The translations under genes were made by a program, and so were the position numbers. From the NCBI RefSeq assembly GCF_018760365.1, contig NZ_JAHIAB010000005.1, positions 248,001 through 312,000 on the forward strand: a DNA stretch of 64,000 nt, in the 5' to 3' direction. The notes beneath the pieces are model-generated. The model saw nothing but the letters and a program-made list of their open reading frames with translations, ran no database searches and was not told the origin of the DNA. Numbering within the stretch: position 1 is the stretch's first letter; every line of letters starts with the position of its first letter. This DNA is from Pseudooceanicola endophyticus (lineage in GTDB: Bacteria > Pseudomonadota > Alphaproteobacteria > Rhodobacterales > Rhodobacteraceae). Of this stretch, positions 1 to 64,000 are shown in pieces.

Positions 1-1
1 C

Positions 2-505
2 GGCCTGGTGCTGGCCCCGCCGGGGGCGCGCGTGGCGAAACTGCCGCTCGAGGCGGCACAGGCGGCGGCGCCGGTGGCCAACGACATGCGCCTTGAGGCG
101 GCGCTGCGGGCTCAGGTGCCGCTGCCTGACCGCGCGGTGACGCGACGGATCATGGTGATGCTGAACGGCACGATGCAGCCCTATCGCTGGACCATCAACA
201 ACCAGGTCTGGGACGATCACCAGCCGATCCTGGCCAGCCATGGCGACCGGGTGGAGCTGACCTTCCACAACATGTCGATGATGGCCCATCCGATGCATCT
301 GCACGGCCATGTCTTCCAGGTCGTGGCGCTTGGATCGCAGCGGCTGCGGGGGGCGTTGCGCGATACCGTCCTGGTCCCGGCCATGAGCACGGTGACCGTC
401 GCGCTGGATGCCGGGCAGGCGGCGCGCTGGATGATGCACTGCCACCACATGGGCCACCTCGCCAACGGCATGATGACCGAGCTTTCGGTGCTGCCCACGG
501 CCTGA
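2..505 (+). CDS. Multicopper oxidase, C-terminal part (5' truncated by window edge)
   Basis: The reading frame is open to the window edge, so the first in-frame GTG at 8 is probably internal. The visible ~167 residues are the last cupredoxin domain of a multicopper oxidase. HPMHLHGHVFQV and HCHHMGHLANGMM match the HxxHLHGH and HCHxxxHxxxGM copper-ligand signatures for the type 1 and type 2/3 sites, and the methionine after the last His fits an axial type 1 ligand. The family oxidises metals or organic substrates and reduces O2 to water, usually in the periplasm. The N-terminal domains and any signal peptide lie outside the window, so the substrate cannot be judged. A GC-rich hairpin follows the stop. 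Confidence 0.9.
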   Translation, partial: GLVLAPPGARVAKLPLEAAQAAAPVANDMRLEAALRAQVPLPDRAVTRRIMVMLNGTMQPYRWTINNQVWDDHQPILASHGDRVELTFHNMSMMAHPMHLHGHVFQVVALGSQRLRGALRDTVLVPAMSTVTVALDAGQAARWMMHCHHMGHLANGMMTELSVLPTA

Positions 506-526
506 CGCGCCGCGTCGCACTACCCG

Positions 527-551
527 ACAGGCCCGGCCCCGCCGGGCCTGT
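527..551 (+). terminator. Hairpin after multicopper oxidase gene
   Basis: A perfect 10-bp stem, ACAGGCCCGG (527-536) with CCGGGCCTGT (542-551), and a 5-nt loop lie 22 bp after the stop. There is no long U tract, so this is a weak or factor-assisted terminator. Confidence 0.6.
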
Positions 552-587
552 TGCGGTTCCGGACCCGTCTTGCCATGAATTAGCTGA

Positions 588-616
588 CCTATTAGATAGC
601 CTGACTATCTAATAGG
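588..616. promoter_or_regulatory. Palindromic operator before the MarR gene
   Basis: Perfect inverted repeat with 12-bp arms, CCTATTAGATAG (588-599) and CTATCTAATAGG (605-616), around a 5-bp centre. It is strikingly AT-rich for this window. It ends 9 bp before the MarR start and reaches the AGGGG ribosome-binding site, as expected for an autoregulatory operator of a dimeric winged-helix repressor. The assignment to the adjacent MarR protein is inferred from position and symmetry. Confidence 0.8.
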
Positions 617-625
617 GGCGATGCG

Positions 626-1078
626 ATGGACGAACCTTCCCGGCAGGAAGAGCTTGGCTTCCAGCTCATCACGGTGGCGCGGCGCTACCGGCGGATCATG
701 GATGGGGCGCTGGCCGATTTCGGGCTGACCGATGCGGCGGCGATGCCGCTGCGGGTGCTGGTGCGCCATCCCGAGGGGCTGCGCCAGAAGGACCTGGCCG
801 AGCGGCTGGACATCGAGGGGCCGACCCTGGTGCGGGTGCTCGACCAGCTGGTGACGATGGGGCTGGTGGCGCGGGTCGAGGATCCGCAGGACCGGCGTGC
901 CAAGCAGGTCCGGGTCACCCCCCGGGGGCTGGCGCTCCAGCGCGATTTCGCGGCCCATCTGGATCGGCTGCGGGCCCGGATCTTTGCAGGCACCCCGGCG
1001 GAGGAGGTCGAGGCCACCCTGCGCCTGCTGACCCGGTTTGAAGACAGCCTGGGCGCGCTGCGCGCCGCGCAGGGCTAG
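626..1078 (+). CDS. MarR family transcriptional regulator
   Basis: A 150-residue winged-helix protein. The region around residues 50-100 has the MarR pattern: GLRQKDLAERLDIEGPTLVR as recognition helices, then LVARVEDPQDRRAKQV as the DRR wing. The family forms dimers that bind palindromes near their own promoters and release them on binding phenolic or other small ligands. The AGGGG site at 614-618 selects the ATG at 626 over the out-of-frame ATG at 621. The gene is 15 bp upstream of the FUSC efflux gene and likely cotranscribed with it, so it probably represses both genes through the operator at 588-616. The ligand is unknown. Confidence 0.93.
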   Translation: MDEPSRQEELGFQLITVARRYRRIMDGALADFGLTDAAAMPLRVLVRHPEGLRQKDLAERLDIEGPTLVRVLDQLVTMGLVARVEDPQDRRAKQVRVTPRGLALQRDFAAHLDRLRARIFAGTPAEEVEATLRLLTRFEDSLGALRAAQG

Positions 1079-1093
1079 GCCGGAGGATCCGCG

Positions 1094-2605
1094 ATGTCAC
1101 GTTCGTCGCTGTGGAATGCGCTGCGGCTGGGCCTGGCGGCCTGGACCGCCTTCGCCGTCGCTTCGGGGCTGGGGATCGACCATGCCTTCTGGGCCTCCAT
1201 GCCGGTCTGGGTGGTGGCCCAGCCCTGGCGCGGCGTGCTGCTGGAACGCGCGCTCTGGCGGGTGCTGGGTACCATTGCCGGGGGCGGGCTGGGGCTGGCG
1301 CTGCTGGCCCTGTCGCCGGCGCCGCTGGTGACGGCGCTGGTGATGGCGGCGCTGCTGGGCGGTTTCGCGGCGGCGCTGCACCTGTGGCAGGGGGTGCGCA
1401 GCTACCTGCCGCTGATGAGTGCGATCACAATCGCCGTGGTGGTGATCCCTGCGATGAACGATCCCGGCGCGGGCCTTGGGCTGGCGGTGGATCGGCTGTG
1501 GTGTACGCTGATCGGCGGGCTCTCGGTTGCGGTGATCGTCGGGCTGTTCACGCCGCCCGCCGATGGGGCGGGGTTCCGCGACGAGGCGCTGGCCCTGGCG
1601 GCCCGGGTGGCGCAGACCGCCCGGGCGCTGCAGGCGGGCGCACCTGCGGCCCTGGGGGAAGACCTCCATGCCCTGGCCGATCTTGAAGGCCGCGCGCGGC
1701 TGATGGCCGCCGGCACGCGCCATGGCTATCGCCAGTTGCAGCGTATCGATGCTCTGGTCGCCGCCGGCCTCGCGCTGCTGCAGGCCGGGGCCGCGCGCCC
1801 GCAGCCGGCCTCGGGCGACCGGGCGCGGCTGATGCGGGCCGAGGCCCGGCTGGAGGAAGCCTGCGCCGCCCTGCGCGACCCCCGACCGGGCCGGCTGTCG
1901 CGGCACATCCCGCCGCCGCGCAACCCCGAGCGCGCGGCGGCGATGGCGCTGATGGCCGTTCTGGCCAGCCTGGCCGGCTCGGTTGCAATCCTGCTGACCG
2001 ACAGCATCGCGGCCGAGCTGACGGCCTTTTCCATGGCGATCTTCGCGCTGGTGCTGGGCTCCGTGCCGCTGCCGCAGGCGATGGCGCCAAAGCTGGTGGT
2101 GGGGGCGGTCAGCGGCGTGCTGTTCGGCGCGCTCTACCGGCTGGGGGTGCAGCCCCATGTCGGCGACTGGGGATCGCTGGTGCTGACGCTGGCGCCCTTC
2201 GTGGCCCTGGGGGCGCTGGCCCGGGTGCACCGGCGCACGGCGGTCTTCGCGCTGGATGCCAACATGTGCTTCATGCTGGCCAGCCAGGCCGGAGAACCGG
2301 CGATCCCGGCGGGCGGGGTGGCGGTGATCTCGGTCTGCATGGCGCTTGGCACGGCGCTGATGGTGCTGAGCTTCCTGCTGCTGCCGCGCCCCGGTGCCGG
2401 AACCCTGCGGCGCGCCGAGGCGGCCTTGCAGCGCGATCTGTCGGCGCTGCAGCGCCGCGGTGCCCCGCCCGAGGCCTGGGAGGCCGCCAGCGGGCGGCGC
2501 CTGCTGACCCTGGCGCTGGAGCTGAACAAGACCGGCGGCCAGCTGCCGCAGCAGATCCTGGACCGGATCGAGGCCGGACGGCGCAGCCTGAAGGGCCAGG
2601 GCTAA
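1094..2605 (+). CDS. FUSC family inner-membrane protein, probable aromatic-compound exporter
   Basis: A 503-residue protein built as two membrane blocks (about residues 10-160 and 285-435), each with several hydrophobic segments, separated and followed by soluble helical parts rich in Arg, Ala and Glu. This is the layout of the FUSC/AaeB group, whose studied members export aromatic acids such as p-hydroxybenzoate. A GGAGG site at 1081-1085 precedes the ATG at 1094. Linkage to a MarR regulator is typical of inducible efflux of phenolic acids. No membrane-fusion partner (AaeA-like) is visible nearby. The substrate is inferred only at the level of weak acids or aromatics. Confidence 0.8.
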   Translation: MSRSSLWNALRLGLAAWTAFAVASGLGIDHAFWASMPVWVVAQPWRGVLLERALWRVLGTIAGGGLGLALLALSPAPLVTALVMAALLGGFAAALHLWQGVRSYLPLMSAITIAVVVIPAMNDPGAGLGLAVDRLWCTLIGGLSVAVIVGLFTPPADGAGFRDEALALAARVAQTARALQAGAPAALGEDLHALADLEGRARLMAAGTRHGYRQLQRIDALVAAGLALLQAGAARPQPASGDRARLMRAEARLEEACAALRDPRPGRLSRHIPPPRNPERAAAMALMAVLASLAGSVAILLTDSIAAELTAFSMAIFALVLGSVPLPQAMAPKLVVGAVSGVLFGALYRLGVQPHVGDWGSLVLTLAPFVALGALARVHRRTAVFALDANMCFMLASQAGEPAIPAGGVAVISVCMALGTALMVLSFLLLPRPGAGTLRRAEAALQRDLSALQRRGAPPEAWEAASGRRLLTLALELNKTGGQLPQQILDRIEAGRRSLKGQG

Positions 2606-2636
2606 GACCGGGGGGCGACGGGTCGGCGGACATGGA

Positions 2637-2663
2637 AAAGCCCCGCCGGTCCGGCGGGGCTTT
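2637..2663. terminator. Bidirectional intrinsic terminator
   Basis: Perfect 13-bp stem, AAAGCCCCGCCGG (2637-2649) with CCGGCGGGGCTTT (2651-2663), lying between the converging FUSC and bactofilin genes. The A/T ends make it plausible in both directions. Confidence 0.8.
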
Positions 2664-2708
2664 CGCATTCTGGCAAGGAAGGCCGGGCCCTGGAAAAAGG
2701 CCGGGGCC

Positions 2709-3236
2709 TCAGAAACCGGTGGGGGTGTCCACGGGCGCCGGCGCCGAGGTGGCGGGCGTCGCCGGCTTGGCGGCCTTGCCGGCAGAGGACAGCGGGTCCT
2801 CCTGGCGCTGCACGGAGCCTTCGAAATGCGCGCCGCTCTCGATGGCGATGGTCTTGTGGATGATGTCGCCTTCGACCTTCGCGGTCGAGGTCAGGCGCAC
2901 CTTCAGGCCACGCACGCGACCGATGATGCGACCGTTGATCACCACGTCATCGGCGGTCAGTTCGCCGCGGATGGTGGCGCTTTCGCCGACGGTCAGCAGA
3001 TGGGCACGGATGTCGCCCTCCACGGTGCCTTCGATCTGGATGTCGCCGGTGGTCTTGATGTTGCCGGTGATGTGCAGGTCCGAGGACAGCACCGACGCGG
3101 GCGGCTTCGCCTTGGGTGCCACCGGCTTGTAATCCGCCGGAGCCGCCGCCTTGGGCGCTTCGGTCTTCGGTGCCGGGGTGCTGCTGCTTTCCGAGGTCTG
3201 CTTGCCGGAGTCGTTGATTTTGCTCTTAGAAAACAT
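2709..3236 (-). CDS. Bactofilin (polymer-forming cytoskeletal protein)
   Basis: A 175-residue protein with a low-complexity Lys/Pro/Ala N-terminus (to about residue 48), a central bactofilin domain (about 49-140) of short beta-helix turns rich in G and V (SDLHITGNIKTTGDIQIEGT, then GDIRAHLLTVGESATIRG), and a disordered Ala/Pro tail. Bactofilins polymerise without nucleotide and position envelope-modifying enzymes. The start overlaps the end of the upstream M23 peptidase gene by 11 bp, so the two are translationally coupled. This peptidase/bactofilin pairing is common in proteobacteria and suggests the filament localises the peptidase. Confidence 0.93.
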   Translation of the reverse strand: MFSKSKINDSGKQTSESSSTPAPKTEAPKAAAPADYKPVAPKAKPPASVLSSDLHITGNIKTTGDIQIEGTVEGDIRAHLLTVGESATIRGELTADDVVINGRIIGRVRGLKVRLTSTAKVEGDIIHKTIAIESGAHFEGSVQRQEDPLSSAGKAAKPATPATSAPAPVDTPTGF

Positions 3237-4602
3237 CTTTTGCCGCCTTAATGTAAGTCATCGGATCCACGGGTTTGCCGTTCACGCGCACTTCGTAATG
3301 CACATGCGGGCCGGTCACTCGTCCACTCACGCCAATATCACCGATACGGTCCCCGCGCGAGACTCTTTGTCCCACCTTCACCCGAATGCGAGACAGGTGC
3401 CCGTAGCGGGTTTCGATTCCGAAGGCATGGCGGATCTTGATCAGCCGGCCATAGCCGGTGGACCAGCCCGCGAAGGTGATCACCCCGTCGCCGGTGGCAT
3501 AAAGCGGCGTGCCGATGGGCGCGGCCAGATCGACGCCGTAATGATGCCGCAGGCTGCCGTTCTTCGGATCGTGGCGCACCCCGAAGGGCGAGGAATAGCG
3601 GAAATGCGCGGTGACCGGGATGGCAAAGGGCGCCTCGGTGGCGGCGATGCGGTAGAGGTTCAGCTCGTCCAGCTGCGCCAGGATGCTGTTGGCGCGCGCG
3701 ATATCCGGAGAGGCGAACTGCCCGGAGGTGGTGTAGGCGATGGGCTGCAGCGGGCCACCCTGGCCGGAATAGCCGCGCTTGACCTTCTTCAGCAGCGTGT
3801 CGGGGTTCAGCCCGGCGGCGCGGAACATCTTGTTCAGCGGCTTGATCGACAGGCTCATCGCATCCTCGAGCTGCCGGAAGATCGCGTCGTTCTGGTCCTG
3901 CATCAGGGCCAGGCGGTTCTCCAGCTGGTCGGCCTGGGCCTCGGCGCGCGCGGCATCAGAGCGCGTGTCGTCACGCTCGGCGGCGGTCTGCGTCAGCGCC
4001 TGGCTGAGGTAGTCGAGCGTCTCGTCGGCATAGGGCGGCAGGGCCCTGGCATCCTCCGCCGGGGCGCTGTCCCGGGCGGCGGCCAGGGCGGCGCGGGCAC
4101 TGTCGCGTTCCTTCAGGGTCTTGCGCAGGGTGGACTGGATGACGTCGATGCCGGTCTCCAGCTCGCGCCGGCGTGCCTCCGAGGTCAGCAGTTCGGTCTG
4201 CATGTCCGACACCCGTGCCAGGGCGGTGGAAAAGCGCTTCTGCGCCGCCAGCGCCTCGACCTCGCGGCTGTCGCGTTCCTGGGCCATGGAATCGAGGCTC
4301 TGCTGGTAGCTGGCCTGGTCGCGCACCGCCTGGTCGCGGTAGCTGCCCGCGCCCAGGGAATCCATCATCAGGATGGCCGTGGCGATGATCGTCCAGGCAA
4401 AGACCGCAGCCCCTCCCGCAAGGCCAAGCACCTGCACCCCCGGCTTCAGCCGGATGAAGCGTGTCTCGGTCTCGGATCTCAGGAAGAGGCGGCGCTCGGG
4501 AAAGTACCGCTCCAGCAGGTGATGCAGGCGGCTCGTGCTCCGTCGTCTCACGTCAGTCTTGTCCTTGTCGTCCCGGTCTACCCGGGCGCCCGCTGTCCCC
4601 AC
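3226..4602 (-). CDS. M23 family peptidoglycan metallopeptidase (LytM domain) with N-terminal membrane anchor
   Basis: A 458-residue protein: basic N-terminus, one membrane segment near residues 57-78 (VLGLAGGAAVFAWTIIATAI), a long coiled coil (about 85-240), and a C-terminal LytM/M23 domain (about 345-450). The zinc-site motifs HHYGVDLAAPIG and GPHVHYEV are intact, so it should be an active endopeptidase cleaving peptide cross-links in the periplasm. The start used is GTG at 4602; a shorter N-terminus is possible because no strong ribosome-binding site is obvious. It is cotranscribed with the bactofilin gene, overlapping it by 11 bp. Confidence 0.9.
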   Translation of the reverse strand: MGTAGARVDRDDKDKTDVRRRSTSRLHHLLERYFPERRLFLRSETETRFIRLKPGVQVLGLAGGAAVFAWTIIATAILMMDSLGAGSYRDQAVRDQASYQQSLDSMAQERDSREVEALAAQKRFSTALARVSDMQTELLTSEARRRELETGIDVIQSTLRKTLKERDSARAALAAARDSAPAEDARALPPYADETLDYLSQALTQTAAERDDTRSDAARAEAQADQLENRLALMQDQNDAIFRQLEDAMSLSIKPLNKMFRAAGLNPDTLLKKVKRGYSGQGGPLQPIAYTTSGQFASPDIARANSILAQLDELNLYRIAATEAPFAIPVTAHFRYSSPFGVRHDPKNGSLRHHYGVDLAAPIGTPLYATGDGVITFAGWSTGYGRLIKIRHAFGIETRYGHLSRIRVKVGQRVSRGDRIGDIGVSGRVTGPHVHYEVRVNGKPVDPMTYIKAAKDVF

Positions 4603-4747
4603 ACCGGCACGCCCCCGGTTCTGTTAGCGAGCGCGATGCAAGGGGGCAACAGTTTCGCCCCCGACCGGCGGCGGATCGCGGAAGCCCGGCGAAAATGCGC
4701 GGTTTGCCGCCACCACGCTGCCCCGCACCGGGCAGGAGCGCCCGTTT

Positions 4748-5575
4748 TCAGCGCGCCCGCTCCGGCGTCTCCTCGGCAAGCGGCCAGTAGAAATCCGGTG
4801 GCAGCCCGGCATCGGCGCGCTTTTCCTCGTTGAAGGGCGGCTTCAGCTTGCCGTGGAAATAGCGCCGCACCAGCTCGTGGAACAGCGGCTTGGGATCCTG
4901 CCCCTCGCGCCCGCAGAGGAAATGGAACCACTTGGAGCCATAGGCGACATGGCCCACCTCCTCGGCATAGATGGTCTCCAGCGCCGCGATCACCTGCGCC
5001 TCGCCGGCCTTGCGGAAGACCTCGATCATGCCCGGGGTCACGTCGAGGCCGCGCGCCTCCAGCACCATCGGCACCACGGCCAGGCGGCCGAAGAAATCCT
5101 CCACCGTGTCCTCGGCGGCGCGCCACATCCCGGCATGGGCGGGCAGGGCGCCGTAGAAGCTGCCCAGGCTCTCCAGGCAGTCGCAGACCAGGTTGAAATG
5201 CTTGCTCTCCTCGTCGGCGGCCTTCACCCAGTCATCGTAAAAGCCCATCGGCATCGGTACATGGGCGAAGCGCGCGATGATGTCCCAGTGCAGGTCGACG
5301 GCATTCAGCTCGATATGGGCGACCGCGTGTAGCAGCGCGATGCGCCCGTGCGGGCTGCCGGGGCGCCGCTTGGGCATCTCGCGCGGGTCCTTCAGCTCGG
5401 GCAGGGCCGGGCGGGCGGGGCGCAGCGGCGGCGCGGCCCGTCCGATGGCGATCTCCTCCCCGGCCGCGCGCGCGGCGAACCAGCGCGCCGCATGGGCATG
5501 GCTCAGCGCCGTCTTCTCGCGCCCGTCGGCACAGGTCAGCACCTCCACGGCCATTTCGCTCAAACTCGGGCCCAT
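4748..5575 (-). CDS. Ferritin-like DUF455 family protein
   Basis: A 275-residue protein of the DUF455/COG2833 group. It is all-helical and carries carboxylate and histidine pairs typical of ferritin-like di-iron proteins: AVAHIELNAVDLHWD, AADEESKHFNLV and IYAEEVGHVAYG. A di-iron site is inferred from these E..H and EExxH patterns; the reaction is unknown. The frame is open upstream into the bcp gene, but the ATG at 5575 has an AGGAAG ribosome-binding site and begins where family homology begins. The leader consists of the tripartite repeat element at 5581-5648, whose tail supplies part of the ribosome-binding site. Bcp lies upstream on the same strand. Confidence 0.85.
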   Translation of the reverse strand: MGPSLSEMAVEVLTCADGREKTALSHAHAARWFAARAAGEEIAIGRAAPPLRPARPALPELKDPREMPKRRPGSPHGRIALLHAVAHIELNAVDLHWDIIARFAHVPMPMGFYDDWVKAADEESKHFNLVCDCLESLGSFYGALPAHAGMWRAAEDTVEDFFGRLAVVPMVLEARGLDVTPGMIEVFRKAGEAQVIAALETIYAEEVGHVAYGSKWFHFLCGREGQDPKPLFHELVRRYFHGKLKPPFNEEKRADAGLPPDFYWPLAEETPERAR

Positions 5576-5580
5576 GCGCC

Positions 5581-5648
5581 ATCTTCCTTTTCTTGTTCCA
5601 AATACCTCGGGGGGGCCGGCGCCCTGCGCCGGCGGGGGCAGAGCCCCC
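5581..5648 (-). repeat. Tripartite hairpin-hairpin-core repeat, copy 1
   Basis: Read on the minus strand: hairpin A, GGGGGC-TCT-GCCCCC (5648-5634); hairpin B, GCCGGCGC-AGG-GCGCCGGC (5633-5615); then the core CCCCCGAGGTATTTGG followed by AACAAGAAAA. It lies between bcp and the DUF455 gene. The core runs directly into the DUF455 ribosome-binding site, and the hairpins could terminate bcp transcripts. Copies 2 and 3 are at 12870 and 26751. Confidence 0.85.
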
Positions 5649-5679
5649 CGGCTCCGGCAGCCACCGGCCCCCGCCCGCC

Positions 5680-6141
5680 TTAAAGGGCCTCGACCACCGC
5701 CAGAACCTCTTCGGCATGGCCGGCGACCTTGACCTTGGGCCAGGCCTTCACGACCGTACCGTCGGCGCCGATCAGGAAGGTCGCACGCTCGATCCCCATG
5801 AAGGTCTTGCCGTACATCTTCTTTTCCTTCCACACGCCCCAGCTCTCGCAGACGTCACCTTCGGCATCCGAAAGCAGCTCGACCGCAAGCCCGTGCTTGT
5901 CGCGGAACTTGCCGTGCTTGGCGATCGTGTCCTTGGAGATGCCCAGAACCTTCGCCCCGGCGGCCTCGAACCGGGCGGCGAGCGCGGTGAAATCCTTGTT
6001 TTCCGTGGTGCAGCCGGGGGTGTCGTCCTTGGGGTAGAAGAACACGACCACCGGTGCGGGCCGCAGCTCCGACAGGCTCAGCGTGCCGCCCGAGGTCGCG
6101 GGCAGGGTGAAATCCGGGGCGATGTCGCCTTCAGTCAGCAT
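5680..6141 (-). CDS. bcp: Thioredoxin-dependent thiol peroxidase (Bcp/PrxQ family)
   Basis: A 153-residue peroxiredoxin reducing H2O2 and organic hydroperoxides at thioredoxin expense. The peroxidatic site FFYPKDDTPGCTTE is present with Cys44. The E. coli-type resolving Cys five residues later is replaced (TTENKD). Cys98 (GDVCESWG) is the only other visible candidate, so resolution may use that helix or an external thiol. The open frame extends to 6228, but the ATG at 6141 with GGAGA upstream gives the normal family length. The downstream neighbour is a ferritin-like protein, so both may act in oxidative or iron stress; that link is inferred from proximity. Confidence 0.93.
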   Translation of the reverse strand: MLTEGDIAPDFTLPATSGGTLSLSELRPAPVVVFFYPKDDTPGCTTENKDFTALAARFEAAGAKVLGISKDTIAKHGKFRDKHGLAVELLSDAEGDVCESWGVWKEKKMYGKTFMGIERATFLIGADGTVVKAWPKVKVAGHAEEVLAVVEAL

Positions 6142-6269
6142 GATCTTGCGTCTCCGATGTGGAACTCCGTCTTCCATCTTACGAAGCCTCGTAACAGAAT
6201 GCACCCTCGGGAGGCCGGGCTGCCGCAACGCAAGGCCGCCGCCCGGGGCAGCAAGTACGACGGGACCGG

Positions 6270-9200
6270 ATGGCCGAGAGCGAGCACAGCCGCGAGAACA
6301 CGCGGAGGCAGGACAGCGAGGCGTCCGGCGCGGGCCCCCGGGGGACCGGGGCCGGATCCTGCATGCCCCGGCGCCGCCACGGCCTTGGCCGGACCTGCCT
6401 GATGTCGGCGCTGCGGCTCTGCCTGTTCCTGGTCTTCCTGGCGGTGCTGGGCGGTGCCGGCGCCTTCCTGACCCGCGACCGCAGCTTCGAGGCCCCGCCC
6501 TGGCTGCGCGACCGGATCGAGGCGCGCCTCGATGCCCAGCTGCCGGACCTGTCCATCGGCTTCGACCGGCTGACCCTGACCTTCAGCCATTCCTGGCATC
6601 CCCGGCTCAGCCTCGGCGGCGTGCACCTGGCGGCTGCCGACGGCAAGATGCAGCTCTCGGTGGACCGGCTCGGCGCCCGCTTCTCCCGCCGGCCGCTGCT
6701 GAGCGGTCGGGTAGAGCCCAGCCAGGTCGTGGTTTCCGGGGTGCGGATCCGGCTGCGGCGGCTGGCCGACGGCAGTTTCGACCTGCTCTCGCAGCGTCCG
6801 GGCGACACGCCCAGCCCTCAGGCGGCGGGCCGCGAGGCCAATGCCGCCATGGCGGAATTCAAGGCGCTCCTGCAGTCGCATGGCCTCGACCGGTTGCGCG
6901 ACGTTGTGACCACAGACCTGACCGTCACCTATGACGACCTGCGCGCCGGGCGGCACTGGACGGTCGACGGCGGGCGGCTGGAGATGGAGCGGCGGGGCCG
7001 CAACCTGACCTTCGCGGGCAATTTCGCCCTGCTGGGGGCGCATTCCTATGCCACCACCGTACAGACCAGCTACGTCACCACGCTCGACAATCCGGCGGCG
7101 CAGTTCCAGCTGACCATCGAGGACGCTCCGTCGCGCGATCTGGCAACCCAGAGCCCGGCGCTGGCCTGGCTGGGGCTGCTTGATGCGCCACTTTCGGGGG
7201 CGCTCAGAATGTCGCTGGACAGCCAGGGCGGGCTTGGGCCGCTTCATGCGACGCTGCGCAGCGGCGCCGGAGAGCTGCGCCCCTCAGACAGTGCCAGCCC
7301 GATTCCGTTCAGCGCCGCTTCGGCCTATTTCGACTACGATCCGCAGGCCGGCCAGCTGACCTTCTCGGATCTCTCGGTCGACAGCCCGGCGCTGCGCGCC
7401 ACCGCCGAGGGCAAGGCCCAGCTGAGCGATCTGGGCCGGGGGCCGCTGGCCATGGTCGGCCAGCTGCGCCTGACCGCGCTGGAAGCCAATCCGAGCGCGC
7501 TGTTCCCGCAGAAGCTGAAGCTGGACGGTGCCGAGCTGGACATGAAGCTGGAACTGGACCCCTTCCGCCTGACGCTGGGCAGCCTGACGCTGCGCGACGG
7601 GGCGCAGAACCTGCACCTGCAGGGTCAGCTGCGCACCGATGCGGGCGGCTGGAACCTGAGCCTCGCCGGGGGCGCCAGCGACATGAGTGCCGACACGCTG
7701 CTGACCTACTGGCCCGCCAGCATGGCCGAGAAGACCCGCGACTGGGTCAGCCAGAATGTCAGCGCCGCCGATCTGAACGACCTGCAATTCGCGCTGCGCG
7801 CCCATGAGGGGGCGGCGCCCGATGTCTACCTGTCCTTCGGCTTTGCCGGGATGACCGCGCGGCTGCTGCAGAACCTGCCGCCCGCCGTCCATGCCAGCGG
7901 CGCCGCGACGCTGATGGACAACCGCTTCACCATCCGCGCCAGCGCCGGAGAGGTGCACATGCCCGATGGTGGTGCGCTCGATGTGGCGGGGACCGTGTTC
8001 TCGGTGCCCGACATCCACCAAAAGCCCGCCACCGCGAAGCTTGACCTGCACGTGAACGGCGCGGTGCCCGATCTGCTGGCGGCGCTTGACAGCGATCCCT
8101 GGAATTTCCTCAGCAAGGCCGGGCGCAGCCCCGACCTGGCGCAGGGCAACATCCGCGCCCGCGCCCGGATCTCCTGGCCGATGGAAAAGCCGGTGGACCC
8201 GGAGGCGCTGAAGGTCGCTTTCGCTGCCGATGTGAGCGATGTGCAAAGCGACGATCTGGTGGCGAACCGGCACCTTTCCGCACCGCTGTTGCGGCTAGAG
8301 GGCGACAAGACCGGCATGCGCCTGAGCGGGCAGGGCGATGTCGATGGCGTGCCCTTCGACGGGCGTTTCCACATGGGCTTTGGCGCCGCCGCCGAGACCG
8401 ATCCGGCGACGTTGCAGGCCAGGCTGACGCTCAGCCCGCAGGCGGCGCAGACCTTCGGGCTGGCGCTGCCCGACAATGCGCTGTCCGGGCAGACCCAGGC
8501 GGATCTGAAGGTGACCCTGCCCAAGGGCGCGGCGCCCGAATTCACGCTGACCTCGGATCTGGCGGGGCTGGGGCTGCGGCTTGACAGCCTGGGCTGGCGT
8601 CTGCCGGAGGCAAGCACCGGCACGCTGGCGCTTTCGGGCACGCTCTCCACTCCGGCCGAGATCCGCAGCCTGACCCTGAAGGCCCCGGGGCTGGATGCCG
8701 AGGGGGCGATTTCGCTGGCCGCGGATGGCGGGCTGAAGCTGGCGCGGTTTGATCGCATCCGGGCCGGCGACTGGATGGATGCGAAGGTCGATCTGGTGGG
8801 GCGCGGCAAGGGCGTGCCGCCGGGGGTGGCGGTGAAGGGCGGCTGGGTCGATGTTTCCAAGCTGCCCGAGAAGCAGGGCGGCGGTGACAACGGTCCGGTC
8901 TCTGTGGCGCTGGACGAGGTGCGCATCAGCCCGACGCTGAAGCTGACCGGCTTCCGGGGCGAATTCGCCGACAACGGCGGCCTGGGCGGCCCGTTCAGCG
9001 GCAAGCTGAATGGCGGACCGGTAATCACCGGTCAGATGACGACGGTGGCCAAGGGGACGCGGGTCGCGCTGCAGTCGCAGGATGCCGGCGGCGTGCTGGC
9101 GGCGGCGGGGATCTTCCGCAAGGCGAAGGGCGGCACCCTGGGCCTGACGCTGGAGCCGCTGGGGCCGAAGGGCAGCTACGATGGTCGTGCGCAGGTGCGC

Positions 9201-9701
9201 GACATTTCGGTCATGGATGCGCCGGTGCTGGCCGACCTGCTGAGTGCGGTCTCGGTCGTCGGCCTGTTCGAGCAGATGGCCGGGCAGGGCCTGCATTTCG
9301 GCGAGGTGGATGCCGATTTCCGCCTGACCCCCGACCTGCTGACCCTGCGCAGTGCCAGCGCCACCGGGGCCTCCATGGGGATCTCTCTGGATGGCACCTT
9401 CGGGATGGACAGCAAGGTGCTCGACATGCAGGGGGTGTTCTCTCCGCTCTACCTGATCAACGGGGTGGGCAGCGTGCTGACCCGCAAGGGCGAGGGGCTG
9501 ATGGGAGTGACCTTCACGCTGGGGGGCACCTCGGACAATCCGAAGCTGAAGGTGAACCCGCTGTCGCTGCTGATGCCGGGCTTCCTGCGCGAGATTTTCC
9601 GCAAGCCCGCTCCCAGCACGGCCCCCGCTCCCGGCACGGCCCCCGCCAGCGGGGCGCAGGAACAGGCAACCCCGGATACACGCAAAGGTGTCGAAGAGTG
9701 A
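6270..9701 (+). CDS. Large AsmA/YhdP-like envelope protein (DUF3971 type)
   Basis: A 1143-residue protein: short basic N-terminus, one membrane segment at about residues 45-65 (LMSALRLCLFLVFLAVLGGA), then over 1000 residues of repetitive beta-rich sequence, and a disordered Ala/Pro tail (SAPAPGTAPASG region) at the end. Size and layout match the YhdP/AsmA group, predicted beta-taco tubes anchored in the inner membrane that carry phospholipids across the periplasm. An alternative start is the methionine at residue 32 or 45. It is followed 60 bp later by queA. Assignment to the superfamily is firm; assignment to YhdP rather than another AsmA-like paralogue rests on size and pattern. Confidence 0.8.
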   Translation: MAESEHSRENTRRQDSEASGAGPRGTGAGSCMPRRRHGLGRTCLMSALRLCLFLVFLAVLGGAGAFLTRDRSFEAPPWLRDRIEARLDAQLPDLSIGFDRLTLTFSHSWHPRLSLGGVHLAAADGKMQLSVDRLGARFSRRPLLSGRVEPSQVVVSGVRIRLRRLADGSFDLLSQRPGDTPSPQAAGREANAAMAEFKALLQSHGLDRLRDVVTTDLTVTYDDLRAGRHWTVDGGRLEMERRGRNLTFAGNFALLGAHSYATTVQTSYVTTLDNPAAQFQLTIEDAPSRDLATQSPALAWLGLLDAPLSGALRMSLDSQGGLGPLHATLRSGAGELRPSDSASPIPFSAASAYFDYDPQAGQLTFSDLSVDSPALRATAEGKAQLSDLGRGPLAMVGQLRLTALEANPSALFPQKLKLDGAELDMKLELDPFRLTLGSLTLRDGAQNLHLQGQLRTDAGGWNLSLAGGASDMSADTLLTYWPASMAEKTRDWVSQNVSAADLNDLQFALRAHEGAAPDVYLSFGFAGMTARLLQNLPPAVHASGAATLMDNRFTIRASAGEVHMPDGGALDVAGTVFSVPDIHQKPATAKLDLHVNGAVPDLLAALDSDPWNFLSKAGRSPDLAQGNIRARARISWPMEKPVDPEALKVAFAADVSDVQSDDLVANRHLSAPLLRLEGDKTGMRLSGQGDVDGVPFDGRFHMGFGAAAETDPATLQARLTLSPQAAQTFGLALPDNALSGQTQADLKVTLPKGAAPEFTLTSDLAGLGLRLDSLGWRLPEASTGTLALSGTLSTPAEIRSLTLKAPGLDAEGAISLAADGGLKLARFDRIRAGDWMDAKVDLVGRGKGVPPGVAVKGGWVDVSKLPEKQGGGDNGPVSVALDEVRISPTLKLTGFRGEFADNGGLGGPFSGKLNGGPVITGQMTTVAKGTRVALQSQDAGGVLAAAGIFRKAKGGTLGLTLEPLGPKGSYDGRAQVRDISVMDAPVLADLLSAVSVVGLFEQMAGQGLHFGEVDADFRLTPDLLTLRSASATGASMGISLDGTFGMDSKVLDMQGVFSPLYLINGVGSVLTRKGEGLMGVTFTLGGTSDNPKLKVNPLSLLMPGFLREIFRKPAPSTAPAPGTAPASGAQEQATPDTRKGVEE

Positions 9702-9761
9702 CCATTGCGTCTTGCGGGCATGGGGTGTAGCGGCGGGGCCTTGAACTGGAAGGAGCGGGCG

Positions 9762-10808
9762 ATGCAGCTGTCCGATTTCGATTTCGACCTGCCCGAGGGG
9801 CTGATTGCGACGCGACCGGCAAAGCCGCGCTCCTCGGCCAAGCTGCTGGTGGCGACCCCCGACACGCTGAGCGACGCCATCGTGCGCGATCTGGGCGATT
9901 TCCTGCGCCCGGGCGACCGTCTGGTGCTGAACGACACCAAGGTGATCCCGGCGCGGCTGTCGGGCACCCGGGCCCGGTCCTCTGCCCAGGGCGAGACCGA
10001 GGCGCATATCGAGGTCACGCTGCTGGAACCGCGCGCCGAGGGTTGCTGGGCGGCGCTGCTGAAGCCGCTGAAGAAGGTGAAGGAAGGCGAGGTCATCCGC
10101 TTCTCGGACCGGCTCTGGGCGACGCTTGAGGCGAAGGAAGACGGGCAGGGCCTGCTGCGCTTCGAGGCGGTGGGCGATTTCGACGCCGCCCTGGCCGAGG
10201 CTGGCAACATGCCGCTGCCCCCCTATATCGCCGCGCTGCGCGCCCCCGATGCGCAGGACAAGCAGGATTACCAGACCGTCTGGGCCGAGAATACCGGCGC
10301 CGTCGCCGCCCCCACCGCCTCGCTGCATTTCGACGAAGAACTGCTGGCGCGGCTGGAAGAGATGGGCGTTACCTTCACCAAGGTGACGCTGCACGTCGGC
10401 GCGGGCACCTTCCTGCCCGTCAAGGTCGAGGACGTGACGACCCACAAGATGCATGCCGAATGGGGCCGGGTCAGCGAGGAGGCCGCGGCCGAGATCGCGG
10501 CCACCAAGGCTGCCGGTGGCCGGGTGATCCCGGTGGGCACCACCGCGCTGCGCCTGATCGAGAGCGCCGCGCGCGCGACCGGCGCCATCGCCCCCTGGCA
10601 GGGCGAGACGGATATCTTCATCTATCCGGGCTTCGCGTTCCGCGTGACCGACGCGCTGATGACCAATTTCCACCTGCCGAAATCGACGCTGATGATGCTG
10701 GTCAGCGCGCTGCTTGGGCCCGAGCGCATCCGGCAGGTCTATGCCCATGCCATTCAGCATGATTACCGCTTTTTCTCCTACGGAGATGCGTCCCTGTTGA
10801 TCCCCTGA
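9762..10808 (+). CDS. queA: S-adenosylmethionine:tRNA ribosyltransferase-isomerase
   Basis: A 348-residue QueA. It transfers the ribosyl part of SAM to preQ1 at the wobble position of tRNA, giving epoxyqueuosine. Conserved family blocks are present: [15 protein letters not shown] at the N-terminus, [34 protein letters not shown] and [18 protein letters not shown]. The frame is open from 9705, but the ATG at 9762 has an AGGAG site 7 bp upstream and yields the usual N-terminus. Next downstream on the same strand is an MFS transporter after a 91-bp gap. Confidence 0.95.
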
Positions 10809-10899
10809 GCGGGACATGAGAGGCAGGAAGAAACCGGCGCCGCGCGCGCTATCTGACACCAAATTCTGACCTGAATTGCAGAAAGCGGGAGACACGCGG

Positions 10900-12180
10900 A
10901 TGATGCAGGTTCTCGGAACCTCCTGGGCCCTTCTTCTGGGCCTGATGCTGCTCATGCTGGGCAACGGCCTTCAAGGCACGCTGCTGGGCGTGCGCGGCGA
11001 GATCGAGGGCTTTTCGACCTTCCAGATGTCGCTGGTGATGTCGGCCTATTTCGCCGGCTTCCTGGGCGGTTCGCGGCTGGCCCCCGAGATGATCCGCCGG
11101 GTCGGCCATGTGCGGGTCTTCGCCGCGCTGGCCAGCTTCATCTCGGCGGTGCTGATCCTGTATCCGGCCTATACCGCGCCCTGGGCCTGGACGGTCGAGC
11201 GGATGATCATCGGCTTCTGCTTCTCGGGCGTCTACGTGACCGCGGAAAGCTGGCTGAACAACTCCGCCACCAACGAAACCCGCGGCCAGGCGCTGGCGCT
11301 TTACATGTTCGTGCAGGTGATCGGCATCATGGCGGCGCAGGGCATCCTGCTGCTGGGCGATCCGGCGGGCTTCGTGCTGTTCATCGTGCCCTCGGTGCTG
11401 GTCTCGATCTCCTTCGCGCCGATCCTGCTGTCGGTGTCGCCGACACCGGCCTTTGCCAGTACCAAGCCAATGTCGCTGGTGGCGCTTTACCGCGCCTCGC
11501 CGCTCTCCATCGTCGGGGTCTTCCTGATCGGGGGCGCCTATTCGGCGCAGTTCGGCATGGCGGCGGTCTTCGGGGCCAAGGCCGGGCTGACCCTGCCGCA
11601 GATCTCGCTCTTCATCTCCATGTTCTATGTCGGCGCGGTGATCACGCTTTATCCGCTGGGCTGGCTGTCTGACCGGGTGGACCGGCGGGTGCTGATCGCG
11701 CTGGAATCCGCCATCGGCGGGGCCGGGGCCCTGCTGGGGCTGATGTTCGGCGGCAGCTACGTGGCGCTGCTGATCTCGGCGCTGATCGTCGGCGGCATGA
11801 CCAACCCGCTCTATTCGCTGCTGCTGGCCTATCTGAACGACTATCTGGACAGCGAGCAGATGGCCGCCGGCAGCTCGGGGATGCTCTTCGTCAACGGGCT
11901 GGGGTCCATCGGCGGGCCGCTGGTCACCGGCTGGGTGATGACCGCCACCGGCTCGGGCGGCTTCTTCACCTTCATCGCCGCACTGCTGTTCCTGATGGCT
12001 CTCTACGCCATCTACCGGATGACCCGTCGCAAGGCCGCGGTGCCGGTCGACGAGACCGGGCCCTTCGCCCCGATCCTGATGTCCTCCACCCCCGTGGCCG
12101 TGGAAGCGGCGCAGGAATGGGCACAGGACAGTGTCGAAGATGCGACAAATGATGACACTCAGGATGTAACGACCAGGTAA
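10900..12180 (+). CDS. MFS transporter (YcaD-like)
   Basis: A 426-residue protein with about 12 hydrophobic segments and the MFS loop motif GWLSDRVDRRVLIALES between helices 6-7. The N-terminal RGEIEGFSTFQMSLVMSAYF and ESWLNNSATNETRGQALA blocks are typical of the YcaD subfamily of uncharacterised major facilitators. The ATG at 10900 is preferred over an upstream in-frame start at 10876 because GGGAGA at 10887-10892 is correctly spaced. The hydrophilic tail after residue 375 is acidic. Substrate unknown. Confidence 0.85.
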   Translation: MMQVLGTSWALLLGLMLLMLGNGLQGTLLGVRGEIEGFSTFQMSLVMSAYFAGFLGGSRLAPEMIRRVGHVRVFAALASFISAVLILYPAYTAPWAWTVERMIIGFCFSGVYVTAESWLNNSATNETRGQALALYMFVQVIGIMAAQGILLLGDPAGFVLFIVPSVLVSISFAPILLSVSPTPAFASTKPMSLVALYRASPLSIVGVFLIGGAYSAQFGMAAVFGAKAGLTLPQISLFISMFYVGAVITLYPLGWLSDRVDRRVLIALESAIGGAGALLGLMFGGSYVALLISALIVGGMTNPLYSLLLAYLNDYLDSEQMAAGSSGMLFVNGLGSIGGPLVTGWVMTATGSGGFFTFIAALLFLMALYAIYRMTRRKAAVPVDETGPFAPILMSSTPVAVEAAQEWAQDSVEDATNDDTQDVTTR

Positions 12181-12270
12181 CGCATGACGTTAGCGACACC
12201 ATCATTCCCTCAATCCCCAACCTCTGGCAGGCTGGGAGACAGGCGCATTGGCTTCAGAGAGGAGACCGCC

Positions 12271-12849
12271 ATGATTGCCCCCGACGAACTGCTGAAGTTC
12301 TGGCTGGATGACGTGGGGCCTGCCGGCTGGTACCAGTCGAGCGAGGCGCTCGACCAGGAGATCCGCGACAGGTTTGCATCGGCATGGGAACATGCCTGCG
12401 ACGGGGCCTACGGCCTCTGGCTGACCTACCCCAGTGGCGCGCTGGCCTACATCATCCTGATGGACCAGTTCCCGCGCAACATGTTCCGCGGCCAGGGCCG
12501 CGCCTTCGACAGCGACCGCGTGGCGCTGGCGGCGGCGAAGATGTCGATCTCCCAGGGGTGGGACATGCGCATCGACGAGCCCGCACGGCAGTTCTTCTAC
12601 CTGCCGCTGATGCATTCGGAAAACCTCTGCGATCAGGACCGCTGCGTGCGCCTGATGGCCGAGCGGATGCCGGAGCACGGGGCGCCGAACATGCTGCATG
12701 CCAAGGCCCATCGCGAGGTGATCCGCCGCTTCGGTCGCTTCCCCTACCGCAACGAGGCGCTGGCGCGACGCGCCAGCGCGCCCGAGCAGCGCTACATGGC
12801 CGACGGCGGCTATGGCGCCACCGTGCGCAAGCTGACCCCGGCGGAGTGA
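12271..12849 (+). CDS. DUF924 family protein
   Basis: A 192-residue all-helical protein of the DUF924 family. Recognisable blocks are LLKFWLDDVGPAGWY at the N-terminus, LAYIILMDQFPRNMFRG, YLPLMHSENLCDQDRCV and HREVIRRFGRFPYRNEAL. The fold is TPR-like; the function is not established. The ATG at 12271 follows a GAGGAGA site, and the open frame upstream to 12184 is not needed. The copy 2 repeat element lies 20 bp after the stop. Confidence 0.9.
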   Translation: MIAPDELLKFWLDDVGPAGWYQSSEALDQEIRDRFASAWEHACDGAYGLWLTYPSGALAYIILMDQFPRNMFRGQGRAFDSDRVALAAAKMSISQGWDMRIDEPARQFFYLPLMHSENLCDQDRCVRLMAERMPEHGAPNMLHAKAHREVIRRFGRFPYRNEALARRASAPEQRYMADGGYGATVRKLTPAE

Positions 12850-12869
12850 TCCGGCGGCAGGGGTGAGCA

Positions 12870-12935
12870 GGGGGCGCTGCCCCCTCCCGGGCCCGCGGCC
12901 CGGTTCACCCCCGAGGTACTTGGGACAAGAAAATG
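12870..12935 (+). repeat. Tripartite hairpin-hairpin-core repeat, copy 2
   Basis: Hairpin A, GGGGGC-GCT-GCCCCC (12870-12884); hairpin B, CCGGGCC-CGC-GGCCCGG (12887-12903); then TTCA and the core CCCCCGAGGTACTTGG plus GACAAGAAAATG (12908-12935). It lies between the DUF924 gene and lpdA, both on the plus strand. Core differences from copies 1 and 3 are two transitions. Confidence 0.85.
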
Positions 12936-13096
12936 AGGGGCCGGGGCCGCAGGGCGCCGGCCTTCGCCGTTTTACAATGGCGCAGCGAGCGGGCATGCTG
13001 CGGATCGGAGACGGAACTGCGGCCGGAGGGGGAGCGGCGGGGCGACCGCGACATCGCGCGGCAGGCCGATTGCTTTTGTTGAAGCCTTCCGAAAAG

Positions 13097-13114
13097 TAGT
13101 TTAACGTCAAACTA
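13097..13114. promoter_or_regulatory. Imperfect palindrome upstream of lpdA
   Basis: TAGTTTAACGTCAAACTA is an 18-bp inverted repeat centred on ACGT with one mismatched pair, ending 31 bp before the lpdA start. Symmetry, AT richness and position suggest an operator. I cannot name the regulator. Confidence 0.5.
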
Positions 13115-13145
13115 ACTTGCAATTCAGCGTCCGGCGGAGGGGCAT

Positions 13146-14540
13146 ATGTCTGCCAAGTCTTTCGATTTCATCGTCATCGGGGCCGGTCCCGGCGGCTACG
13201 TGGCTGCGATTCGTGCGGCCCAGCTTGGCCTCAAGGTGGCCGTGGTCGAGCGTGAGCACCTGGGCGGGATCTGCCTGAACTGGGGCTGCATTCCGACCAA
13301 GGCGCTGCTGCGCTCGTCCGAGATCTTCCATTTCATGGAGCGCGCCAAGGATTACGGCCTGAGCGCCGAGAAGATCGGCTTTGATCTGGATGCCGTGGTC
13401 AACCGTTCGCGCGGGGTGGCCAAGCAGATGGAAGGCGGCGTGAAGCACCTTCTGAAGAAGAACAAGGTCGAGGTGATCATGGGCACCGCCTCTCTGGCTG
13501 CGAAGGGCAAGGTGGCGGTGAAGACCGACAAGGGCACCGAGGAGCTGACCGCCAAGACCATCGTGCTGGCGACCGGCGCGCGGGCGCGGGAACTGCCGGG
13601 GCTTGAGGCCGATGGCGATCTGGTCTGGACCTACCGCCATGCGCTGAAGCCGGTGCGGATGCCGAAGAAGCTGCTGGTCATCGGATCCGGCGCGATCGGC
13701 ATCGAATTTGCCAACTTCTACAACACGCTGGGCGCCGACACGACGGTGGTCGAGGTGATGGACCGCGTGCTGCCGGTGGAAGATGCCGAGATCTCGGCCT
13801 TCGCCAAGAAGCAGTTCGAGAAGCAGGGCATGAAGATCCTGGAAAAGACCATGGTCAAGAAGCTGGACCGCGCCAAGGGCAAGGTCACGGCGCATCTGGA
13901 GCATGACGGCAAGGTCACCACGGCCGAGTTCGACACCGTGATTTCCGCGGTCGGCATCGTCGGCAATGTCGAAGGCCTGGGCCTGGAAGAGCTGGGCGTG
14001 ACGGTCGACCGCACCCATGTGGTGGTGGACGAATTCTGCCGCACCGGGATTGAAGGGCTCTATGCCATCGGCGATATCGCCGGCGCGCCCTGGCTGGCGC
14101 ACAAGGCCAGCCACGAGGGCGTCATGGTCGCCGAACATGCCGCCGGTCTGCATGCCCATCCGATCAAGCCGGGCTCCATCGCGGGCTGCACCTACTGCCA
14201 TCCGCAGGTGGCTTCCGTCGGCATGACCGAGGCGAAGGCCAAGGAAGCCGGCTACAAGGTCAAGGTCGGCAAGTTCCCCTTCATCGGCAATGGCAAGGCC
14301 GTGGCCCTGGGCGAACCCGAAGGGCTGGTCAAGACCGTCTTCGATGCCGAGACGGGCGAACTGCTGGGTGCGCACATGGTCGGCGCCGAGGTGACCGAAC
14401 TGATCCAGGGCTATGTGGTGGGCCGCCAGCTGGAAACCACCGAGGAAGACCTGATGAACACCGTCTTCCCGCACCCGACCCTGTCGGAGATGCTGCACGA
14501 ATCCGTGCTGAACGCCTATGGCCGCGCGATCCACATCTGA
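13146..14540 (+). CDS. lpdA: Dihydrolipoyl dehydrogenase (E3)
   Basis: A 464-residue flavoprotein disulfide reductase. FAD-binding GAGPGGYVAA lies at residues 12-21, the redox-active disulfide is Cys43-Cys48 in GGICLNWGCIPTK, the NAD-binding IGSGAIGIEFANFY block is central, and the catalytic HPTLSEMLHES is near the C-terminus. It reoxidises lipoamide of 2-oxo acid dehydrogenase complexes. No E1 or E2 gene is adjacent, so this copy stands alone and may serve 2-oxoglutarate, pyruvate or branched-chain complexes. GGAGGGG gives a strong ribosome-binding site, and a clear intrinsic terminator follows. Confidence 0.96.
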   Translation: MSAKSFDFIVIGAGPGGYVAAIRAAQLGLKVAVVEREHLGGICLNWGCIPTKALLRSSEIFHFMERAKDYGLSAEKIGFDLDAVVNRSRGVAKQMEGGVKHLLKKNKVEVIMGTASLAAKGKVAVKTDKGTEELTAKTIVLATGARARELPGLEADGDLVWTYRHALKPVRMPKKLLVIGSGAIGIEFANFYNTLGADTTVVEVMDRVLPVEDAEISAFAKKQFEKQGMKILEKTMVKKLDRAKGKVTAHLEHDGKVTTAEFDTVISAVGIVGNVEGLGLEELGVTVDRTHVVVDEFCRTGIEGLYAIGDIAGAPWLAHKASHEGVMVAEHAAGLHAHPIKPGSIAGCTYCHPQVASVGMTEAKAKEAGYKVKVGKFPFIGNGKAVALGEPEGLVKTVFDAETGELLGAHMVGAEVTELIQGYVVGRQLETTEEDLMNTVFPHPTLSEMLHESVLNAYGRAIHI

Positions 14541-14563
14541 TCGCGGCGCAGGCTGAAGCGAAG

Positions 14564-14588
14564 GGGCGTCCTGCGGGGCGCCCTTTTT
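14564..14588 (+). terminator. Intrinsic terminator of lpdA
   Basis: An 8-bp stem with one G-U pair (14564-14571 with 14576-14583), loop TGCG, directly followed by TTTTT (14584-14588). Confidence 0.9.
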
Positions 14589-14727
14589 GCATCCGAGGGG
14601 GGGGCGCCCGCGGCCCGGGTGCTTCAGGGGCGCCCTTGCAGGCGGCACCGGTCAGGGGCACCATGGATGCCTCCTTCCGGGCCGGCGTGGCGGTTGCCTC
14701 TGGGCATTCCTCCGCACTGGTGTTAAT

Positions 14728-14742
14728 GTTTCCGTAATGTTC
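14728..14742 (+). promoter_or_regulatory. LexA (SOS) box of uvrA
   Basis: GTTT-CCGTAAT-GTTC differs by one base from the alphaproteobacterial SOS consensus GTTC-N7-GTTC and lies about 70 bp before the uvrA start. The same motif occurs perfectly twice before lexA in this window. Confidence 0.8.
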
Positions 14743-14813
14743 TCTCATTCCGCTTGGACGGCGCCGATGGCTCCTCTATGTCTTCGCGGAGTGGTTTCTC
14801 CCAGAGGTGCGTC

Positions 14814-17672
14814 ATGGCTGAGCAGAAGTTTATCGAGGTGCGCGGCGCGCGCGAACATAACCTCAAGGGGATCGACGTGGAGATCCCGCGCGACCAGTTC
14901 GTCGTGATCACCGGCCTCTCGGGGTCCGGCAAGTCGAGCCTCGCCTTCGACACGATCTATGCCGAGGGGCAGCGGCGCTATGTCGAAAGCCTGTCGGCCT
15001 ATGCGCGCCAGTTCCTCGACATGATGGAAAAGCCCGATGTGGATCACATCAGCGGCCTGTCTCCGGCGATTTCCATCGAGCAGAAGACCACCTCGAAGAA
15101 CCCGCGCTCGACCGTCGGCACGGTGACCGAGATCTACGATTACCTGCGCCTGCTCTTCGCGCGTTCCGGCACGCCCTACAGCCCGGCGACCGGCCTGCCC
15201 ATCGAGGCGCAGCAGGTGCAGGACATGGTGGACCGGGTGATGGGCATGGAGGAGGGCACGCGTGCCTACCTGCTGGCCCCCATCGTGCGCGACCGCAAGG
15301 GCGAATACCGCAAGGAATTCCAGGAGCTTCAGAAGCAGGGCTTCCAGCGCATCAAGGTGGACGGAGAGTTCTACGAGGTCGACGCCGTACCGAGCCTCGA
15401 CAAGAAGTTCCGCCACAATATCGACGTGGTGGTCGACCGGATCGTCGTGCGCGCCGGGATGGAGACGCGGCTGGCCGACAGTTTCCGCACCGCGCTGGAT
15501 CTGGCCGACGGCATCGCCGTGCTGGAGACCGCGCCGAAGGAGGGCGATCCCGAGCGCACCACCTTCTCCGAGAAATTCTCCTGCCCGGTCAGCGGGTTTT
15601 CCATTCCCGAGATCGAGCCGCGGCTATTTTCCTTCAACGCGCCGGACGGCGCCTGCCCGCATTGCGACGGGCTGGGGATGGAGCTGTTCTTCGATGAGCG
15701 TCTGGTGGTGCCCGATGCCCAGCTGAAGATCGCCGACGGCGCGCTGGCGCCCTGGCGCAAGGGCAAGAGCCCCTATTTCCTGCAGACCATCGAGGCGCTT
15801 GGCCGCCATTACGGTTTCGATCCCGACACCCGCTGGAAGGACCTGCCGAAGAAGGTGCAGAAGGTCTTCCTGTATGGCTCCGGCACCGAGGAAATCCCGT
15901 TCCGCTATGACGAGGGCGGGCGGATCTACAACGTCACCCGCACCTTCGAAGGCGTCATCCCCAACATGGAGCGCCGCTATCGCGAGACCGACAGCAACTG
16001 GGTGCGCGAGGAGTTCGAGAACTACCAGAACAACCGTCCCTGCGGCCATTGCGAGGGCTACCGCCTGAAGCCCGAGGCGCTGGCGGTGAAGATCGCGCAT
16101 CTGCATATCGGCGAGGTCACGGCCATGTCGATCCGCGAGAGCTACGCCTGGATCGACACCGTGATGGAGCAGCTTTCGACCCAGAAAGCGACCATCGCGC
16201 GGACCATCGTCAAGGAGATCCGGGAGCGCCTTGGATTCCTGAATAACGTGGGTCTTGAATACCTTACGCTCGCCCGTTCAAGTGGTACGCTAAGTGGCGG
16301 CGAAAGCCAGCGGATCCGTCTGGCCAGCCAGATCGGCTCGGGTTTGACGGGGGTTCTTTATGTTCTGGATGAACCCTCCATCGGGCTGCACCAGCGCGAC
16401 AACGGGCGGCTGCTGACCACGCTGAAGAACCTGCGCGATCAGGGCAACTCGGTCCTGGTGGTGGAACATGACGAGGAGGCGATCCGCGAGGCGGATTACG
16501 TCTTCGACATCGGTCCCGGCGCCGGGGTGCACGGTGGCAATGTCGTCGCCAAGGGCACGCCCGAGGAGATCGCGGCCGACAGCGCCAGCCTGACCGGGCA
16601 GTATCTTTCGGGCAAGCGTGCCATCGAAGTGCCCCAGACCCGGCGGGCCGGCAACGGCAAGGTGGTGCGGATCGAGAAGGCCAGCGGCAACAACCTGCGC
16701 GACATCAGCGTCGATTTCCCGCTGGGCAAGTTCGTCTGCGTCAGCGGCGTGTCGGGCGGTGGCAAGTCCACCCTGACCATCGAGACGCTGTTCAAGACCG
16801 CCTCCATGCGGCTGAACGGCGCCCGCCAGACGCCCGCCCCCTGCGAGACGATCAAGGGGCTGGAGCACCTCGACAAGGTGATCGACATCGACCAGCGTCC
16901 GATCGGGCGCACGCCGCGGTCGAACCCGGCGACCTATACCGGGGCCTTCACCCCGATCCGTGACTGGTTCGCGGGGCTGCCGGAATCCAAGGCGCGGGGC
17001 TACAAGCCCGGGCGCTTCAGCTTCAACATCAAGGGTGGTCGCTGCGAGGCCTGTCAGGGCGATGGTGTCATCAAGATCGAGATGCACTTCCTTTCCGACG
17101 TTTACGTGGAATGCGAGACCTGCAAGGGCAAACGCTACAACCGCGAGACGCTGGAGGTGAAGTTCAAGGGCAAGTCCATCGCCGATGTCCTTGATATGAC
17201 GGTGGAAGAGGCGCAGGACTTCTTCCAGGCCGTGCCCTCCATCCGCGAGAAGATGGATGCGCTGATGCAGGTGGGGCTGGGCTATATCAAGGTCGGCCAG
17301 CAGGCGACGACGCTTTCGGGCGGCGAGGCGCAGCGGGTGAAGCTGTCGAAGGAACTGGCGCGGCGCTCGACCGGGCGGACGCTCTATATCCTCGACGAGC
17401 CGACGACGGGCCTGCATTTCGAGGATGTGCGGAAGCTTCTTGAAGTGCTGCATGAACTGGTCGAGCAGGGCAACACCGTGGTGGTGATCGAACACAACCT
17501 CGATGTCATCAAGACCGCCGACTGGATCATCGACATCGGCCCCGAGGGCGGTGATGGCGGTGGTCAGGTGGTGGCCGAGGGCACGCCCGAGGAGGTCGCC
17601 AAGGTCGCGGCCAGCCACACGGGCCGCTACCTGGTCGACATGCTGAAGGCGGGTCGCGTCGCCGCCGAGTGA
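14814..17672 (+). CDS. uvrA: UvrABC excinuclease subunit A
   Basis: A 952-residue ABC-type DNA damage sensor for nucleotide excision repair; the dimer loads UvrB on lesions. It has two ATPase modules: Walker [10 protein letters not shown] at residues 34-42 and GVSGGGKST in the second half, with signature motifs [12 protein letters not shown] and [12 protein letters not shown]. Zinc-binding CPHCDG, CGHCEG and CEACQGDG with CETCKGK are intact. The ATG at 14814 is the family start; the frame is open from 14754. An SOS box at 14728-14742 predicts damage induction. Confidence 0.97.
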
Positions 17673-17687
17673 TCCGGCCCCAAGGGG

Positions 17688-18017
17688 TCAGCGGATCATC
17701 ATCGTCTTGCCATCCTCGAGCATCACCTTCCCGATGACCTCGCGGGTGGCAAGATCGGCCTTCACCACCTGGCCGTCGACATCGAAATATACCCAGCCGT
17801 TCGCGGGTGCGGGGAGGCCGCGCCGCTCGGTGCCCAGCAGCACCATGTAGTTCATCGGCAGCACATCGCCGGGCGCGACGCCCTGGATGATCTTCGGGCC
17901 GGTCAACCGTGCCGGACCGGTGTTGATCGAGACCAGGGGGGCGTCCTGCGCGACGACGGGGGCAGAGAGCAGGCTGGCGCTGGCTGCAAGAACCAGGCCC
18001 AGTGACAGGCGTGTCAT
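17688..18017 (-). CDS. Small exported protein, RcnB-like (paralogue 1 of 3)
   Basis: A 109-residue precursor with a signal peptide cleaved near VVAQDA (about residue 24). The mature C-terminus WVYFDVDGQVVKADLATREV resembles the corresponding ends of the two genes upstream, and the shared pattern YxxDGxxIVKVxxxTxEII recalls the C-terminus of RcnB-type periplasmic proteins. Such proteins beside uvrA are easily mislabelled from their neighbour; nothing here resembles an excinuclease. The ATG at 18017 follows GGAAG. The gene ends 15 bp from the uvrA stop, convergently. Function unknown. Confidence 0.75.
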   Translation of the reverse strand: MTRLSLGLVLAASASLLSAPVVAQDAPLVSINTGPARLTGPKIIQGVAPGDVLPMNYMVLLGTERRGLPAPANGWVYFDVDGQVVKADLATREVIGKVMLEDGKTMMIR

Positions 18018-18043
18018 GGGGTCTTCCTTCGGCTGGCGGTTTG

Positions 18044-18072
18044 AAAAAGGCCCGGGCGTTTCCACCCGGGCC
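18044..18072 (-). terminator. Intrinsic terminator of exported paralogue 2
   Basis: On the minus strand, GGCCCGGG (18072-18065) pairs with CCCGGGCC (18056-18049) and is followed by TTTTT (18048-18044). Confidence 0.88.
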
Positions 18073-18079
18073 GTCTGGA

Positions 18080-18457
18080 TCAGTTCAGGACGTCGTTCAC
18101 CGCGTCGATCAGGCGCAGGATCTTCATCGTGTCGTTGTCGACCAGCGCGATGCGGTGGTCGCCGACGCGGTAATAGGTGCGGTGACGGTCCAGCCCGTAG
18201 ACCGAGGGGTCGCGCAGCAGGTAGATGCCGTCGCGGCGCGGATCCAGGCGGTCTCCGACGGCATAGGGCGCCATCTTCTTGGCCAGCCCCGGCGGCACGC
18301 AGGAGGGCGATTTCTTCGCCAGCCCGGGCGGGCAGCCCTGGGCGCCGACCTTCAGAAGTTCGGCCTGGAAAGCGGATTCGGGAGTGTTGGCCGTGGCAGC
18401 GAGGGGCAGCAGGGCGGCCAGTGCGAGGGGCAGGGCGAACGCGATCTTGCGGGTCAT
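18080..18457 (-). CDS. Small exported protein with CxPPGLAKK repeats, RcnB-like (paralogue 2 of 3)
   Basis: A 125-residue precursor with a signal peptide (TRKIAFALPLALAALLPLAA, cleavage near TANT). The mature part contains two near-identical repeats, GCPPGLAKK and CVPPGLAKK, each carrying a cysteine, then a C-terminal module (RTYYRVGDHRIALVDNDTMK) that aligns with paralogues 1 and 3. The paired cysteines could form a disulfide in the periplasm. It has its own terminator immediately downstream, so it is probably an independent transcript. Function unknown; metal-related function is a guess from RcnB resemblance. Confidence 0.75.
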   Translation of the reverse strand: MTRKIAFALPLALAALLPLAATANTPESAFQAELLKVGAQGCPPGLAKKSPSCVPPGLAKKMAPYAVGDRLDPRRDGIYLLRDPSVYGLDRHRTYYRVGDHRIALVDNDTMKILRLIDAVNDVLN

Positions 18458-18520
18458 CTGTCTTTCTCCGGGCTGGGACCGGTGTGGGTCCTGGCGGCTG
18501 TTTCTTGCCGATAAAACGAA

Positions 18521-18546
18521 GAAACGCCCCGGAAGGTTCCGGGGCG
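18521..18546 (-). terminator. Intrinsic terminator of exported paralogue 3
   Basis: On the minus strand CGCCCCGG (18546-18539) pairs with CCGGGGCG (18532-18525), extendable across AA/TT, followed by TTTC. Confidence 0.8.
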
Positions 18547-18579
18547 GTTCAAGTTTTCGTCAGCCTGCGGGGCTGGCAA

Positions 18580-19005
18580 TCAGTGGCTGGCCAGTGCCGT
18601 CAGGGCAGCGAACAGGCCGATGGCCGCGATGATCTCGCCCGAGTTGTCGTTGACCTTCACGATGCGGTCGCCGTCGCGACGGTAGCTTTCGCCCTTCGGC
18701 AGCGGCGGCAGCTTCTTGTATTTCGAGGCATCGACGCGCGGCAGGTCGCGGCCCGGACCCCGCCCGTTGTCCTGATGGCCCTTGGGGGCCTCGGCGCGGC
18801 GCTCGTCATGTTTTTGCGGCGCATGGCCCTTCTGGTTGCCGTGGTCATCCGATTTCTTCGGGCCGGCGCAGTTCTGGCCGGGGGCGCAGTTGCCCGGGCC
18901 GTCATGCCCCTGGGCAGAGGCGATGCCGGGGACGGCGGCCAGACCCAGAACCATGGAGGCGATCAGGGCGGCGCTCAGCGGGCGGCGGGTGCGATTGATG
19001 GTCAT
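18580..19005 (-). CDS. Small exported His/Lys-rich protein, RcnB-like (paralogue 3 of 3)
   Basis: A 141-residue precursor with signal peptide (LIASMVLGLAAVPGIASAQG). The mature N-terminal half is unusually hydrophilic, rich in His, Lys, Gly and Asp with two cysteines (GNCAPGQNC), and looks disordered or metal-binding. The C-terminal half ESYRRDGDRIVKVNDNSGEI matches paralogues 1 and 2, then ends in a hydrophobic IIAAIGLFAALTALASH segment. A strong GGAGG site before the ATG at 19005 fixes the start. Part of a three-gene tandem family downstream of uvrA; function unknown. Confidence 0.75.
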   Translation of the reverse strand: MTINRTRRPLSAALIASMVLGLAAVPGIASAQGHDGPGNCAPGQNCAGPKKSDDHGNQKGHAPQKHDERRAEAPKGHQDNGRGPGRDLPRVDASKYKKLPPLPKGESYRRDGDRIVKVNDNSGEIIAAIGLFAALTALASH

Positions 19006-19221
19006 GTCGTTTCCTCCAGGAAGGTGTCTCTTGCTGTGTTCAGGTATAGAACGCACGGGGCCGTAGATTCCGTTCCAAAAATTTTCTGCACACCCGGGAC
19101 TGGAGATAAATGGCGGGAAAATTCGCAAGTGACTGAACTGGATAGGCTATTTTTGACGTCGCGGCAGCACGTCTTTCTCTGAACCTCTGAGGGATCAAGA
19201 AAAGCGTGGGCCCCGCACGCA

Positions 19222-19249
19222 AAAAGGCGACCCCGGGGGGCCGCCTTTC
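19222..19249 (-). terminator. Intrinsic terminator of mmsA
   Basis: On the minus strand AAAGGCG (19249-19243) pairs with CGCCTTT (19030-side arm at 19230-19224) and runs into TTTTT (19226-19222). It lies 28 bp after the mmsA stop. Confidence 0.8.
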
Positions 19250-19276
19250 GCGATGTTGCGACGGATCCCTGAAGGA

Positions 19277-20776
19277 TCAGTCCATGGCCTTGAAGTTGAA
19301 TTCGCCGCCGTCCTTGATGCCAGAGAACCAGCGCGAGGTGACGGTCTTGGTGCGGGTGTAGAAGCGGAAGGCGTCGGGGCCGTACTGGTTCAGGTCGCCG
19401 AAAGCCGATTTCTTCCAGCCGCCGAAGGTGAAGTAGGACAGCGGCACCGGGATCGGGAAGTTGATGCCGACCATGCCGACGTTGACGCGGGAGGCGAAGT
19501 CGCGGGCGACGTCGCCATCGGCGGTGTAGATCGCCGTGCCGTTGCCGTACTGGTTGTCCATCGTCAGCTTGAGGGCTTCCTCATAGGTCTCGGCGCGCAC
19601 CTGGCTCAGGACCGGGCCGAAGATCTCCTGCTGGTAGATGTCCATGTCGGGGGTGACGTTGTCGAACAGCGTCGGGCCGACGAAGAAGCCTTCCTCATAG
19701 CCCTGCAGGGTGAAGTCGCGGCCGTCACGCACCAGCGTTGCGCCCTGGTCCACACCCGAGGTGATCAGACCCTTGATCTTGTCCTGAGCCGCCTTGGTGA
19801 TGACGGGGCCGTAGTCGACATCGTCGCCGGCGGTGTAGGGGCCGACCTTCAGCTTCTCGATGCGCGGGATCAGCTTTTCGATCAGCGTGTCGGCGGTCTT
19901 CTTGCCGACCGGCACCGCGACCGAGATCGCCATGCAGCGTTCGCCGGCAGCGCCGAAGCCCGCACCGACCAGCGCATCTGCGGCCTTGTCCATGTCCGCA
20001 TCGGGCATGATGATCATGTGGTTCTTGGCACCGCCGAAGCACTGGGCGCGCTTGCCGTTGGTGGCGGCACGACCGTAGATGTACTGCGCGATCGGGGTCG
20101 AGCCGACAAAGCCGACGGCCTGGATGGTTTCGCTGTCAAGCAGCGTGTCCACGGCCAGCTTGTCGCCGTTGACGACCTGCAGCACGCCGTCGGGCAGGCC
20201 GGCTTCCTGCAGCAGCTCTGCCAGACGCAGGGCGCAGGAGGGGGTGCGCTCGGAGGGTTTCAGCACCATGGCGTTGCCGCAGACGATGGCGGGGGCCATC
20301 TTCCAGAGCGGGATCATGGCGGGGAAGTTGAACGGCGTGATGCCGGCCACGACGCCCAGCGGCTGACGCATCGAATAAAGGTCGATGCCCGGACCGCCGT
20401 TGTCCATGAACTCGCCCTTCATCATGTGCGGGGCGCCCATGCAGACCTCGACCACTTCCAGACCGCGCTGGACGTCGCCCTTGGCGTCGGGGATGGTCTT
20501 GCCGTGCTCTTTCGAGATCAGCTCGGCCAGCTCTTCCATGTGCTCGTTGATCAGGGCGCCGAACTTCATCATCACGCGGGCGCGACGCTGCGGGTTGGTG
20601 GCGGCCCACTTGACCTGCGCTTCGGCGGCGGCGGCGATGGCGGCTTCGACTTCCTCGACCGAGGCCAGCGGCACCTTGGCGATGACTTCGCCGGTCGCGG
20701 GGTTCGAGACATCGGTGAACTTGCCGGACGTGCCCTTGACGTGCTGGCCGTTGATGAAATGCGTCAGTTCCTGCAT
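19277..20776 (-). CDS. mmsA: CoA-acylating methylmalonate-semialdehyde dehydrogenase
   Basis: A 499-residue aldehyde dehydrogenase converting methylmalonate or malonate semialdehyde plus CoA and NAD to propionyl-CoA or acetyl-CoA, in valine, thymine and inositol breakdown. The catalytic Cys is about residue 281 in FGAAGERCMAIS. Unlike hydrolytic relatives, the family uses CoA instead of water for deacylation. PFNFPAMIPLWKMAPAIVCG and ISKEHGKTIPDAKGD are family-specific blocks. The ATG at 20776 follows AAGGAGGG, and the long open frame upstream overlaps the divergent LysR gene and is not coding. It is likely controlled by that LysR regulator. Confidence 0.95.
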   Translation of the reverse strand: MQELTHFINGQHVKGTSGKFTDVSNPATGEVIAKVPLASVEEVEAAIAAAAEAQVKWAATNPQRRARVMMKFGALINEHMEELAELISKEHGKTIPDAKGDVQRGLEVVEVCMGAPHMMKGEFMDNGGPGIDLYSMRQPLGVVAGITPFNFPAMIPLWKMAPAIVCGNAMVLKPSERTPSCALRLAELLQEAGLPDGVLQVVNGDKLAVDTLLDSETIQAVGFVGSTPIAQYIYGRAATNGKRAQCFGGAKNHMIIMPDADMDKAADALVGAGFGAAGERCMAISVAVPVGKKTADTLIEKLIPRIEKLKVGPYTAGDDVDYGPVITKAAQDKIKGLITSGVDQGATLVRDGRDFTLQGYEEGFFVGPTLFDNVTPDMDIYQQEIFGPVLSQVRAETYEEALKLTMDNQYGNGTAIYTADGDVARDFASRVNVGMVGINFPIPVPLSYFTFGGWKKSAFGDLNQYGPDAFRFYTRTKTVTSRWFSGIKDGGEFNFKAMD

Positions 20777-20814
20777 GGGAAACCCTCCTTTGGACTTGGA
20801 GAGACTGTAACCTT

Positions 20815-20868
20815 GCAAATTTGCCCGATAAACAGGAAATTCCACAAATAGGCTTTGCAGGGATGCAA
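20815..20868. promoter_or_regulatory. Candidate LysR operator between mmsA and its divergent regulator
   Basis: The 93-bp divergent region has a 10-bp palindrome GCAAATTTGC (20815-20824) and an inverted repeat TTGCA-N4-TGCAA (20855-20868), both sharing the TTGCA half-site. Two related sites fit a LysR recognition plus activation arrangement; assignment is by position. Confidence 0.5.
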
Positions 20869-20869
20869 G

Positions 20870-21763
20870 ATGAACTGGGATGACCTGAGATGTTTCCTGT
20901 CCGTGGGCCGGCTGGAAAGCCTGTCGGCGGCGGCCCGGCAGCTGCGCATCGACCCGGCGACGGTGGGTCGGCGCATCGCGCGGCTGGAAGAAAGCATGGG
21001 TGCGGCGCTGTTTGCCAAGTCTCCGCAGGGCTATGCGCTGACCGAGGCGGGCCAGCGGCTGATGGGCCACGCGACGCGCGCCGAGGCGGCGCTGGCCGCC
21101 GGCGAGGCCGAGGTGGCCGGGCAGGGCGCGGCGGGCCTGTCGGGGCAGATCCGCATCGGCGCGCCGGACGGGGTGGCGAACTTCCTGCTGCCGCAGGTCT
21201 GCGCCTCGATCTCGGAGGAGAACCCCGAGCTTGAGATCCAGATCGTCGCGCTGCCGCGGCTGTTCAACCTGACCAAGCGCGAGGCCGACGTGGCGATCAC
21301 CGTCTCGGCCCCGACGGCGGGGCGGCTGATGGTCAAGAAGATCTCGGATTACCACCTGCATCTGGCGGCGACGCGGGACTACCTGGCCCGGACCCCGCCG
21401 ATCCGCGAGCTGATGGACCTGCGACATCATCGCCTCGTGGGCTATATCCCCGACATGATCTTCGACAAGGAACTGGACTACCTGGGAGAGGTCGGCGCAG
21501 AGCGCGTGCCGCTGGCTTCGAACTCTGTCTCGGTGCAGTTCAACTGGATCGCCGCCGGTGCGGGGGTTGGCATCATCCACGATTTTTCCCTGCCGCATCA
21601 GCCGGATCTGGTGCGCGTCCTGCCCGAGCGGATCTCGCTCCGGCGCAGCTTCTATCTGGTGCGCCATGCCGACGACACGCGGCTGGAGCGGATGAACCGT
21701 TTTGCCACCCTGCTGTCGGACCGGCTGCGCGGAGAGATCCAGCGCCGTGAAGCCATCCCTTGA
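20870..21763 (+). CDS. LysR family transcriptional regulator, probable regulator of mmsA
   Basis: A 297-residue LysR-type protein. The N-terminal winged helix spans about residues 1-60 (DDLRCFLSVGRLESLSAAAR, then PATVGRRIARLEESMG) and is followed by a periplasmic-binding-like effector domain. It is divergent from mmsA across 93 bp, the classical layout for a LysR regulator and its target. The start is the ATG at 20870, preceded by AGGGA; an upstream TTG at 20855 lies inside the candidate operator. The effector is unknown; a valine or beta-alanine catabolite is a reasonable guess. Confidence 0.9.
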   Translation: MNWDDLRCFLSVGRLESLSAAARQLRIDPATVGRRIARLEESMGAALFAKSPQGYALTEAGQRLMGHATRAEAALAAGEAEVAGQGAAGLSGQIRIGAPDGVANFLLPQVCASISEENPELEIQIVALPRLFNLTKREADVAITVSAPTAGRLMVKKISDYHLHLAATRDYLARTPPIRELMDLRHHRLVGYIPDMIFDKELDYLGEVGAERVPLASNSVSVQFNWIAAGAGVGIIHDFSLPHQPDLVRVLPERISLRRSFYLVRHADDTRLERMNRFATLLSDRLRGEIQRREAIP

Positions 21764-21826
21764 CAGATCAGGGGTCCGTCACCGACGCTGAGGGTGGAGG
21801 ACTGGAGATCTTGAGGGAGGAATCGG

Positions 21827-22261
21827 ATGCTTGTGCAGCAGATACTCAAGGCCAAGGGGGAGGCGCGGGTCATCACGGTGACACCGGACACGCCGATCCG
21901 CGAGGTCGCGGAGTTGCTGAAGGCGCATCGTATCGGCGGTGTCGTCATCAGCTATACCGGAAAACATGCCGACGGGATCCTGTCGGAGCGTGACCTGGTG
22001 CGGGGCCTGGCCTCGCGCGGGGCGGCGATCCTGGATCTGCCGGCAGAGGCGCTGATGACGCGCACGCCGCAATGCGGCACGCCGGACATGCCGGTGCTGG
22101 AAGTGCTGAGCCGGATGACGGAGGGGCGTTTCCGCCACATGCCGATCACCGAGGACGGAGAGCTGGTGGGCATCGTCACCATCGGCGACGCGGTGAAGGC
22201 GCGGCTGGACCAGCTGGCAATGGAGAAGGATGCGCTGGAAGGCATGATCATGGGCTACTAG
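21827..22261 (+). CDS. CBS-domain protein
   Basis: A 144-residue protein made of two CBS repeats (about residues 10-65 and 75-135), for example VITVTPDTPIREVAELLKAH and MPVLEVLSRMTEGRFRHMPI. The pair forms a Bateman module that binds adenosine nucleotides such as AMP or ATP. There is no attached catalytic domain, so it may act as a stand-alone energy sensor or regulatory subunit; the partner is not evident. GAGGGAGGA precedes the ATG. Confidence 0.9.
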   Translation: MLVQQILKAKGEARVITVTPDTPIREVAELLKAHRIGGVVISYTGKHADGILSERDLVRGLASRGAAILDLPAEALMTRTPQCGTPDMPVLEVLSRMTEGRFRHMPITEDGELVGIVTIGDAVKARLDQLAMEKDALEGMIMGY

Positions 22262-22583
22262 GGCCCTCGCCATTGACGGGTCCGGGTCTCGGGCCCGAGG
22301 TTCGGAAGCCGTGACCGGATGTGGCTTCCGGAGGGGAGGGACGGTCATTTCACGCTGGGGAGCCATCTGAGATGGATGCGGGACCGTCCCGTCCGGCGCC
22401 TCGACCGGCATCATGAAGACGCATCCAATGTTCTTCGCCGGTCGGGGCGGTTTCCATCCGCCTTCCGCCGGGGCGCCGCCCGGCCAAAAGGGTGGGGCGA
22501 ATGCCCGCAATCGGGCGTCCGGGGGTTGCAAACCCTTGCGCGATATTGTTGCTTCCGCCCGGACGCAACCCGAGGAGGCCCCC
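22262..22583 (+). other. 322-bp gene-free stretch rich in stem-loops
   Basis: No convincing coding frame. Five successive stem-loops can be drawn on the plus strand: 22303-22330 (CGGAAGCC/GGCTTCCG), 22338-22390 (GGGACGGTC/GACCGTCCC enclosing CCATC-TGA-GATGG at 22363-22375), 22402-22444 (CGACCGGC/GCCGGTCG), 22446-22462 (GGCGG/CCGCC) and 22503-22516 (GCCCG-CAAT-CGGGC). None is followed by a U tract. It could be a structured coaD leader, a 3' region of the CBS gene, or simply GC-rich spacer. Confidence 0.4.
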
Positions 22584-23081
22584 ATGCGCATCGGTCTTTA
22601 CCCCGGCACTTTCGATCCGATCACGCTTGGCCACCTGGACATCATCCGGCGGGCCTCGGCCCTGGTGGACCGGCTGGTGATCGGTGTCGCGATCAACCGC
22701 GACAAGGGGCCCCTGTTCTCGCTCGAGGAGCGGGTCGAGATGATCGAGGCCGAATGCGCCCGTCTCTCGGAGGAAATGGGGATCGAGATCGTCGCCCATC
22801 CGTTCGAGAACCTGCTGATCCACTGCGCCCATGATGTCGGTGCCTCGATCATCGTGCGCGGGCTGCGGGCGGTCACGGATTTCGAATACGAATTCCAGAT
22901 GGTCGGGATGAACCGGATGCTCGACAGTTCGATCGAGACGGTTTTCCTGATGGCCGATACCCATCATCAGGCCATTGCCTCCAAGCTGGTGAAGGAAATT
23001 GCCCGGCTGGACGGCGAGGTGTCGAATTTTGTCACCCAATCGGTGGCCGAACGGCTGCGCGCCAAGCTGGACAAGCGCTGA
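22584..23081 (+). CDS. coaD: Phosphopantetheine adenylyltransferase
   Basis: A 165-residue enzyme for the penultimate step of coenzyme A synthesis: ATP plus 4'-phosphopantetheine to dephospho-CoA. The nucleotidyltransferase motif GLYPGTFDPITLGHLDIIRR (T/HxGH) opens the protein, and GVAINRDKGPLFSLEERVEM and IIVRGLRAVTDFEYEFQM are family blocks. The ATG at 22584 has a GAGGAGG site. The frame is open from 22413 but the extra part is not conserved. It converges with the hydrolase gene 15 bp away. Confidence 0.97.
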   Translation: MRIGLYPGTFDPITLGHLDIIRRASALVDRLVIGVAINRDKGPLFSLEERVEMIEAECARLSEEMGIEIVAHPFENLLIHCAHDVGASIIVRGLRAVTDFEYEFQMVGMNRMLDSSIETVFLMADTHHQAIASKLVKEIARLDGEVSNFVTQSVAERLRAKLDKR

Positions 23082-23096
23082 GAGCGGGCGCCGCCC

Positions 23097-24035
23097 TCAG
23101 GCCGCCGCGCCGATGCCGCGGATGAAGGCGGCGCAGGTCTCGGGCTGGGTCATCGGCAGCATGTGCCCGCCCGGCACCATCTGCAGCGTGATCCCGGGCC
23201 GTTCGGCGCAGAAGGCCGTGCCATGCACCCGGGCTTCCAGGATCAGGTCGCCGGTGCCGAACAGGATGCCGGCGGGCAGGGTCAGGCGGCGGCTGGCCTC
23301 GGCGATCTCCGTCAGCCCGGTGGTCGAGGCCCGGTATTCCCGGCTGGTGTGATAGAAATGCCCCGGGCGCAGCCCCAGCAGCGCGCCGCCGCGCAGGGCC
23401 GCCTCGGCGGGCGGGGCCTCGGGACCGTAGAGCGCGGCCAGGATCTGCGGCGTGGCGCGCAGCGCCCCCGGGGTGGCCAGTGTCCAGCTGTAGAGCCGGC
23501 GCAGCAGGTCGCTGCGGATATCGAGCGGCTCGAACATCGGAGAGGGCGGCTGACCCGGCGTGGTCAGCGGCGACAGCAGCGCCAGGCCCCGCAACCGCTC
23601 CGGCGCGGCGGCGGCCATGGCCAGGGCGATCGCCCCGCCCAGCGAATGGCCCACCACCAGCGGTTTTTCCAGCCCGAGGACCTCCATCAGCTCCAGCATC
23701 CGGGCGGCATTGTCGGCGGGGGCGGCGGGATCCTTGCGGGGCCGTTCGGACCAGCCCATGCCGGGGCGGTCCGGCACGATGACCCGGTGATCGCGGGCCA
23801 GCGCATCGATCAGCCCGAGGTCGAAGTTGCCCAGCTGGCCGCCCAGCCCGTGCAGCATCAGGATTGCCGGTCCGGTGCCGCGCTCGACATAATGCAGCCG
23901 GCCCGTCGACAGGGTCGTGAACTGGCCGCGTGGCGGCACCAGCGCCTCTGCCCGGCGCTTCCAAAGCAGGCTGTAGAGACCCAGGGCCGCGAGGCAGAGG
24001 ACGGCGACGATCCCCGCGATCTCAATGACGTTCAT
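23097..24035 (-). CDS. Membrane-anchored alpha/beta hydrolase
   Basis: A 312-residue alpha/beta-hydrolase with an N-terminal membrane segment (IEIAGIVAVLCLAALGLYSL). The oxyanion-hole LHGLGGQ is followed by nucleophile Ser131 in VVGHSLGGAI, an acid in GTGDLILEARVHG, and the histidine in GGHMLPMTQPE, a complete triad. The substrate is not predictable. The ATG at 24035 has GGGAGA upstream; the longer open frame to 24362 overlaps a separate small gene. It is 31 bp downstream of the small gene at 24067-24210, possibly cotranscribed. Confidence 0.88.
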   Translation of the reverse strand: MNVIEIAGIVAVLCLAALGLYSLLWKRRAEALVPPRGQFTTLSTGRLHYVERGTGPAILMLHGLGGQLGNFDLGLIDALARDHRVIVPDRPGMGWSERPRKDPAAPADNAARMLELMEVLGLEKPLVVGHSLGGAIALAMAAAAPERLRGLALLSPLTTPGQPPSPMFEPLDIRSDLLRRLYSWTLATPGALRATPQILAALYGPEAPPAEAALRGGALLGLRPGHFYHTSREYRASTTGLTEIAEASRRLTLPAGILFGTGDLILEARVHGTAFCAERPGITLQMVPGGHMLPMTQPETCAAFIRGIGAAA

Positions 24036-24066
24036 GCTGCCCCGGTCTCCCTTCGTGCCAGGCCCC

Positions 24067-24210
24067 TCAGTGCCAGAAGGCGATCCACGTGATGAAATCC
24101 ACGCCCTTGCGCAGAAGAAACAGCGTGGTGGTGCCCTCCCGGGCCAGATGATCCCAGACCAGGAAGGCGGCGTTGCCGCTTCCCAGCACCAGTGCCAGCC
24201 TGTTCGACAT
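24067..24210 (-). CDS. Small conserved-looking 47-residue membrane-type protein
   Basis: A 47-residue frame with a strong GGAGGG ribosome-binding site 7 bp before the ATG at 24210. It begins MSNRLALVLGSG and ends FLLRKGVDFITWIAFWH, giving two hydrophobic, aromatic-rich stretches separated by a charged linker, consistent with a small membrane-associated protein. It sits between gapA (95 bp upstream, same strand) and the hydrolase. The form with a C-terminal W[ILV]AFW ending is, from memory, recurrent next to gap genes in Rhodobacteraceae; this was not checked. Function unknown. A perfect GAAC-N7-GAAC motif lies 47 bp upstream. Confidence 0.7.
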   Translation of the reverse strand: MSNRLALVLGSGNAAFLVWDHLAREGTTTLFLLRKGVDFITWIAFWH

Positions 24211-24244
24211 CCATGCCCTCCACCGCGATCCTGCCAAAGCATAA

Positions 24245-24277
24245 GGGGCCGTTCAAGAACAACTCCTGAACGGCCCC
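24245..24277 (-). terminator. Hairpin downstream of gapA
   Basis: An 11-bp stem, GGGGCCGTTCA (24245-24255) with TGAACGGCCCC (24267-24277). On the minus strand only a short TTA follows, so termination may be partial and let some transcript run into the small gene. Confidence 0.65.
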
Positions 24278-24304
24278 CGATTATTTGGAAACGAACCTGT
24301 ATCT

Positions 24305-25309
24305 TTAGATCAGGGATCCCATGTGCGCGGCCATGTCGGCCATGCGGTTGGAGAAGCCCCATTCGTTGTCGTACCAGCTGAGGATCCGCACCATGGTTCC
24401 GTCCAGAACCTTGGTCTGGTCCAGCGCCAGGGTGGAGCTGTGGGCATCATGGTTCAGGTCGACCGAAACCAGGGGCTCTGCGGTATAGCCCAGGATGCCC
24501 TTCAGCGGGCCGTCGGCGGCGGCGATGATGGCGGCGTTGATCTCTTCGGCGGTGGTTTCGCGCGCGGCGGTGAAGGTCAGGTCCACGCAGGAGACATTGG
24601 GCGTTGGCACCCGGATCGCCACGCCGTCCAGCTTGCCCTTCAGCTCGGGCAGCACCAGGCCCACGGCCTTGGCGGCCCCGGTCGAGGTCGGGATCATCGA
24701 CATGGCCGCGGCGCGGGCGCGGTAAAGGTCCTTGTGGGTGCGGTCCAGCGTCGGCTGGTCCCCGGTGTAGGAGTGGATCGTGGTCATGAAGCCGGTCTTG
24801 ATGCCCACCAGGTCGTTCAGCACCTTGGCAACGGGGCTGAGGCAGTTGGTCGTGCAGGAGGCGTTCGAGACGACGGTATGCTCGGGCTTGAGGCTCAGGT
24901 GGTTGACGCCGAAGACGGCGGTTGCATCGGCCTCGGAGCAGGGGGCGGAAACCAGCACGCGCTTGGAGCCATTGGCAAGGTGACGCGCGGCGGCCTCTCG
25001 CTTGACGAAGAGGCCGGTGCATTCCAGCGCGATGTCCACGTCGCCCCAGGGCAGTTCCTCGGGGTTGCGGATCGCGGTGACCTTGATCTTGTTGCCGGTG
25101 CCGACATCCATCCAGTCCTCGCCGGTGGTGACCTCTCCGGCGAAGCGGCCATGCACGCTGTCGTAGCGGAACAGGTGGGCATTGGTGTCCACCGGGGCCA
25201 GGTCGTTGACGGCGACGACCTCGACATCGGTGCGCCCGCTCTCGGCGATGGCGCGCAGCACGTTGCGCCCGATGCGTCCGAATCCGTTGATCGCGACAGT
25301 GGTAGCCAT
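24305..25309 (-). CDS. gapA: Glyceraldehyde-3-phosphate dehydrogenase, NAD-type
   Basis: A 334-residue GAPDH catalysing oxidative phosphorylation of glyceraldehyde-3-phosphate. The Rossmann motif [14 protein letters not shown] opens the protein, catalytic Cys152 lies in NASCTTNC, and [20 protein letters not shown] and [15 protein letters not shown] are intact. Asp36 ([10 protein letters not shown]) is the residue that selects NAD by binding the adenosine ribose. The GGGAGGATC site fixes the ATG at 25309. It lies 221 bp downstream of a second GAPDH gene that differs at this residue. A 14-bp operator-like palindrome at 25392 precedes it. Confidence 0.95.
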
Positions 25310-25391
25310 GGTGATCCTCCCGGCACCGCGCCCGCGGTGCGCTTGCAGTTGCAGTCCCTTCCGGTGGCCCGGAAATTTGACCACTTGATAC

Positions 25392-25405
25392 CGCTAGCGC
25401 TAACA
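25392..25405. promoter_or_regulatory. LacI-type operator upstream of gapA (CceR-like)
   Basis: CGCTAGCGCTAACA matches 12 of 14 positions of the palindrome TGTTAGCGCTAACA, which resembles the site described for the alphaproteobacterial carbon regulator CceR. It lies 83 bp before the gapA start. Similar sites precede the second GAPDH gene and tkt. Confidence 0.65.
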
Positions 25406-25454
25406 GTTTGTCCAGTGTCTCGTCCCGTCTCCGACCCGGGATCGGGTGAAACGT

Positions 25455-25487
25455 GAAAACCCCGGAGGTGCGGGGCACGCTCCGGGG
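25455..25487 (-). terminator. Intrinsic terminator of the gapB-like gene
   Basis: On the minus strand CCCCGGAG (25487-25480) pairs with CTCCGGGG (25467-25460), followed by TTTT. It lies 44 bp after the stop. Confidence 0.8.
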
Positions 25488-25530
25488 CAGGTTGGTTCGT
25501 CGGGGGGCGGCCCGCTGACGGGCCGGGATC

Positions 25531-26535
25531 TTATTTCTGAAGGCGGCCGAGGGCGGCAGCGACATCCGCCATGCGGCAGGAGAAGCCCCATTCGTTGTCG
25601 TACCAGGCCAGCACGCGGACCAGGCGCTTGCCCATGACCTTGGTCTGGTCGGGCGCGAAGATCGAGGATTGCTCGGTATGGGTGAAGTCGATCGAGACCT
25701 TGGGCTCGGGATCGTAGCCCAGCACATGACCCATGTGACCGGCGGCGGCTTCGCGCACGACCTCGTTCACGTCGTCCACGGTGACGTCCTTGCCGGCCAT
25801 GAAGGTCAGGTCGACGCAGGAGACGTTCGGGGTCGGCACGCGGATCGCCGAACCGTCCAGCTTGCCGGCCAGTTCCGGCAGCACCAGCCCCAGAGCCTTT
25901 GCGGCCCCGGTCGAGGTCGGCACCTGGCTCATGGCGGCGGCGCGGGCGCGGTAAAGATCCTTGTGACGACGGTCCAGGGTGGGCTGGTCGCCGGTGTAGG
26001 AGTGGATGGTGGTCATGATCCCGCTCTCGATGCCGATGGCATCGTTGAGGACCTTCGCAAGCGGCGCCAGGCAGTTCGTGGTGCAGGACCCGTTCGAGAT
26101 CATCGTGTCGCCTTCCACCAGGTCGCGGTGGTTGACGCCGTAGACGATGGTCTTCTGGACGTTCTTGGCGGGGGCAGAGATCAGGACCGACTTGGCGCCG
26201 CGCTCCATGTGGACCTTGGCCTTGTTGCCGTCGTTGAACACGCCGGTGCATTCCAGCACGACGTCGATGCCCTCCCAGTCCAGCTCGTCGGGGTTGTAGG
26301 TCGAGAAGACCTCCATCGGGCCGCGACCGATATCCATCGTGTTGCCGGCGATCTTCACCTCGTTGCCGAAGCGGCCGTGCACGCTGTCGTATTTCAGCAG
26401 GTGGGCATTGGTCTCGATCGGGCCGGTGGCGTTGATCTTGACGACCTGCACGTCGTTGCGCGCCGCCTCGGCGATATGCGCAAGCGTGCAGCGACCGATG
26501 CGGCCGAAACCGTTGATTGCCAGAGTGACCGTCAT
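25531..26535 (-). CDS. Glyceraldehyde-3-phosphate dehydrogenase, GapB-like, probable NADP-type
   Basis: A 334-residue GAPDH with catalytic Cys151 in SNGSCTTNC. The NAD-selecting aspartate is absent: the strand-2 loop reads KINATGPI, with Ala36 where gapA has Asp36. The same change (INAS) is found in Bacillus GapB, the NADP-dependent gluconeogenic enzyme, and the block APAKNVQKTIVYGVN also resembles GapB more than GapA. I infer use of NADP(H), probably in gluconeogenesis. The operator-like sites at 26622-26688 and the separate terminator suggest its own promoter despite tandem order with gapA. GGAGACACGGGAC precedes the ATG. Confidence 0.9.
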   Translation of the reverse strand: MTVTLAINGFGRIGRCTLAHIAEAARNDVQVVKINATGPIETNAHLLKYDSVHGRFGNEVKIAGNTMDIGRGPMEVFSTYNPDELDWEGIDVVLECTGVFNDGNKAKVHMERGAKSVLISAPAKNVQKTIVYGVNHRDLVEGDTMISNGSCTTNCLAPLAKVLNDAIGIESGIMTTIHSYTGDQPTLDRRHKDLYRARAAAMSQVPTSTGAAKALGLVLPELAGKLDGSAIRVPTPNVSCVDLTFMAGKDVTVDDVNEVVREAAAGHMGHVLGYDPEPKVSIDFTHTEQSSIFAPDQTKVMGKRLVRVLAWYDNEWGFSCRMADVAAALGRLQK

Positions 26536-26621
26536 GTCCCGTGTCTCCTGCTAACGAACCTGTCGGTTAGATAGGGCAAAGAGGGACCCGGGGTAAGGGG
26601 GAATTCTGTTTTCTGCCAGTA

Positions 26622-26688
26622 TGTTAGCGAAAACATCACGGCGCTGCCCATGGTTGCGCTAACCTTGGCGCTGCCGGTGGCGCTAACT
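26622..26688. promoter_or_regulatory. Cluster of LacI-type (CceR-like) operator boxes before the gapB-like gene
   Basis: TGTTAGCGAAAACA (26622-26635) matches 12 of 14 positions of TGTTAGCGCTAACA; TGGTTGCGCTAACC (26651-26664) matches 11; CGGTGGCGCTAACT (26675-26688) matches 10. Centre-to-centre spacings are 29 and 24 bp. They lie 87-153 bp upstream of the start codon. Confidence 0.6.
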
Positions 26689-26750
26689 TGTGCTGCGCAG
26701 CAGCATCGGGTGTCTCGGACCCTGAGAATCGCCTGTCCGAAAGCGAGTCA

Positions 26751-26809
26751 GGGGGCTCCGCCCCCGGCTCCTGCGGAGCCTCCCCCGAGGTATTTGGAAC
26801 AAGAAAATG
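26751..26809 (+). repeat. Tripartite hairpin-hairpin-core repeat, copy 3
   Basis: Hairpin A, GGGGGC-TCC-GCCCCC (26751-26765); hairpin B, GGCTCC-TGC-GGAGCC (26766-26780); T; then the core CCCCCGAGGTATTTGG plus AACAAGAAAATG (26782-26809), identical to copy 1 over its first 26 bases. Unlike copies 1 and 2 it lies antisense to both neighbouring genes. Confidence 0.85.
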
Positions 26810-26862
26810 TCCAGGACGGGACCCGGCTCTTTCATCTGGCCACAAATATCCCCGCCGGAGGC

Positions 26863-26901
26863 TTTGCCCGAAGGGCAAAAGGGCCGGCGCATGGCCGGCC
26901 C
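26863..26901 (-). terminator. Intrinsic terminator of tkt with a second hairpin
   Basis: On the minus strand GGGCCGGC (26901-26894) pairs with GCCGGCCC (26888-26881), followed by TTTT. A second stem TTTGCCC-GAA-GGGCAAA follows directly. Confidence 0.88.
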
Positions 26902-26922
26902 TTGTCGATCTTACGGGAGGCC

Positions 26923-28938
26923 TCAGAGCAGCGACTTGACCTTGTCGGCCACGGCCGCAGCGGTGATGCCGAACTTCTCGTAAAGCACTTCCGCCGGGGC
27001 GGAGGCGCCGAAGCCCTCCATGCCGACGAAGCCGGCCTTGGCCTCGCGGCCACGTTCGCCCAGCAGCCACTGGTCCCAGCCCATGCGGGCGCCGGCCTCG
27101 ATGGCGACCCGGACCGGGCCAGCCGGCAGGACGCGCTTGCGCAGGCTCTCTTCCTGCTGCGCGAAAAGCTCGAAGCAGGGCATGGAGACGACGCGGGTCC
27201 CGATGCCTTCTGCTTCCAGCAGGGCCTTGGCTTCCATGGCGATGGCGACTTCGGAGCCGGTCGCCATCAGGATCGCCTGGCGCTTGCCCTCGGCTTCGGC
27301 CAGCACGTAGGCGCCCTGGGCGACCATGTTCTTGGCCTTGAACTCGGTCCGCAGGGTCGGCAGGTTCTGCCGGGTCAGCGACAGCACCGAGGGGGTCGAG
27401 GTCTGCGTCAGCGCGATTTCCCAGGCTTCGGCGGTTTCCACGGCATCGGCGGGGCGGAACACCAGGGTGTTGGGGGTCGCGCGGCACATCGCCAGATGTT
27501 CGACCGGCTGGTGGGTCGGGCCATCTTCACCAAGGCCGATCGAGTCGTGCGTCATGACGTAGACCGGCGCGACCTGCATCAGGGCCGACAGGCGCATCGC
27601 GGGGCGGGCGTAGTCGGTGAAGCAGAAGAAGGTGCCGGAGTAGGGCTTGAGGCCGCCGTGCAGCGCCATGCCGTTCATCGCCGCCGCCATGCCGTGTTCA
27701 CGGATGCCCCAGTGCACGAAACGGCCCTTGAGGTTGTCGGTGTCGAAGATGCCCAGGTCGGCGGTCTTGGTGTTGTTGGAGCCCGTCAGGTCGGCCGAGC
27801 CGCCGATGGTTTCCGGCAGCACCGGGTTGATGACTTCCAGCGCCAGTTCCGACGCCTTGCGGGTCGCGACCTTGGGCAGGGCTTCGGCATGCTGCTTTTT
27901 CAGGGCGCGCACGACCGAGGCCAGCTTGGGGGGCACTTCACCGTTGATGCGGCGGGTGATCTCGGCCTGCTTGCGCTCGGAGAGGGCGGCGAAGCGCTCT
28001 TCCCAGGCGAAACGCTCGGCGGCGCCGCGACGGCCGATCTCTTCCCAGGCGGACTTGATCTCGGCCGGGATCTCGAAGGCGGGGGCGGTCCAGCCGTAGG
28101 CGGCCTTGGCGGCGGCCATCTGATCGGGGTTGGTCAGCGCGCCATGGCCCTTGGAGGTGTCCTGGGCCGCGTGACCAAGCGCGATATGCGTCTTGCAGGC
28201 GATCATCGAGGGCTTGCCGGACTTCTTCGCCGCGGTGATCGCCGCGTCGATGGCCTCCGGGTCATGGCCGTCGATTTCCTGGACGTGCCAGCCGTTCGCC
28301 TTGAAACGCGCGACCTGGTCGGTGCGCGAGGCCAGGTCGACCGTGCCGTCGATGGTGATGTTGTTGTTGTCCCAGAAGACGACCAGCTTTTCCAGCTCGT
28401 GGCGACCGGCGAGGGAGATCGCTTCCTCGGAGACACCTTCCATCAGGCAGCCGTCGCCGGCGATGACGTAGGTGTAGTGATCCACCAGGCGCTTGCCCAG
28501 CTGGCCGCGCAGCATGGCTTCGGCCATGGCGAAGCCCACCGACATGGCGATGCCCTGGCCAAGCGGGCCGGTCGTCGTCTCGATGCCGTTGGCAAGGAAG
28601 TTTTCCGGGTGGCCGGCGGTGCGGGCGCCCCACTGGCGGAAGTTCTTCACTTCCTCGATCGGGAACTGCTCGTAGCCGGTGAGGTGCAGCAGGGAGTAAA
28701 GCAGCATCGAGCCATGGCCCGCCGACAGGATGAAGCGGTCGCGGTCGAACCAGTTGGGCGCGGAGGCGTCGAACTTGAGGTGCTTTTCGAACAGCACGGT
28801 GGCGACGTCGGCCATGCCGATCGGCATGCCGGAATGGCCGGAATTCGCGGCGGCGACGGCGTCGAGCGTCAGCACGCGGATCGCGGCGGCCTTGGACCAG
28901 TGTTCGGGATGTGCGTTGCGCAGGGCCTCGATATCCAC
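26923..28938 (-). CDS. tkt: Transketolase
   Basis: A 671-residue thiamine diphosphate enzyme of the pentose phosphate and related pathways. The TPP/Mg motif [13 protein letters not shown]...NNN is present, with [12 protein letters not shown] near the N-terminus, [12 protein letters not shown] and [13 protein letters not shown] choose GTG at 28938 because GGGAGACC lies 7 bp upstream and the protein then begins [13 protein letters not shown]; the frame is open to 29013 but that part contains the operator. It shares the TGTTAGCG operator type with both GAPDH genes, and has its own terminator. Confidence 0.95.
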
Positions 28939-28991
28939 TTGGGTCTCCCTTCGGGGGTGGCAAAAAGATGCGGCGGGCGGGCTGCCCGCAG

Positions 28992-29005
28992 TGTTAGCGC
29001 TCATA
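28992..29005. promoter_or_regulatory. LacI-type (CceR-like) operator upstream of tkt
   Basis: TGTTAGCGCTCATA matches 12 of 14 positions of TGTTAGCGCTAACA and lies 54 bp before the tkt start. Confidence 0.65.
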
Positions 29006-29234
29006 CCAGCCAAGACGTGAAACGCAAGCGCAGCAAGGCGCGTTCCGGCGTCGATTGGCTGAAAATAGCGCCGGTTTGGGAATTCTCAGGGGTTTCCGCT
29101 AGGATCTGTCTTCAGGCAGGGGTGCCGCGATTCGCGCCCTGACCCGGGGAGAAGCCACAAGGGCCGTTCCGGGCCGGACAGGATCCCTATAAGGTGCCCG
29201 AAAGGTAAAGATTGAACCGCAGTGAAGAGAGCAG

Positions 29235-30128
29235 ATGACAGAGCTGGATGAATTGCAGGGACGCATCCTGGCGGCGTTGGACCGGATTGAGACCGGCTTT
29301 GACGCCTGGCCGGTTGCCGCGCCGCAGGCCACGCCCGATCCGGAGGCCGAGGCGGCGCTCCGGGCCGAGCTTTCGCGGGTGCAGGACAGCCGCACGGCCC
29401 TGGAGGCCGAGCTGGCGAAGGCCCAGGACAGCAAGGCGGCGCTGAAGGCCGAGCTGGCGAAGCTGCACGAGGGGCAGGCGGATCAGGAGGGGGCGCTGCA
29501 GGCCGCCCGCGACCGGATCACCGCCCTCGAGGAGACGCTGGCGGCGCTGGAAGGCGAGAAGGCCGAGCTGGAGGCTGCCATGGAGGCGGCGACCACCCCC
29601 GAGGATCCGCCCGAGCTGACCGAGGCGCGGGACCGCATTGCCGCGCTTGAGGCCGAACTGGCCGGTACCGCGGGCCAGGCCGCCGCGCTGAGCGCGGCTG
29701 AGGCCCGGGTCCAGACGCTGGAGGCCGCGCTGGAAGCCGCCGAGGCCCGGGGTGCCGGCCTGGAGACCGCCGAGGCGCGCCTCGCGACCCAGCAGGAGCG
29801 CATCGCCGAGCTGGAGGCCGCCATTGCCGCCAGCCCCGAGGCCGCGACCGAGCCCGAGACCTCGGTCGCGCCGGAGGCACTGGAGGCGCTGGCGCAGATG
29901 GAAGAGGAAATGCAGCGGCTGCGGGCGGTCAACGACCAGCTGCGGTCCAACAACCGTGCCCTGCGCGAGGCCCATGAGGCTGCCGGCGCCGAGCTGATGG
30001 CGGAGGGGCTGATGGCCGAGATGGAATCGCTGCGCGCCGATCACGCCGCGGCACGGGCCGAGGCGGCCTCGATCATGGCGGTGTTGCGGCCGCTGATGGC
30101 CGAGGAAGTCGCGAAAGGGGACGCATGA
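29235..30128 (+). CDS. Coiled-coil protein upstream of zapA (ZauP-like candidate)
   Basis: A 297-residue, almost entirely helical protein rich in Ala, Glu, Leu and Arg with no membrane segment or enzyme motif. Residues 42-83 are three tandem 14-residue repeats (LRAELSRVQDSRTA, LEAELAKAQDSKAA, LKAELAKLHEGQAD). It overlaps zapA at the stop (ATGATG). In Caulobacter a coiled-coil protein encoded upstream of zapA (ZauP) partners ZapA at the Z-ring; gene order and predicted structure suggest the same role here. Coiled coils converge readily, so the name is inference. Confidence 0.8.
   Translation: MTELDELQGRILAALDRIETGFDAWPVAAPQATPDPEAEAALRAELSRVQDSRTALEAELAKAQDSKAALKAELAKLHEGQADQEGALQAARDRITALEETLAALEGEKAELEAAMEAATTPEDPPELTEARDRIAALEAELAGTAGQAAALSAAEARVQTLEAALEAAEARGAGLETAEARLATQQERIAELEAAIAASPEAATEPETSVAPEALEALAQMEEEMQRLRAVNDQLRSNNRALREAHEAAGAELMAEGLMAEMESLRADHAAARAEAASIMAVLRPLMAEEVAKGDA
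29358..29483 (+). repeat. Three 42-bp in-frame tandem repeats
   Basis: Three degenerate 42-bp units encode the 14-residue repeats of the coiled-coil protein; units 1 and 2 share QDS plus the LxAEL frame, and unit 3 diverges at its end. Confidence 0.75.
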
Positions 30129-30559
30129 TGCCCAATGTGACGGTAACGATCGGTGGACGCAGCTTCGACGTGGCCTGCGAAGCCGGGCAGGAAAGCTTCC
30201 TGCGCTATGCGGCGGACCAGCTGGATCAGGAGGCCCAGGCGCTGCTGGGCCAGACCGGTCGCATTCCCGAGGCGACGATGCTGCTGATGGCGGGGCTGAT
30301 GCTGGCCGACCGGACCGGGCGCGCCGAGGAGCGCATCACCACCCTCCAGCACGAGATCGAGGCGCTGAAGGAAGAGGTGACGAACCTGCGCAACCAGCCG
30401 GCCCCCGCGCCCGAGAAGGTCGAGGTGGTCAAGGAGGTCGAGGTCGAGGTGGTGCGCGAAGTGGTGCCGCCCTCGGTCCAGCAGGCGCTGGCGGACCTGG
30501 CGGAGCGCGCGGAATACCTGGCGCACCAGATCGCCGCCAAGGCCGGTACGGCGGAATGA
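30125..30559 (+). CDS. zapA: Cell division protein ZapA
   Basis: A 144-residue ZapA-like protein: an N-terminal beta-hairpin (VTVTIGGRSFDVACEAGQES), a helical core EATMLLMAGLMLADRT, and a long coiled coil ending in a repetitive KEVEVEVVREVVPP stretch before about 30 more residues. ZapA crosslinks FtsZ protofilaments. The start is ATG at 30125, or at 30128, both overlapping the upstream stop. It overlaps the next gene by ATGA, so the three genes are translationally coupled. Confidence 0.88.
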   Translation: MMPNVTVTIGGRSFDVACEAGQESFLRYAADQLDQEAQALLGQTGRIPEATMLLMAGLMLADRTGRAEERITTLQHEIEALKEEVTNLRNQPAPAPEKVEVVKEVEVEVVREVVPPSVQQALADLAERAEYLAHQIAAKAGTAE

Positions 30560-30915
30560 GCGCGCGGCGCCTCCTGCTGGCGGCGGGGCTGGCCCTGTCG
30601 GCCTCCGGCGGCGCGGCGCTGGCCGGGGACCCGGCGCTGATCCAGGTGATCTACCACTGCGAGCGCGGCGTCGAGATCCCGGCAACCTATGTCAACGCGG
30701 GCGAGGCTTCGGTCGTGGTGCTGCAGGCCGAAGGGCGCCAGATCGCGCTGCCGCAGGTCCTGTCGGCCTCGGGGGCGCGCTACGGCGGGAATGCGGGCTA
30801 CCAGTGGTGGTCCAAGGGCGACACCGCGCGGCTGTCGTGGTTCGATCCGGCGGTGACGGACAAGGAAAAAGGCGAAGAGGTCACCCTCTTCGCCTTCTGC
30901 AAGACGTCACCCTAG
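30556..30915 (+). CDS. MliC-family exported protein (lysozyme inhibitor type)
   Basis: A 119-residue precursor with a signal peptide (RLLLAAGLALSASGGAALAG). The mature part YHCERGVEIPATYVNAGEAS, then LSASGARYGGNAGYQWWSKG, matches the MliC fold, an eight-strand barrel known to inhibit C-type lysozyme. There is no lipobox cysteine near the signal cleavage site, so it is probably soluble in the periplasm. Two cysteines (start of the barrel and near the C-terminus) may form the disulfide of the family. It overlaps zapA by 4 bp. Confidence 0.85.
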   Translation: MSARRLLLAAGLALSASGGAALAGDPALIQVIYHCERGVEIPATYVNAGEASVVVLQAEGRQIALPQVLSASGARYGGNAGYQWWSKGDTARLSWFDPAVTDKEKGEEVTLFAFCKTSP

Positions 30916-30953
30916 GCGCGTTCCGGTGCCGGGGGGCAGACCCCGGAGCCGGA

Positions 30954-31319
30954 TCAGGCGTTGGCGGCGCGGATCTTGTCGGCGGCATCCTTCGAATAGG
31001 CCACGCCCGAAGTGTCGAACAGCGTGTCCAGCTCGCCCGAGAGGGTCATCTCGGTGATGATGTCGCAGCCGCCGACGAATTCACCCTTCACGTAGAGCTG
31101 GGGAATGGTCGGCCAGTCCGAGTAGTCCTTGATGCCCTGGCGGATGTCGGGGTCTGCCAGAACGTTCACGTCGACGAAATCGACGCCCATGTAGTTCAGC
31201 ACGCCGGCCACGCGGGAAGAGAAGCCGCATTGCGGCATTTCCTTGGTGCCCTTCATGTAGAGCACCACGTCATTGGCTTTCACGGTGTCTTCGATACGGC
31301 TCTTTGCGTCGGTGGTCAT
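30954..31319 (-). CDS. grxD: Monothiol glutaredoxin, Grx4/GrxD type
   Basis: A 121-residue CGFS-type glutaredoxin with Cys31 in MPQCGFSSRV, plus WPTIPQLYVKGEFVGGCDI for glutathione binding. These proteins carry a shared [2Fe-2S] cluster as a dimer and hand it on, often in complex with BolA. The bolA gene lies 183 bp upstream on the same strand, matching the functional pairing. CGCAAGGAGGCGACG gives a strong ribosome-binding site. Confidence 0.96.
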   Translation of the reverse strand: MTTDAKSRIEDTVKANDVVLYMKGTKEMPQCGFSSRVAGVLNYMGVDFVDVNVLADPDIRQGIKDYSDWPTIPQLYVKGEFVGGCDIITEMTLSGELDTLFDTSGVAYSKDAADKIRAANA

Positions 31320-31502
31320 CGTCGCCTCCTTGCGGCGGTCATCGGAATATCCCTTGAACCGCTGGATACTATGACAGCGTCAAAGAATCCAGTGGCAGGC
31401 GTGTGCCATGGGATGCAACAGCTGCACAGCCGGATATGAAACTGCGCAGCGCGGAACGGGGATCGTTCCGCAACAGGTTGATCGGGCTGGGATCCCTGCG
31501 GA

Positions 31503-31739
31503 TCAGTCCGGCGCGCGGGTGGTCAGCGCCAGGGCGTGCAGTTCGCCGTTGGGCCCGTCCATCTTGCCCTTGAGGGCGGCATAGACGGCGCGCTGCTGCT
31601 GGACCCGGTTCTTGCCACGGAAGCTCTCGTCCTCGACCATCGCCGAGAAATGCTGGCCGTCGTCGCCCTGGACCTCGATCTTTGCATCGGGGAAGCTTGC
31701 GCGGATCAGGGCGGCGATGTCTTGGGCCTCAAGGGACAT
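31503..31739 (-). CDS. bolA: BolA family protein
   Basis: A 78-residue BolA with a class II KH-like fold: IAALIRASFPDAKIEVQGDD, then HFSAMVEDESFRGKNRVQQQ, with the invariant Arg-Val-x-x-x-x-x-Val-Tyr segment. It partners with CGFS glutaredoxins in iron-sulfur trafficking. The ATG at 31739 follows GGAGA; the frame extends to 31820 without family homology. The order purL-bolA-grxD is common in this group of bacteria. Confidence 0.94.
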   Translation of the reverse strand: MSLEAQDIAALIRASFPDAKIEVQGDDGQHFSAMVEDESFRGKNRVQQQRAVYAALKGKMDGPNGELHALALTTRAPD

Positions 31740-31804
31740 GGGGGTCTCCGTCGTTTTCTTTGAATGTAGGTCAGGGCGGATCGCCCCGCAAGCGTCCCGC
31801 ATGA

Positions 31805-31836
31805 CAACGCGCGAAGCCATGGGGCTCCGCGCGTTG
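31805..31836. other. Hairpin between purL and bolA
   Basis: Perfect 9-bp arms CAACGCGCG (31805-31813) and CGCGCGTTG (31828-31836), with an inner AGCC/GGCT pair possible. No U tract on either strand; it may attenuate or stabilise the purL-bolA transcript. Confidence 0.5.
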
Positions 31837-31856
31837 CAGAAATCGGGATCACCGGG

Positions 31857-34022
31857 TCAGGCGAAAGTGGCGCCGAAGGCCGAACGGAAGGTCTGCGACA
31901 GCTCCGCAAGCGGGGCCGAGACGCCGCCGAAGCTGACGTCCGAACCGCCGAACTTGCCGACGGCGGTGACCGGAACGCCCGCCTTGCCAGCGGCGACCAT
32001 CAGCGCTTCGGCCTCGTCGAAGTTGCAGGCCACGAGGTAACGCGCCTGATCCTCGCCGAAGAGCTGCTGCTGGTCCGCGGAGTCGAGGCTGACGCCCACG
32101 CCCGCGGCTTCCGCCATCTCGAAGGCCGCCAGCGCAAGGCCGCCATCGCCCAGGTCGGTGCAGGCCTTGATGAAGGCGGCATTGGCGCGAATGAACTCGC
32201 CATGCAGCTTCTCGGTGGCCAGATCCACGGCGGGGGCATCGCCCTCGGTGCGGTTGAACACCTCGGCCAGCAGGGCCGACTGGCCCAGGTGGGTGCCGGG
32301 CGCACCGACCAGCAGGGCGACATGGCCGTCGCGCACGGAGCCGGTGATCGCCTGCTCTGCATCCGCGATCAGGCCGACGGCGCCGATGGTCGGGGTCGGC
32401 AGGATCGCGCGGCCGTCGGTCTCGTTGTAAAGCGAGACGTTGCCCGAGACGATCGGCATGTCGAGCGCGGCAACCGCCTCGCCGATACCTTTGATCGCAC
32501 CGACGAACTGGCCCATGATCTCGGGCTTCTCGGGGTTGCCGAAGTTCAGGTTGTCGGTGGTCGCCAGCGGCAGCGCGCCCTTGGCGATCAGGTTGCGGTA
32601 GGCTTCGGCCACGGCCTGCTTGCCGCCCTCGAACGGGTTCGCCTTGACGTAGCGGGGGGTCACGTCGCTGGTGAAGGCCAGCGCCTTGCCGGTGCCGTGC
32701 ACGCGCAGGATGCCCGCGCCCAGGCCGGGGCCGGTGGTGGTGTCGGCCATCACCATGGAGTCGTACTGTTCGTAGACCCACTGCTTGGAGGCGTAGTTCG
32801 GCGAAGCGATCAGCGCCTTCAGCCCGTCGATCGGATCGACCGAGGGGATGTCGGCATCGGCCAGGGCCTCGACCGCGGGGGTGTCCACGAAGGGACGGTC
32901 GTATTCGGGCGCCGAGGACGAGAGTTTCGACAGCGGCAGATCCGCCCAGACCTTGCCGGCATGTTCGATGATGAAGCGGTCCTCGGCGATGGTCTTGCCG
33001 ACGATGGCAAAGTCGAGGTCCCATTTCTCGAAGACGGCGCGGGCTTCGGCTTCAAGCTCGGGCTTGAGGACCATCAGCATCCGTTCCTGGGATTCCGAGA
33101 GCATCATCTCGTAGGCGGTCATGCCGACTTCGCGCTGCGGCACGTCGTCGAGGCGCAGATGCACGCCCAGGCCACCCTTGTCGCCCATTTCCACGGCCGA
33201 GCAGGTCAGACCCGCAGCGCCCATGTCCTGGATCGAGATCACGGCGCCGGTCTGCATCAGCTCCAGCGTGGCTTCCATCAGGCGCTTTTCGGTGAACGGG
33301 TCGCCGACCTGGACGGTGGGGCGTTTCTCTTCGATGGTATCATCGAATTCCGCCGAGGCCATGGTGGCACCGCCGACGCCGTCGCGCCCGGTTTTCGCAC
33401 CCAGGTAGACCACCGGCATACCGACGCCGCTGGCGGCCGAGTAGAAGATCTTGTCCGCATCCGCGAGGCCCGCCGCGAAGGCGTTGACCAGGCAGTTGCC
33501 GTTGTAGGCCGAGTCAAAGCGCACTTCGCCGCCCACGGTCGGCACGCCGAAGCAGTTGCCGTAGCCGCCGACACCTTCGACGACGCCGTGCACCAGCTGT
33601 TTCGTCTTCGCCAGCGCCGGATCCCCGAACGAGAGCGAGTTCATCGCCGCGATGGGCCGTGCGCCCATGGTGAAGACGTCCCGCAGGATGCCGCCGACGC
33701 CCGTCGCCGCGCCCTGGTAGGGCTCGATGTAGGAGGGGTGGTTGTGGCTTTCCATCTTGAAGACGACGGCCTGGCCATCGCCGATATCGACGACGCCCGC
33801 GTTTTCGCCGGGGCCGCAGATGACCTGCGGACCCGAGGTCGGCAGGGTGCGCAGCCAGCGCTTGGACGATTTGTACGAGCAGTGCTCGTTCCACATGGCC
33901 GAGAAGATGCCGAGTTCGGTGAACGTCGGTTCCCGGTTCAGGATCTTGAGGATCTCGGCATATTCCTCGGGCTTGATCCCGTGGCTCGCGATCAGGTCTT
34001 CGGTGATGGCGGGTTCTTGCAT
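31857..34022 (-). CDS. purL: Phosphoribosylformylglycinamidine synthase, subunit PurL
   Basis: A 721-residue small-type PurL, the synthetase subunit that works with PurQ and PurS in the fourth step of purine synthesis. [18 protein letters not shown] and [20 protein letters not shown] carry nucleotide and metal residues, and [20 protein letters not shown] is conserved. No purQ or purS is in the window, so they must be encoded elsewhere. The ATG at 34022 follows AGGGGATCC. Confidence 0.97.
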
Positions 34023-34124
34023 ATGGATCCCCTATGGCTGGATGCGGCCCGATTTACGCGACTGCCGCCCGGTGGGGAAGGGGCTGGCGACGGAAAAAGA
34101 GCGCTGCCGTCCCGGGGTCACGCG

Positions 34125-34150
34125 AAAAGGGTGCGGATTGCTCCGCACCC
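34125..34150 (-). terminator. Intrinsic terminator of the exported PRC-barrel-like gene
   Basis: On the minus strand GGGTGCGGA (34150-34142) pairs with TCCGCACCC (34137-34129), followed by TTTT (34128-34125). Confidence 0.9.
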
Positions 34151-34178
34151 TCTCCAGGATCTGCGACCGGTGTGGCGA

Positions 34179-34664
34179 TCAGCTGGGATCGGTGGCCGCG
34201 TCCGAGGATTCGTCGCCGTTGGGGATCAGGGCCTGGCGAATCTCGTCCCGGTTGCCTTCCATCATCAGCTTGCCGTCGGCGGTCATGTGCTCGACCGGGA
34301 CCAGCATCTTCTGTTCGACCGTGTCGCCGTTGGCATAGGTCTTCACCAGGGCGTAGTCGGGGCCGACCGGCATCTTGTAGACGTCGGAGACGAAGCCGAC
34401 GACCTGGTTGTCGGTGCTCATGACGTTGGTGCGGTCAAGCGGGGACTCGATCTTCGTGGCGCCGGCCAGGAAGGTATCGAAGTTGGCTTCCTCGGTCTGG
34501 ATCTTGGCGGGCTCCATCGCCGGCTTGGAGGCAACGATGGATTCCTCGGTGTCCATGCGGCCCGAAGCGATGTCTTCGCTCGACTGGGCATCCAGTGCCA
34601 TGGCGGACAGCGGCAGAACGGTGGCAAGGGTCACACCGGAGACGATTTTACCGAAGGTTTTCAT
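34179..34664 (-). CDS. Exported protein with PRC-barrel-like domain
   Basis: A 161-residue precursor: signal peptide (MKTFGKIVSGVTLATVLPLS, cleavage near AMA-LD), an acidic linker, and a C-terminal region (about residues 80-150) with the PRC-barrel pattern NQVVGFVSDVYKMPVGPDYA then VKTYANGDTVEQKMLVPVEH. Roles of exported PRC-barrel proteins are poorly known; several are stress-induced. AAAGGA precedes the ATG at 34664; the open frame further upstream runs through the candidate small RNA and is not coding. A terminator follows. Confidence 0.7.
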   Translation of the reverse strand: MKTFGKIVSGVTLATVLPLSAMALDAQSSEDIASGRMDTEESIVASKPAMEPAKIQTEEANFDTFLAGATKIESPLDRTNVMSTDNQVVGFVSDVYKMPVGPDYALVKTYANGDTVEQKMLVPVEHMTADGKLMMEGNRDEIRQALIPNGDESSDAATDPS

Positions 34665-34833
34665 AGTCTTTCCTTTCATGTGGCCGTTAAGTGCTTCGAA
34701 AGGACAATGATCGGGAGCGCCGCCTGGTTCCCCGCGATCCGCGAATTTTTTCGGGAGCCGCCGACATGCGGCCCCGTGTCGGGGGCGCTGCCGCCTTGGT
34801 GCAGGAGAAAGTGCGGGGGGAGCGCCCGGGGCC

Positions 34834-34862
34834 AAAAAAAAGGCCGGACACAAGGTCCGGCC
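34834..34862 (-). terminator. Strong intrinsic terminator, minus strand
   Basis: An 8-bp perfect stem with 5-nt loop followed by T8, the best terminator in the window. It lies 213 bp past the LysR stop, so it may serve the candidate sRNA, the LysR mRNA or both. Confidence 0.92.
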
Positions 34863-34916
34863 AGGTCCAACAGGGAGGTATGAAGATGATGTGCCGCAAG
34901 GCAGCATCACCGTCGA
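34834..34916 (-). ncRNA. Candidate small RNA with anti-Shine-Dalgarno loop and U8 terminator
   Basis: On the minus strand a plausible promoter, TTGATC (34950-34945), 16-bp spacer, ATATTT (34928-34923), would start transcription near 34916. The predicted ~83-nt RNA has a stem-loop (34908-34888: GATG-C-TGCC, loop TTGC, GGCACATC), a single-stranded stretch with ACCTCCC (around 34878-34873), and a terminator GGCCGGAC-CTTGT-GTCCGGCC (34862-34842) followed by eight T (34841-34834). This is the usual layout of a trans-acting sRNA. The ends are inferred; no family was recognised. Confidence 0.5.
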
Positions 34917-35074
34917 GTGCTGAAATATGCGCCGGACTGTGAACGATCAAGTCCCAATTTCCCGCAAGAGCCGCATTGCAGCTATGCATTCGTTGCAATC
35001 GCGCCCGAATCGGGGCAGCGAATCGCGTTTTCGGAAGGGGGATTTGATTCGCGGCCTGCCGGCGCGCGGACGGA

Positions 35075-35992
35075 TCACTCCGTCTCGTCGCGCTCGCGCA
35101 GTTCGCGGATGGTGCGGCGGTGCAGCAGGATTTCCTCCTGCACGAAGTCGCGGAAGGCCGCCACGCGCTTGGAATGGCGCAGCTCTTCGGGATAGGCGAG
35201 GAAGACCGGCACTTCGGTGCTTTCCACATCGGGGAAGATCCGCTGAAGGGTCGGGAATTCCTCGATCAGGTAGTCGGGCAGCACGCCGATGCCAAGGTCA
35301 TGGACCACCGCCTGCAGCACGCCGAAGTAGTTGTTCACCGTCAGGGTCGAACGCACGTCATGCGACATCAGCTGGCTGACCAGCATCGCGCCCCCCGTCA
35401 CCTGCGGAGAGGCGGGGGTCTGGCAGATCAGCCGGTGCTGGTTCAGATCCTCGGGCTTCTCGGGGCGGCCGTAACGCTCGATATAGCCGGTGGAGGCATA
35501 GCAGCGCATCCGGATCGACATGATCTTCTTGCGGATCAGGTCGGCCTGGCTGGGCTCCTTCATGCGCACGGCCACGTCGGCCTCGCGCATCGGCAGGTCC
35601 AGCACGCGCTCTTCCAGCATCAGGTCGATCTTCAGATCGGGATACTGTTCGTAGAGCTTGGGCAGGCGCGGGGCCAGCCACAGGGTGCCGAAGCCGATGG
35701 CGGTGGTCACGCGCAGTTCGCCGAAGACTTCCTCTTCGCTGTCGCGGATCCGCGCGGTGGCGGTTTCCAGGCGCTTGGCCATGGCGCGGGTGGCGTCGAA
35801 CAGCAGCTCTCCCTGTTCCGTCAGGATCAGGCCCCGCGCATGGCGGTGGAAGAGCGTGGTGTTGAGGCTTTCCTCCAGCCCGCGGATCTGCCGAGAGACG
35901 GCGGATTGCGACAGGTGCAGGGCGTCCCCGGCGTGAGTCAGGCTGCCCGCATCGGCGACAGCGTGGAAAATTCTAAGCTTGTCCCAGTCCAT
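35075..35992 (-). CDS. LysR family transcriptional regulator
   Basis: A 305-residue LysR protein: winged helix at residues 1-60 (DWDKLRIFHAVADAGSLTHA, AVSRQIRGLEESLN), then the effector domain (about 90-290) with LAPRLPKLYEQYPDLKIDLM. It is divergent from the indolepyruvate oxidoreductase gene across 175 bp, so that gene is a possible target, though the distance is larger than usual for a LysR pair. The start is the ATG at 35992. No effector can be inferred. Confidence 0.9.
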   Translation of the reverse strand: MDWDKLRIFHAVADAGSLTHAGDALHLSQSAVSRQIRGLEESLNTTLFHRHARGLILTEQGELLFDATRAMAKRLETATARIRDSEEEVFGELRVTTAIGFGTLWLAPRLPKLYEQYPDLKIDLMLEERVLDLPMREADVAVRMKEPSQADLIRKKIMSIRMRCYASTGYIERYGRPEKPEDLNQHRLICQTPASPQVTGGAMLVSQLMSHDVRSTLTVNNYFGVLQAVVHDLGIGVLPDYLIEEFPTLQRIFPDVESTEVPVFLAYPEELRHSKRVAAFRDFVQEEILLHRRTIRELRERDETE

Positions 35993-36167
35993 CTTTGAGC
36001 AATCTGCCGATCTATTCGCGAAAATTCGGATTTATACTGCACCGAGGTTTGTCGCAGGTCTCTTAATGGGCATGATAGCGGAAGGACAGGTGGTTGCGGG
36101 AATTTTCTGCGGCCTGCGCCCGATCCGGCGCCACCTGTGACTTTATGAAGACGAGAGGAGGCCAGTC

Positions 36168-39100
36168 ATGACCCAACCTCGGATCAGCTTAAATGACAGG
36201 TTCGATTTGGAGAAACCCCAGGTCCTGCTGAGCGGGACCCAGGCATTGGTGCGTCTGATGCTGATGCAGAAGGCGCGCGATCGTGCCGCAGGGCGGCACA
36301 CCGCCGGCTATGTCACCGGCTACCGCGGATCGCCGCTTGGTGCTGTGGACATGCAGATGCACCGCGCCGGCGCCCTGCTGGAGGCGGCGGACATCCGCTT
36401 TCAGGAGGGGCTGAACGAGGATCTGGCAGCCACCGCGCTCTGGGGCAGCCAGCAGGCCGAACTGCGCGGCGAGGGGCGTTTCGACGGCGTTTTCGGCCTG
36501 TGGTACGGCAAGGGGCCGGGTGTGGACCGCTCCGGCGACGTGATGCGCCACGCCAATTCCGCCGGCACCGCGCCCTTCGGCGGCGTGCTGATGGCGATGG
36601 GCGACGATCACACCGGCGAAAGCTCCACCGTGCTGCATCAAAGCGAATTTGCCGCCATCGATGCCGGTATGCCCGTGCTCAGCCCCGCCGGGGTGCAGGA
36701 GATCCTGGACCTGGGCGCCTACGGCTACGGGCTGTCGCGCCACGCCGGGGTCTGGGTCGGGCTGAAGCTGATGAAGGACACGGTGGAAAGCACCGCCATC
36801 GTCGATGGCCGCCCCGACCGCATGGTGCTGGCCACGCCGCCGGGCCTGCCCGAGGGCGGGCTGAACATCCGCCTGGGCGACAGCCCTCAGGCGCAGGAGG
36901 CGCGGCTGGTCGATCACAAGATCGCCGCTGCCCGCGCCTATGCCCGCGCCAATCGCATCGACCATCCGGTCTGGCGCGGTCCGGGGGCGAAGATCGGCCT
37001 GGTGGCGGCGGGCAAGAACTGGCTCGACCTGCAACATGCGCTGGCGCTGCTGGGGCTGGACCGGGAGGCGGCCGAGCGGCTGGGGATCTCGACCTACAAG
37101 ATCGCGCAGGTCTGGCCGCTGGATGGCGCCTCTTTTGCTGACTGGGCCGAGGGGCTGGATGCGATCCTCGTGGTCGAGGAAAAGCGCGCCCTGATCGAGA
37201 GCCAGATCAAGGAGATCCTGTTCGAGGACCGGCGCGGGCGCCATGTCTGGGGCAAGACCCGCCATGGCCGCACGCTGTTTCCCGCCACGATGCAGCTTGA
37301 TCCGGTGCAGATCGCCGGGGTGCTGGCCGGGATCCTGACCGAGGAGGGCCATGCCTCGGAGGCTCTGCGGGCCGCCGCCGCGCAGCTTGACGAGGCGCGG
37401 CGCGGCGACAACGTGACCGATCTGGCGGCGCGGCTGCCCTATTTCTGCTCGGGCTGCCCGCACAACACCTCGACCAGGGTGCCGGAGGGCGCGCGCGCCT
37501 ATGCCGGGATCGGCTGCCATTACATGGCGCAGTGGATGGATCGCGACACCGACGGTTTCACCCATATGGGCGCCGAGGGCGCGAACTGGATCGGCGAGGC
37601 GCCGTTTTCCACCCGCACCCATGTCTTCCAGAACATCGGCGACGGCACCTACAACCACTCGGGCCTTCAGGCCATCCGGGCCGCCGTGGCCAGTGGCGTC
37701 AACATCACCTACAAGATCCTCTTCAACGATGCCGTCGCCATGACCGGCGGCCAGCCGAACGAGGGCGGGCTGACCGCCTATCGCATCGCCGAAGAGCTGC
37801 TGGCCATGGGCGTGACCCGGCTGGCGGTGGTCCATGACGAAAAGGAAGCGCTGGACCTCGACCGTTTCCCGAAGGCCGCAGAGCAGCACGAGCGCGCCGA
37901 TTTGCAAAACGTGCAGGAGGCCTTTGCAAAGCAGGCCGGGACCAGCGCGATCCTCTATGTGCAAACCTGTGCCGCCGAAAAGCGGCGGCGGCGCAAGCGG
38001 GGCCGCTTCCCCGATCCCGACCGCCGCGTCTTCATCAATACCGATGTCTGCGAGGGCTGCGGTGATTGCGGCGTGCAGTCGAACTGCGTCTCGATCGTGC
38101 CCGCGGAGACAGAGCTGGGCCGCAAGCGCGCCATCGATCAATCCAGCTGCAACAAGGATTTCTCCTGCCTGAAGGGCTTCTGCCCCAGTTTCGTGACGCT
38201 GGAAGGGGCCCAGATCCGCAAGGAGGTGGCGGCAGAGGCTGCGCTCGACCTGCCCGATCTGCCCGAACCGGTGCTGCCGCAGATCCGGGGCACCCATAAC
38301 GTGGTGATCACCGGGGTCGGCGGTACCGGGGTGGTGACCATCGGCGCGGTGCTGGCGCAGGCCGCGCAGATCGCCGGCCTTGGCGCCGGGATGATCGAGA
38401 TGGCGGGCCTGGCCCAGAAGGGCGGGGCGGTGCAGATCCACCTGCGGCTGGCCCGCGACCCCGGAGACATCAACGCGATCCGCGTCTCGACCGGAGAGGC
38501 GGACGTGCTGATCGGCGGCGATCTGGTGGTCAGCGCCGGGGCCAAGACGCTGGGCCTGACTGCGCCGGGGCGCACCGGGGCGGTGATCAACAGCCACGAG
38601 ATCATCACCGGCGCCTTCACCCGCGACACCGATTTCGCGATCCCCGCGGACCGGCTGGCGCTGCAGCTTCAGGCAAGGCTGAAGGCGGGGCTGAGCCTGT
38701 TCGACGCCTCCGAACTGGCGCAGCGCACCATGGGGGATTCCATCTTTTCCAACATGATGGTCTTCGGCGCCGCCTGGCAGCGCGGCCTTGTGCCGGTGCC
38801 GCTGGCGGCGCTGCGCGAGGCGATCACCCTGAACGGAGCCGCCGTCGCGCAGAACCTGCGCGCCTTCGACATTGGCCGCTGGGCCGCGCTGCATCCCCAG
38901 GAGGCCGAGGCGCTGCTGCATCCGAAGGTGGTGGAACGGCCGAAATCCCTGGACGCGCAGATCGCCTTGCGCGCCGATCACCTGAGCGCCTACCAGAACC
39001 GCAGGCTGGCCCGCCGCTACCGCGCGCTGGTCGCCGGGTTCGAGGATCCGAAGCTGCGCCGGGCCGTTGCGCTCGGTTATCACAAGCTTCTGTCCTACAA

Positions 39101-39578
39101 GGATGAATACGAGGTCGCCCGGCTGCTGGGCAGCACCCGGGCGAAGGCGCGGGCGGCGTTCTCGGGGGAGTTCCGCATGAGCTATCACCTGGCACCGCCG
39201 ATCCTCGAGAAGACCGGTGCCGACGGGCGCCCGGTGAAGCGCCGCTTCGGTCCCTGGTTCCGGATGCCGCTGGCGCTGCTGGCGCGGGGCAGGGTGCTGC
39301 GGGGCACGCGGCTGGATCCGTTCCGCAACCTGCCCGAACGGCAGATGGAACGCGCGCTGATCGCCCAGTACGAGGCCGACATGGCCGAGCTGCGCGACCT
39401 GCTGCGCCCCGACACGCTGCCTGACATGCTGGATGCCGCCGTCGCGCTGGCGGAACTGCCGCTGAAGATCCGCGGCTTCGGCCCGGTCAAGATCGCCAAC
39501 GAGGCCGCGGCGGCGAAGGAGCGCGAGGCGCTGCTGTCGGTGCTGCGCGATCCGCCCCTGCGCACGGCGGCCGAATGA
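36168..39578 (+). CDS. Fused indolepyruvate ferredoxin oxidoreductase
   Basis: A 1136-residue single-chain 2-oxoacid:ferredoxin oxidoreductase combining IorA- and IorB-like parts. The N-terminal region holds the pyrimidine-binding domain, residues ~430-600 the thiamine diphosphate domain (GCHYMAQWM, GDGTYNHSGLQAIRA), residues ~628-665 an iron-sulfur cluster site (Cys628 in CEGCGDCGVQSNC, then CNKDFSCLKGFCPS), and from ~705 the gamma domain (VVITGVGGTGVVTIGAV). It oxidatively decarboxylates aryl pyruvates to aryl-acetyl-CoA, passing electrons to ferredoxin. GAGAGGAGG precedes the ATG. Confidence 0.93.
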   Translation: MTQPRISLNDRFDLEKPQVLLSGTQALVRLMLMQKARDRAAGRHTAGYVTGYRGSPLGAVDMQMHRAGALLEAADIRFQEGLNEDLAATALWGSQQAELRGEGRFDGVFGLWYGKGPGVDRSGDVMRHANSAGTAPFGGVLMAMGDDHTGESSTVLHQSEFAAIDAGMPVLSPAGVQEILDLGAYGYGLSRHAGVWVGLKLMKDTVESTAIVDGRPDRMVLATPPGLPEGGLNIRLGDSPQAQEARLVDHKIAAARAYARANRIDHPVWRGPGAKIGLVAAGKNWLDLQHALALLGLDREAAERLGISTYKIAQVWPLDGASFADWAEGLDAILVVEEKRALIESQIKEILFEDRRGRHVWGKTRHGRTLFPATMQLDPVQIAGVLAGILTEEGHASEALRAAAAQLDEARRGDNVTDLAARLPYFCSGCPHNTSTRVPEGARAYAGIGCHYMAQWMDRDTDGFTHMGAEGANWIGEAPFSTRTHVFQNIGDGTYNHSGLQAIRAAVASGVNITYKILFNDAVAMTGGQPNEGGLTAYRIAEELLAMGVTRLAVVHDEKEALDLDRFPKAAEQHERADLQNVQEAFAKQAGTSAILYVQTCAAEKRRRRKRGRFPDPDRRVFINTDVCEGCGDCGVQSNCVSIVPAETELGRKRAIDQSSCNKDFSCLKGFCPSFVTLEGAQIRKEVAAEAALDLPDLPEPVLPQIRGTHNVVITGVGGTGVVTIGAVLAQAAQIAGLGAGMIEMAGLAQKGGAVQIHLRLARDPGDINAIRVSTGEADVLIGGDLVVSAGAKTLGLTAPGRTGAVINSHEIITGAFTRDTDFAIPADRLALQLQARLKAGLSLFDASELAQRTMGDSIFSNMMVFGAAWQRGLVPVPLAALREAITLNGAAVAQNLRAFDIGRWAALHPQEAEALLHPKVVERPKSLDAQIALRADHLSAYQNRRLARRYRALVAGFEDPKLRRAVALGYHKLLSYKDEYEVARLLGSTRAKARAAFSGEFRMSYHLAPPILEKTGADGRPVKRRFGPWFRMPLALLARGRVLRGTRLDPFRNLPERQMERALIAQYEADMAELRDLLRPDTLPDMLDAAVALAELPLKIRGFGPVKIANEAAAAKEREALLSVLRDPPLRTAAE

Positions 39579-39669
39579 TCCCCGGACCGGGCGCCCGGTC
39601 CGCCATGCATGGGCGCCCGCCCGCAAACCGGTGATGGATTTCCCGCCACGCTGGGCTTAGAAGCTGTCG

Positions 39670-39703
39670 CCGAAGCCCCTGTCGGATTAGCATGGGGCTT
39701 CGG
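39670..39703 (+). other. 10-bp-arm hairpin before murI
   Basis: Perfect arms CCGAAGCCCC (39670-39679) and GGGGCTTCGG (39694-39703) with a 14-nt loop, ending 31 bp before the murI start. Without a U tract it may be a weak terminator of the upstream oxidoreductase or a leader structure of murI. Confidence 0.5.
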
Positions 39704-39734
39704 AGCAAAGACAGACAAACCGGGGCGCACGGAT

Positions 39735-40547
39735 ATGGCGGTTGGTATTTTCGATTCGGGACTGGGCGGGCTGACGGTGCTGGACGCCTGCGCGAAGCGG
39801 CTGCCGCAGGTGCCCTTCGTCTATTACGGCGACAACTGCCATGCGCCCTATGGTGTGCGCACCGCCGATGACATCTACGACCTGACGAAGACCGGCGTGC
39901 AGCGGCTGTTCGATGCCGGCTGCGATCTGGTGATCCTGGCCTGCAATACCGCGTCGGCGGCAGCGCTGCGGCGGATGCAGGAAAGCTGGCTGACCCCGGA
40001 CAAGCGGGTGCTGGGCGTCTTCGTGCCGCTGATCGAGTCGCTGACCGAACGCCAGTGGGGCGACAATTCCCCGCCGCGCGAAGTGGCCGTGAAGCATGTC
40101 GCGCTGTTTGCCACCCCCGCCACCGTCGCCTCCCGCGCCTTCCAGCGCGAACTGGCCTTCCGCGCCATCGGCGTGGATGTCGAGGCCCAGGCCTGCGGCG
40201 GGCTGGTCGATGCGATCGAGGACGGCGACATGATCCTGGCCGAGGCGCTGGTGCGCTCCCATGTGGAGGCGCTGAAGCGCAAGATGCCCCATCCCCAGGC
40301 CGCGATCCTGGGCTGCACCCATTACCCGCTGATGGAACCCACCTTCCGGGAGGCGCTCGGCCCCGAGGTGCAGGTCTATTCCCAGGCCAACCTTGTGGCG
40401 GCCTCGCTGGAAGATTACCTCAACCGCCATCCGGACAAGCGCGGCCCGGGCGAGGTGTCGATGTTCCTGACCACCGGCGATCCGGCGCGGGTGTCCACCC
40501 ATGCCACCCAGGCGCTGAAACGTCGCATTGACTTTCACGCCGCCTGA
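39735..40547 (+). CDS. murI: Glutamate racemase
   Basis: A 270-residue cofactor-independent racemase supplying D-glutamate for peptidoglycan. [11 protein letters not shown] near the start, catalytic Cys70 in [12 protein letters not shown] and Cys194 in [10 protein letters not shown] are all present. The ATG at 39735 gives the family N-terminus; its ribosome-binding site is weak, which together with the hairpin just upstream hints at translational control. It stands alone between the oxidoreductase and argC. Confidence 0.95.
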
Positions 40548-40659
40548 GGCATCCCCGTCGCGCGCATTTGATGACCGTCGCGTTGCAGTCGCGGCGATAT
40601 CGTAAGACAAACGCGGACCTCTCTCTCCGGGGCCGCTGAACAGGGCAGAGACCGCAGAC

Positions 40660-41691
40660 ATGACCAAGAAACAGATCGCGATCATCGGCGCTTCGGGCTA
40701 CACCGGGGCCGAGCTCATCCGCCTCATCGCCACCCATCCGAACATGGAAATCGCGGCGCTGGCCGCCAATTCCAAGGCCGGGCAGTCGATGGCACAGGTC
40801 TATCCGCACCTGCGCCACCTCGGCCTGCCGGACCTGGTGACGGTGGACCAGATCGACTTCGACAAGATCGACCTGGCGTTCTGCGCCCTGCCGCACAAGA
40901 CCAGCCAGGAGGTCATCCGCGACCTGCCGAAGACGCTGAAGATCGTCGATCTTTCGGCGGACTTCCGGCTGCGCGACCCCGAGGAATACACCAAGTGGTA
41001 CGGCAATGCCCATGCCGCGGTCGAGATGCAGAAAGAGGCCGTTTACGGCCTGACCGAATTCTACCGCGATGAGATCGCCGGCGCGCGGCTGGTGGCGGGC
41101 ACGGGCTGCAATGCGGCGACCGGCCAGTTCACCATCCGCCCGCTGATCGAAGCCGGCGTGATCGGTCTGGATGACATCATCCTCGACATGAAATGCGCCG
41201 TGTCGGGGGCCGGGCGGTCGCTCAAGGAGAACCTGCTGCATGCCGAGCTGTCGGAGGGCTACAACGCCTATTCCGTCGGCGGCAAGCACCGTCACCTGGG
41301 CGAGTTCGACCAGGAGTTCTCGAAGCTGGCAGGGCGTCCGGTGCAGGTGCAGTTCACCCCGCATCTGCTGCCCGCCAACCGCGGGATCCTGTGCACCGCC
41401 TATGTCAGCGGTGAGGCCGAGGCCATTCATGCGGCGCTGGTCGCCGCCTATGCCGAGGAGCCCTTCATCGAGGTCCTGCCCTTCGGCGAGACCCCCTCGA
41501 CGCATCATGTGCGAGGCTCCAACTTCGTGCATATCGGCGTGACCGGCGAGCGTATCGCGGGCCGCGCCATCGTGGTCACCGCGCTCGACAACCTGTGCAA
41601 GGGCTCGTCGGGGCAGGCGATCCAGAACGCTAACCTGATGCTTGGCCTGCCGGAAACCGACGGCCTGATGCTGGCGCCGCTGTTCCCGTAA
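40660..41691 (+). CDS. argC: N-acetyl-gamma-glutamyl-phosphate reductase
   Basis: A 343-residue NADPH-dependent enzyme, third step of arginine synthesis. [18 protein letters not shown] is the nucleotide-binding turn, Cys150 in [12 protein letters not shown] the nucleophile, and the histidine in [11 protein letters not shown] the acid/base. The long form (about 340 residues) is typical of this lineage. It is not linked to other arg genes here; ccmE follows 20 bp after. Confidence 0.96.
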
Positions 41692-41710
41692 GCGCGCCCA
41701 AGGAGGTCCG

Positions 41711-42160
41711 ATGAAGGGTCTGAAGAAGAAACGCCGTATCCAGCTGATCGTCGTGGCCTTTGCGGCCCTGGCGATCGCGACCGGCCTGATCGGCTATTCG
41801 CTGCGCGGCGGGATCAACTACTTCCGCTCGCCCAGCCAGGTGCTGGCCGAGAACCCTTCGCCGAACGAGACCTTCCGCCTGGGCGGGCTGGTCGAGGAGG
41901 GGACGCTGGACCGCGAGCAGGGCGAGACGGTGCATTTCAAGGTGACCGATGGCGGTGCGACCATCCCGGTGGTCTATACCGGCATCCTGCCCGATCTCTT
42001 CGCCGAGAAACAGGGCATGATCGGCACCGGAAAATACGTCAACGGCGTCTTCCACGCGACCGAGATCCTGGCCAAGCACGACGAGAACTACATGCCCAAG
42101 GAACTGAAGGACGCGCTGAAGGAACAGGGCGTCTACGAGGGCGCCGACAAGAAGAGCTGA
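41711..42160 (+). CDS. ccmE: Cytochrome c maturation heme chaperone CcmE
   Basis: A 149-residue periplasmic heme chaperone anchored by one N-terminal helix (IQLIVVAFAALAIATGLIGY). Heme-binding His123 lies in LAKHDENYMP, the covalent attachment motif of the family. AAGGAGG gives a strong ribosome-binding site. It probably shares a promoter with argC, and is separated from ccmF by a terminator and a 248-bp spacer. Confidence 0.96.
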   Translation: MKGLKKKRRIQLIVVAFAALAIATGLIGYSLRGGINYFRSPSQVLAENPSPNETFRLGGLVEEGTLDREQGETVHFKVTDGGATIPVVYTGILPDLFAEKQGMIGTGKYVNGVFHATEILAKHDENYMPKELKDALKEQGVYEGADKKS

Positions 42161-42196
42161 ACGCGCGACTCGGGGGGAAGCCCTCGGGTCCCGGAA

Positions 42197-42232
42197 AACG
42201 GCCGCCGCCCCGGAAGGGACGGCGGCCGTTTC
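42197..42232 (+). terminator. Terminator between ccmE and ccmF
   Basis: An 11-bp stem, AACGGCCGCCG (42197-42207) with CGGCGGCCGTT (42220-42230), loop of 12 nt, then TCG. Confidence 0.75.
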
Positions 42233-42240
42233 GCGTTCCG

Positions 42241-42265
42241 CGCGCATATTTGGGGAAAGATGAAA
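42241..42265 (+). repeat. Divergent core-only relative of the tripartite repeat
   Basis: CGCGCATATTTGGGG plus AAAGATGAAA resembles the repeat core (GAGGTATTTGGAACAAGAAAA) in the TATTTGG block and A-rich tail. It follows a terminator hairpin directly, as the core does in full copies, but the GGGGGC-N3-GCCCCC hairpin is missing. A 10-bp direct repeat CGGCGAATTG at 42361 and 42381 lies further downstream. Confidence 0.45.
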
Positions 42266-42408
42266 TCAAGGGCCTGCGCGCTGACCCAAGGGCCGGATCC
42301 GGGGCAAAGGGTTCAAAGTGGAAAAGGCGGGTCTGCCGCGACGTTTCCGCGCGAGGGTATCGGCGAATTGAATTGGCGACCGGCGAATTGGCGCCGTATA
42401 ACCCGGCC

Positions 42409-44373
42409 ATGCTAAACGAACTCGGTCATTTCTCCCTCATCCTCGCCATGGTCGTGGCTCTGGTCCAGTGCAGCGTCCCGCTTGTCGGTGCCGCGAAGCG
42501 CTGGCAGGGCTGGATGGCCGTGGCCGAGCCCGCAGCCCTGATCCAGCTCCTGCTGGTGGGCTTTTCCTTCGCCGTTCTGGTGCGGGCCTTCGTCACCTCA
42601 GATTTTTCGCTCCAGCTGGTCTGGGCGAATTCCAACATCGATCAGCCGATGCTTTACAAGCTGACCGGGATCTGGGGGAACCACGAGGGCTCCATGTTGC
42701 TTTGGATCCTGATCCTGGCACTTTTCGGGGCGGCGGCGGCGCTATTTGGTGGCAACCTTCCCACGACCTTCCGGGCGCGGGTCCTTGCCGTGCAGGGGGG
42801 CATCGGCTTTGCCTTCCTGGTCTTCGAGATCTTCACCTCGAACCCCTTCCTGCGGCTGGCCGTTCCGCCCTTCAACGGGCAGGACCTGAACCCGCTGCTG
42901 CAGGACCCCGGGCTGGCGATCCACCCGCCCTTCCTCTACACCGGATATGTCGGCCTCTCGATGAGCTTCTCCTTCGCGGTTGCCGCGCTGATCGAGGGCC
43001 GGGTCGATGCCGCCTGGGGCCGCTGGGTGCGCCCCTGGACGCTGGCCGCCTGGATGTTCCTGACCGTCGGCATCGCCATGGGCTCCATGTGGGCCTATTA
43101 CGAGCTGGGCTGGGGCGGCTTCTGGTTCTGGGACCCGGTCGAGAACGCCTCCTTCATGCCCTGGCTGGTGGCCGCGGCGCTGCTGCATTCCGCCATCGTG
43201 GTGGAAAAGCGCGAAAGCCTGAAAAGCTGGACCGTGCTGCTGGCCATCCTGGCCTTCGGTTTCTCGCTGGTGGGCGCCTTCATCACCCGTTCCGGCGTCA
43301 TCACCTCGGTTCATGCCTTTGCCAGTGACCCGACGCGGGGCGTTGCGCTGCTGATCCTGATCGCGCTCTTCATGGGCGGGGCGTTGACGCTGTTTGCCGC
43401 ACGCGGCGAGGCGCTGGCCTCCAAGGGGGTGTTCGGCACGGTGAGCCGCGAGTCCATGCTGATCTTCAACAACATCCTGCTGGGGGTCTCGGCCTTCGTG
43501 GTCTTCATGGGCACGATCTGGCCGCTGATCGCGGAGATGGCCTTCGGCAAGAAGCTCTCCGTCGGGGCGCCGTTCTTCGACATGGCCTTCACGCCCTTCA
43601 TGGTGGCGCTCGGGGTGGTGCTGCCGGTGGGCGCAATGCTGCCGTGGAAACGGGCCAAGACCGGTCGGGTGCTGAAGATGCTGATCCCGGCGGCGGTGCT
43701 GGCCGTGGCCGTGGGCGCGCTGGCCTGGGCGATGAGCAACGGGCGCTCGGCGCTTGGTCCCATCGGGCTGATGCTGGGCACCTGGCTGGTGGTGGGATCC
43801 TTCACCGACCTTTACGCACGCACCGGCAAGTCGGGGCTGGGGCGGCTGTTCCGGCTGCCGCGCGCCGACTGGGGCCGGGTGCTGGCCCATGCGGGCCTTG
43901 GCGTCTGCATCATGGGCATCAGCGGCATGATGGCCTGGCAGAGCGAGGATATCCGCGTCGTCAAGGAAGGCGACACGGTGCATCTGTCGGGTTACGACAT
44001 CACGCTGCAGGACGTGACCCAGGTGCCGGGGCCGAACTATGCCGCGACCCGGGCCGAGGTCAGCGTGATGCGCAATGGCCATGAAGTGGCCCATGTCTAT
44101 CCAGAGAAGCGCTACTTCCCGATTGCCGGCCAGACCACGACCGAGGCGGCGATCCACAACGGCTTCCTGCGTGACATCTACGTGGTGGTGGGCGATGCCC
44201 AGCCGAACGGCGGATGGGCAATGCGCAGCTACGTCAAGCCCTTGGCGAACTGGATCTGGGGCGGTGCGGTGCTGATGGCCTTCGGCGGCTTCCTCAGCCT
44301 CTCGGACCGGCGCTTCCGCGTCGCGGCCGGCGCGGCCAAGGCCCGGACGGCGGCGGGGGTGCCCGCGGAATGA
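42409..44373 (+). CDS. ccmF: Heme lyase subunit CcmF
   Basis: A 654-residue, about 14-15-helix inner membrane protein of cytochrome c maturation system I. The WWD-type heme-handling motif WGGFWFWDPVENASFMPW is intact, and the periplasmic C-terminal loop precedes a last helix. It receives heme from CcmE and ligates it to apocytochrome c with CcmH. The ATG at 42409 gives the family start (MLNELGHFSLIL); the open frame to 42250 is spacer. The stop overlaps the ccmH start as ATGA. Confidence 0.97.
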   Translation: MLNELGHFSLILAMVVALVQCSVPLVGAAKRWQGWMAVAEPAALIQLLLVGFSFAVLVRAFVTSDFSLQLVWANSNIDQPMLYKLTGIWGNHEGSMLLWILILALFGAAAALFGGNLPTTFRARVLAVQGGIGFAFLVFEIFTSNPFLRLAVPPFNGQDLNPLLQDPGLAIHPPFLYTGYVGLSMSFSFAVAALIEGRVDAAWGRWVRPWTLAAWMFLTVGIAMGSMWAYYELGWGGFWFWDPVENASFMPWLVAAALLHSAIVVEKRESLKSWTVLLAILAFGFSLVGAFITRSGVITSVHAFASDPTRGVALLILIALFMGGALTLFAARGEALASKGVFGTVSRESMLIFNNILLGVSAFVVFMGTIWPLIAEMAFGKKLSVGAPFFDMAFTPFMVALGVVLPVGAMLPWKRAKTGRVLKMLIPAAVLAVAVGALAWAMSNGRSALGPIGLMLGTWLVVGSFTDLYARTGKSGLGRLFRLPRADWGRVLAHAGLGVCIMGISGMMAWQSEDIRVVKEGDTVHLSGYDITLQDVTQVPGPNYAATRAEVSVMRNGHEVAHVYPEKRYFPIAGQTTTEAAIHNGFLRDIYVVVGDAQPNGGWAMRSYVKPLANWIWGGAVLMAFGGFLSLSDRRFRVAAGAAKARTAAGVPAE

Positions 44374-44855
44374 GACAGCAGAGCAAGATGAAGATTCTTC
44401 TGGGCGGCCAGCTGGCCGCCCTGCTGCTGGTGCTGCTGGTGCCGCCGGCCTTCGCCGTCCAGCCCGGAGAGATGCTGTCGGACCCGAATCTTGAGGCGCG
44501 GGCGCGCGACATCAGCGCCGGCCTGCGCTGCCTGGTCTGCCGCAACGAGAACATCGACGATTCCAATGCCGACCTGGCCCATGACCTGCGGGTGCTGGTG
44601 CGTGACCGGCTGAAGGCGGGCGACACCAACCAGCAGGTGGTGAACTACATCGTCGATCGCTATGGCGAATACGTGCTGCTGAAGCCGCCGATGAAGGGCG
44701 CGAACTGGCTGCTTTGGGGCGCGGGCCCGGTGATGCTGCTGGCGGGCCTCGGGATCGGGGCGGTGTTCATCCGCCGCCGCGCCCGCACGCCCGAAGAAGC
44801 GCAGCCGCTCAGCGCCGAGGAAAGCGCGCGGCTGGACGACATCCTGAAGGGCTGA
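44370..44855 (+). CDS. ccmH: Cytochrome c maturation protein CcmH (CcmH/CycL)
   Basis: A 161-residue thiol protein: signal peptide (LGGQLAALLLVLLVPPAFAV), active-site LRCLVC with Cys54 and Cys57, and a C-terminal membrane helix (LLWGAGPVMLLAGLGIGAVF). It reduces or holds apocytochrome thiols for heme ligation. The first ATG at 44370 overlaps the ccmF stop; the ATG at 44388 is an alternative start. Confidence 0.95.
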   Translation: MRQQSKMKILLGGQLAALLLVLLVPPAFAVQPGEMLSDPNLEARARDISAGLRCLVCRNENIDDSNADLAHDLRVLVRDRLKAGDTNQQVVNYIVDRYGEYVLLKPPMKGANWLLWGAGPVMLLAGLGIGAVFIRRRARTPEEAQPLSAEESARLDDILKG

Positions 44856-44916
44856 GCCCCGCTTGACCGTCCGACCTGCGGCCTGTCTGCTGAGGACAGG
44901 CGGCAGGAGGCGGCGG

Positions 44917-45687
44917 ATGTCCCACGAGACCATTGATCTGGAAATCGACAAGGGGGTGGCCCGGCTGACGCTGGGCCGCCCCTCTGTCATGAATGCGCTG
45001 AACGCGCGGATGCGGGCGGAGATCGCCGAGGCGGTGACGGGCCTGCCGGAGGACGCGCGGGTGCTGGTGCTGACCGGGCAGGGCCGGGCCTTCTGTTCCG
45101 GGCAGGACCTGGGCGACGGGACGGGGCTGGCGGGGCCGGAGCTGACGCGGGTGCTGGAGGCGGAATACCTGCCGATGATCCGGGCGCTGCGCGACACGCC
45201 GCGTCCGGTGATCACGGCGTTGAACGGTGCCGCCGTGGGGGCCGGGGCGAGCCTGGCGCTGGCCGCCGACGTGGTGATTGCCGCCGAGAGCGCTTACCTG
45301 TCCTGCGCCTTTGCCCGGATTGGCCTTGTGCCCGATGCCGGGGCAAGCTGGCTGTTGCCGCGCCTGGCGGGCCAGGCGCGGGCCCTGGGCGCGGCGCTTT
45401 TCGCCGAGAAGATCCCGGCGCGGCAGGCGCTGGACTGGGGGTTGATCTGGGAGGTGGCGCCGGATGCGGATTTCGAGGCGCTCTGGCAGGCGCGGGCCGC
45501 GCAGCTGGCCGCCGGCCCGACCGAGGCCTACCGGCAGATCCGGCAGCTGATGCGTGGCTCCGGCGATCTGGAGGCGCAGATGGTGGCGGAGGCGCGGGCG
45601 CAGGGGATCTGCGGCGACACGCGGGATTTCCGCGAGGGGGTGCAGGCCTTCCTGGAGAAACGCCCGGCGTGCTTTGAGGGGCGCTGA
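44917..45687 (+). CDS. Enoyl-CoA hydratase/isomerase family protein
   Basis: A 256-residue crotonase-fold protein. ALNGAAVGAGASLALAADVV carries the oxyanion-hole Gly and the following helix, and SCAFARIGLVPDAGASWLLP matches the second catalytic segment, where Asp replaces the hydratase Glu; this is the pattern of the PaaG-type 1,2-epoxyphenylacetyl-CoA isomerase. The specific reaction is inferred from the Asp. GCAGGAGG precedes the ATG, with a GCCTGTC/GACAGGC hairpin (44881-44901) just upstream of it. The nearby indolepyruvate oxidoreductase, also aryl-CoA chemistry, is 5 kb away. Confidence 0.85.
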   Translation: MSHETIDLEIDKGVARLTLGRPSVMNALNARMRAEIAEAVTGLPEDARVLVLTGQGRAFCSGQDLGDGTGLAGPELTRVLEAEYLPMIRALRDTPRPVITALNGAAVGAGASLALAADVVIAAESAYLSCAFARIGLVPDAGASWLLPRLAGQARALGAALFAEKIPARQALDWGLIWEVAPDADFEALWQARAAQLAAGPTEAYRQIRQLMRGSGDLEAQMVAEARAQGICGDTRDFREGVQAFLEKRPACFEGR

Positions 45688-45709
45688 GGGGGCGGGTCCG
45701 GGGATGCGA

Positions 45710-45738
45710 AAAGGGCGGCGCATCGAGCGCCGCCCTTT
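45710..45738. terminator. Bidirectional terminator between hydratase gene and gltA
   Basis: Perfect 12-bp arms AAAGGGCGGCGC (45710-45721) and GCGCCGCCCTTT (45727-45738), loop ATCGA, between two converging genes. Confidence 0.9.
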
Positions 45739-45774
45739 CCGGTCAAACCACCGGTGAACCGGTGGATTTCCGTC

Positions 45775-47070
45775 TCAGCGATCTTCGACGTTGGTATAGT
45801 CGCGGAAGGTTTCGCCGATGTAGAGCTGACGGGGGCGGCCGATGCGCATGCCGGGCTCTTCGATCATTTCCTTCCACTGCGAGATCCAGCCGATGGTGCG
45901 CGAGAGCGCGAAGATCGGCGTGAACATCGAGGTCGGGAAGCCCATCGCCTCGAGGATGATGCCCGAGTAGAAGTCGACGTTCGGGAACAGCTTCTTCTCT
46001 GCGAAGTAGGGGTCCGCCAGGGCCTGCTTCTCAAGTTCCTGGGCGACCTGCAGGGTGGGGTTGTTTTCCACGCCCAGCAGTTCCAGAACCTCTTTCGCGG
46101 ACTCGGCCATCACCTTGGCGCGCGGGTCGAAGTTCTTGTAGACGCGGTGGCCGAAGCCCATCAGGCGGAACGGATCGTTCTTGTCCTTGGCGCGGGCAAT
46201 GAACTCGGGGATGCGATCCACGGTGCCGATTTCGCGCAGCATCTCCAGGCAGGCCTGGTTGGCGCCGCCGTGGGCCGGGCCCCAGAGGCAGGCGATGCCG
46301 GCCGCGATGCAGGCGAAGGGGTTCGCCCCCGAGGAGGAGGCCAGGCGCACGGTCGAGGTCGAGGCGTTCTGCTCGTGATCCGCATGCAGGGTGAAGATCC
46401 GGTCCATGGCGCGGGCCAGGATCGGGTTCACCTGGTATTCCTCGGCGGGAACGGCGAAGCACATGCGCAGGAAGTTCGACGCATAGTCCAGATCGTTGCG
46501 CGGGTACACGAAGGGCTGGCCGACGGTGTACTTGTAGGCCATGGCAGCGATCGTCGGCATCTTGGCGATCAGGCGGATCGAGGCGACCTCGCGCTGCCAG
46601 GGATCCGAGATGTCGGTGCTGTCGTGGTAGAAGGCGGACATCGCACCCACGGTGCCGACCATGATCGCCATCGGGTGGGCATCACGGCGGTAGCCGGTGA
46701 AGAAGCGGTGCATCTGTTCGTGGACCATGGTGTGGTTGGTCACACGGCTTTCGAAGTCTTCCAGTTGCGCCGCGTTGGGCAGGGCACCGTAGAGCAGCAG
46801 GTAGCAGACCTCGAGGTAGTGGGATTTCGAGGCCAGCTGGTCGATCGGGTAGCCGCGGTGCAGCAGCACGCCTTCCTCGCCGTCGATATAGGTGATGGCG
46901 CTGTCGCAGGAGGCGGTCGAGGTGAAGCTCGGGTCGTAGGTGAACATGCCGGTGGTGGCATAGAGCTTGCGGATGTCGATCACGTCCGGACCCACGGAGG
47001 GGGACAGAACCGGGAACTCGTAGCTCTGTTCTCCGAGCGTGATCTTCGCAGTCTTGTTCGTTTCAGACAT
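45775..47070 (-). CDS. gltA: Citrate synthase
   Basis: A 431-residue type II citrate synthase. Catalytic histidines are in [15 protein letters not shown] and [15 protein letters not shown], and the conserved acid lies in the later segment with [12 protein letters not shown]. It condenses acetyl-CoA with oxaloacetate as the entry to the TCA cycle. The ATG at 47070 ([15 protein letters not shown]) fits the family; AGGAAGGG lies upstream. Downstream of gltX on the same strand but separated by 75 bp. Confidence 0.97.
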
Positions 47071-47145
47071 TCGTGGATTTCCCTTCCTCTTTTCCCGCAC
47101 CGGCGGCACCGGTGCCCTGATTATTTCGGGCGTCTCAACGAGGAG

Positions 47146-48558
47146 TTAAGCCGCTCCGGTCCCTGTCGTGTCCCCGAGGCGAAGGATCGTCTCCTCGCGA
47201 CCGAGAACCAGCATCATGTCGATGACACTCGGAGTGGCGCTGCGTCCGGCCAACGCGGCGCGGAGAGGTGCGGCCAGCTGACCGAACTTGATGTCTCGCG
47301 CCGTGGCGAAAGCATTCAGAACACCCTCCAACTCTTCTCGGCCCCAGCTAGCACTTTGCAAATGCGGCGTCAATTCACCCAGTATACCAAGGGATACACT
47401 GTCGAGGGACTTGGCTGCTTTCTCTTCGATCTCGAGGGGGCGATCAGCCAGGCAGAAATGCGCTTTTTCAATGAGTTCCGGGAAGGTCTTCGCGCGCTCC
47501 TTGAGGAAGGGCATGGCCGCCAGAAGCAGAGAATTTTTTGCATCCGACAGGGTCGGCTGATGGGTCGCAGCCAGGAACGCCTGCAGTTCGTGCAGCAGTG
47601 CAGCATCTTCTGTTGCGGCAATGTGCTGACCGCAGATATTGGCGAGTTTCTTGAAATCGAAACGCGCGGGCGATTTGCCCATGCCGTCGAAACCGAACCA
47701 GGATTGCGCCTGGGTGTCGGTGAAGAACTCGTCGTCGCCATGGCTCCAGCCGAGCCGCGCAAGGTAGTTGCGCATCCCCGCCGCCGGATAGCCCATGTCG
47801 CGGTATTCCTCGACACCAAGCGCCCCGTGGCGCTTCGAGAGCTTCTTGCCGTCGGGGCCATGGATCAGGGGAATATGGGCATAGGTCGGCAGGTCCCAGC
47901 CCATCGCGGTGTAAATGCCCATCTGGCGCGCTGCATTGTTGAGGTGGTCGTCCCCCCGGATCACCGTGTTCACGCCCATGTCGTGGTCATCGACGACCAC
48001 CGCCAGCATGTAGACCGGCGTGCCGTCCGAGCGCAGCAGCACCATGTCGTCCAGCTGGTCGTTGCGGATCGTCACCTCGCCCTGGACCTCGTCGCGGATC
48101 ACCGTGACGCCCTCTTCGGGGGTCTTCAGGCGGATCACGTAGGGCGCGTCCGGGTAGGTCGCCGGATCGGCATCGCGCCAGGGCGAGCGGAACAGGGTCG
48201 AGCGTTTCTCTTCCCGAGCCTTTTCGCGGAAGGCCTCGATTTCCTCCTGGGTCAAGAAGCACTTGTAGGCCATGTCGCGGGCCATCATCTCAAGCGCCAC
48301 TTCGCGGTGACGGTCGGCACGGTCGAACTGGCTGACGATTTCGCCGTCATGGTCGAGGCCCAGCCATTTCAGACCGTCGATGATGGCCTGCGTTGCCTCG
48401 GGGGTCGAACGTGCGCGGTCGGTATCCTCGATGCGCAGCAGGAACTTGCCGCCGCGGCCCCGGGCATAGAGCCAGTTGAACAGGGCGGTACGCGCGCCGC
48501 CGATATGCAGGAAGCCGGTGGGCGAGGGGGCGAAACGGGTGACGACCTGTTCAGTCAC
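47146..48558 (-). CDS. gltX: Glutamate-tRNA ligase
   Basis: A 470-residue class I synthetase. The HIGH motif is [11 protein letters not shown] and the KMSKS equivalent is [10 protein letters not shown], with the editing/insertion region [20 protein letters not shown]. It charges tRNA(Glu). The C-terminal anticodon-binding region (roughly 47160-47660) has lower GC and different codon use from the rest: I counted 168 G+C in 47341-47640, 56%, against 39 of 60 at 48361-48420, suggesting mosaic origin. The protein itself looks intact. Divergent from comEC. Confidence 0.95.
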
Positions 48559-48567
48559 GGGAAGATC

Positions 48568-48583
48568 CTAACTTTTGCTTAAC
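48568..48583. promoter_or_regulatory. Candidate CtrA box in the gltX-comEC intergenic region
   Basis: CTAA-CTTTTGC-TTAAC differs by one base from the CtrA consensus TTAA-N7-TTAAC and lies about 55 bp before the comEC start. CtrA controls competence-like genes in Rhodobacter relatives; a role here is inference. Confidence 0.5.
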
Positions 48584-48636
48584 CAAGCGCCGAGTAGCGT
48601 TTGGCCTTGAATATCGGCAGTGCGGAGGGGGGACAA

Positions 48637-50763
48637 GTGCAGCAGAGACCTGCGGTGCTGGCCGGGGTGCTGCTGGCCCAGAGGGGCGGGTTGTTCTGCT
48701 GGGTGCCGGTGGCCTTCGGAACCGGGATCGGCCTGTACTTCGGCCTGGGACAGGAGCCGGGGCCGGGCCTGGTGGCGGGCTTGGCGGGGCTGGCGGCTGC
48801 GCTGGCGCTGCTGTCGTGGCGGGTGGGCTACCTGTGGCGGCCGCTGGTGCTGGGGCTGGCGCTGCTGCTGGCGGGGCTGGTCTGGGCCGGGCTCAGGGCC
48901 AGCCAGGTCGCCGCGCCGGTGCTGCCCTTCCGCTATTACGGCCCGATCGAGGGGCGCATCGTTGCCATGGACCGCTCGGCTTCGGATGCGGTGCGGCTGA
49001 CGCTGGATCACGTGCGCCTGGACCGGCTGGCGCCGCAGGAAACCCCGGCAAGGGTGCGCATCTCCCTGCATGGACCGGAGGGGACAGAGCCGCTGCCCGG
49101 CGGTTGGGTGATGACCACCGGGCATCTTTCGGCGCCCTCGGGGCCGGCGGAACCGGGGGGCTTCGATTTCCAGCGCCACGCCTGGTTCCTGCGGCTGGGG
49201 GCGGTCGGCTATACCTCGGTGCCGCTGATGGCGCTGGCGCCGCCCGACCCGGCGGCGTTGCACCTGTTCCGCCTGCGCATGGCCCTGGCGCAGCGCTTTC
49301 GCGACGGCCTGCCCGGAGAGGCCGGTGCCTTCGCCGCCGCCGTCACCGCCGGAGACCGTTCCGGCATGGGGCAGGAGACCCTGCAGGCCTTGCGGGTGTC
49401 GAACCTGGCGCATCTGCTGGCGATCTCGGGGCTGCACATGGGGCTGCTGGCGGGCTTCGTCTTCATGGCGACCCGGCGGGGGCTGGTGCTGTCGCGCCGC
49501 ATCGCCCTTTATGCCCCGGTCAAATCCATCGCCGCCGCTGCGGCCCTGCTGGCGGCGACCGGCTATCTGCTGCTGTCGGGGGGCTCCATCGCGACCGAGC
49601 GTGCCTATGTCATGGTCGCCATGGCGCTGATCGGGGCGATGGCGCTGCGGCGGGCGATCTCTCTGCGCGCGGTGGCGCTGGCCGGGCTGGTGGTGCTGGC
49701 GCTGCGCCCCGAGGCGCTGCTGTCGCCCGGGTTCCAGATGTCCTTTGCCGCGACCCTGGCGCTGGTGGCGGTCTTCGCGGCGCTGCGCGAGATCAGCTGG
49801 CAGGCGCGCGGCTGGGGCGGGCGGGCGCTGACGCTGGTGCTGTCCTCGGCGGTGGCGGGGCTGGCCACGGCGCCGGTGGCGGCGGCGCAGTTCAACCAGA
49901 TCGCCCATTACGGGCTGGTCGCCAACCTGGTCTCGGTGCCGGTGATGGGGACGGTGGTGATCCCGGCGGCGCTGGTGGCGGTGCTGCTGATGCCGCTGGG
50001 GCTTCAGGCGCTGCCGCTCTGGGTCATGGGGCTGGGGCTGAACTGGATCCTCTGGGTGGCACATCGGGTGGCGGCCTGGCCCGGTGCGCGCGGCATGGTG
50101 ATGGCGCCGCCGGGCATGGTGCTGCCGCTCTTCGCGATCGGGATGCTGACGGTGATCCTGTGGCGCGGGCGGGGGCGTTGGCTGGGGCTGGGCCCGATGG
50201 CGGCGGCCTTCCTGCTCTGGGCCCAGGCCGAGCGCCCTCCGGTGCTGATCGCCGAAAGCGGCGGGCTGGTGGGGATCCTGACCCCCGAGGGCCGGGCGCT
50301 GAGCCGGGCGCGGGCGGAAAGCTTCGTCGCCGCCATCTGGCTTGAGAACGACGCAGACCCCGCGCTTCAGGAGGCGGCGGCGCTGCGCTGGCCCGGGGCG
50401 CCGCAGGTGCGCCATGCCACCGGCAAGCGCGCGGCGGCTGCCGAGGGGCCATGTCGGGACGGCGAATGGCTGGTGCTGAACGTGCCGGCGGCAGAAGCGC
50501 CGGGGGCCACCGGCTGCCGGGTTCTGGATCCGTCCGGGCTGCGGCAGCTGGGCGCGGTGGCGCTCTGGCCAGCCGAGGGGCGGATGGTCACCGCCCGGCA
50601 GGTGGCCGGGCAGCGGCTGTGGAACACGCCGGGTCTGCCGCCGCTTCAGGATCGGCTGGGCTGGCCGTACCCGGCGCCGGGCCCGGGCCGCGGCGCAGGC
50701 GTCTTCAGGCCAGCAGCAGCGCCAGCAGGTACTGGGCCAGGGCAAAGACCGCATGGGCGATGA
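48637..50763 (+). CDS. comEC: ComEC/Rec2 family DNA-uptake channel protein
   Basis: A 708-residue membrane protein with an N-terminal DUF4131-type region (to about 250), the competence domain (about 225-500: AAAVTAGDRSGMGQETLQAL, AHLLAISGLHMGLLAG) and a C-terminal region where the metallo-beta-lactamase-like domain should be. No HxHxDH motif is visible there, so the nuclease is degenerate or absent, as is common in this lineage. GTG at 48637 is chosen for its GGAGGGG site; an upstream TTG is in frame. The 3' end overlaps the converging DUF2938 gene by 59 bp. Confidence 0.9.
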   Translation: MQQRPAVLAGVLLAQRGGLFCWVPVAFGTGIGLYFGLGQEPGPGLVAGLAGLAAALALLSWRVGYLWRPLVLGLALLLAGLVWAGLRASQVAAPVLPFRYYGPIEGRIVAMDRSASDAVRLTLDHVRLDRLAPQETPARVRISLHGPEGTEPLPGGWVMTTGHLSAPSGPAEPGGFDFQRHAWFLRLGAVGYTSVPLMALAPPDPAALHLFRLRMALAQRFRDGLPGEAGAFAAAVTAGDRSGMGQETLQALRVSNLAHLLAISGLHMGLLAGFVFMATRRGLVLSRRIALYAPVKSIAAAAALLAATGYLLLSGGSIATERAYVMVAMALIGAMALRRAISLRAVALAGLVVLALRPEALLSPGFQMSFAATLALVAVFAALREISWQARGWGGRALTLVLSSAVAGLATAPVAAAQFNQIAHYGLVANLVSVPVMGTVVIPAALVAVLLMPLGLQALPLWVMGLGLNWILWVAHRVAAWPGARGMVMAPPGMVLPLFAIGMLTVILWRGRGRWLGLGPMAAAFLLWAQAERPPVLIAESGGLVGILTPEGRALSRARAESFVAAIWLENDADPALQEAAALRWPGAPQVRHATGKRAAAAEGPCRDGEWLVLNVPAAEAPGATGCRVLDPSGLRQLGAVALWPAEGRMVTARQVAGQRLWNTPGLPPLQDRLGWPYPAPGPGRGAGVFRPAAAPAGTGPGQRPHGR

Positions 50764-51190
50764 GCACGTAGAGGATCACCCCGCCGGCCCCGGGTAGCCT
50801 GCGGGCGAACAGGCCGCCGCCCATGGCCGGCATCAGGATCATCAGCCCGGCCAGAGAGCTGACGACGATGCCGATCAGCACGACCGGAAAGACCGTGGGG
50901 GCCGACAGGAAGCCGGTGCCCCAGATCAGCGGGAAGGCCGCCGCGTAGCCCAGCCCGATCAGGTAGTGGAACAGCCAGCCCAGCACGGCCTCGGCCAGGC
51001 TGTAGGGGCGGCTGTCGGTGCCCTCCAGCACCAGCCGGCCGGCGCGCAGGCCCAGCAGCCAGCGTCCGACCGCCGGCCAGTGGGTGCCCGGCATCCAGCC
51101 GATCCGCGCCATCACCACCGCCCACAGGTCCAGGGCCACCGTCGCGCCGATGCCGACGATCAGGATGAAACGAAGGATTTCGGGGATCAT
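50705..51190 (-). CDS. DUF2938 family membrane protein
   Basis: A 161-residue protein with about four or five membrane helices; block LRFILIVGIGATVALDLWAV opens it and LLGWLFHYLIGLGYAA is the conserved middle. DUF2938 has no known function. It lies 7 bp upstream of... its own stop overlaps comEC, and it starts just downstream of grxC's end on the same strand (grxC ends 51198), so grxC and this gene are probably cotranscribed. Confidence 0.85.
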   Translation of the reverse strand: MIPEILRFILIVGIGATVALDLWAVVMARIGWMPGTHWPAVGRWLLGLRAGRLVLEGTDSRPYSLAEAVLGWLFHYLIGLGYAAAFPLIWGTGFLSAPTVFPVVLIGIVVSSLAGLMILMPAMGGGLFARRLPGAGGVILYVLIAHAVFALAQYLLALLLA

Positions 51191-51197
51191 CGGACTG

Positions 51198-51455
51198 TCA
51201 CAGGGCCAGCAGGGCGTCGAGGCGCCCCTGACGTTCCAGCGTCAGCAGCTCTGAACAGCCGCCGACATGCTGCCCGCCGACGAAGATCTGCGGCACGGTA
51301 TGGCTGCCGCCGGCGCGCCTGGTCATGGCGGAGCGCAGCCCGCGGTCCCGCGATACGTCGATCTCCCGGAAGGGCAGGTTCTTGGCGTTCAGCAACTGCT
51401 TGGCGCGGCTGCAGAAGCCGCAGAACGGCGTGGTATAGATCTCGATCTGTTGCAT
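51198..51455 (-). CDS. grxC: Glutaredoxin 3
   Basis: An 85-residue dithiol glutaredoxin. The active site is C12-G-F-C15 in TTPFCGFCSRAK rather than the classical CPYC, and HTVPQIFVGGQHVGGCSE holds the cis-proline and glutathione-binding Gly-Gly. It reduces protein or low-molecular disulfides with glutathione. AGAAGGAGA precedes the ATG at 51455. Next upstream is a thioredoxin gene, giving a short redox pair. Confidence 0.94.
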   Translation of the reverse strand: MQQIEIYTTPFCGFCSRAKQLLNAKNLPFREIDVSRDRGLRSAMTRRAGGSHTVPQIFVGGQHVGGCSELLTLERQGRLDALLAL

Positions 51456-51505
51456 GGGCGGTCTCCTTCTTGGGAAGGCACCGGGCGGCGCCTCCGGGGG
51501 CGGGA

Positions 51506-51832
51506 TCAGGCAGCGGCGCCGATCGCGCTGGTGTATTGCGATTTCGGGTTCAGCCCGACGATCATGTCGACCGGCATGCCGTCGCGCAGCACCACGACCG
51601 TCGGCACCGAGCGGATGCCGAAGGCGCCGGCGATCTCGGGGGCCAGGTCGATATCGACCGCGCCAAAGCCGGTTTGCGCGCCCAGCTCGTCGGCGACTTC
51701 CTGGAAGATCGGCTCCAGCGCGATGCAGGGGCGGCACCAGGTGGCCCAGAACCGCACGACCTTGACCCGCTCCGGGCCGTTGAGGAAATCGGTGAACGTG
51801 TTGCCGTCGAGGGCGGTGATATCCTGAGCCAC
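51506..51832 (-). CDS. Thioredoxin family protein with WCRPC active site
   Basis: A 108-residue thioredoxin fold. The active site reads RFWATWCRPCIALEP, with Arg in place of the canonical Gly (WCGPC), and the cis-proline is in IRSVPTVVVLRDG. The basic substitution should alter the redox potential or partner choice. The start is GTG at 51832, preceded by AAAGGAGG. It lies 50 bp upstream of grxC and is divergent from a LysR gene. Confidence 0.93.
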   Translation of the reverse strand: MAQDITALDGNTFTDFLNGPERVKVVRFWATWCRPCIALEPIFQEVADELGAQTGFGAVDIDLAPEIAGAFGIRSVPTVVVLRDGMPVDMIVGLNPKSQYTSAIGAAA

Positions 51833-51917
51833 GCGGGCCTCCTTTGCTTCGGGGACATTGCTTGCCGTCCCAGTCTGCCCGGCATATATGCGAATTGAGG
51901 CCATGTTTGATTTCGTA

Positions 51918-51940
51918 TTGGATATTGGTTTATATTCCAA
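51918..51940. promoter_or_regulatory. AT-rich inverted repeat before the LysR gene
   Basis: TTGGATAT (51918-51925) and ATATTCCAA (51932-51940) form an imperfect dyad in an AT-rich stretch 23 bp before the LysR start, a candidate autoregulatory site. It also lies in the thioredoxin promoter region. Confidence 0.5.
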
Positions 51941-51962
51941 ATTGCGATCAATGGAGGCGGCG

Positions 51963-52859
51963 ATGGAACTGCGGGAGCTGCGCTGCTTCGTCCGGGTGGC
52001 GGAGACGCTGAATTTCAACCGCGCGGCGGAGCTGCTGAACATGAGCCAGCCGGTGGTGACCAAGACCATCGCCCAGCTGGAGCACAAGCTGGGCGTGAAG
52101 CTGTTCGAACGCACCACCCGCCGGGTAGCGCTGACGGCGGCGGGCGTCGTGCTGCGCCGCGAGGCCGAGGGGCTGCTGGGGCATCTCGACCAGGTGCAGC
52201 GTGCGGTGCGCCATGCCATCGCCGAGGAAAGCGGGCGCTTTGCCATCGGGGTCACGCCGCTGGCCATGCAGACGGTGTTTCCGGGCGTCATCCGCGGCTT
52301 CCGCGAGGCCCATCCCGAGATCGAGGTTTCGATCCGCGAAATGCCCAGCGACACCCAGGTGAAGGCGCTGCTTTCGGCGCAGATCGACGCGGCCTTCCTG
52401 CTGCTGCCGGTCTCCGATCCGGCGCTGGACCTGCACGAGATCCACTCGGAGCGGATGCGCCTGGCGGTGCCGACATCGCATCCCCTTGTGCGGCGGCTGG
52501 GAAATGCGGCGATGCCGCTTTCGGCCTTCGCCGGAGATACCTTCATCATCCCGCAGCGGGCGCAGAACCCCGGCGTGCACGACGAGATCATCCGCACCTG
52601 CGCCGTCTCTGGCTTTCGCCCGAAGTTGCGCGACTGCACCGAGCGGCAAAGCTGCCTCTGCCTGGTCGAGGCGGGCATGGGCGTCAGTTTCGTGACCAGC
52701 GGCATCGATTGCGCCGCCAGTGACGACATGCGGATCATCGATCTGGAAGATCCCGCGCCGACGCTGTCGATCGCGCTGGCCTGGCGGCGGGAGGATCCCT
52801 CCGGGTTGCTGAAAAGCGTGCGGGCGCTGGCCGGGGACGGGGGTGGGGCCGCCGTCTGA
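51963..52859 (+). CDS. LysR family transcriptional regulator
   Basis: A 298-residue LysR protein with the N-terminal winged helix (ELRCFVRVAETLNFNRAAEL, NMSQPVVTKTIAQLEHKLGV) and a C-terminal effector domain. The ATG at 51963 follows GGAGG at 51953-51957. It is divergent from the thioredoxin gene and convergent with an MFS transporter (15 bp gap), either of which could be the target. Effector unknown. Confidence 0.9.
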   Translation: MELRELRCFVRVAETLNFNRAAELLNMSQPVVTKTIAQLEHKLGVKLFERTTRRVALTAAGVVLRREAEGLLGHLDQVQRAVRHAIAEESGRFAIGVTPLAMQTVFPGVIRGFREAHPEIEVSIREMPSDTQVKALLSAQIDAAFLLLPVSDPALDLHEIHSERMRLAVPTSHPLVRRLGNAAMPLSAFAGDTFIIPQRAQNPGVHDEIIRTCAVSGFRPKLRDCTERQSCLCLVEAGMGVSFVTSGIDCAASDDMRIIDLEDPAPTLSIALAWRREDPSGLLKSVRALAGDGGGAAV

Positions 52860-52874
52860 CGGCCCCGCCTTGGT

Positions 52875-54083
52875 TCAGCCGGGCTCCGGGCAGGAGCCAC
52901 CGTTGCCGGCCCGCAGGGCGGCGCAGTGACGCCGGTCAAGCAGCCCGCTGAGCGCCGCGAGGCCCAGGCCCGCCAGCACCACCACACCGGCCACCGGCCC
53001 GGTCAGGCCAAGCCCCAGGTGATCGACCACCCAGCCGCCGCCACCGGCGCCCAGGGCGATGCCCAGGTTGAAGGCCGAGATGTTCATGCTCGACGTCGCG
53101 TTGACGGCGCGCGGGGCGATCAGCCCGGCCTGGTTCACCGCGTAAAGCTGCAGGATCGAAACCGATCCGAAGGCGACGATGCCCCAGATCATGACCAGCG
53201 GCGTGACGGTCCAAAGGTTGCCCGCCGCCGGGATCAGCAGGAACAGCGCCAGCGCCATCACCGCGTAGATCGCCAGCAGCACCGGCATGGCGCCGCTGCG
53301 GTCGGCGGCCCGGGCGCAAAGCAGGTTCCCGATGGCCACGGCAATGCCGTAGAAGAACAGCAGCGTGCCGATGCCGTTCGGGCTGAGCCCGGTAAAGCGG
53401 GCCAGGATCGGCGAGAGATAGGTGAAGGCCACGAAAGAGCCGCCATAGCCCACCAGCGTAATGGCGAAGAGCAGGGCCAGGCGCGGCTTCAGCACCACCG
53501 CCATCTGTTCGGCGAAGGGCAGGGCGGCGGGCTTCTCGATCTCGCGGGGCAGCAGCAGGGCCAGGGCCAGCATCGACAGCCCGCCGATCCCGGTCACTGC
53601 CAGGAAGGTGGCGCGCCAGCCGAAGGCATTGGCGACGAAGGTGCCCAGCGGCACCCCCGAGATCAGCGCCAGCGTGATCCCGGTGAACATGGTGGCGATG
53701 GCCTGTCCGGCGCGCGCCTTCGGGACCAGCCCGGCCGCGACCACCGTTGCGACCGAATAGAAGACGCCCTGCACCGCACCCGACAGGATCCGGCCCAGCA
53801 GCAGCGTTGCGAAGCCGGGGGCCAGGGCCGACAGGGTGTTGGCGACGATGAACAGGGCCATCAGGCCAAGGATCAGCCGCTTGCGCCCGATCCGGCCGGT
53901 GAGGGCGGTCAGCAGCGGGGCGGCCACGGCGACGGCCAGCGCATAGATGCTGACGGTCAGACCTGCGGTGGCCAGGCTGAGCTGCATGTCCTGCGCGATC
54001 TGCGGCAGGATGCCGACAATGACGAATTCGGCCATTCCGATGGCGAGCGCTGCCGACGTCAGGGCCCGGATTCCGATGGGCAT
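52875..54083 (-). CDS. MFS transporter, AraJ/sugar-efflux-like
   Basis: A 402-residue, 12-helix major facilitator. The N-terminal half has the drug/sugar efflux pattern AEFVIVGILPQIAQDMQLSL and LTGRIGRKRLILGLMALF (motif A), as in the AraJ/YdhP DHA group. The hydrophilic tail ends with two cysteines. Substrate unknown; such exporters often take arabinose-like sugars or drugs. Converges with the LysR gene. Confidence 0.87.
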   Translation of the reverse strand: MPIGIRALTSAALAIGMAEFVIVGILPQIAQDMQLSLATAGLTVSIYALAVAVAAPLLTALTGRIGRKRLILGLMALFIVANTLSALAPGFATLLLGRILSGAVQGVFYSVATVVAAGLVPKARAGQAIATMFTGITLALISGVPLGTFVANAFGWRATFLAVTGIGGLSMLALALLLPREIEKPAALPFAEQMAVVLKPRLALLFAITLVGYGGSFVAFTYLSPILARFTGLSPNGIGTLLFFYGIAVAIGNLLCARAADRSGAMPVLLAIYAVMALALFLLIPAAGNLWTVTPLVMIWGIVAFGSVSILQLYAVNQAGLIAPRAVNATSSMNISAFNLGIALGAGGGGWVVDHLGLGLTGPVAGVVVLAGLGLAALSGLLDRRHCAALRAGNGGSCPEPG

Positions 54084-54237
54084 GGGAAACTCCGATAGCT
54101 TGGAAGGCTCGCCGGCGCGAGCGGGAAGGCCCAGCGATACCGGCGCCCGGCCCGGGGAGTAAATTCCAATGCGCGATCGGTTTTCATGCGCCTTTCCCCC
54201 GACGCCCCGCCTTGATCGGAAAAGAGGGCCGGAACGA

Positions 54238-54274
54238 CAAGGCCCGCCGTCCCGAAGCCGGGCGGCGGGCCTTG
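54238..54274 (-). terminator. Terminator hairpin of lexA
   Basis: Perfect 12-bp arms CAAGGCCCGCCG (54238-54249) and CGGCGGGCCTTG (54263-54274), 28 bp after the lexA stop, with an inner CCCG/CGGG pair. Only a short TT follows on the minus strand. Confidence 0.75.
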
Positions 54275-54301
54275 AAACATGACGGGGCAGCGGGGCGGTG
54301 A

Positions 54302-54985
54302 TCAGTAGCTGCGGATCAGCCCGACAAGGCGGCCCTGCACGCGCACCTTGTCGGCGGGCAGGACGCGGGTCTCATAGGCGGGGTTGGCGGCCACCAGCTC
54401 GACCTTGCCGGCGCGGCGGTAGAGGCGTTTCAGGGTGGCTTCCTGATCCTCGACCAGGGCCACGACGATGTCGCCGTCGTTGACGCTGCCGGTCTCGCGG
54501 ATGATCACCACGTCGCCGTCGTTGATCCCGGCCTCGATCATCGAGTCCCCGGAAACCTCAAGCGCGTAATGGGTGCCGTTGCGCGACAGCATGGAGCCGG
54601 GCACGGCCAGATGACGCGACACTTCGCTGATCGCGGCAATCGGCACGCCGGCGGCAATCCGCCCCATCACCGGCAGTTCCATCGCGACGCTTTCGTCCAG
54701 CATCGGCTCGCTGCGCGGCGGTTCCGGGGCGGGGGGCGGCGCGGCCTTCTGGGCGGCCTTCGCGCTCAGCGCATCGGGCAGCTTGACGATCTCGATGGCG
54801 CGGGCGCGGTGCGCCATGCGCCGGATGAAGCCGCGCTCTTCCAGCGCGGTGATCAGGCGGTGAATGCCCGACTTGGAGCGCAGCTCCAGCGCTTCCTTCA
54901 TCTCGTCGAAGGAAGGCGGCACGCCGTCCTGCTGCATCCTGTCGTGGATGAATTCCAGCAGGTCGAGCTGTTTCCTGGTGAGCAT
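54302..54985 (-). CDS. lexA: LexA repressor
   Basis: A 227-residue SOS repressor. The winged helix covers residues 1-65 ([20 protein letters not shown]), followed by a Pro/Ala hinge. The autocleavage site is Ala112-Gly113 ([10 protein letters not shown]), with nucleophile Ser148 ([10 protein letters not shown]) and general base Lys186 (EATLKRLYR). RecA-stimulated cleavage derepresses the SOS regulon. Two perfect GTTC-N7-GTTC operators precede it. It ends the trpD-ung-trpC-moaC-moeA gene row and has its own terminator. Confidence 0.97.
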
Positions 54986-55014
54986 CCGCCTCTCCTTCTT
55001 TTCTCTTGAAGGAT

Positions 55015-55029
55015 GTTCTAGACCTGTTC
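55015..55029 (+). promoter_or_regulatory. LexA box 1 of lexA
   Basis: GTTC-TAGACCT-GTTC, a perfect match to the alphaproteobacterial SOS consensus GTTC-N7-GTTC (GAAC-N7-GAAC on the coding strand), 30 bp before the lexA start. Confidence 0.92.
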
Positions 55030-55057
55030 CCGTTTTGTGTCAACGAGATAGGAGGAT

Positions 55058-55072
55058 GTTCGCGCAAGGTTC
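55058..55072 (+). promoter_or_regulatory. LexA box 2 of lexA, overlapping the moeA stop
   Basis: GTTC-GCGCAAG-GTTC, a second perfect SOS box 43 bp from the first (about four helical turns). It includes the last codon of moeA (stop at 55071-55073). Confidence 0.85.
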
Positions 55073-56249
55073 AGAAGGCGATCCATTCGACCGGATCGCC
55101 GGGCGTGGCGGCGGGGGCGCCGGGGGCACGCACGGCCAGGGCATTGGCCTCGGCCAGCAGCGTCAGGAGAGAGGAATCCTGGCTCGGGAAGATCTCGATC
55201 CGGTCGCCCTCGACCCGGGCGCGCATGTAATGTTCGCGCGGACCGTTGGCGGGCAGGTCGTGGGCCAGGCGCGCGATGCGGCGCGGCGCGGCGGTGACCT
55301 TCAAGCCCTGCATCGCCTCCAGCACCGGGGCCACGAAGATCGTGCCGCAGACCATGGCCGAGACCGGATTGCCGGGCAGGCCGATCATCATCGGGCCATC
55401 GGCACCCATCCGACCCGCCATCAGCGGCTTGCCGGGGCGCATCGCGACCTTGTAAAAGCTCTGGTCCAGGCCCAGCTCGGCCGCGACCCGTCCCACCAGA
55501 TCATGATCGCCCACCGAGGCGCCGCCGATGGTGACGATCAGGTCGGCGTCGCGGGCCTGATCAAAGGTCGCGATCAGGCTTTCGCGGCTGTCGCGGGCAA
55601 TCGGCAGCATCCGGGGCAGGGCGCCGGCCTGACGGAACAGCGCGTCCAGCCCGAAGGTGTTCGACACGATGATCTGATCGGGGCCGGGGGTGTCGCCGGG
55701 CAGCACCAGCTCGTCCCCGGTCGAGATCAGCGCGACCTTCGGGGCGCGCGCAACGCAGACCCGGGGGATGTTCATCGAGGCCAGCAGCGCCACGTCGCGC
55801 GGCGTCAGGCGGCGCGGGGCCGACAGCCGGTCGCCGACCCGGAAATCGCCACCCGCGGGGCGGATGTTGGTACCCTTGCCCAGCCGGTCGGTAAGGGTGA
55901 TCCTGTCGCCGTCACGCTCCACGTCCTCCTGGATGACGACATGGCCGGCGCCCTCGGGCACCGGGGCGCCGGTGAAGATGCGCACCGCTTCGCCGGGGCC
56001 GACGGCGCCGTGATAGCGATGGCCGGCGGCGGATTCCCCGATCACCGTCAGCACCTTGCCCGGCACCGCATCCTCGGCGCGAACGGCATAGCCGTCCATC
56101 GCGGAACCGTCGAAGGGCGGCTGGTCGCGCTGTGCGACCGCATCTTCCGCCAACACCCGTCCGCAGGCGTCGCGCAGGTCGATGGTTTCGCGCCCCAGGG
56201 GACGGGCGAGGGCGAACAGCGCCTCCAGCGCCTCGGCCACCGCGATCAT
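55071..56249 (-). CDS. moeA: Molybdopterin molybdenumtransferase
   Basis: A 392-residue MoeA inserting molybdate into molybdopterin-AMP to give the molybdenum cofactor. [20 protein letters not shown] and [13 protein letters not shown] are the catalytic-domain blocks; [12 protein letters not shown] and [13 protein letters not shown] are also family-typical. The start overlaps the moaC stop by 4 bp, and the stop lies within a LexA operator of the next gene. Confidence 0.96.
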
Positions 56250-56722
56250 GGGGCTTCGTAGCGGCCCGACTTGCCGCCGTCCTTCAGCAGGACACGCAGC
56301 CCGCCGATCTCCATGCCGCGATCCGCGGCCTTGACCATGTCGTAGACCGTCAGCGCGGCGGTCGAGGCGGCGGTCAGCGCCTCCATCTCGACCCCGGTCT
56401 GGCCGGTGGTCTTCACGGTCGCCTCGATGCGCAGCCCGGGCAGGCCCTCGTCGGGGGTGATCTCGACCGTGACCTTGGAAATCGGCAGCGGATGGCAGAG
56501 CGGGATCAGATCCGAGGTCTTCTTGGCCCCCATGATCCCCGCCAGCCGTGCAACCCCCGCCACGTCGCCCTTCTTCGCCTCGCCCGAGGTGATCAGGGCC
56601 AGCGTTTCGGGCAGCATCCTCACCCAGGCGGCGGCGGTGGCGATGCGGGCGGTCACGGGTTTCCCCGAGACATCGACCATATGGGCATCGCCCTTGCCGT
56701 CGAAATGGGTGAGCGCCATCAC
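56246..56722 (-). CDS. moaC: Cyclic pyranopterin monophosphate synthase MoaC
   Basis: A 158-residue enzyme converting 3',8-cH2GTP to cPMP with MoaA in the first molybdenum cofactor step. [18 protein letters not shown] and [20 protein letters not shown] are the active-site segments. It overlaps trpC and moeA by 4 bp each. No moaA is adjacent. Confidence 0.96.
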
Positions 56723-57531
56723 ATCACCCGCCCGGCAGAGCCTTCGCGCAGCAGGTCGCGGGTGGCCTGTTCCACATCGTCCTGGCGCATCAGGCTTTCG
56801 CCGATCAGGAAGCAGCGCGCCCCGTAAAGCGCCATGTCGGCCAGGTCCTGCGGCGTGTGCAGCCCGCTTTCCGACACGATGATGCGGTCCTCGGGCACCA
56901 TCCGCGCCAGCCGGCGGGTGTTGTCCAGAGAGGTCTCGAAGGTGTGAAGGTCGCGGTTGTTGACGCCGATCAGACGGCTTTCCAGCTGCGTGGCGCGCTC
57001 AAGCTCGGCCTCGTTGTGGACCTCGATCAGCACGTCCATCTTCCAGTCCTTGGCGGTCTGCTCCAGCTCGCGGGCCTGCTCGTCGCTGACCGAGGCCATG
57101 ATGATCAGGATGCAGTCGGCGCCCAGGGCGCGGGCCTCGACGACCTGGTAGGGGTCGTACATGAAATCCTTGCGCAGCACCGGCAGGGCGCAGGCCTCGC
57201 GGGCTTCGCCGAGGAATTCCTTGGCGCCCTGGAACGACGGCGTGTCGGTCAGCACCGAGAGGCAGGCCGCACCACCGGCCTCATAGGCGGCGGCGATGGT
57301 GGCGGGATCGAAATCGGGCCGGATCAAGCCCTTGGAGGGCGACGCCTTCTTCACCTCGGCGATCAGCCCGTAGCCGGTCTTGGAGGCTTCCAGCAGCGCA
57401 TCGGCGAAATGGCGGACGGGCGAAGCGGCGCGGGCGGCGTCCTCGACCTGGGCGAGGGGTTTGGCGGCCTTGTCGGCGGCGACCTCCTCAAGCTTGTAAG
57501 CCTTGATGCGGTCCAGAACCGTTTCGCTCAT
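56719..57531 (-). CDS. trpC: Indole-3-glycerol-phosphate synthase
   Basis: A 270-residue (beta/alpha)8 enzyme closing the indole ring in tryptophan synthesis. [31 protein letters not shown] and [15 protein letters not shown] are the conserved segments with the catalytic Glu/Lys residues. It overlaps ung upstream and moaC downstream by 4 bp each. Confidence 0.96.
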
Positions 57532-58205
57532 GAATGTCCTCCGGGATGCGTCCAGTTGATGGGCATGTCACCCCCTGCCTTAAGCCACTCGTTGACCTTT
57601 GAAAATGGCCGCGAGCCGAAAAAACCCCGGCGCGCGGAGAGCGGCGAGGGATGCGCAGAGGCCAGAATCAGGTGGTCACGCCCCGAAGAGGGCGCGTGAA
57701 GATGCTTTGCGAACCCCTGCGCGGGCCGGCCCCAGAGCAGGAAGGCGCGCGGCCTGTCCGACAGCCGTTCAAGTACCTGCGCGGTCAGCACCGACCAGCC
57801 AAGCTTCGCATGGGCCCCGGCCTCTCCGGCGGGCACCGAAAGCGCGGTGTTGAGCAGCAAAACCCCCTGTTCGGCCCAGAAACGCAGGTCCGCATTGGGC
57901 GGGGCCGCCCCCAGATCCTCCTGCATCTCCTTGTAGATATTGCCCAGGGAACGCGGCAGCGGGCGCACCTCGGCCTCGGCCGAAAAGGCCAGCCCATGGG
58001 CATGGCCGGGGGTCGGATAGGGGTCCTGTCCCAGGATCACCACCCGCACATCGTCCGGGCTGGCGGCCTCAAGCGCGGCGAAACGCTGGGGGGCCGGCGG
58101 CAGGATCTGGCGCGTCTCGGCTTCAAGGGCGGCGCGGATCTTCGGGTAATGGGTGGCGAAAAACGGCAGGTCTGCCCATGCGGCAGGTGGCAGGGCTTCG
58201 CTCAT
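57528..58205 (-). CDS. ung: Uracil-DNA glycosylase (family 1)
   Basis: A 225-residue enzyme removing uracil from DNA. The water-activating Asp is in [26 protein letters not shown] follows, and the histidine loop [10 protein letters not shown] is intact. It lies between trpD and trpC, overlapping each by 4 bp, so a DNA-repair gene is translationally coupled inside a tryptophan gene pair. The ATG at 58205 is inside the trpD stop region. Confidence 0.95.
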
Positions 58206-59221
58206 GCTGCTGCGGTGACCCGGGCCAGCGCCTCGATCCGCGCCAGAGCCGCGCCGCTGTCGATCGCCTCGGCGGCCAGGGCGGCGGCCTCCTTCAGGTC
58301 CGTCGTCCGGCCCGCCACGACAAGGGCGGCGGCAGAGTTCAGCAGCACCGCGTCGCGATAGGCGGAAGGTGCCCCCTCCATCAGGCGCCGCATGGCCTGG
58401 CCGTTTTCGGCGGGGGTGCCGCCGATGATGGCCTCGAACGGGTGCACCGGCAGGCCGGCATCCTCGGGGTGGAGTTCGAAGTCGCGCACCGTGCCGTCCT
58501 CTTCCAGCGCCGAGACCCAGCTGATGCCGGTGATCGTCAGCTCGTCCGTGCCGTCCGAGCCATGCACCAGCCAGGCCTTCTCGGAGCCGAGCTTGCCCAG
58601 CGTTTCGGCCATGGGGCGGATCACCTGGGCGTTGAAGGCGCCGGTCAGCTGGCGCTTGACGCCCGCCGGGTTGGTCAGCGGCCCCAGGATGTTGAAGATC
58701 GTCCGGGTGCCCAGCTCGACCCGGGTGGGGCCGACATGGGCCATCGCCGGGTGGTGCATCGGCGCCATCATGAAGGCGATGCCGGCCTCGGCGAAGGCGC
58801 GTTCCACCACCTCGGGGCCGACCATGACATTGACGCCCATCTGGCCAAGGGCATCGGCAGAGCCGGACTTGGACGACAGGTTGCGGTTGCCGTGCTTGGC
58901 CACCGGCACGCCCGCGCCCGCCACCACGAAGGCCGTCGCGGTCGAGATGTTCAGCGTGCCCTTGCCGTCACCGCCGGTGCCGACGATGTCGATGGCGCCC
59001 GCCGGGGCGCTGACCTTCTTGCATTTCGCCCGCATCACGGCGGCGGCGGCGGCATATTCGTCCACCGTCTCGCCCCGGGTGCGCAGCGCCATCAGCAGCC
59101 CGCCGATCTGCGAGGGCGTGGCTTCGCCCTCGAAGAGGATCGTGAAGGCTTTCTCCGCCTCGGCGGCGCTCAGCGGACGTTCCGCGGCGGCGGCGATCAG
59201 CGGCTTGATGGCATCGGACAT
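58202..59221 (-). CDS. trpD: Anthranilate phosphoribosyltransferase
   Basis: A 339-residue enzyme joining anthranilate to PRPP. The glycine-rich [40 protein letters not shown] and [14 protein letters not shown] are conserved. It begins the row of coupled genes; the usual trpE and trpG are not upstream here, where a divergent gene instead starts 193 bp away. The ATG at 59221 has AAGGAAC upstream; an open extension to 59329 is not family-like. Confidence 0.96.
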
Positions 59222-59414
59222 CGGTGTTCCTTCCCCTCTGGGTTGCGGGCCTCTTTTTCCGGGCGGATAAGGTGTTATAGTTTTTCCACCCCCGCGTGGC
59301 AGGGTGCGGTCCGCTGGTTTCGGGGGCATTGATCCCGCGCCAGCCGGGCAGCGTCAAGAGGCGCTGACGACGGGGAACCGCCCCCCAGAGGGCGGGAGAG
59401 GCAGAAAGGGACGG

Positions 59415-60848
59415 ATGAACATGGGCAGCGGCATCGGCGTCGGAATGCGGGGCGGCCTGAGGGCCGGACTGCTGTGGGGCAGCCTGCTGGGCCTGGCCCT
59501 GCTGGCCTATGGCGGGGCGCAGCTGCCGCCGCCGGGGCAGCAGCAGCGCGCCATCGCCGCGGGGCTGGCGGCAGAGCTGGCCCGCCATGCCCTGAGCCGC
59601 GCCGAGGCCCCGGTGGCCCCGGTGCCACCGGTCGACAGCCCCGCCACCGGGCCCGTCGCGGGGCAGATCGCCACCGGGGCGGAGCCCGAGCCCGAGCCGG
59701 AAGTATCCGCACCCGATGACGGCAAGGTGGTGCTGGCCCCGGGCAAGCCCCCCGCCGGACTGCCGGCCGCGCGGGAGGTGGCCCCCGGCGTGCCGGCCCC
59801 GCAAGAGATCGAAACCGATGCCCCCGAAGCGCCGCTGCCCGATCCGGTCACCGCGCCCGCAGAGACCGGGGCGCCCGCACTGCCGGGCCGGGCCGGGGCG
59901 CCGGGCCGCCCGCTGGACCCCGAGACGGTGCCGCGTCAGGTGCCGGGGCTGAAGATCACCGGTTCCGCCCCGGCACAGAAGGCCGCCGGACCCGCTGTCA
60001 CCTCGGAGCTGGGGGCGGAGTTGGCGGCCGGGCCGCCCGGCGGTTCCGGTGCCGACAGCAGGGCCCTGCTGCCGGAAACGGAGCGCGCCCAGCCCGAGGA
60101 CCGGCCCGCCTTGCCGGTCCCCGAGGAAGCCCCCGAGGCGCCGCCCGCCCATGGCACCGCGCAGCACGGCACCGCCGCCCGCCCCGAAACCCCGATGATC
60201 GCGCTTTCCGCGCCCGCCGCCCCTGCCGTTTCGGATGCGCTGCCGGGCATTGGCGGGCGCGCGATGGCCGCTGAGCCGGCGCTGAAGGCCAATGCCGCCC
60301 CGCCCGTCGCGGCGGATGGGCGGCCCCAGCTGGCGCTGGTGCTGGTGCCCGAAACGGAGGCCGTCCTGTCAGGGCTGCGCGCCTTCGACGGCCCGCTGGC
60401 CCTGGTTCTGGACCCCGCGCAGCCGGGCGTCACGGCGGCAATGCGGCGGCTTCGGGCCGCCGGGCGCGAGGTGGTCATCGGCCCTGTTTCGGGGCGGCCC
60501 GCCGGCTGGATCGCCGCACTGCCCGCCGCCGTGGCGGTGCTGGAAACGGCGCCCGATCCGCTGGATTCGGCGGCGCTTGACGCGCTGGCCGCCAGCGGTC
60601 ACGGCCTTCTGCTGGGGCCCGGGGCCACCGGGACGGACAGCGCTGCCGGGGCGCAGGGTCTGGTGCTGGGGCAGGTGAGTGCCGTCACCGATCCGGAGCG
60701 GGCGGCAGAGGCGGCGCGCAGCACCGGCGGGGCCATCGCGGTGATGCCGCTGACCCCGGAGACGCTGGCCCGCCTGCTGGCCTGGCGGCTGGGACCGGAG
60801 GCCCGGGCGGTTCAGCTGGTGCCGCTGTCGCAGCGCCTCGATCCCTGA
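59415..60848 (+). CDS. Divergent polysaccharide deacetylase family protein
   Basis: A 477-residue protein: N-terminal membrane segment (LLWGSLLGLALLAYGGA), a long Ala/Pro-rich disordered linker (about residues 40-290) and a C-terminal domain (about 295-477: RPQLALVLVPETEAVLSGLR, GREVVIGPVSGRPAGWIAAL) of the divergent polysaccharide deacetylase (YibQ) group. The usual metal-binding histidines are not apparent, so catalysis is uncertain. The start at 59415 or 59421 follows AAAGGGA. The linker is exceptionally long for the family. Confidence 0.75.
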   Translation: MNMGSGIGVGMRGGLRAGLLWGSLLGLALLAYGGAQLPPPGQQQRAIAAGLAAELARHALSRAEAPVAPVPPVDSPATGPVAGQIATGAEPEPEPEVSAPDDGKVVLAPGKPPAGLPAAREVAPGVPAPQEIETDAPEAPLPDPVTAPAETGAPALPGRAGAPGRPLDPETVPRQVPGLKITGSAPAQKAAGPAVTSELGAELAAGPPGGSGADSRALLPETERAQPEDRPALPVPEEAPEAPPAHGTAQHGTAARPETPMIALSAPAAPAVSDALPGIGGRAMAAEPALKANAAPPVAADGRPQLALVLVPETEAVLSGLRAFDGPLALVLDPAQPGVTAAMRRLRAAGREVVIGPVSGRPAGWIAALPAAVAVLETAPDPLDSAALDALAASGHGLLLGPGATGTDSAAGAQGLVLGQVSAVTDPERAAEAARSTGGAIAVMPLTPETLARLLAWRLGPEARAVQLVPLSQRLDP

Positions 60849-60950
60849 CGGGCCGTCGCTGGCCGACCCGCCCTGACTGCGCCTGTGGGACTGTGCCTAT
60901 CGGACTGCGCCTGCCGGGCGGCCCCGGCCCATGGCGCCCTGCCGTCACGA

Positions 60951-60981
60951 AAAATGCCGGCTGCGGGGCAGCCGGCATTTT
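60951..60981. terminator. Strong bidirectional terminator
   Basis: Perfect 14-bp arms AAAATGCCGGCTGC (60951-60964) and GCAGCCGGCATTTT (60968-60981), loop GGG, between the converging deacetylase and ppiD genes. Confidence 0.95.
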
Positions 60982-61005
60982 CGATTTTCCCAACGGGGCG
61001 GCGGT

Positions 61006-62853
61006 TCAGCGGAACTGGCCGTTCACCGCGTTCACCGCATCCTCGTTGATCTTCACGTCCACCCGGGCGCGGACGTCCTTGATGTAGGCCTCGTAAAGAT
61101 CCTGCGCCAGCGAGGAGGAAACCCGGCTTTCGATCTGGCTCTGCATCGACTGGTTGTCGCTGTCGTCCGCTGCCGGCTGGGCCACGCTGTCGAGGCGCAG
61201 GATCAGCACCCGTTCCTCGTCGTCGAGGACCTTGTAGTCGCCCTTCTTCATCGCGAAGACGGCGGCGTTGAAGCCATCGGGCGTGCCCAGCACAGAACCG
61301 TTGCGGGTCACGTCGGTCTCGGTGGTCAGTTGCAGGCCGGTCGAGGCCAGCGCGGTCTTGCCATCCTTCATCTGCTGGATCAGGTCCTGCGCCTGGGCGT
61401 CGAGCGCCTTCAGCGTCTGCGCCTTGGTCCAGGCTTCGGCGACCTTGGATTTCACGTCCTCGAAGGGCTGCGGCGCCGAGGGGATCTCCTTGTCCAGACG
61501 CATCGCGTAGATCGAGCCGTCATCCAGCTCCTTGATCTCGGGGTAGTCGTCTGCGGTCAGCTTGGCGGCTTCGACCCCGAAGTCGGAATAGGCCGCGATG
61601 CCGTCGGTCATGCCCTTGTACCAGTCGATCGACTGAAGCTGCATCTTGCTGTTCTTGGTCAGGTCCTCAAGCGTCGCGCCACCGGCCAGCTCATCCTCCA
61701 GGTCGCTTTCCTTGGCCGCGACGGCGCGGCGGGCGGCATCGGCGGCCAGGTCTTCGCGGATCTGTTTCTCGGCCTCGGCCTTGGGGGTGCTGTCGGAGGT
61801 CAGGATGCCGTTGATGCGATAGAGCGCCGGGCCCAGATCGCTGTCGACGGGGCCGACCACGGTATCGGACTTGGCTGCGAAAACCGCGTCGCCGGCGGCC
61901 TTGGTCGACAGGTCGGACTGCGCCACGTCGCCCATGTCGATGTCCGACAGGTCGAGGCCGCGCGATTTCACCAGCGCGTCGAAATCCATGCTGCCATCGT
62001 CAAGCTTGGCCTTGGCGGCCTTGGCCGAGGCCGCGTCCGGGAAGACCAGCCGTTCGACCAGGCGACGCTCGGGGCGCTCGAACTCGTCCTTGCGCTGTTC
62101 GTATTGCGCATCGATGTTGGCCTGGTCCACGTGGACCTCGTCCAGCAGGTCATCGGGCGACAGGATCGCGTAGGTGATGCGCTTCTTCTCCGGGTCGGTG
62201 AACTCGGCGATATGGTCCTTGTAATAGGCCTGAAGCTCATCCTCGGTGGGGGTGGCAACCGGGGTCTTCAGGTCTTCCGAGGTCATCACGCCATAGGTCA
62301 CCGCGCGGGTCTCGCCGATGTAGGAGGCCAGGGTCTTGGCATAGGCGGCGGGCATCCGGGTCGAGGAGACGATGGCGCCCTGCAGGATCGAGCGGGCGCT
62401 TTCGTCGCGCAGGTCGGATTCGAAATCGGCCTGGTGCAGGCCGACGCGCTTGAGCGCATCATTGTAGTTCTCGCGGCTGAACTTGCCGTCCAGACCCTTG
62501 AAGGCCTGGATCTGCTCGATCTGCTTGGCGACATTGGCGTCCCCGACCGACAGGCCGATCTTCTCGGCCTCGACATCCAGCGCGCGCTGGTCGACCAGCT
62601 GGGAGATCGCGGCATTGGGGATGCCGAACATCTGCGCCTGCTGGAAGGTCAGCTGGTTGCCCATCTGCTGGCCGATGCTGTTCATCTGGCTTTGCACGGC
62701 ATTGGCATAGGCGCTGGCCCGGATGGGCTTGTCGCCGACCTTGCCGATCGTCGTGACGGTGCCGGAGAAGCTGGTCGCTCCGAAGCCCCCAAGGCCGAGG
62801 ATCAGCAGGATCATCAGCCCCCAGACCAGGGATTTCGATTTCTTGGCCGCCAT
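61006..62853 (-). CDS. ppiD: Peptidylprolyl isomerase PpiD (SurA-N/parvulin-like periplasmic chaperone)
   Basis: A 615-residue inner-membrane chaperone. One N-terminal helix (SLVWGLMILLILGLGGFGAT) is followed by the SurA-N-like helical domain (about 35-200: ANAVQSQMNSIGQQMGNQLT, GIPNAAISQLVDQRALDVEA) and a degenerate parvulin-type region (about 265-375). It should assist folding of exported proteins at the Sec exit. The ATG at 62853 (MAAKKSKSLVW) has GGAGGAC upstream. Confidence 0.85.
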   Translation of the reverse strand: MAAKKSKSLVWGLMILLILGLGGFGATSFSGTVTTIGKVGDKPIRASAYANAVQSQMNSIGQQMGNQLTFQQAQMFGIPNAAISQLVDQRALDVEAEKIGLSVGDANVAKQIEQIQAFKGLDGKFSRENYNDALKRVGLHQADFESDLRDESARSILQGAIVSSTRMPAAYAKTLASYIGETRAVTYGVMTSEDLKTPVATPTEDELQAYYKDHIAEFTDPEKKRITYAILSPDDLLDEVHVDQANIDAQYEQRKDEFERPERRLVERLVFPDAASAKAAKAKLDDGSMDFDALVKSRGLDLSDIDMGDVAQSDLSTKAAGDAVFAAKSDTVVGPVDSDLGPALYRINGILTSDSTPKAEAEKQIREDLAADAARRAVAAKESDLEDELAGGATLEDLTKNSKMQLQSIDWYKGMTDGIAAYSDFGVEAAKLTADDYPEIKELDDGSIYAMRLDKEIPSAPQPFEDVKSKVAEAWTKAQTLKALDAQAQDLIQQMKDGKTALASTGLQLTTETDVTRNGSVLGTPDGFNAAVFAMKKGDYKVLDDEERVLILRLDSVAQPAADDSDNQSMQSQIESRVSSSLAQDLYEAYIKDVRARVDVKINEDAVNAVNGQFR

Positions 62854-62911
62854 GCGGTGTCCTCCGCTCGTGTCGGGTCCGGCGGCGTGAAGCCGGGCCA
62901 CGGAATGGTTG

Positions 62912-62933
62912 CGCCGGGAAGGCCTTCCCGGCG
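62912..62933. other. 22-bp perfect palindrome upstream of ppiD
   Basis: CGCCGGGAAGGCCTTCCCGGCG with no loop, between the aminotransferase stop and the ppiD start. No U tract follows on the minus strand. It could be a protein-binding dyad or cruciform-prone spacer. Confidence 0.5.
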
Positions 62934-63004
62934 TGGTCGGCCCTTGTTAAAGCCTGAGCAGGTACGGGGCAAGCGCACCCGAACCTGCCGGTTTCACGTT
63001 CCGC

Positions 63005-64000
63005 TCAGGCGGTCATGCGTTCGACGAAGGCCTGGATGCCGGGCACGTCGAGATTGGCGAAGGCCACGCGCATCTGGGCGGCGCCCAGCGGATCGCCTTC
63101 GGGCATGAACATGGTGCCGGGCAGCATCAGCACGCCCCTTTCGCGCACCAGCCGCGGCGCCAGATCGGCCGAGGAGGTACCGGTCTCGGGGTGGGTGAGA
63201 TAGGCGAAATAGGCACCGGCCTCGTGCAGGATCCAGCCCTTGGTCGCCAGCGTCTCCTTCGCCGAAAGGATCGCGGCGCGACGTGCCAGGATCTCGGCGC
63301 GCTCGCCTGCCAGCCATTGCGAGAGGTTCTCCATCCCCCAGAGCGCGGCGCGCTGGCCCAGCGTGGGCGCGCAGATCACCACCGCGTCGTGGAATTTCTC
63401 GACCTCGGCCAGCAGCGCCTCGGAGGCGACGATGGCGCCGGTGCGGTGCCCGGTCAGCCGGTAGGCCTTGGAGAAGGAATAGAGATGCACCAGCACATCT
63501 GCCCAGTCCGGATCGGTGAACAGGTCATGCGGCGCACCGGGGCGCGAGTGGAAATCGCGATAGGTCTCGTCCACCACCAGCTTCAGGCCGCGGGCGCGCG
63601 CCAGGTCGCGGAAGGCCGCGATCAGTTCGGGCGGGTATTCCGCGCCGGTGGGGTTGTTGGGGCTGACCAGCACGATGGCGCGGGTGCGCCCGGTGATCAG
63701 GGCGGCGGCTTCCTCCGGATCGGGCAGCAGGTTGGCCCCGGTGCCCAGCGGCACCGCCTTCACCCCGGAAATATCCAGCCACATCTTGTGGTTGAAATAC
63801 CAGGGCGTCGGCAGGATCACCTCGTCCCCCTCGGTGGTGAGGGCGGCCATGACGGCGCAGAAGGCCTGGTTGCAGCCGGCGGTGACGGCGACCTGTTCGG
63901 GGCCGATCTGCCCGCCATAGGCCTGCGACCAGTCGGCCGCGATGCGTGCGCGCAGCGCCGGCAGACCAAGGTCGGGGCCGTAAAGATGGGTCTCGGTCTC
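63005..64000 (-). CDS. Pyridoxal-phosphate aminotransferase (class I/II), N-terminus beyond the window
   Basis: The frame is open to position 64000, so the first methionine at 63850 is internal and the N-terminal ~50-60 residues are missing. The visible 331 residues carry SPNNPTGAEYPPELIAAFRD, VDETYRDF and the cofactor lysine in LYSFSKAYRLTGHR, with the arginine of RVAFANLD near the end. Fold-type I enzyme of the aspartate aminotransferase group; amino donor unknown. It transcribes towards ppiD. Confidence 0.9.
   Translation of the reverse strand, partial: ETETHLYGPDLGLPALRARIAADWSQAYGGQIGPEQVAVTAGCNQAFCAVMAALTTEGDEVILPTPWYFNHKMWLDISGVKAVPLGTGANLLPDPEEAAALITGRTRAIVLVSPNNPTGAEYPPELIAAFRDLARARGLKLVVDETYRDFHSRPGAPHDLFTDPDWADVLVHLYSFSKAYRLTGHRTGAIVASEALLAEVEKFHDAVVICAPTLGQRAALWGMENLSQWLAGERAEILARRAAILSAKETLATKGWILHEAGAYFAYLTHPETGTSSADLAPRLVRERGVLMLPGTMFMPEGDPLGAAQMRVAFANLDVPGIQAFVERMTA

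Follow-up and report, generated by a model that had tools for sequence, protein, structure and literature searches.

REP sequences are described, in the sections of the source drawn on here, as short, high-copy extragenic palindromes that occur in inverted pairs and as hybrids and are species-specific in sequence (PMC2817692). The CIR elements of Caulobacter and other alphaproteobacteria are, according to the corresponding sections of their description, intergenic inverted repeats of ~110 bp that contain GANTC in many copies and are highly conserved between species (PMC2229807). The main text of Cozzuto 2008 (PMC2267715) contains no mention of Rhodobacter, Silicibacter, Paracoccus or Caulobacter.

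The window analyzed here, a stretch of DNA 64,000 nucleotides in length, carries a real, widespread, and structurally constrained extragenic repeat, which has a REP-like habit in a genome without a REP enzyme. The original prediction described three copies, each containing hairpin A, hairpin B, and a shared core. Upon re-reading of the coordinates, all three copies and both of their hairpins were found in place (Table 1), as was the core, with the qualification that copy 2 has TACTT instead of TATTT. A search of the window for the 22-base core with at most three mismatches found only 5588-5609 (minus strand), 12912-12933 (plus strand, two mismatches), and 26786-26807 (plus strand), compared to a mean of 0.00 matches in 100 shuffled windows. 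The list of three was nevertheless incomplete, as it had missed a gamma core that is paired with copy 3 in inverted orientation. The core-only relative predicted near 42241 is present and belongs to a separate core type, beta; the hairpin that precedes it is terminator-like by eye and was not flagged by the terminator scan. No published name for the repeat was found in the literature searched, which was mostly without subscription papers, and a literature search by sequence fragments returned no related paper by title.

Copy 2 represents a sub-type in which hairpin B is preceded by TC and followed by TTCA (TC-TTGG...CCAA-TTCA, 12885-12907); this sub-type recurs in several genomes. Elsewhere in the window, positions 34836-34890 (minus strand) match the SorX sRNA at 54.3 bits, above the Rfam gathering score. 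SorX RNA is linked to Rhodobacter, and the best plasmid matches for tkt come from Pseudorhodobacter, Paracoccus, and Cereibacter, at 69-73% identity; both results point to a host within the Rhodobacteraceae in the broad sense. Repeated TTAGCG and CGCTAA boxes at 26620-26690, between tkt and gap, resemble operators bound by a regulator and occur, as judged by eye, at the same place in several genus-mates.

Table 1. Components of the repeat in the window, with coordinates and the basis of each assignment
Feature	Position	Strand	Basis
Copy 1 hairpin A, GGGGGC-TCT-GCCCCC	5634..5648	-	sequence
Copy 1 hairpin B, 8 bp, 3-nt loop	5615..5633	-	sequence
Copy 1 C-run 2, GAGG, TATTT, alpha tail	5588..5614	-	sequence, core search
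Copy 2 hairpin A	12870..12884	+	sequence
Copy 2 hairpin B, 7 bp; then TTCA linker 12904-12907	12887..12903	+	sequence
Copy 2 C-run 2, GAGG, TACTT variant, alpha tail	12908..12935	+	sequence, core search
Copy 3 hairpin A	26751..26765	+	sequence and fold
Copy 3 hairpin B, 6 bp, TGC loop (opposite strand: GCA)	26766..26780	+	sequence and fold
Copy 3 C-run 2, GAGG, TATTT, alpha tail	26782..26809	+	sequence, core search
Gamma core plus type-II head (GCCTCCGGCG); paired with copy 3 in inverted orientation	26830..26862	-	sequence
Variable hairpin beside this gamma core	26863-26879		
Gamma core itself, without head	26830-26848	-	
Beta core, no recognized head, between ccmE and ccmF	42247..42265	+	sequence

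A modular repeat in high copy number

The host genome of the window (G000; 5.2 Mb, 46 contigs) contains 326 cores that match a joint core pattern, with no match for the control. Further copies in the same genome, which the original prediction anticipated, are abundant as exact matches as well: 46 of the alpha core, one of which (C2:182414) is a chance match by eye, 109 of the beta core, and 127 of the gamma core, all with control counts of 0. The hairpin A pattern (GGGGCNCYGCCCC) matched 211 times, compared to 15 times for the reversed pattern. Merged stretches of this genome amounting to 353 kb, mostly around matches, provided a sample of 130 cores (55 alpha, 39 beta, and 36 gamma). The type-I head consists of hairpin A, the variable hairpin B, and a second run of C residues (C-run 2), then TATTT, while the type-II head is often a variable hairpin followed by GCCTCCGGCG. 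Both types combine with all three cores in these stretches. The repeat is thus not the single fixed tripartite unit first proposed; it is modular, with a head of type I or II joined to TATTTNN and a tail, and two heads and three cores are present in this genome. A simple head rule assigned 70 of the 130 cores to type I, 35 to type II, and 25 to neither; inspection by eye indicated that several of the last group are oddly spaced type-I heads and that others have no clear head.

Contigs C4 (190 kb), C5 (157 kb), and C6 contain few cores and the chromosome-like contigs many; among the cores listed, C4 has one beta and one gamma, C5 one beta, and C6 none. These three contigs may be extrachromosomal.

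Gene positions were taken from 390 gene calls in the same stretches (86.5% coding), and each of the eight called window genes tested with Pfam matched a family. The repeat is intergenic for 128 of the 130 sampled cores. When both neighbors of an intergenic core were called (126 cases), the genes were convergent in 59, tandem on the same strand as the element in 31, tandem on the opposite strand in 25, and divergent in 11. Convergent gaps represent 54 of the 217 called gaps of at least 60 nt in these stretches, which were picked around elements, so that the comparison does not amount to one with randomly chosen gaps. Between tandem genes the element has no strand preference (31 vs. 25). Thirty of the 130 cores are arranged as 15 facing pairs whose TATTT sequences start 52-72 nt apart (six alpha/beta, four alpha/gamma, four gamma/gamma, and one alpha/alpha). 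Where the downstream gene opposes the element, its stop codon lies 19-36 nt from the first TATTT base, just past the tail, in 30 of 85 cases. Polarity with respect to the replichore was considered and rejected: the 20 copies listed for genome G181, all on contig C1, are on the plus strand, and 16 further C1 stretches yielded three minus and two plus copies.

Paired arms and coupled positions in the head

Hairpin B was analyzed in the 75 type-I copies of the host genome that contain TATTT, a set that excludes window copy 2. The complementarity of its arms was borne out, with at least four consecutive pairs in 74 copies, at least five in 71, and at least six in 60; the sole exception has lost hairpin B. 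The stem averages 6.3 bp, compared to 2.6 bp in shuffles, and in 64 of the 75 copies its observed length was reached by at most two of 200 shuffles. The 74 hairpins comprise 47 distinct stems, the commonest of which (GTCTCC) occurs in 15, and arms swapped between copies pair in 48% of cases, as determined with a slightly larger own set that includes a few mis-cut segments. Loops had been thought always to consist of three bases, which is true of 60 of the 74 hairpins and of 174 of 233 in a wider set that includes them.

The covariation check suggested at the outset was carried out on 33 equal-length family sequences, in which 98.2% of structure cells are paired, compared to 82.6% after shuffling. 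Covariation of the named structure was 0.363; shuffled sequences gave 0.086, and no slid control exceeded 0.161. Pair types were no more numerous than in shuffles, 274 of 500 of which reached the observed value. Hairpin A is invariant among these sequences and hence uninformative on structure there. All six pairs of hairpin B show changes on both sides, with one position unpaired in six of the 33 sequences, and its changes are thus compensated. Conserved structure over changing sequence, the central claim of the original prediction, is strongly supported by hairpin B pairing, the covariation count, and the couplings described below. Selection, which had been inferred directly from this pattern, is the likely cause of the matched arms and not the sole possible one, as they could also be maintained if one arm were copied from the other during replication.

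Two couplings within the type-I head are well supported and are new relative to the earlier description. The first connects the middle base of the hairpin A loop with R, the first base after C-run 2. It was tested in 152 sequences from 23 genomes, 150 of them among the matches listed for 21 genomes and two from elsewhere, using a search pattern that constrained neither base. The two bases were C-G in 131 sequences and T-A in 21, with no exception, and seven of the 23 genomes contain both types (within-genome permutation p about 5e-10, with copies treated as independent). Both types are found with each of the trinucleotides that follow R (GAG, GGA, and AAG), and the change in coupling therefore probably arose in several contexts. 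The 75 own copies include 74 C-G and one T-G, and 46 other loci, a set that overlaps the 152, include 40 C-G and six T-A; all 33 equal-length sequences are coupled (31 C-G and two T-A). The second coupling involves run lengths. C-run 1, in hairpin A, is equal in length to C-run 2 in 132 of the 152 sequences; the corresponding counts are 65 of 75 own copies (48.7 after permutation) and 40 of 46 others (23.8). The G-run and C-run 1 are of equal length in 56 of 75 (39.8 permuted) and 34 of 46 (21.8 permuted), respectively.

The type-I pattern also matches 27 contigs of the IMG/VR viral collection (L342-L368), many of them 10-15 kb in length, and one matching sequence, found in both L351 and L367, is not element-like. 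The contigs of this length may be gene-transfer-agent clusters or chromosomal flanks. Of the 28 type-I matches, on contigs that may share organisms with the genomes studied here, 24 are coupled (19 C-G and five T-A), the exceptions being a T-G, an A-A, and the un-element-like sequence, which is G-A and is present twice; the C-runs are equal in 25.

The loop-R pair spans hairpin B and crosses hairpin A instead of nesting with it. Hairpin B directly abuts C-run 1 in most copies and is followed by a short linker, and a run as long as the stem could then extend from the base of hairpin A up to the loop, which leads to the proposal of a docked third run. Pseudoknot and triple-helix folds have this character, in that a run is laid along a hairpin and makes contact with its loop, and the two couplings together suggest a single-strand fold that would be pseudoknotted or triple-helix-like. 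The loop-R coupling (152 of 152) also involves a base that would not be part of any stem copied by template switching; this observation and the GNA loop preference presented below argue that it is very unlikely that the fold is unselected, with template switching in replication maintaining its palindromes and either slippage or an alternative stem of the G-run and C-run 2 keeping its runs equal. Such an origin would be consistent with the scarcity of intermediates, i.e., eight internal non-Watson-Crick pairs among 1347, and with window copy 1, for which the minimum-energy prediction, whichever strand is folded, is a longer stem between the G-run and C-run 2. The DNA folding energies of the window copies represent only a modest gain over shuffles (z -0.94 to -1.95).

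The original prediction described the fold on one strand, and the complement of that strand now appears more probable as its bearer. Triloops of hairpin B conform to GNA in 115 of 174 cases on the complement and in four on the described strand, and tetraloops conform to GNRA in nine of 52 cases and in none, respectively; GNA triloops are known to confer extra stability on DNA. With low-score hairpins excluded, the internal non-Watson-Crick pairs on the described strand comprise six A.C or C.A, two T.C or C.T, and no G.T. An A.C mismatch on that strand corresponds to G.T on the complement, so that the mismatches favor the complement as the folding strand. The complement is therefore probably the strand that folds, judging from this loop preference and from six mismatches (sign test about 0.03, by hand), while the lone T-G coupling exception among the own copies would be a wobble on the described strand and points the opposite way.

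DNA is tentatively preferred over RNA as the folding molecule because there is no orientation bias. The balanced orientation in tandem gene pairs likewise makes it rather unlikely that the repeat is an RNA element of mRNA 3' ends, which would protect these ends, set a nuclease end, or assist termination, and which could explain the strong structural covariation, the frequent proximity of cores to stop codons (30 of 85 opposing genes), and the restriction of GNRA tetraloops to one strand. Other features also weigh against such a role. The tkt pair is located beyond a terminator-like T-run hairpin in several species (by eye; the window scan did not flag it), hairpin B lacks a direct T-run, and Rfam recognized only SorX in the window, returning two matches far below the gathering score at copy 3.

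Taxonomic range, tail sequences, and shared sites

Of 198 genomes sampled within the same GTDB family, 129 contain the type-I head (control 0), and the exact pattern was absent from 69. A class search matched two of 289 genomes, both in the same family; outside the family none of 285 class genomes contained the type-I head, and the reversed control matched once, in one outside genome. A loose pattern found no element in three 50-kb segments from replicons of Paracoccus and Pseudorhodobacter, and a strict one found none in stretches of G014 and G008. The exact alpha tail had 13 matches in the GTDB 220 genomes, a collection from which near relatives may be missing, and all of these were in unrelated taxa.

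The core tail, originally considered to be conserved, differs from genome to genome. Among 21 genus-mates, a fixed set of tails was found in at least 31 copies in 13 genomes and in zero to five copies in eight, two of which are <80% complete. Four of these eight (G003, G010, G016, and G017) carry the head with other tails. The six copies found in 80 kb of G016 all share GCCTGGTGATG, and those of G010 are alike but variable, with one of six quite different.

Orthologous sites were surveyed by eye at 18 loci, over the first 260 nt past the stop codon. At the tkt site, an inverted pair is present in G000, G003, G016, and G010, the other genomes having tails that differ from those of G000, and single or partial elements are present in G017, G012, G006, and G009; none was seen at the other ten loci in this interval. 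Hairpin B at this site differs among genomes and pairs wherever it is present. G005 and G008 share an element pair at the same place, with 93% identity over a 250-base element region. At the DUF924 site (copy 2), only G000 has the element among the 11 of 18 loci that retain the frame, the seven frameless loci having been dropped. At the bcp site (copy 1; 17 loci), G015 carries an element oriented the other way, G017 has one without hairpin B, and G010 and G016 have G/C-rich hairpins. Tails therefore differ between genomes while some sites are kept between related species, and the combination of shared sites with changed tails indicates that some sites were inherited and that tails were rewritten over longer times. 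Site conservation at tkt and in G005 and G008 shows slow turnover, not active hopping. With regard to MITEs, which have terminal inverted repeats and a target-site duplication, inverted pairs are present here, and no insertion with a clean empty counterpart and a target duplication was found at the tkt, DUF924, bcp, or G005/G008 sites.

Conserved sites might be expected if the repeat were a DNA site for an architectural or regulatory protein, such as a nucleoid protein, gyrase, or a CcrM-linked factor, and were selected in place. Convergent gene pairs flank 59 of the 126 cores, compared to 54 of 217 gaps of at least 60 nt in stretches chosen around elements, and 38 of the 75 own type-I copies have GANTC, the CcrM site, in the segment that separates hairpin B from C-run 2, compared to 0.83 GANTC per kb overall; both observations would fit such a site. 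We consider it unlikely, however, given that GANTC is found in only 35 of 143 family sequences, that the presence of the element varies within the genus (whole or partial at eight of 18 tkt loci, at most 260 nt past the stop), and that different tails at one site are difficult to reconcile with a conserved protein site.

Proposed mechanism and comparison with known systems

The explanation that is tentatively favored is that of a REP-like extragenic element that folds as single-stranded DNA, is restricted to the family in the genomes searched, and is read by a trans-acting protein. The three-dimensional shape is a model, and we infer it as well as the folding strand and the existence of a reader. 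The head would fold as a single strand, probably the complement and probably as single-stranded DNA opened by replication or repair. Hairpin B would stack below hairpin A, the second run would lie along hairpin A, and the base after the run would pair with the loop. A trans-acting protein other than a Y1 transposase would read the fold and the tail and would spread or rewrite copies, and these would be retained at positions tolerant of insertion, namely the 3' ends of genes. The lack of a mobilizing enzyme, as sought in one transposase family and one genome, counts against this explanation. The Y1 transposase (PF01797) had no match at E 0.001 in G000, which is rated 100% complete, in a search whose control was positive in five of 14 genomes, and it was rejected as the driver in this genome. 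Three pairs of alpha cores 0.5-1.7 kb apart were examined as possible cassettes, and the proteins called there (by eye LysR-type, Nudix-type, hemC, hemE, and others) give no hint of a mobile gene.

A more specific and more doubtful proposal is that the element represents a family-wide natural tertiary fold of single-stranded DNA, in which hairpins A and B would be stacked, the third run, of equal length, would be docked as a G.G-C triple helix on the complement, a Watson-Crick pair between the loop and the end of the run would form a cap, and the tail would be a fast-changing address for a non-Y1 enzyme. A C+.G-C triple run is unfavorable at neutral pH; the G.G-C version on the complement avoids this problem and is the candidate geometry. 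If the fold is real, a large bacterial family has preserved a tertiary structure at hundreds of places between genes, one that covariation revealed in unannotated DNA, and it would follow that a RAYT is not required for short extragenic repeats to spread or persist. The model predicts that one base pair links the hairpin loop to the base beyond the second hairpin.

The element differs from an intrinsic terminator in that a linker, C-run 2, and four bases separate hairpin B from TATTT, with no direct T-run, and in that its orientation is independent of the upstream gene. DNA uptake sequences exist as genome-specific dialects and are often inverted at gene ends and also found within genes; the element resembles them in its genome-specific tail and inverted pairs and differs in being intergenic for nearly all cores (128 of 130). 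Known natural RNA triple helices are mostly U.A-U, whereas the run of the element consists of C, or of G on the complement. As compared by description, using the sections of the CIR source noted above, CIRs are similar in their intergenic location, inverted-repeat structure, and GANTC, and differ from the element, whose tail changes between genomes and whose GANTC is optional. Likeness to the REP/RAYT system lies in the short palindromes, the high copy number, the extragenic location, the partial arrangement in inverted pairs, the occurrence of hybrids, and the species-specific sequence. REPs have a GT(A/G)G head, whereas neither GTAG nor GTGG follows C-run 2 in any of 143 sequences, the four bases there being GGGA in 58, GGAG in 46, AGAG in 11, GAAG in eight, and others in the remainder. 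In further contrast to REPs, the element conserves the sequence of hairpin A and not that of hairpin B, and it adds a coupling between a hairpin loop and the tract that follows.
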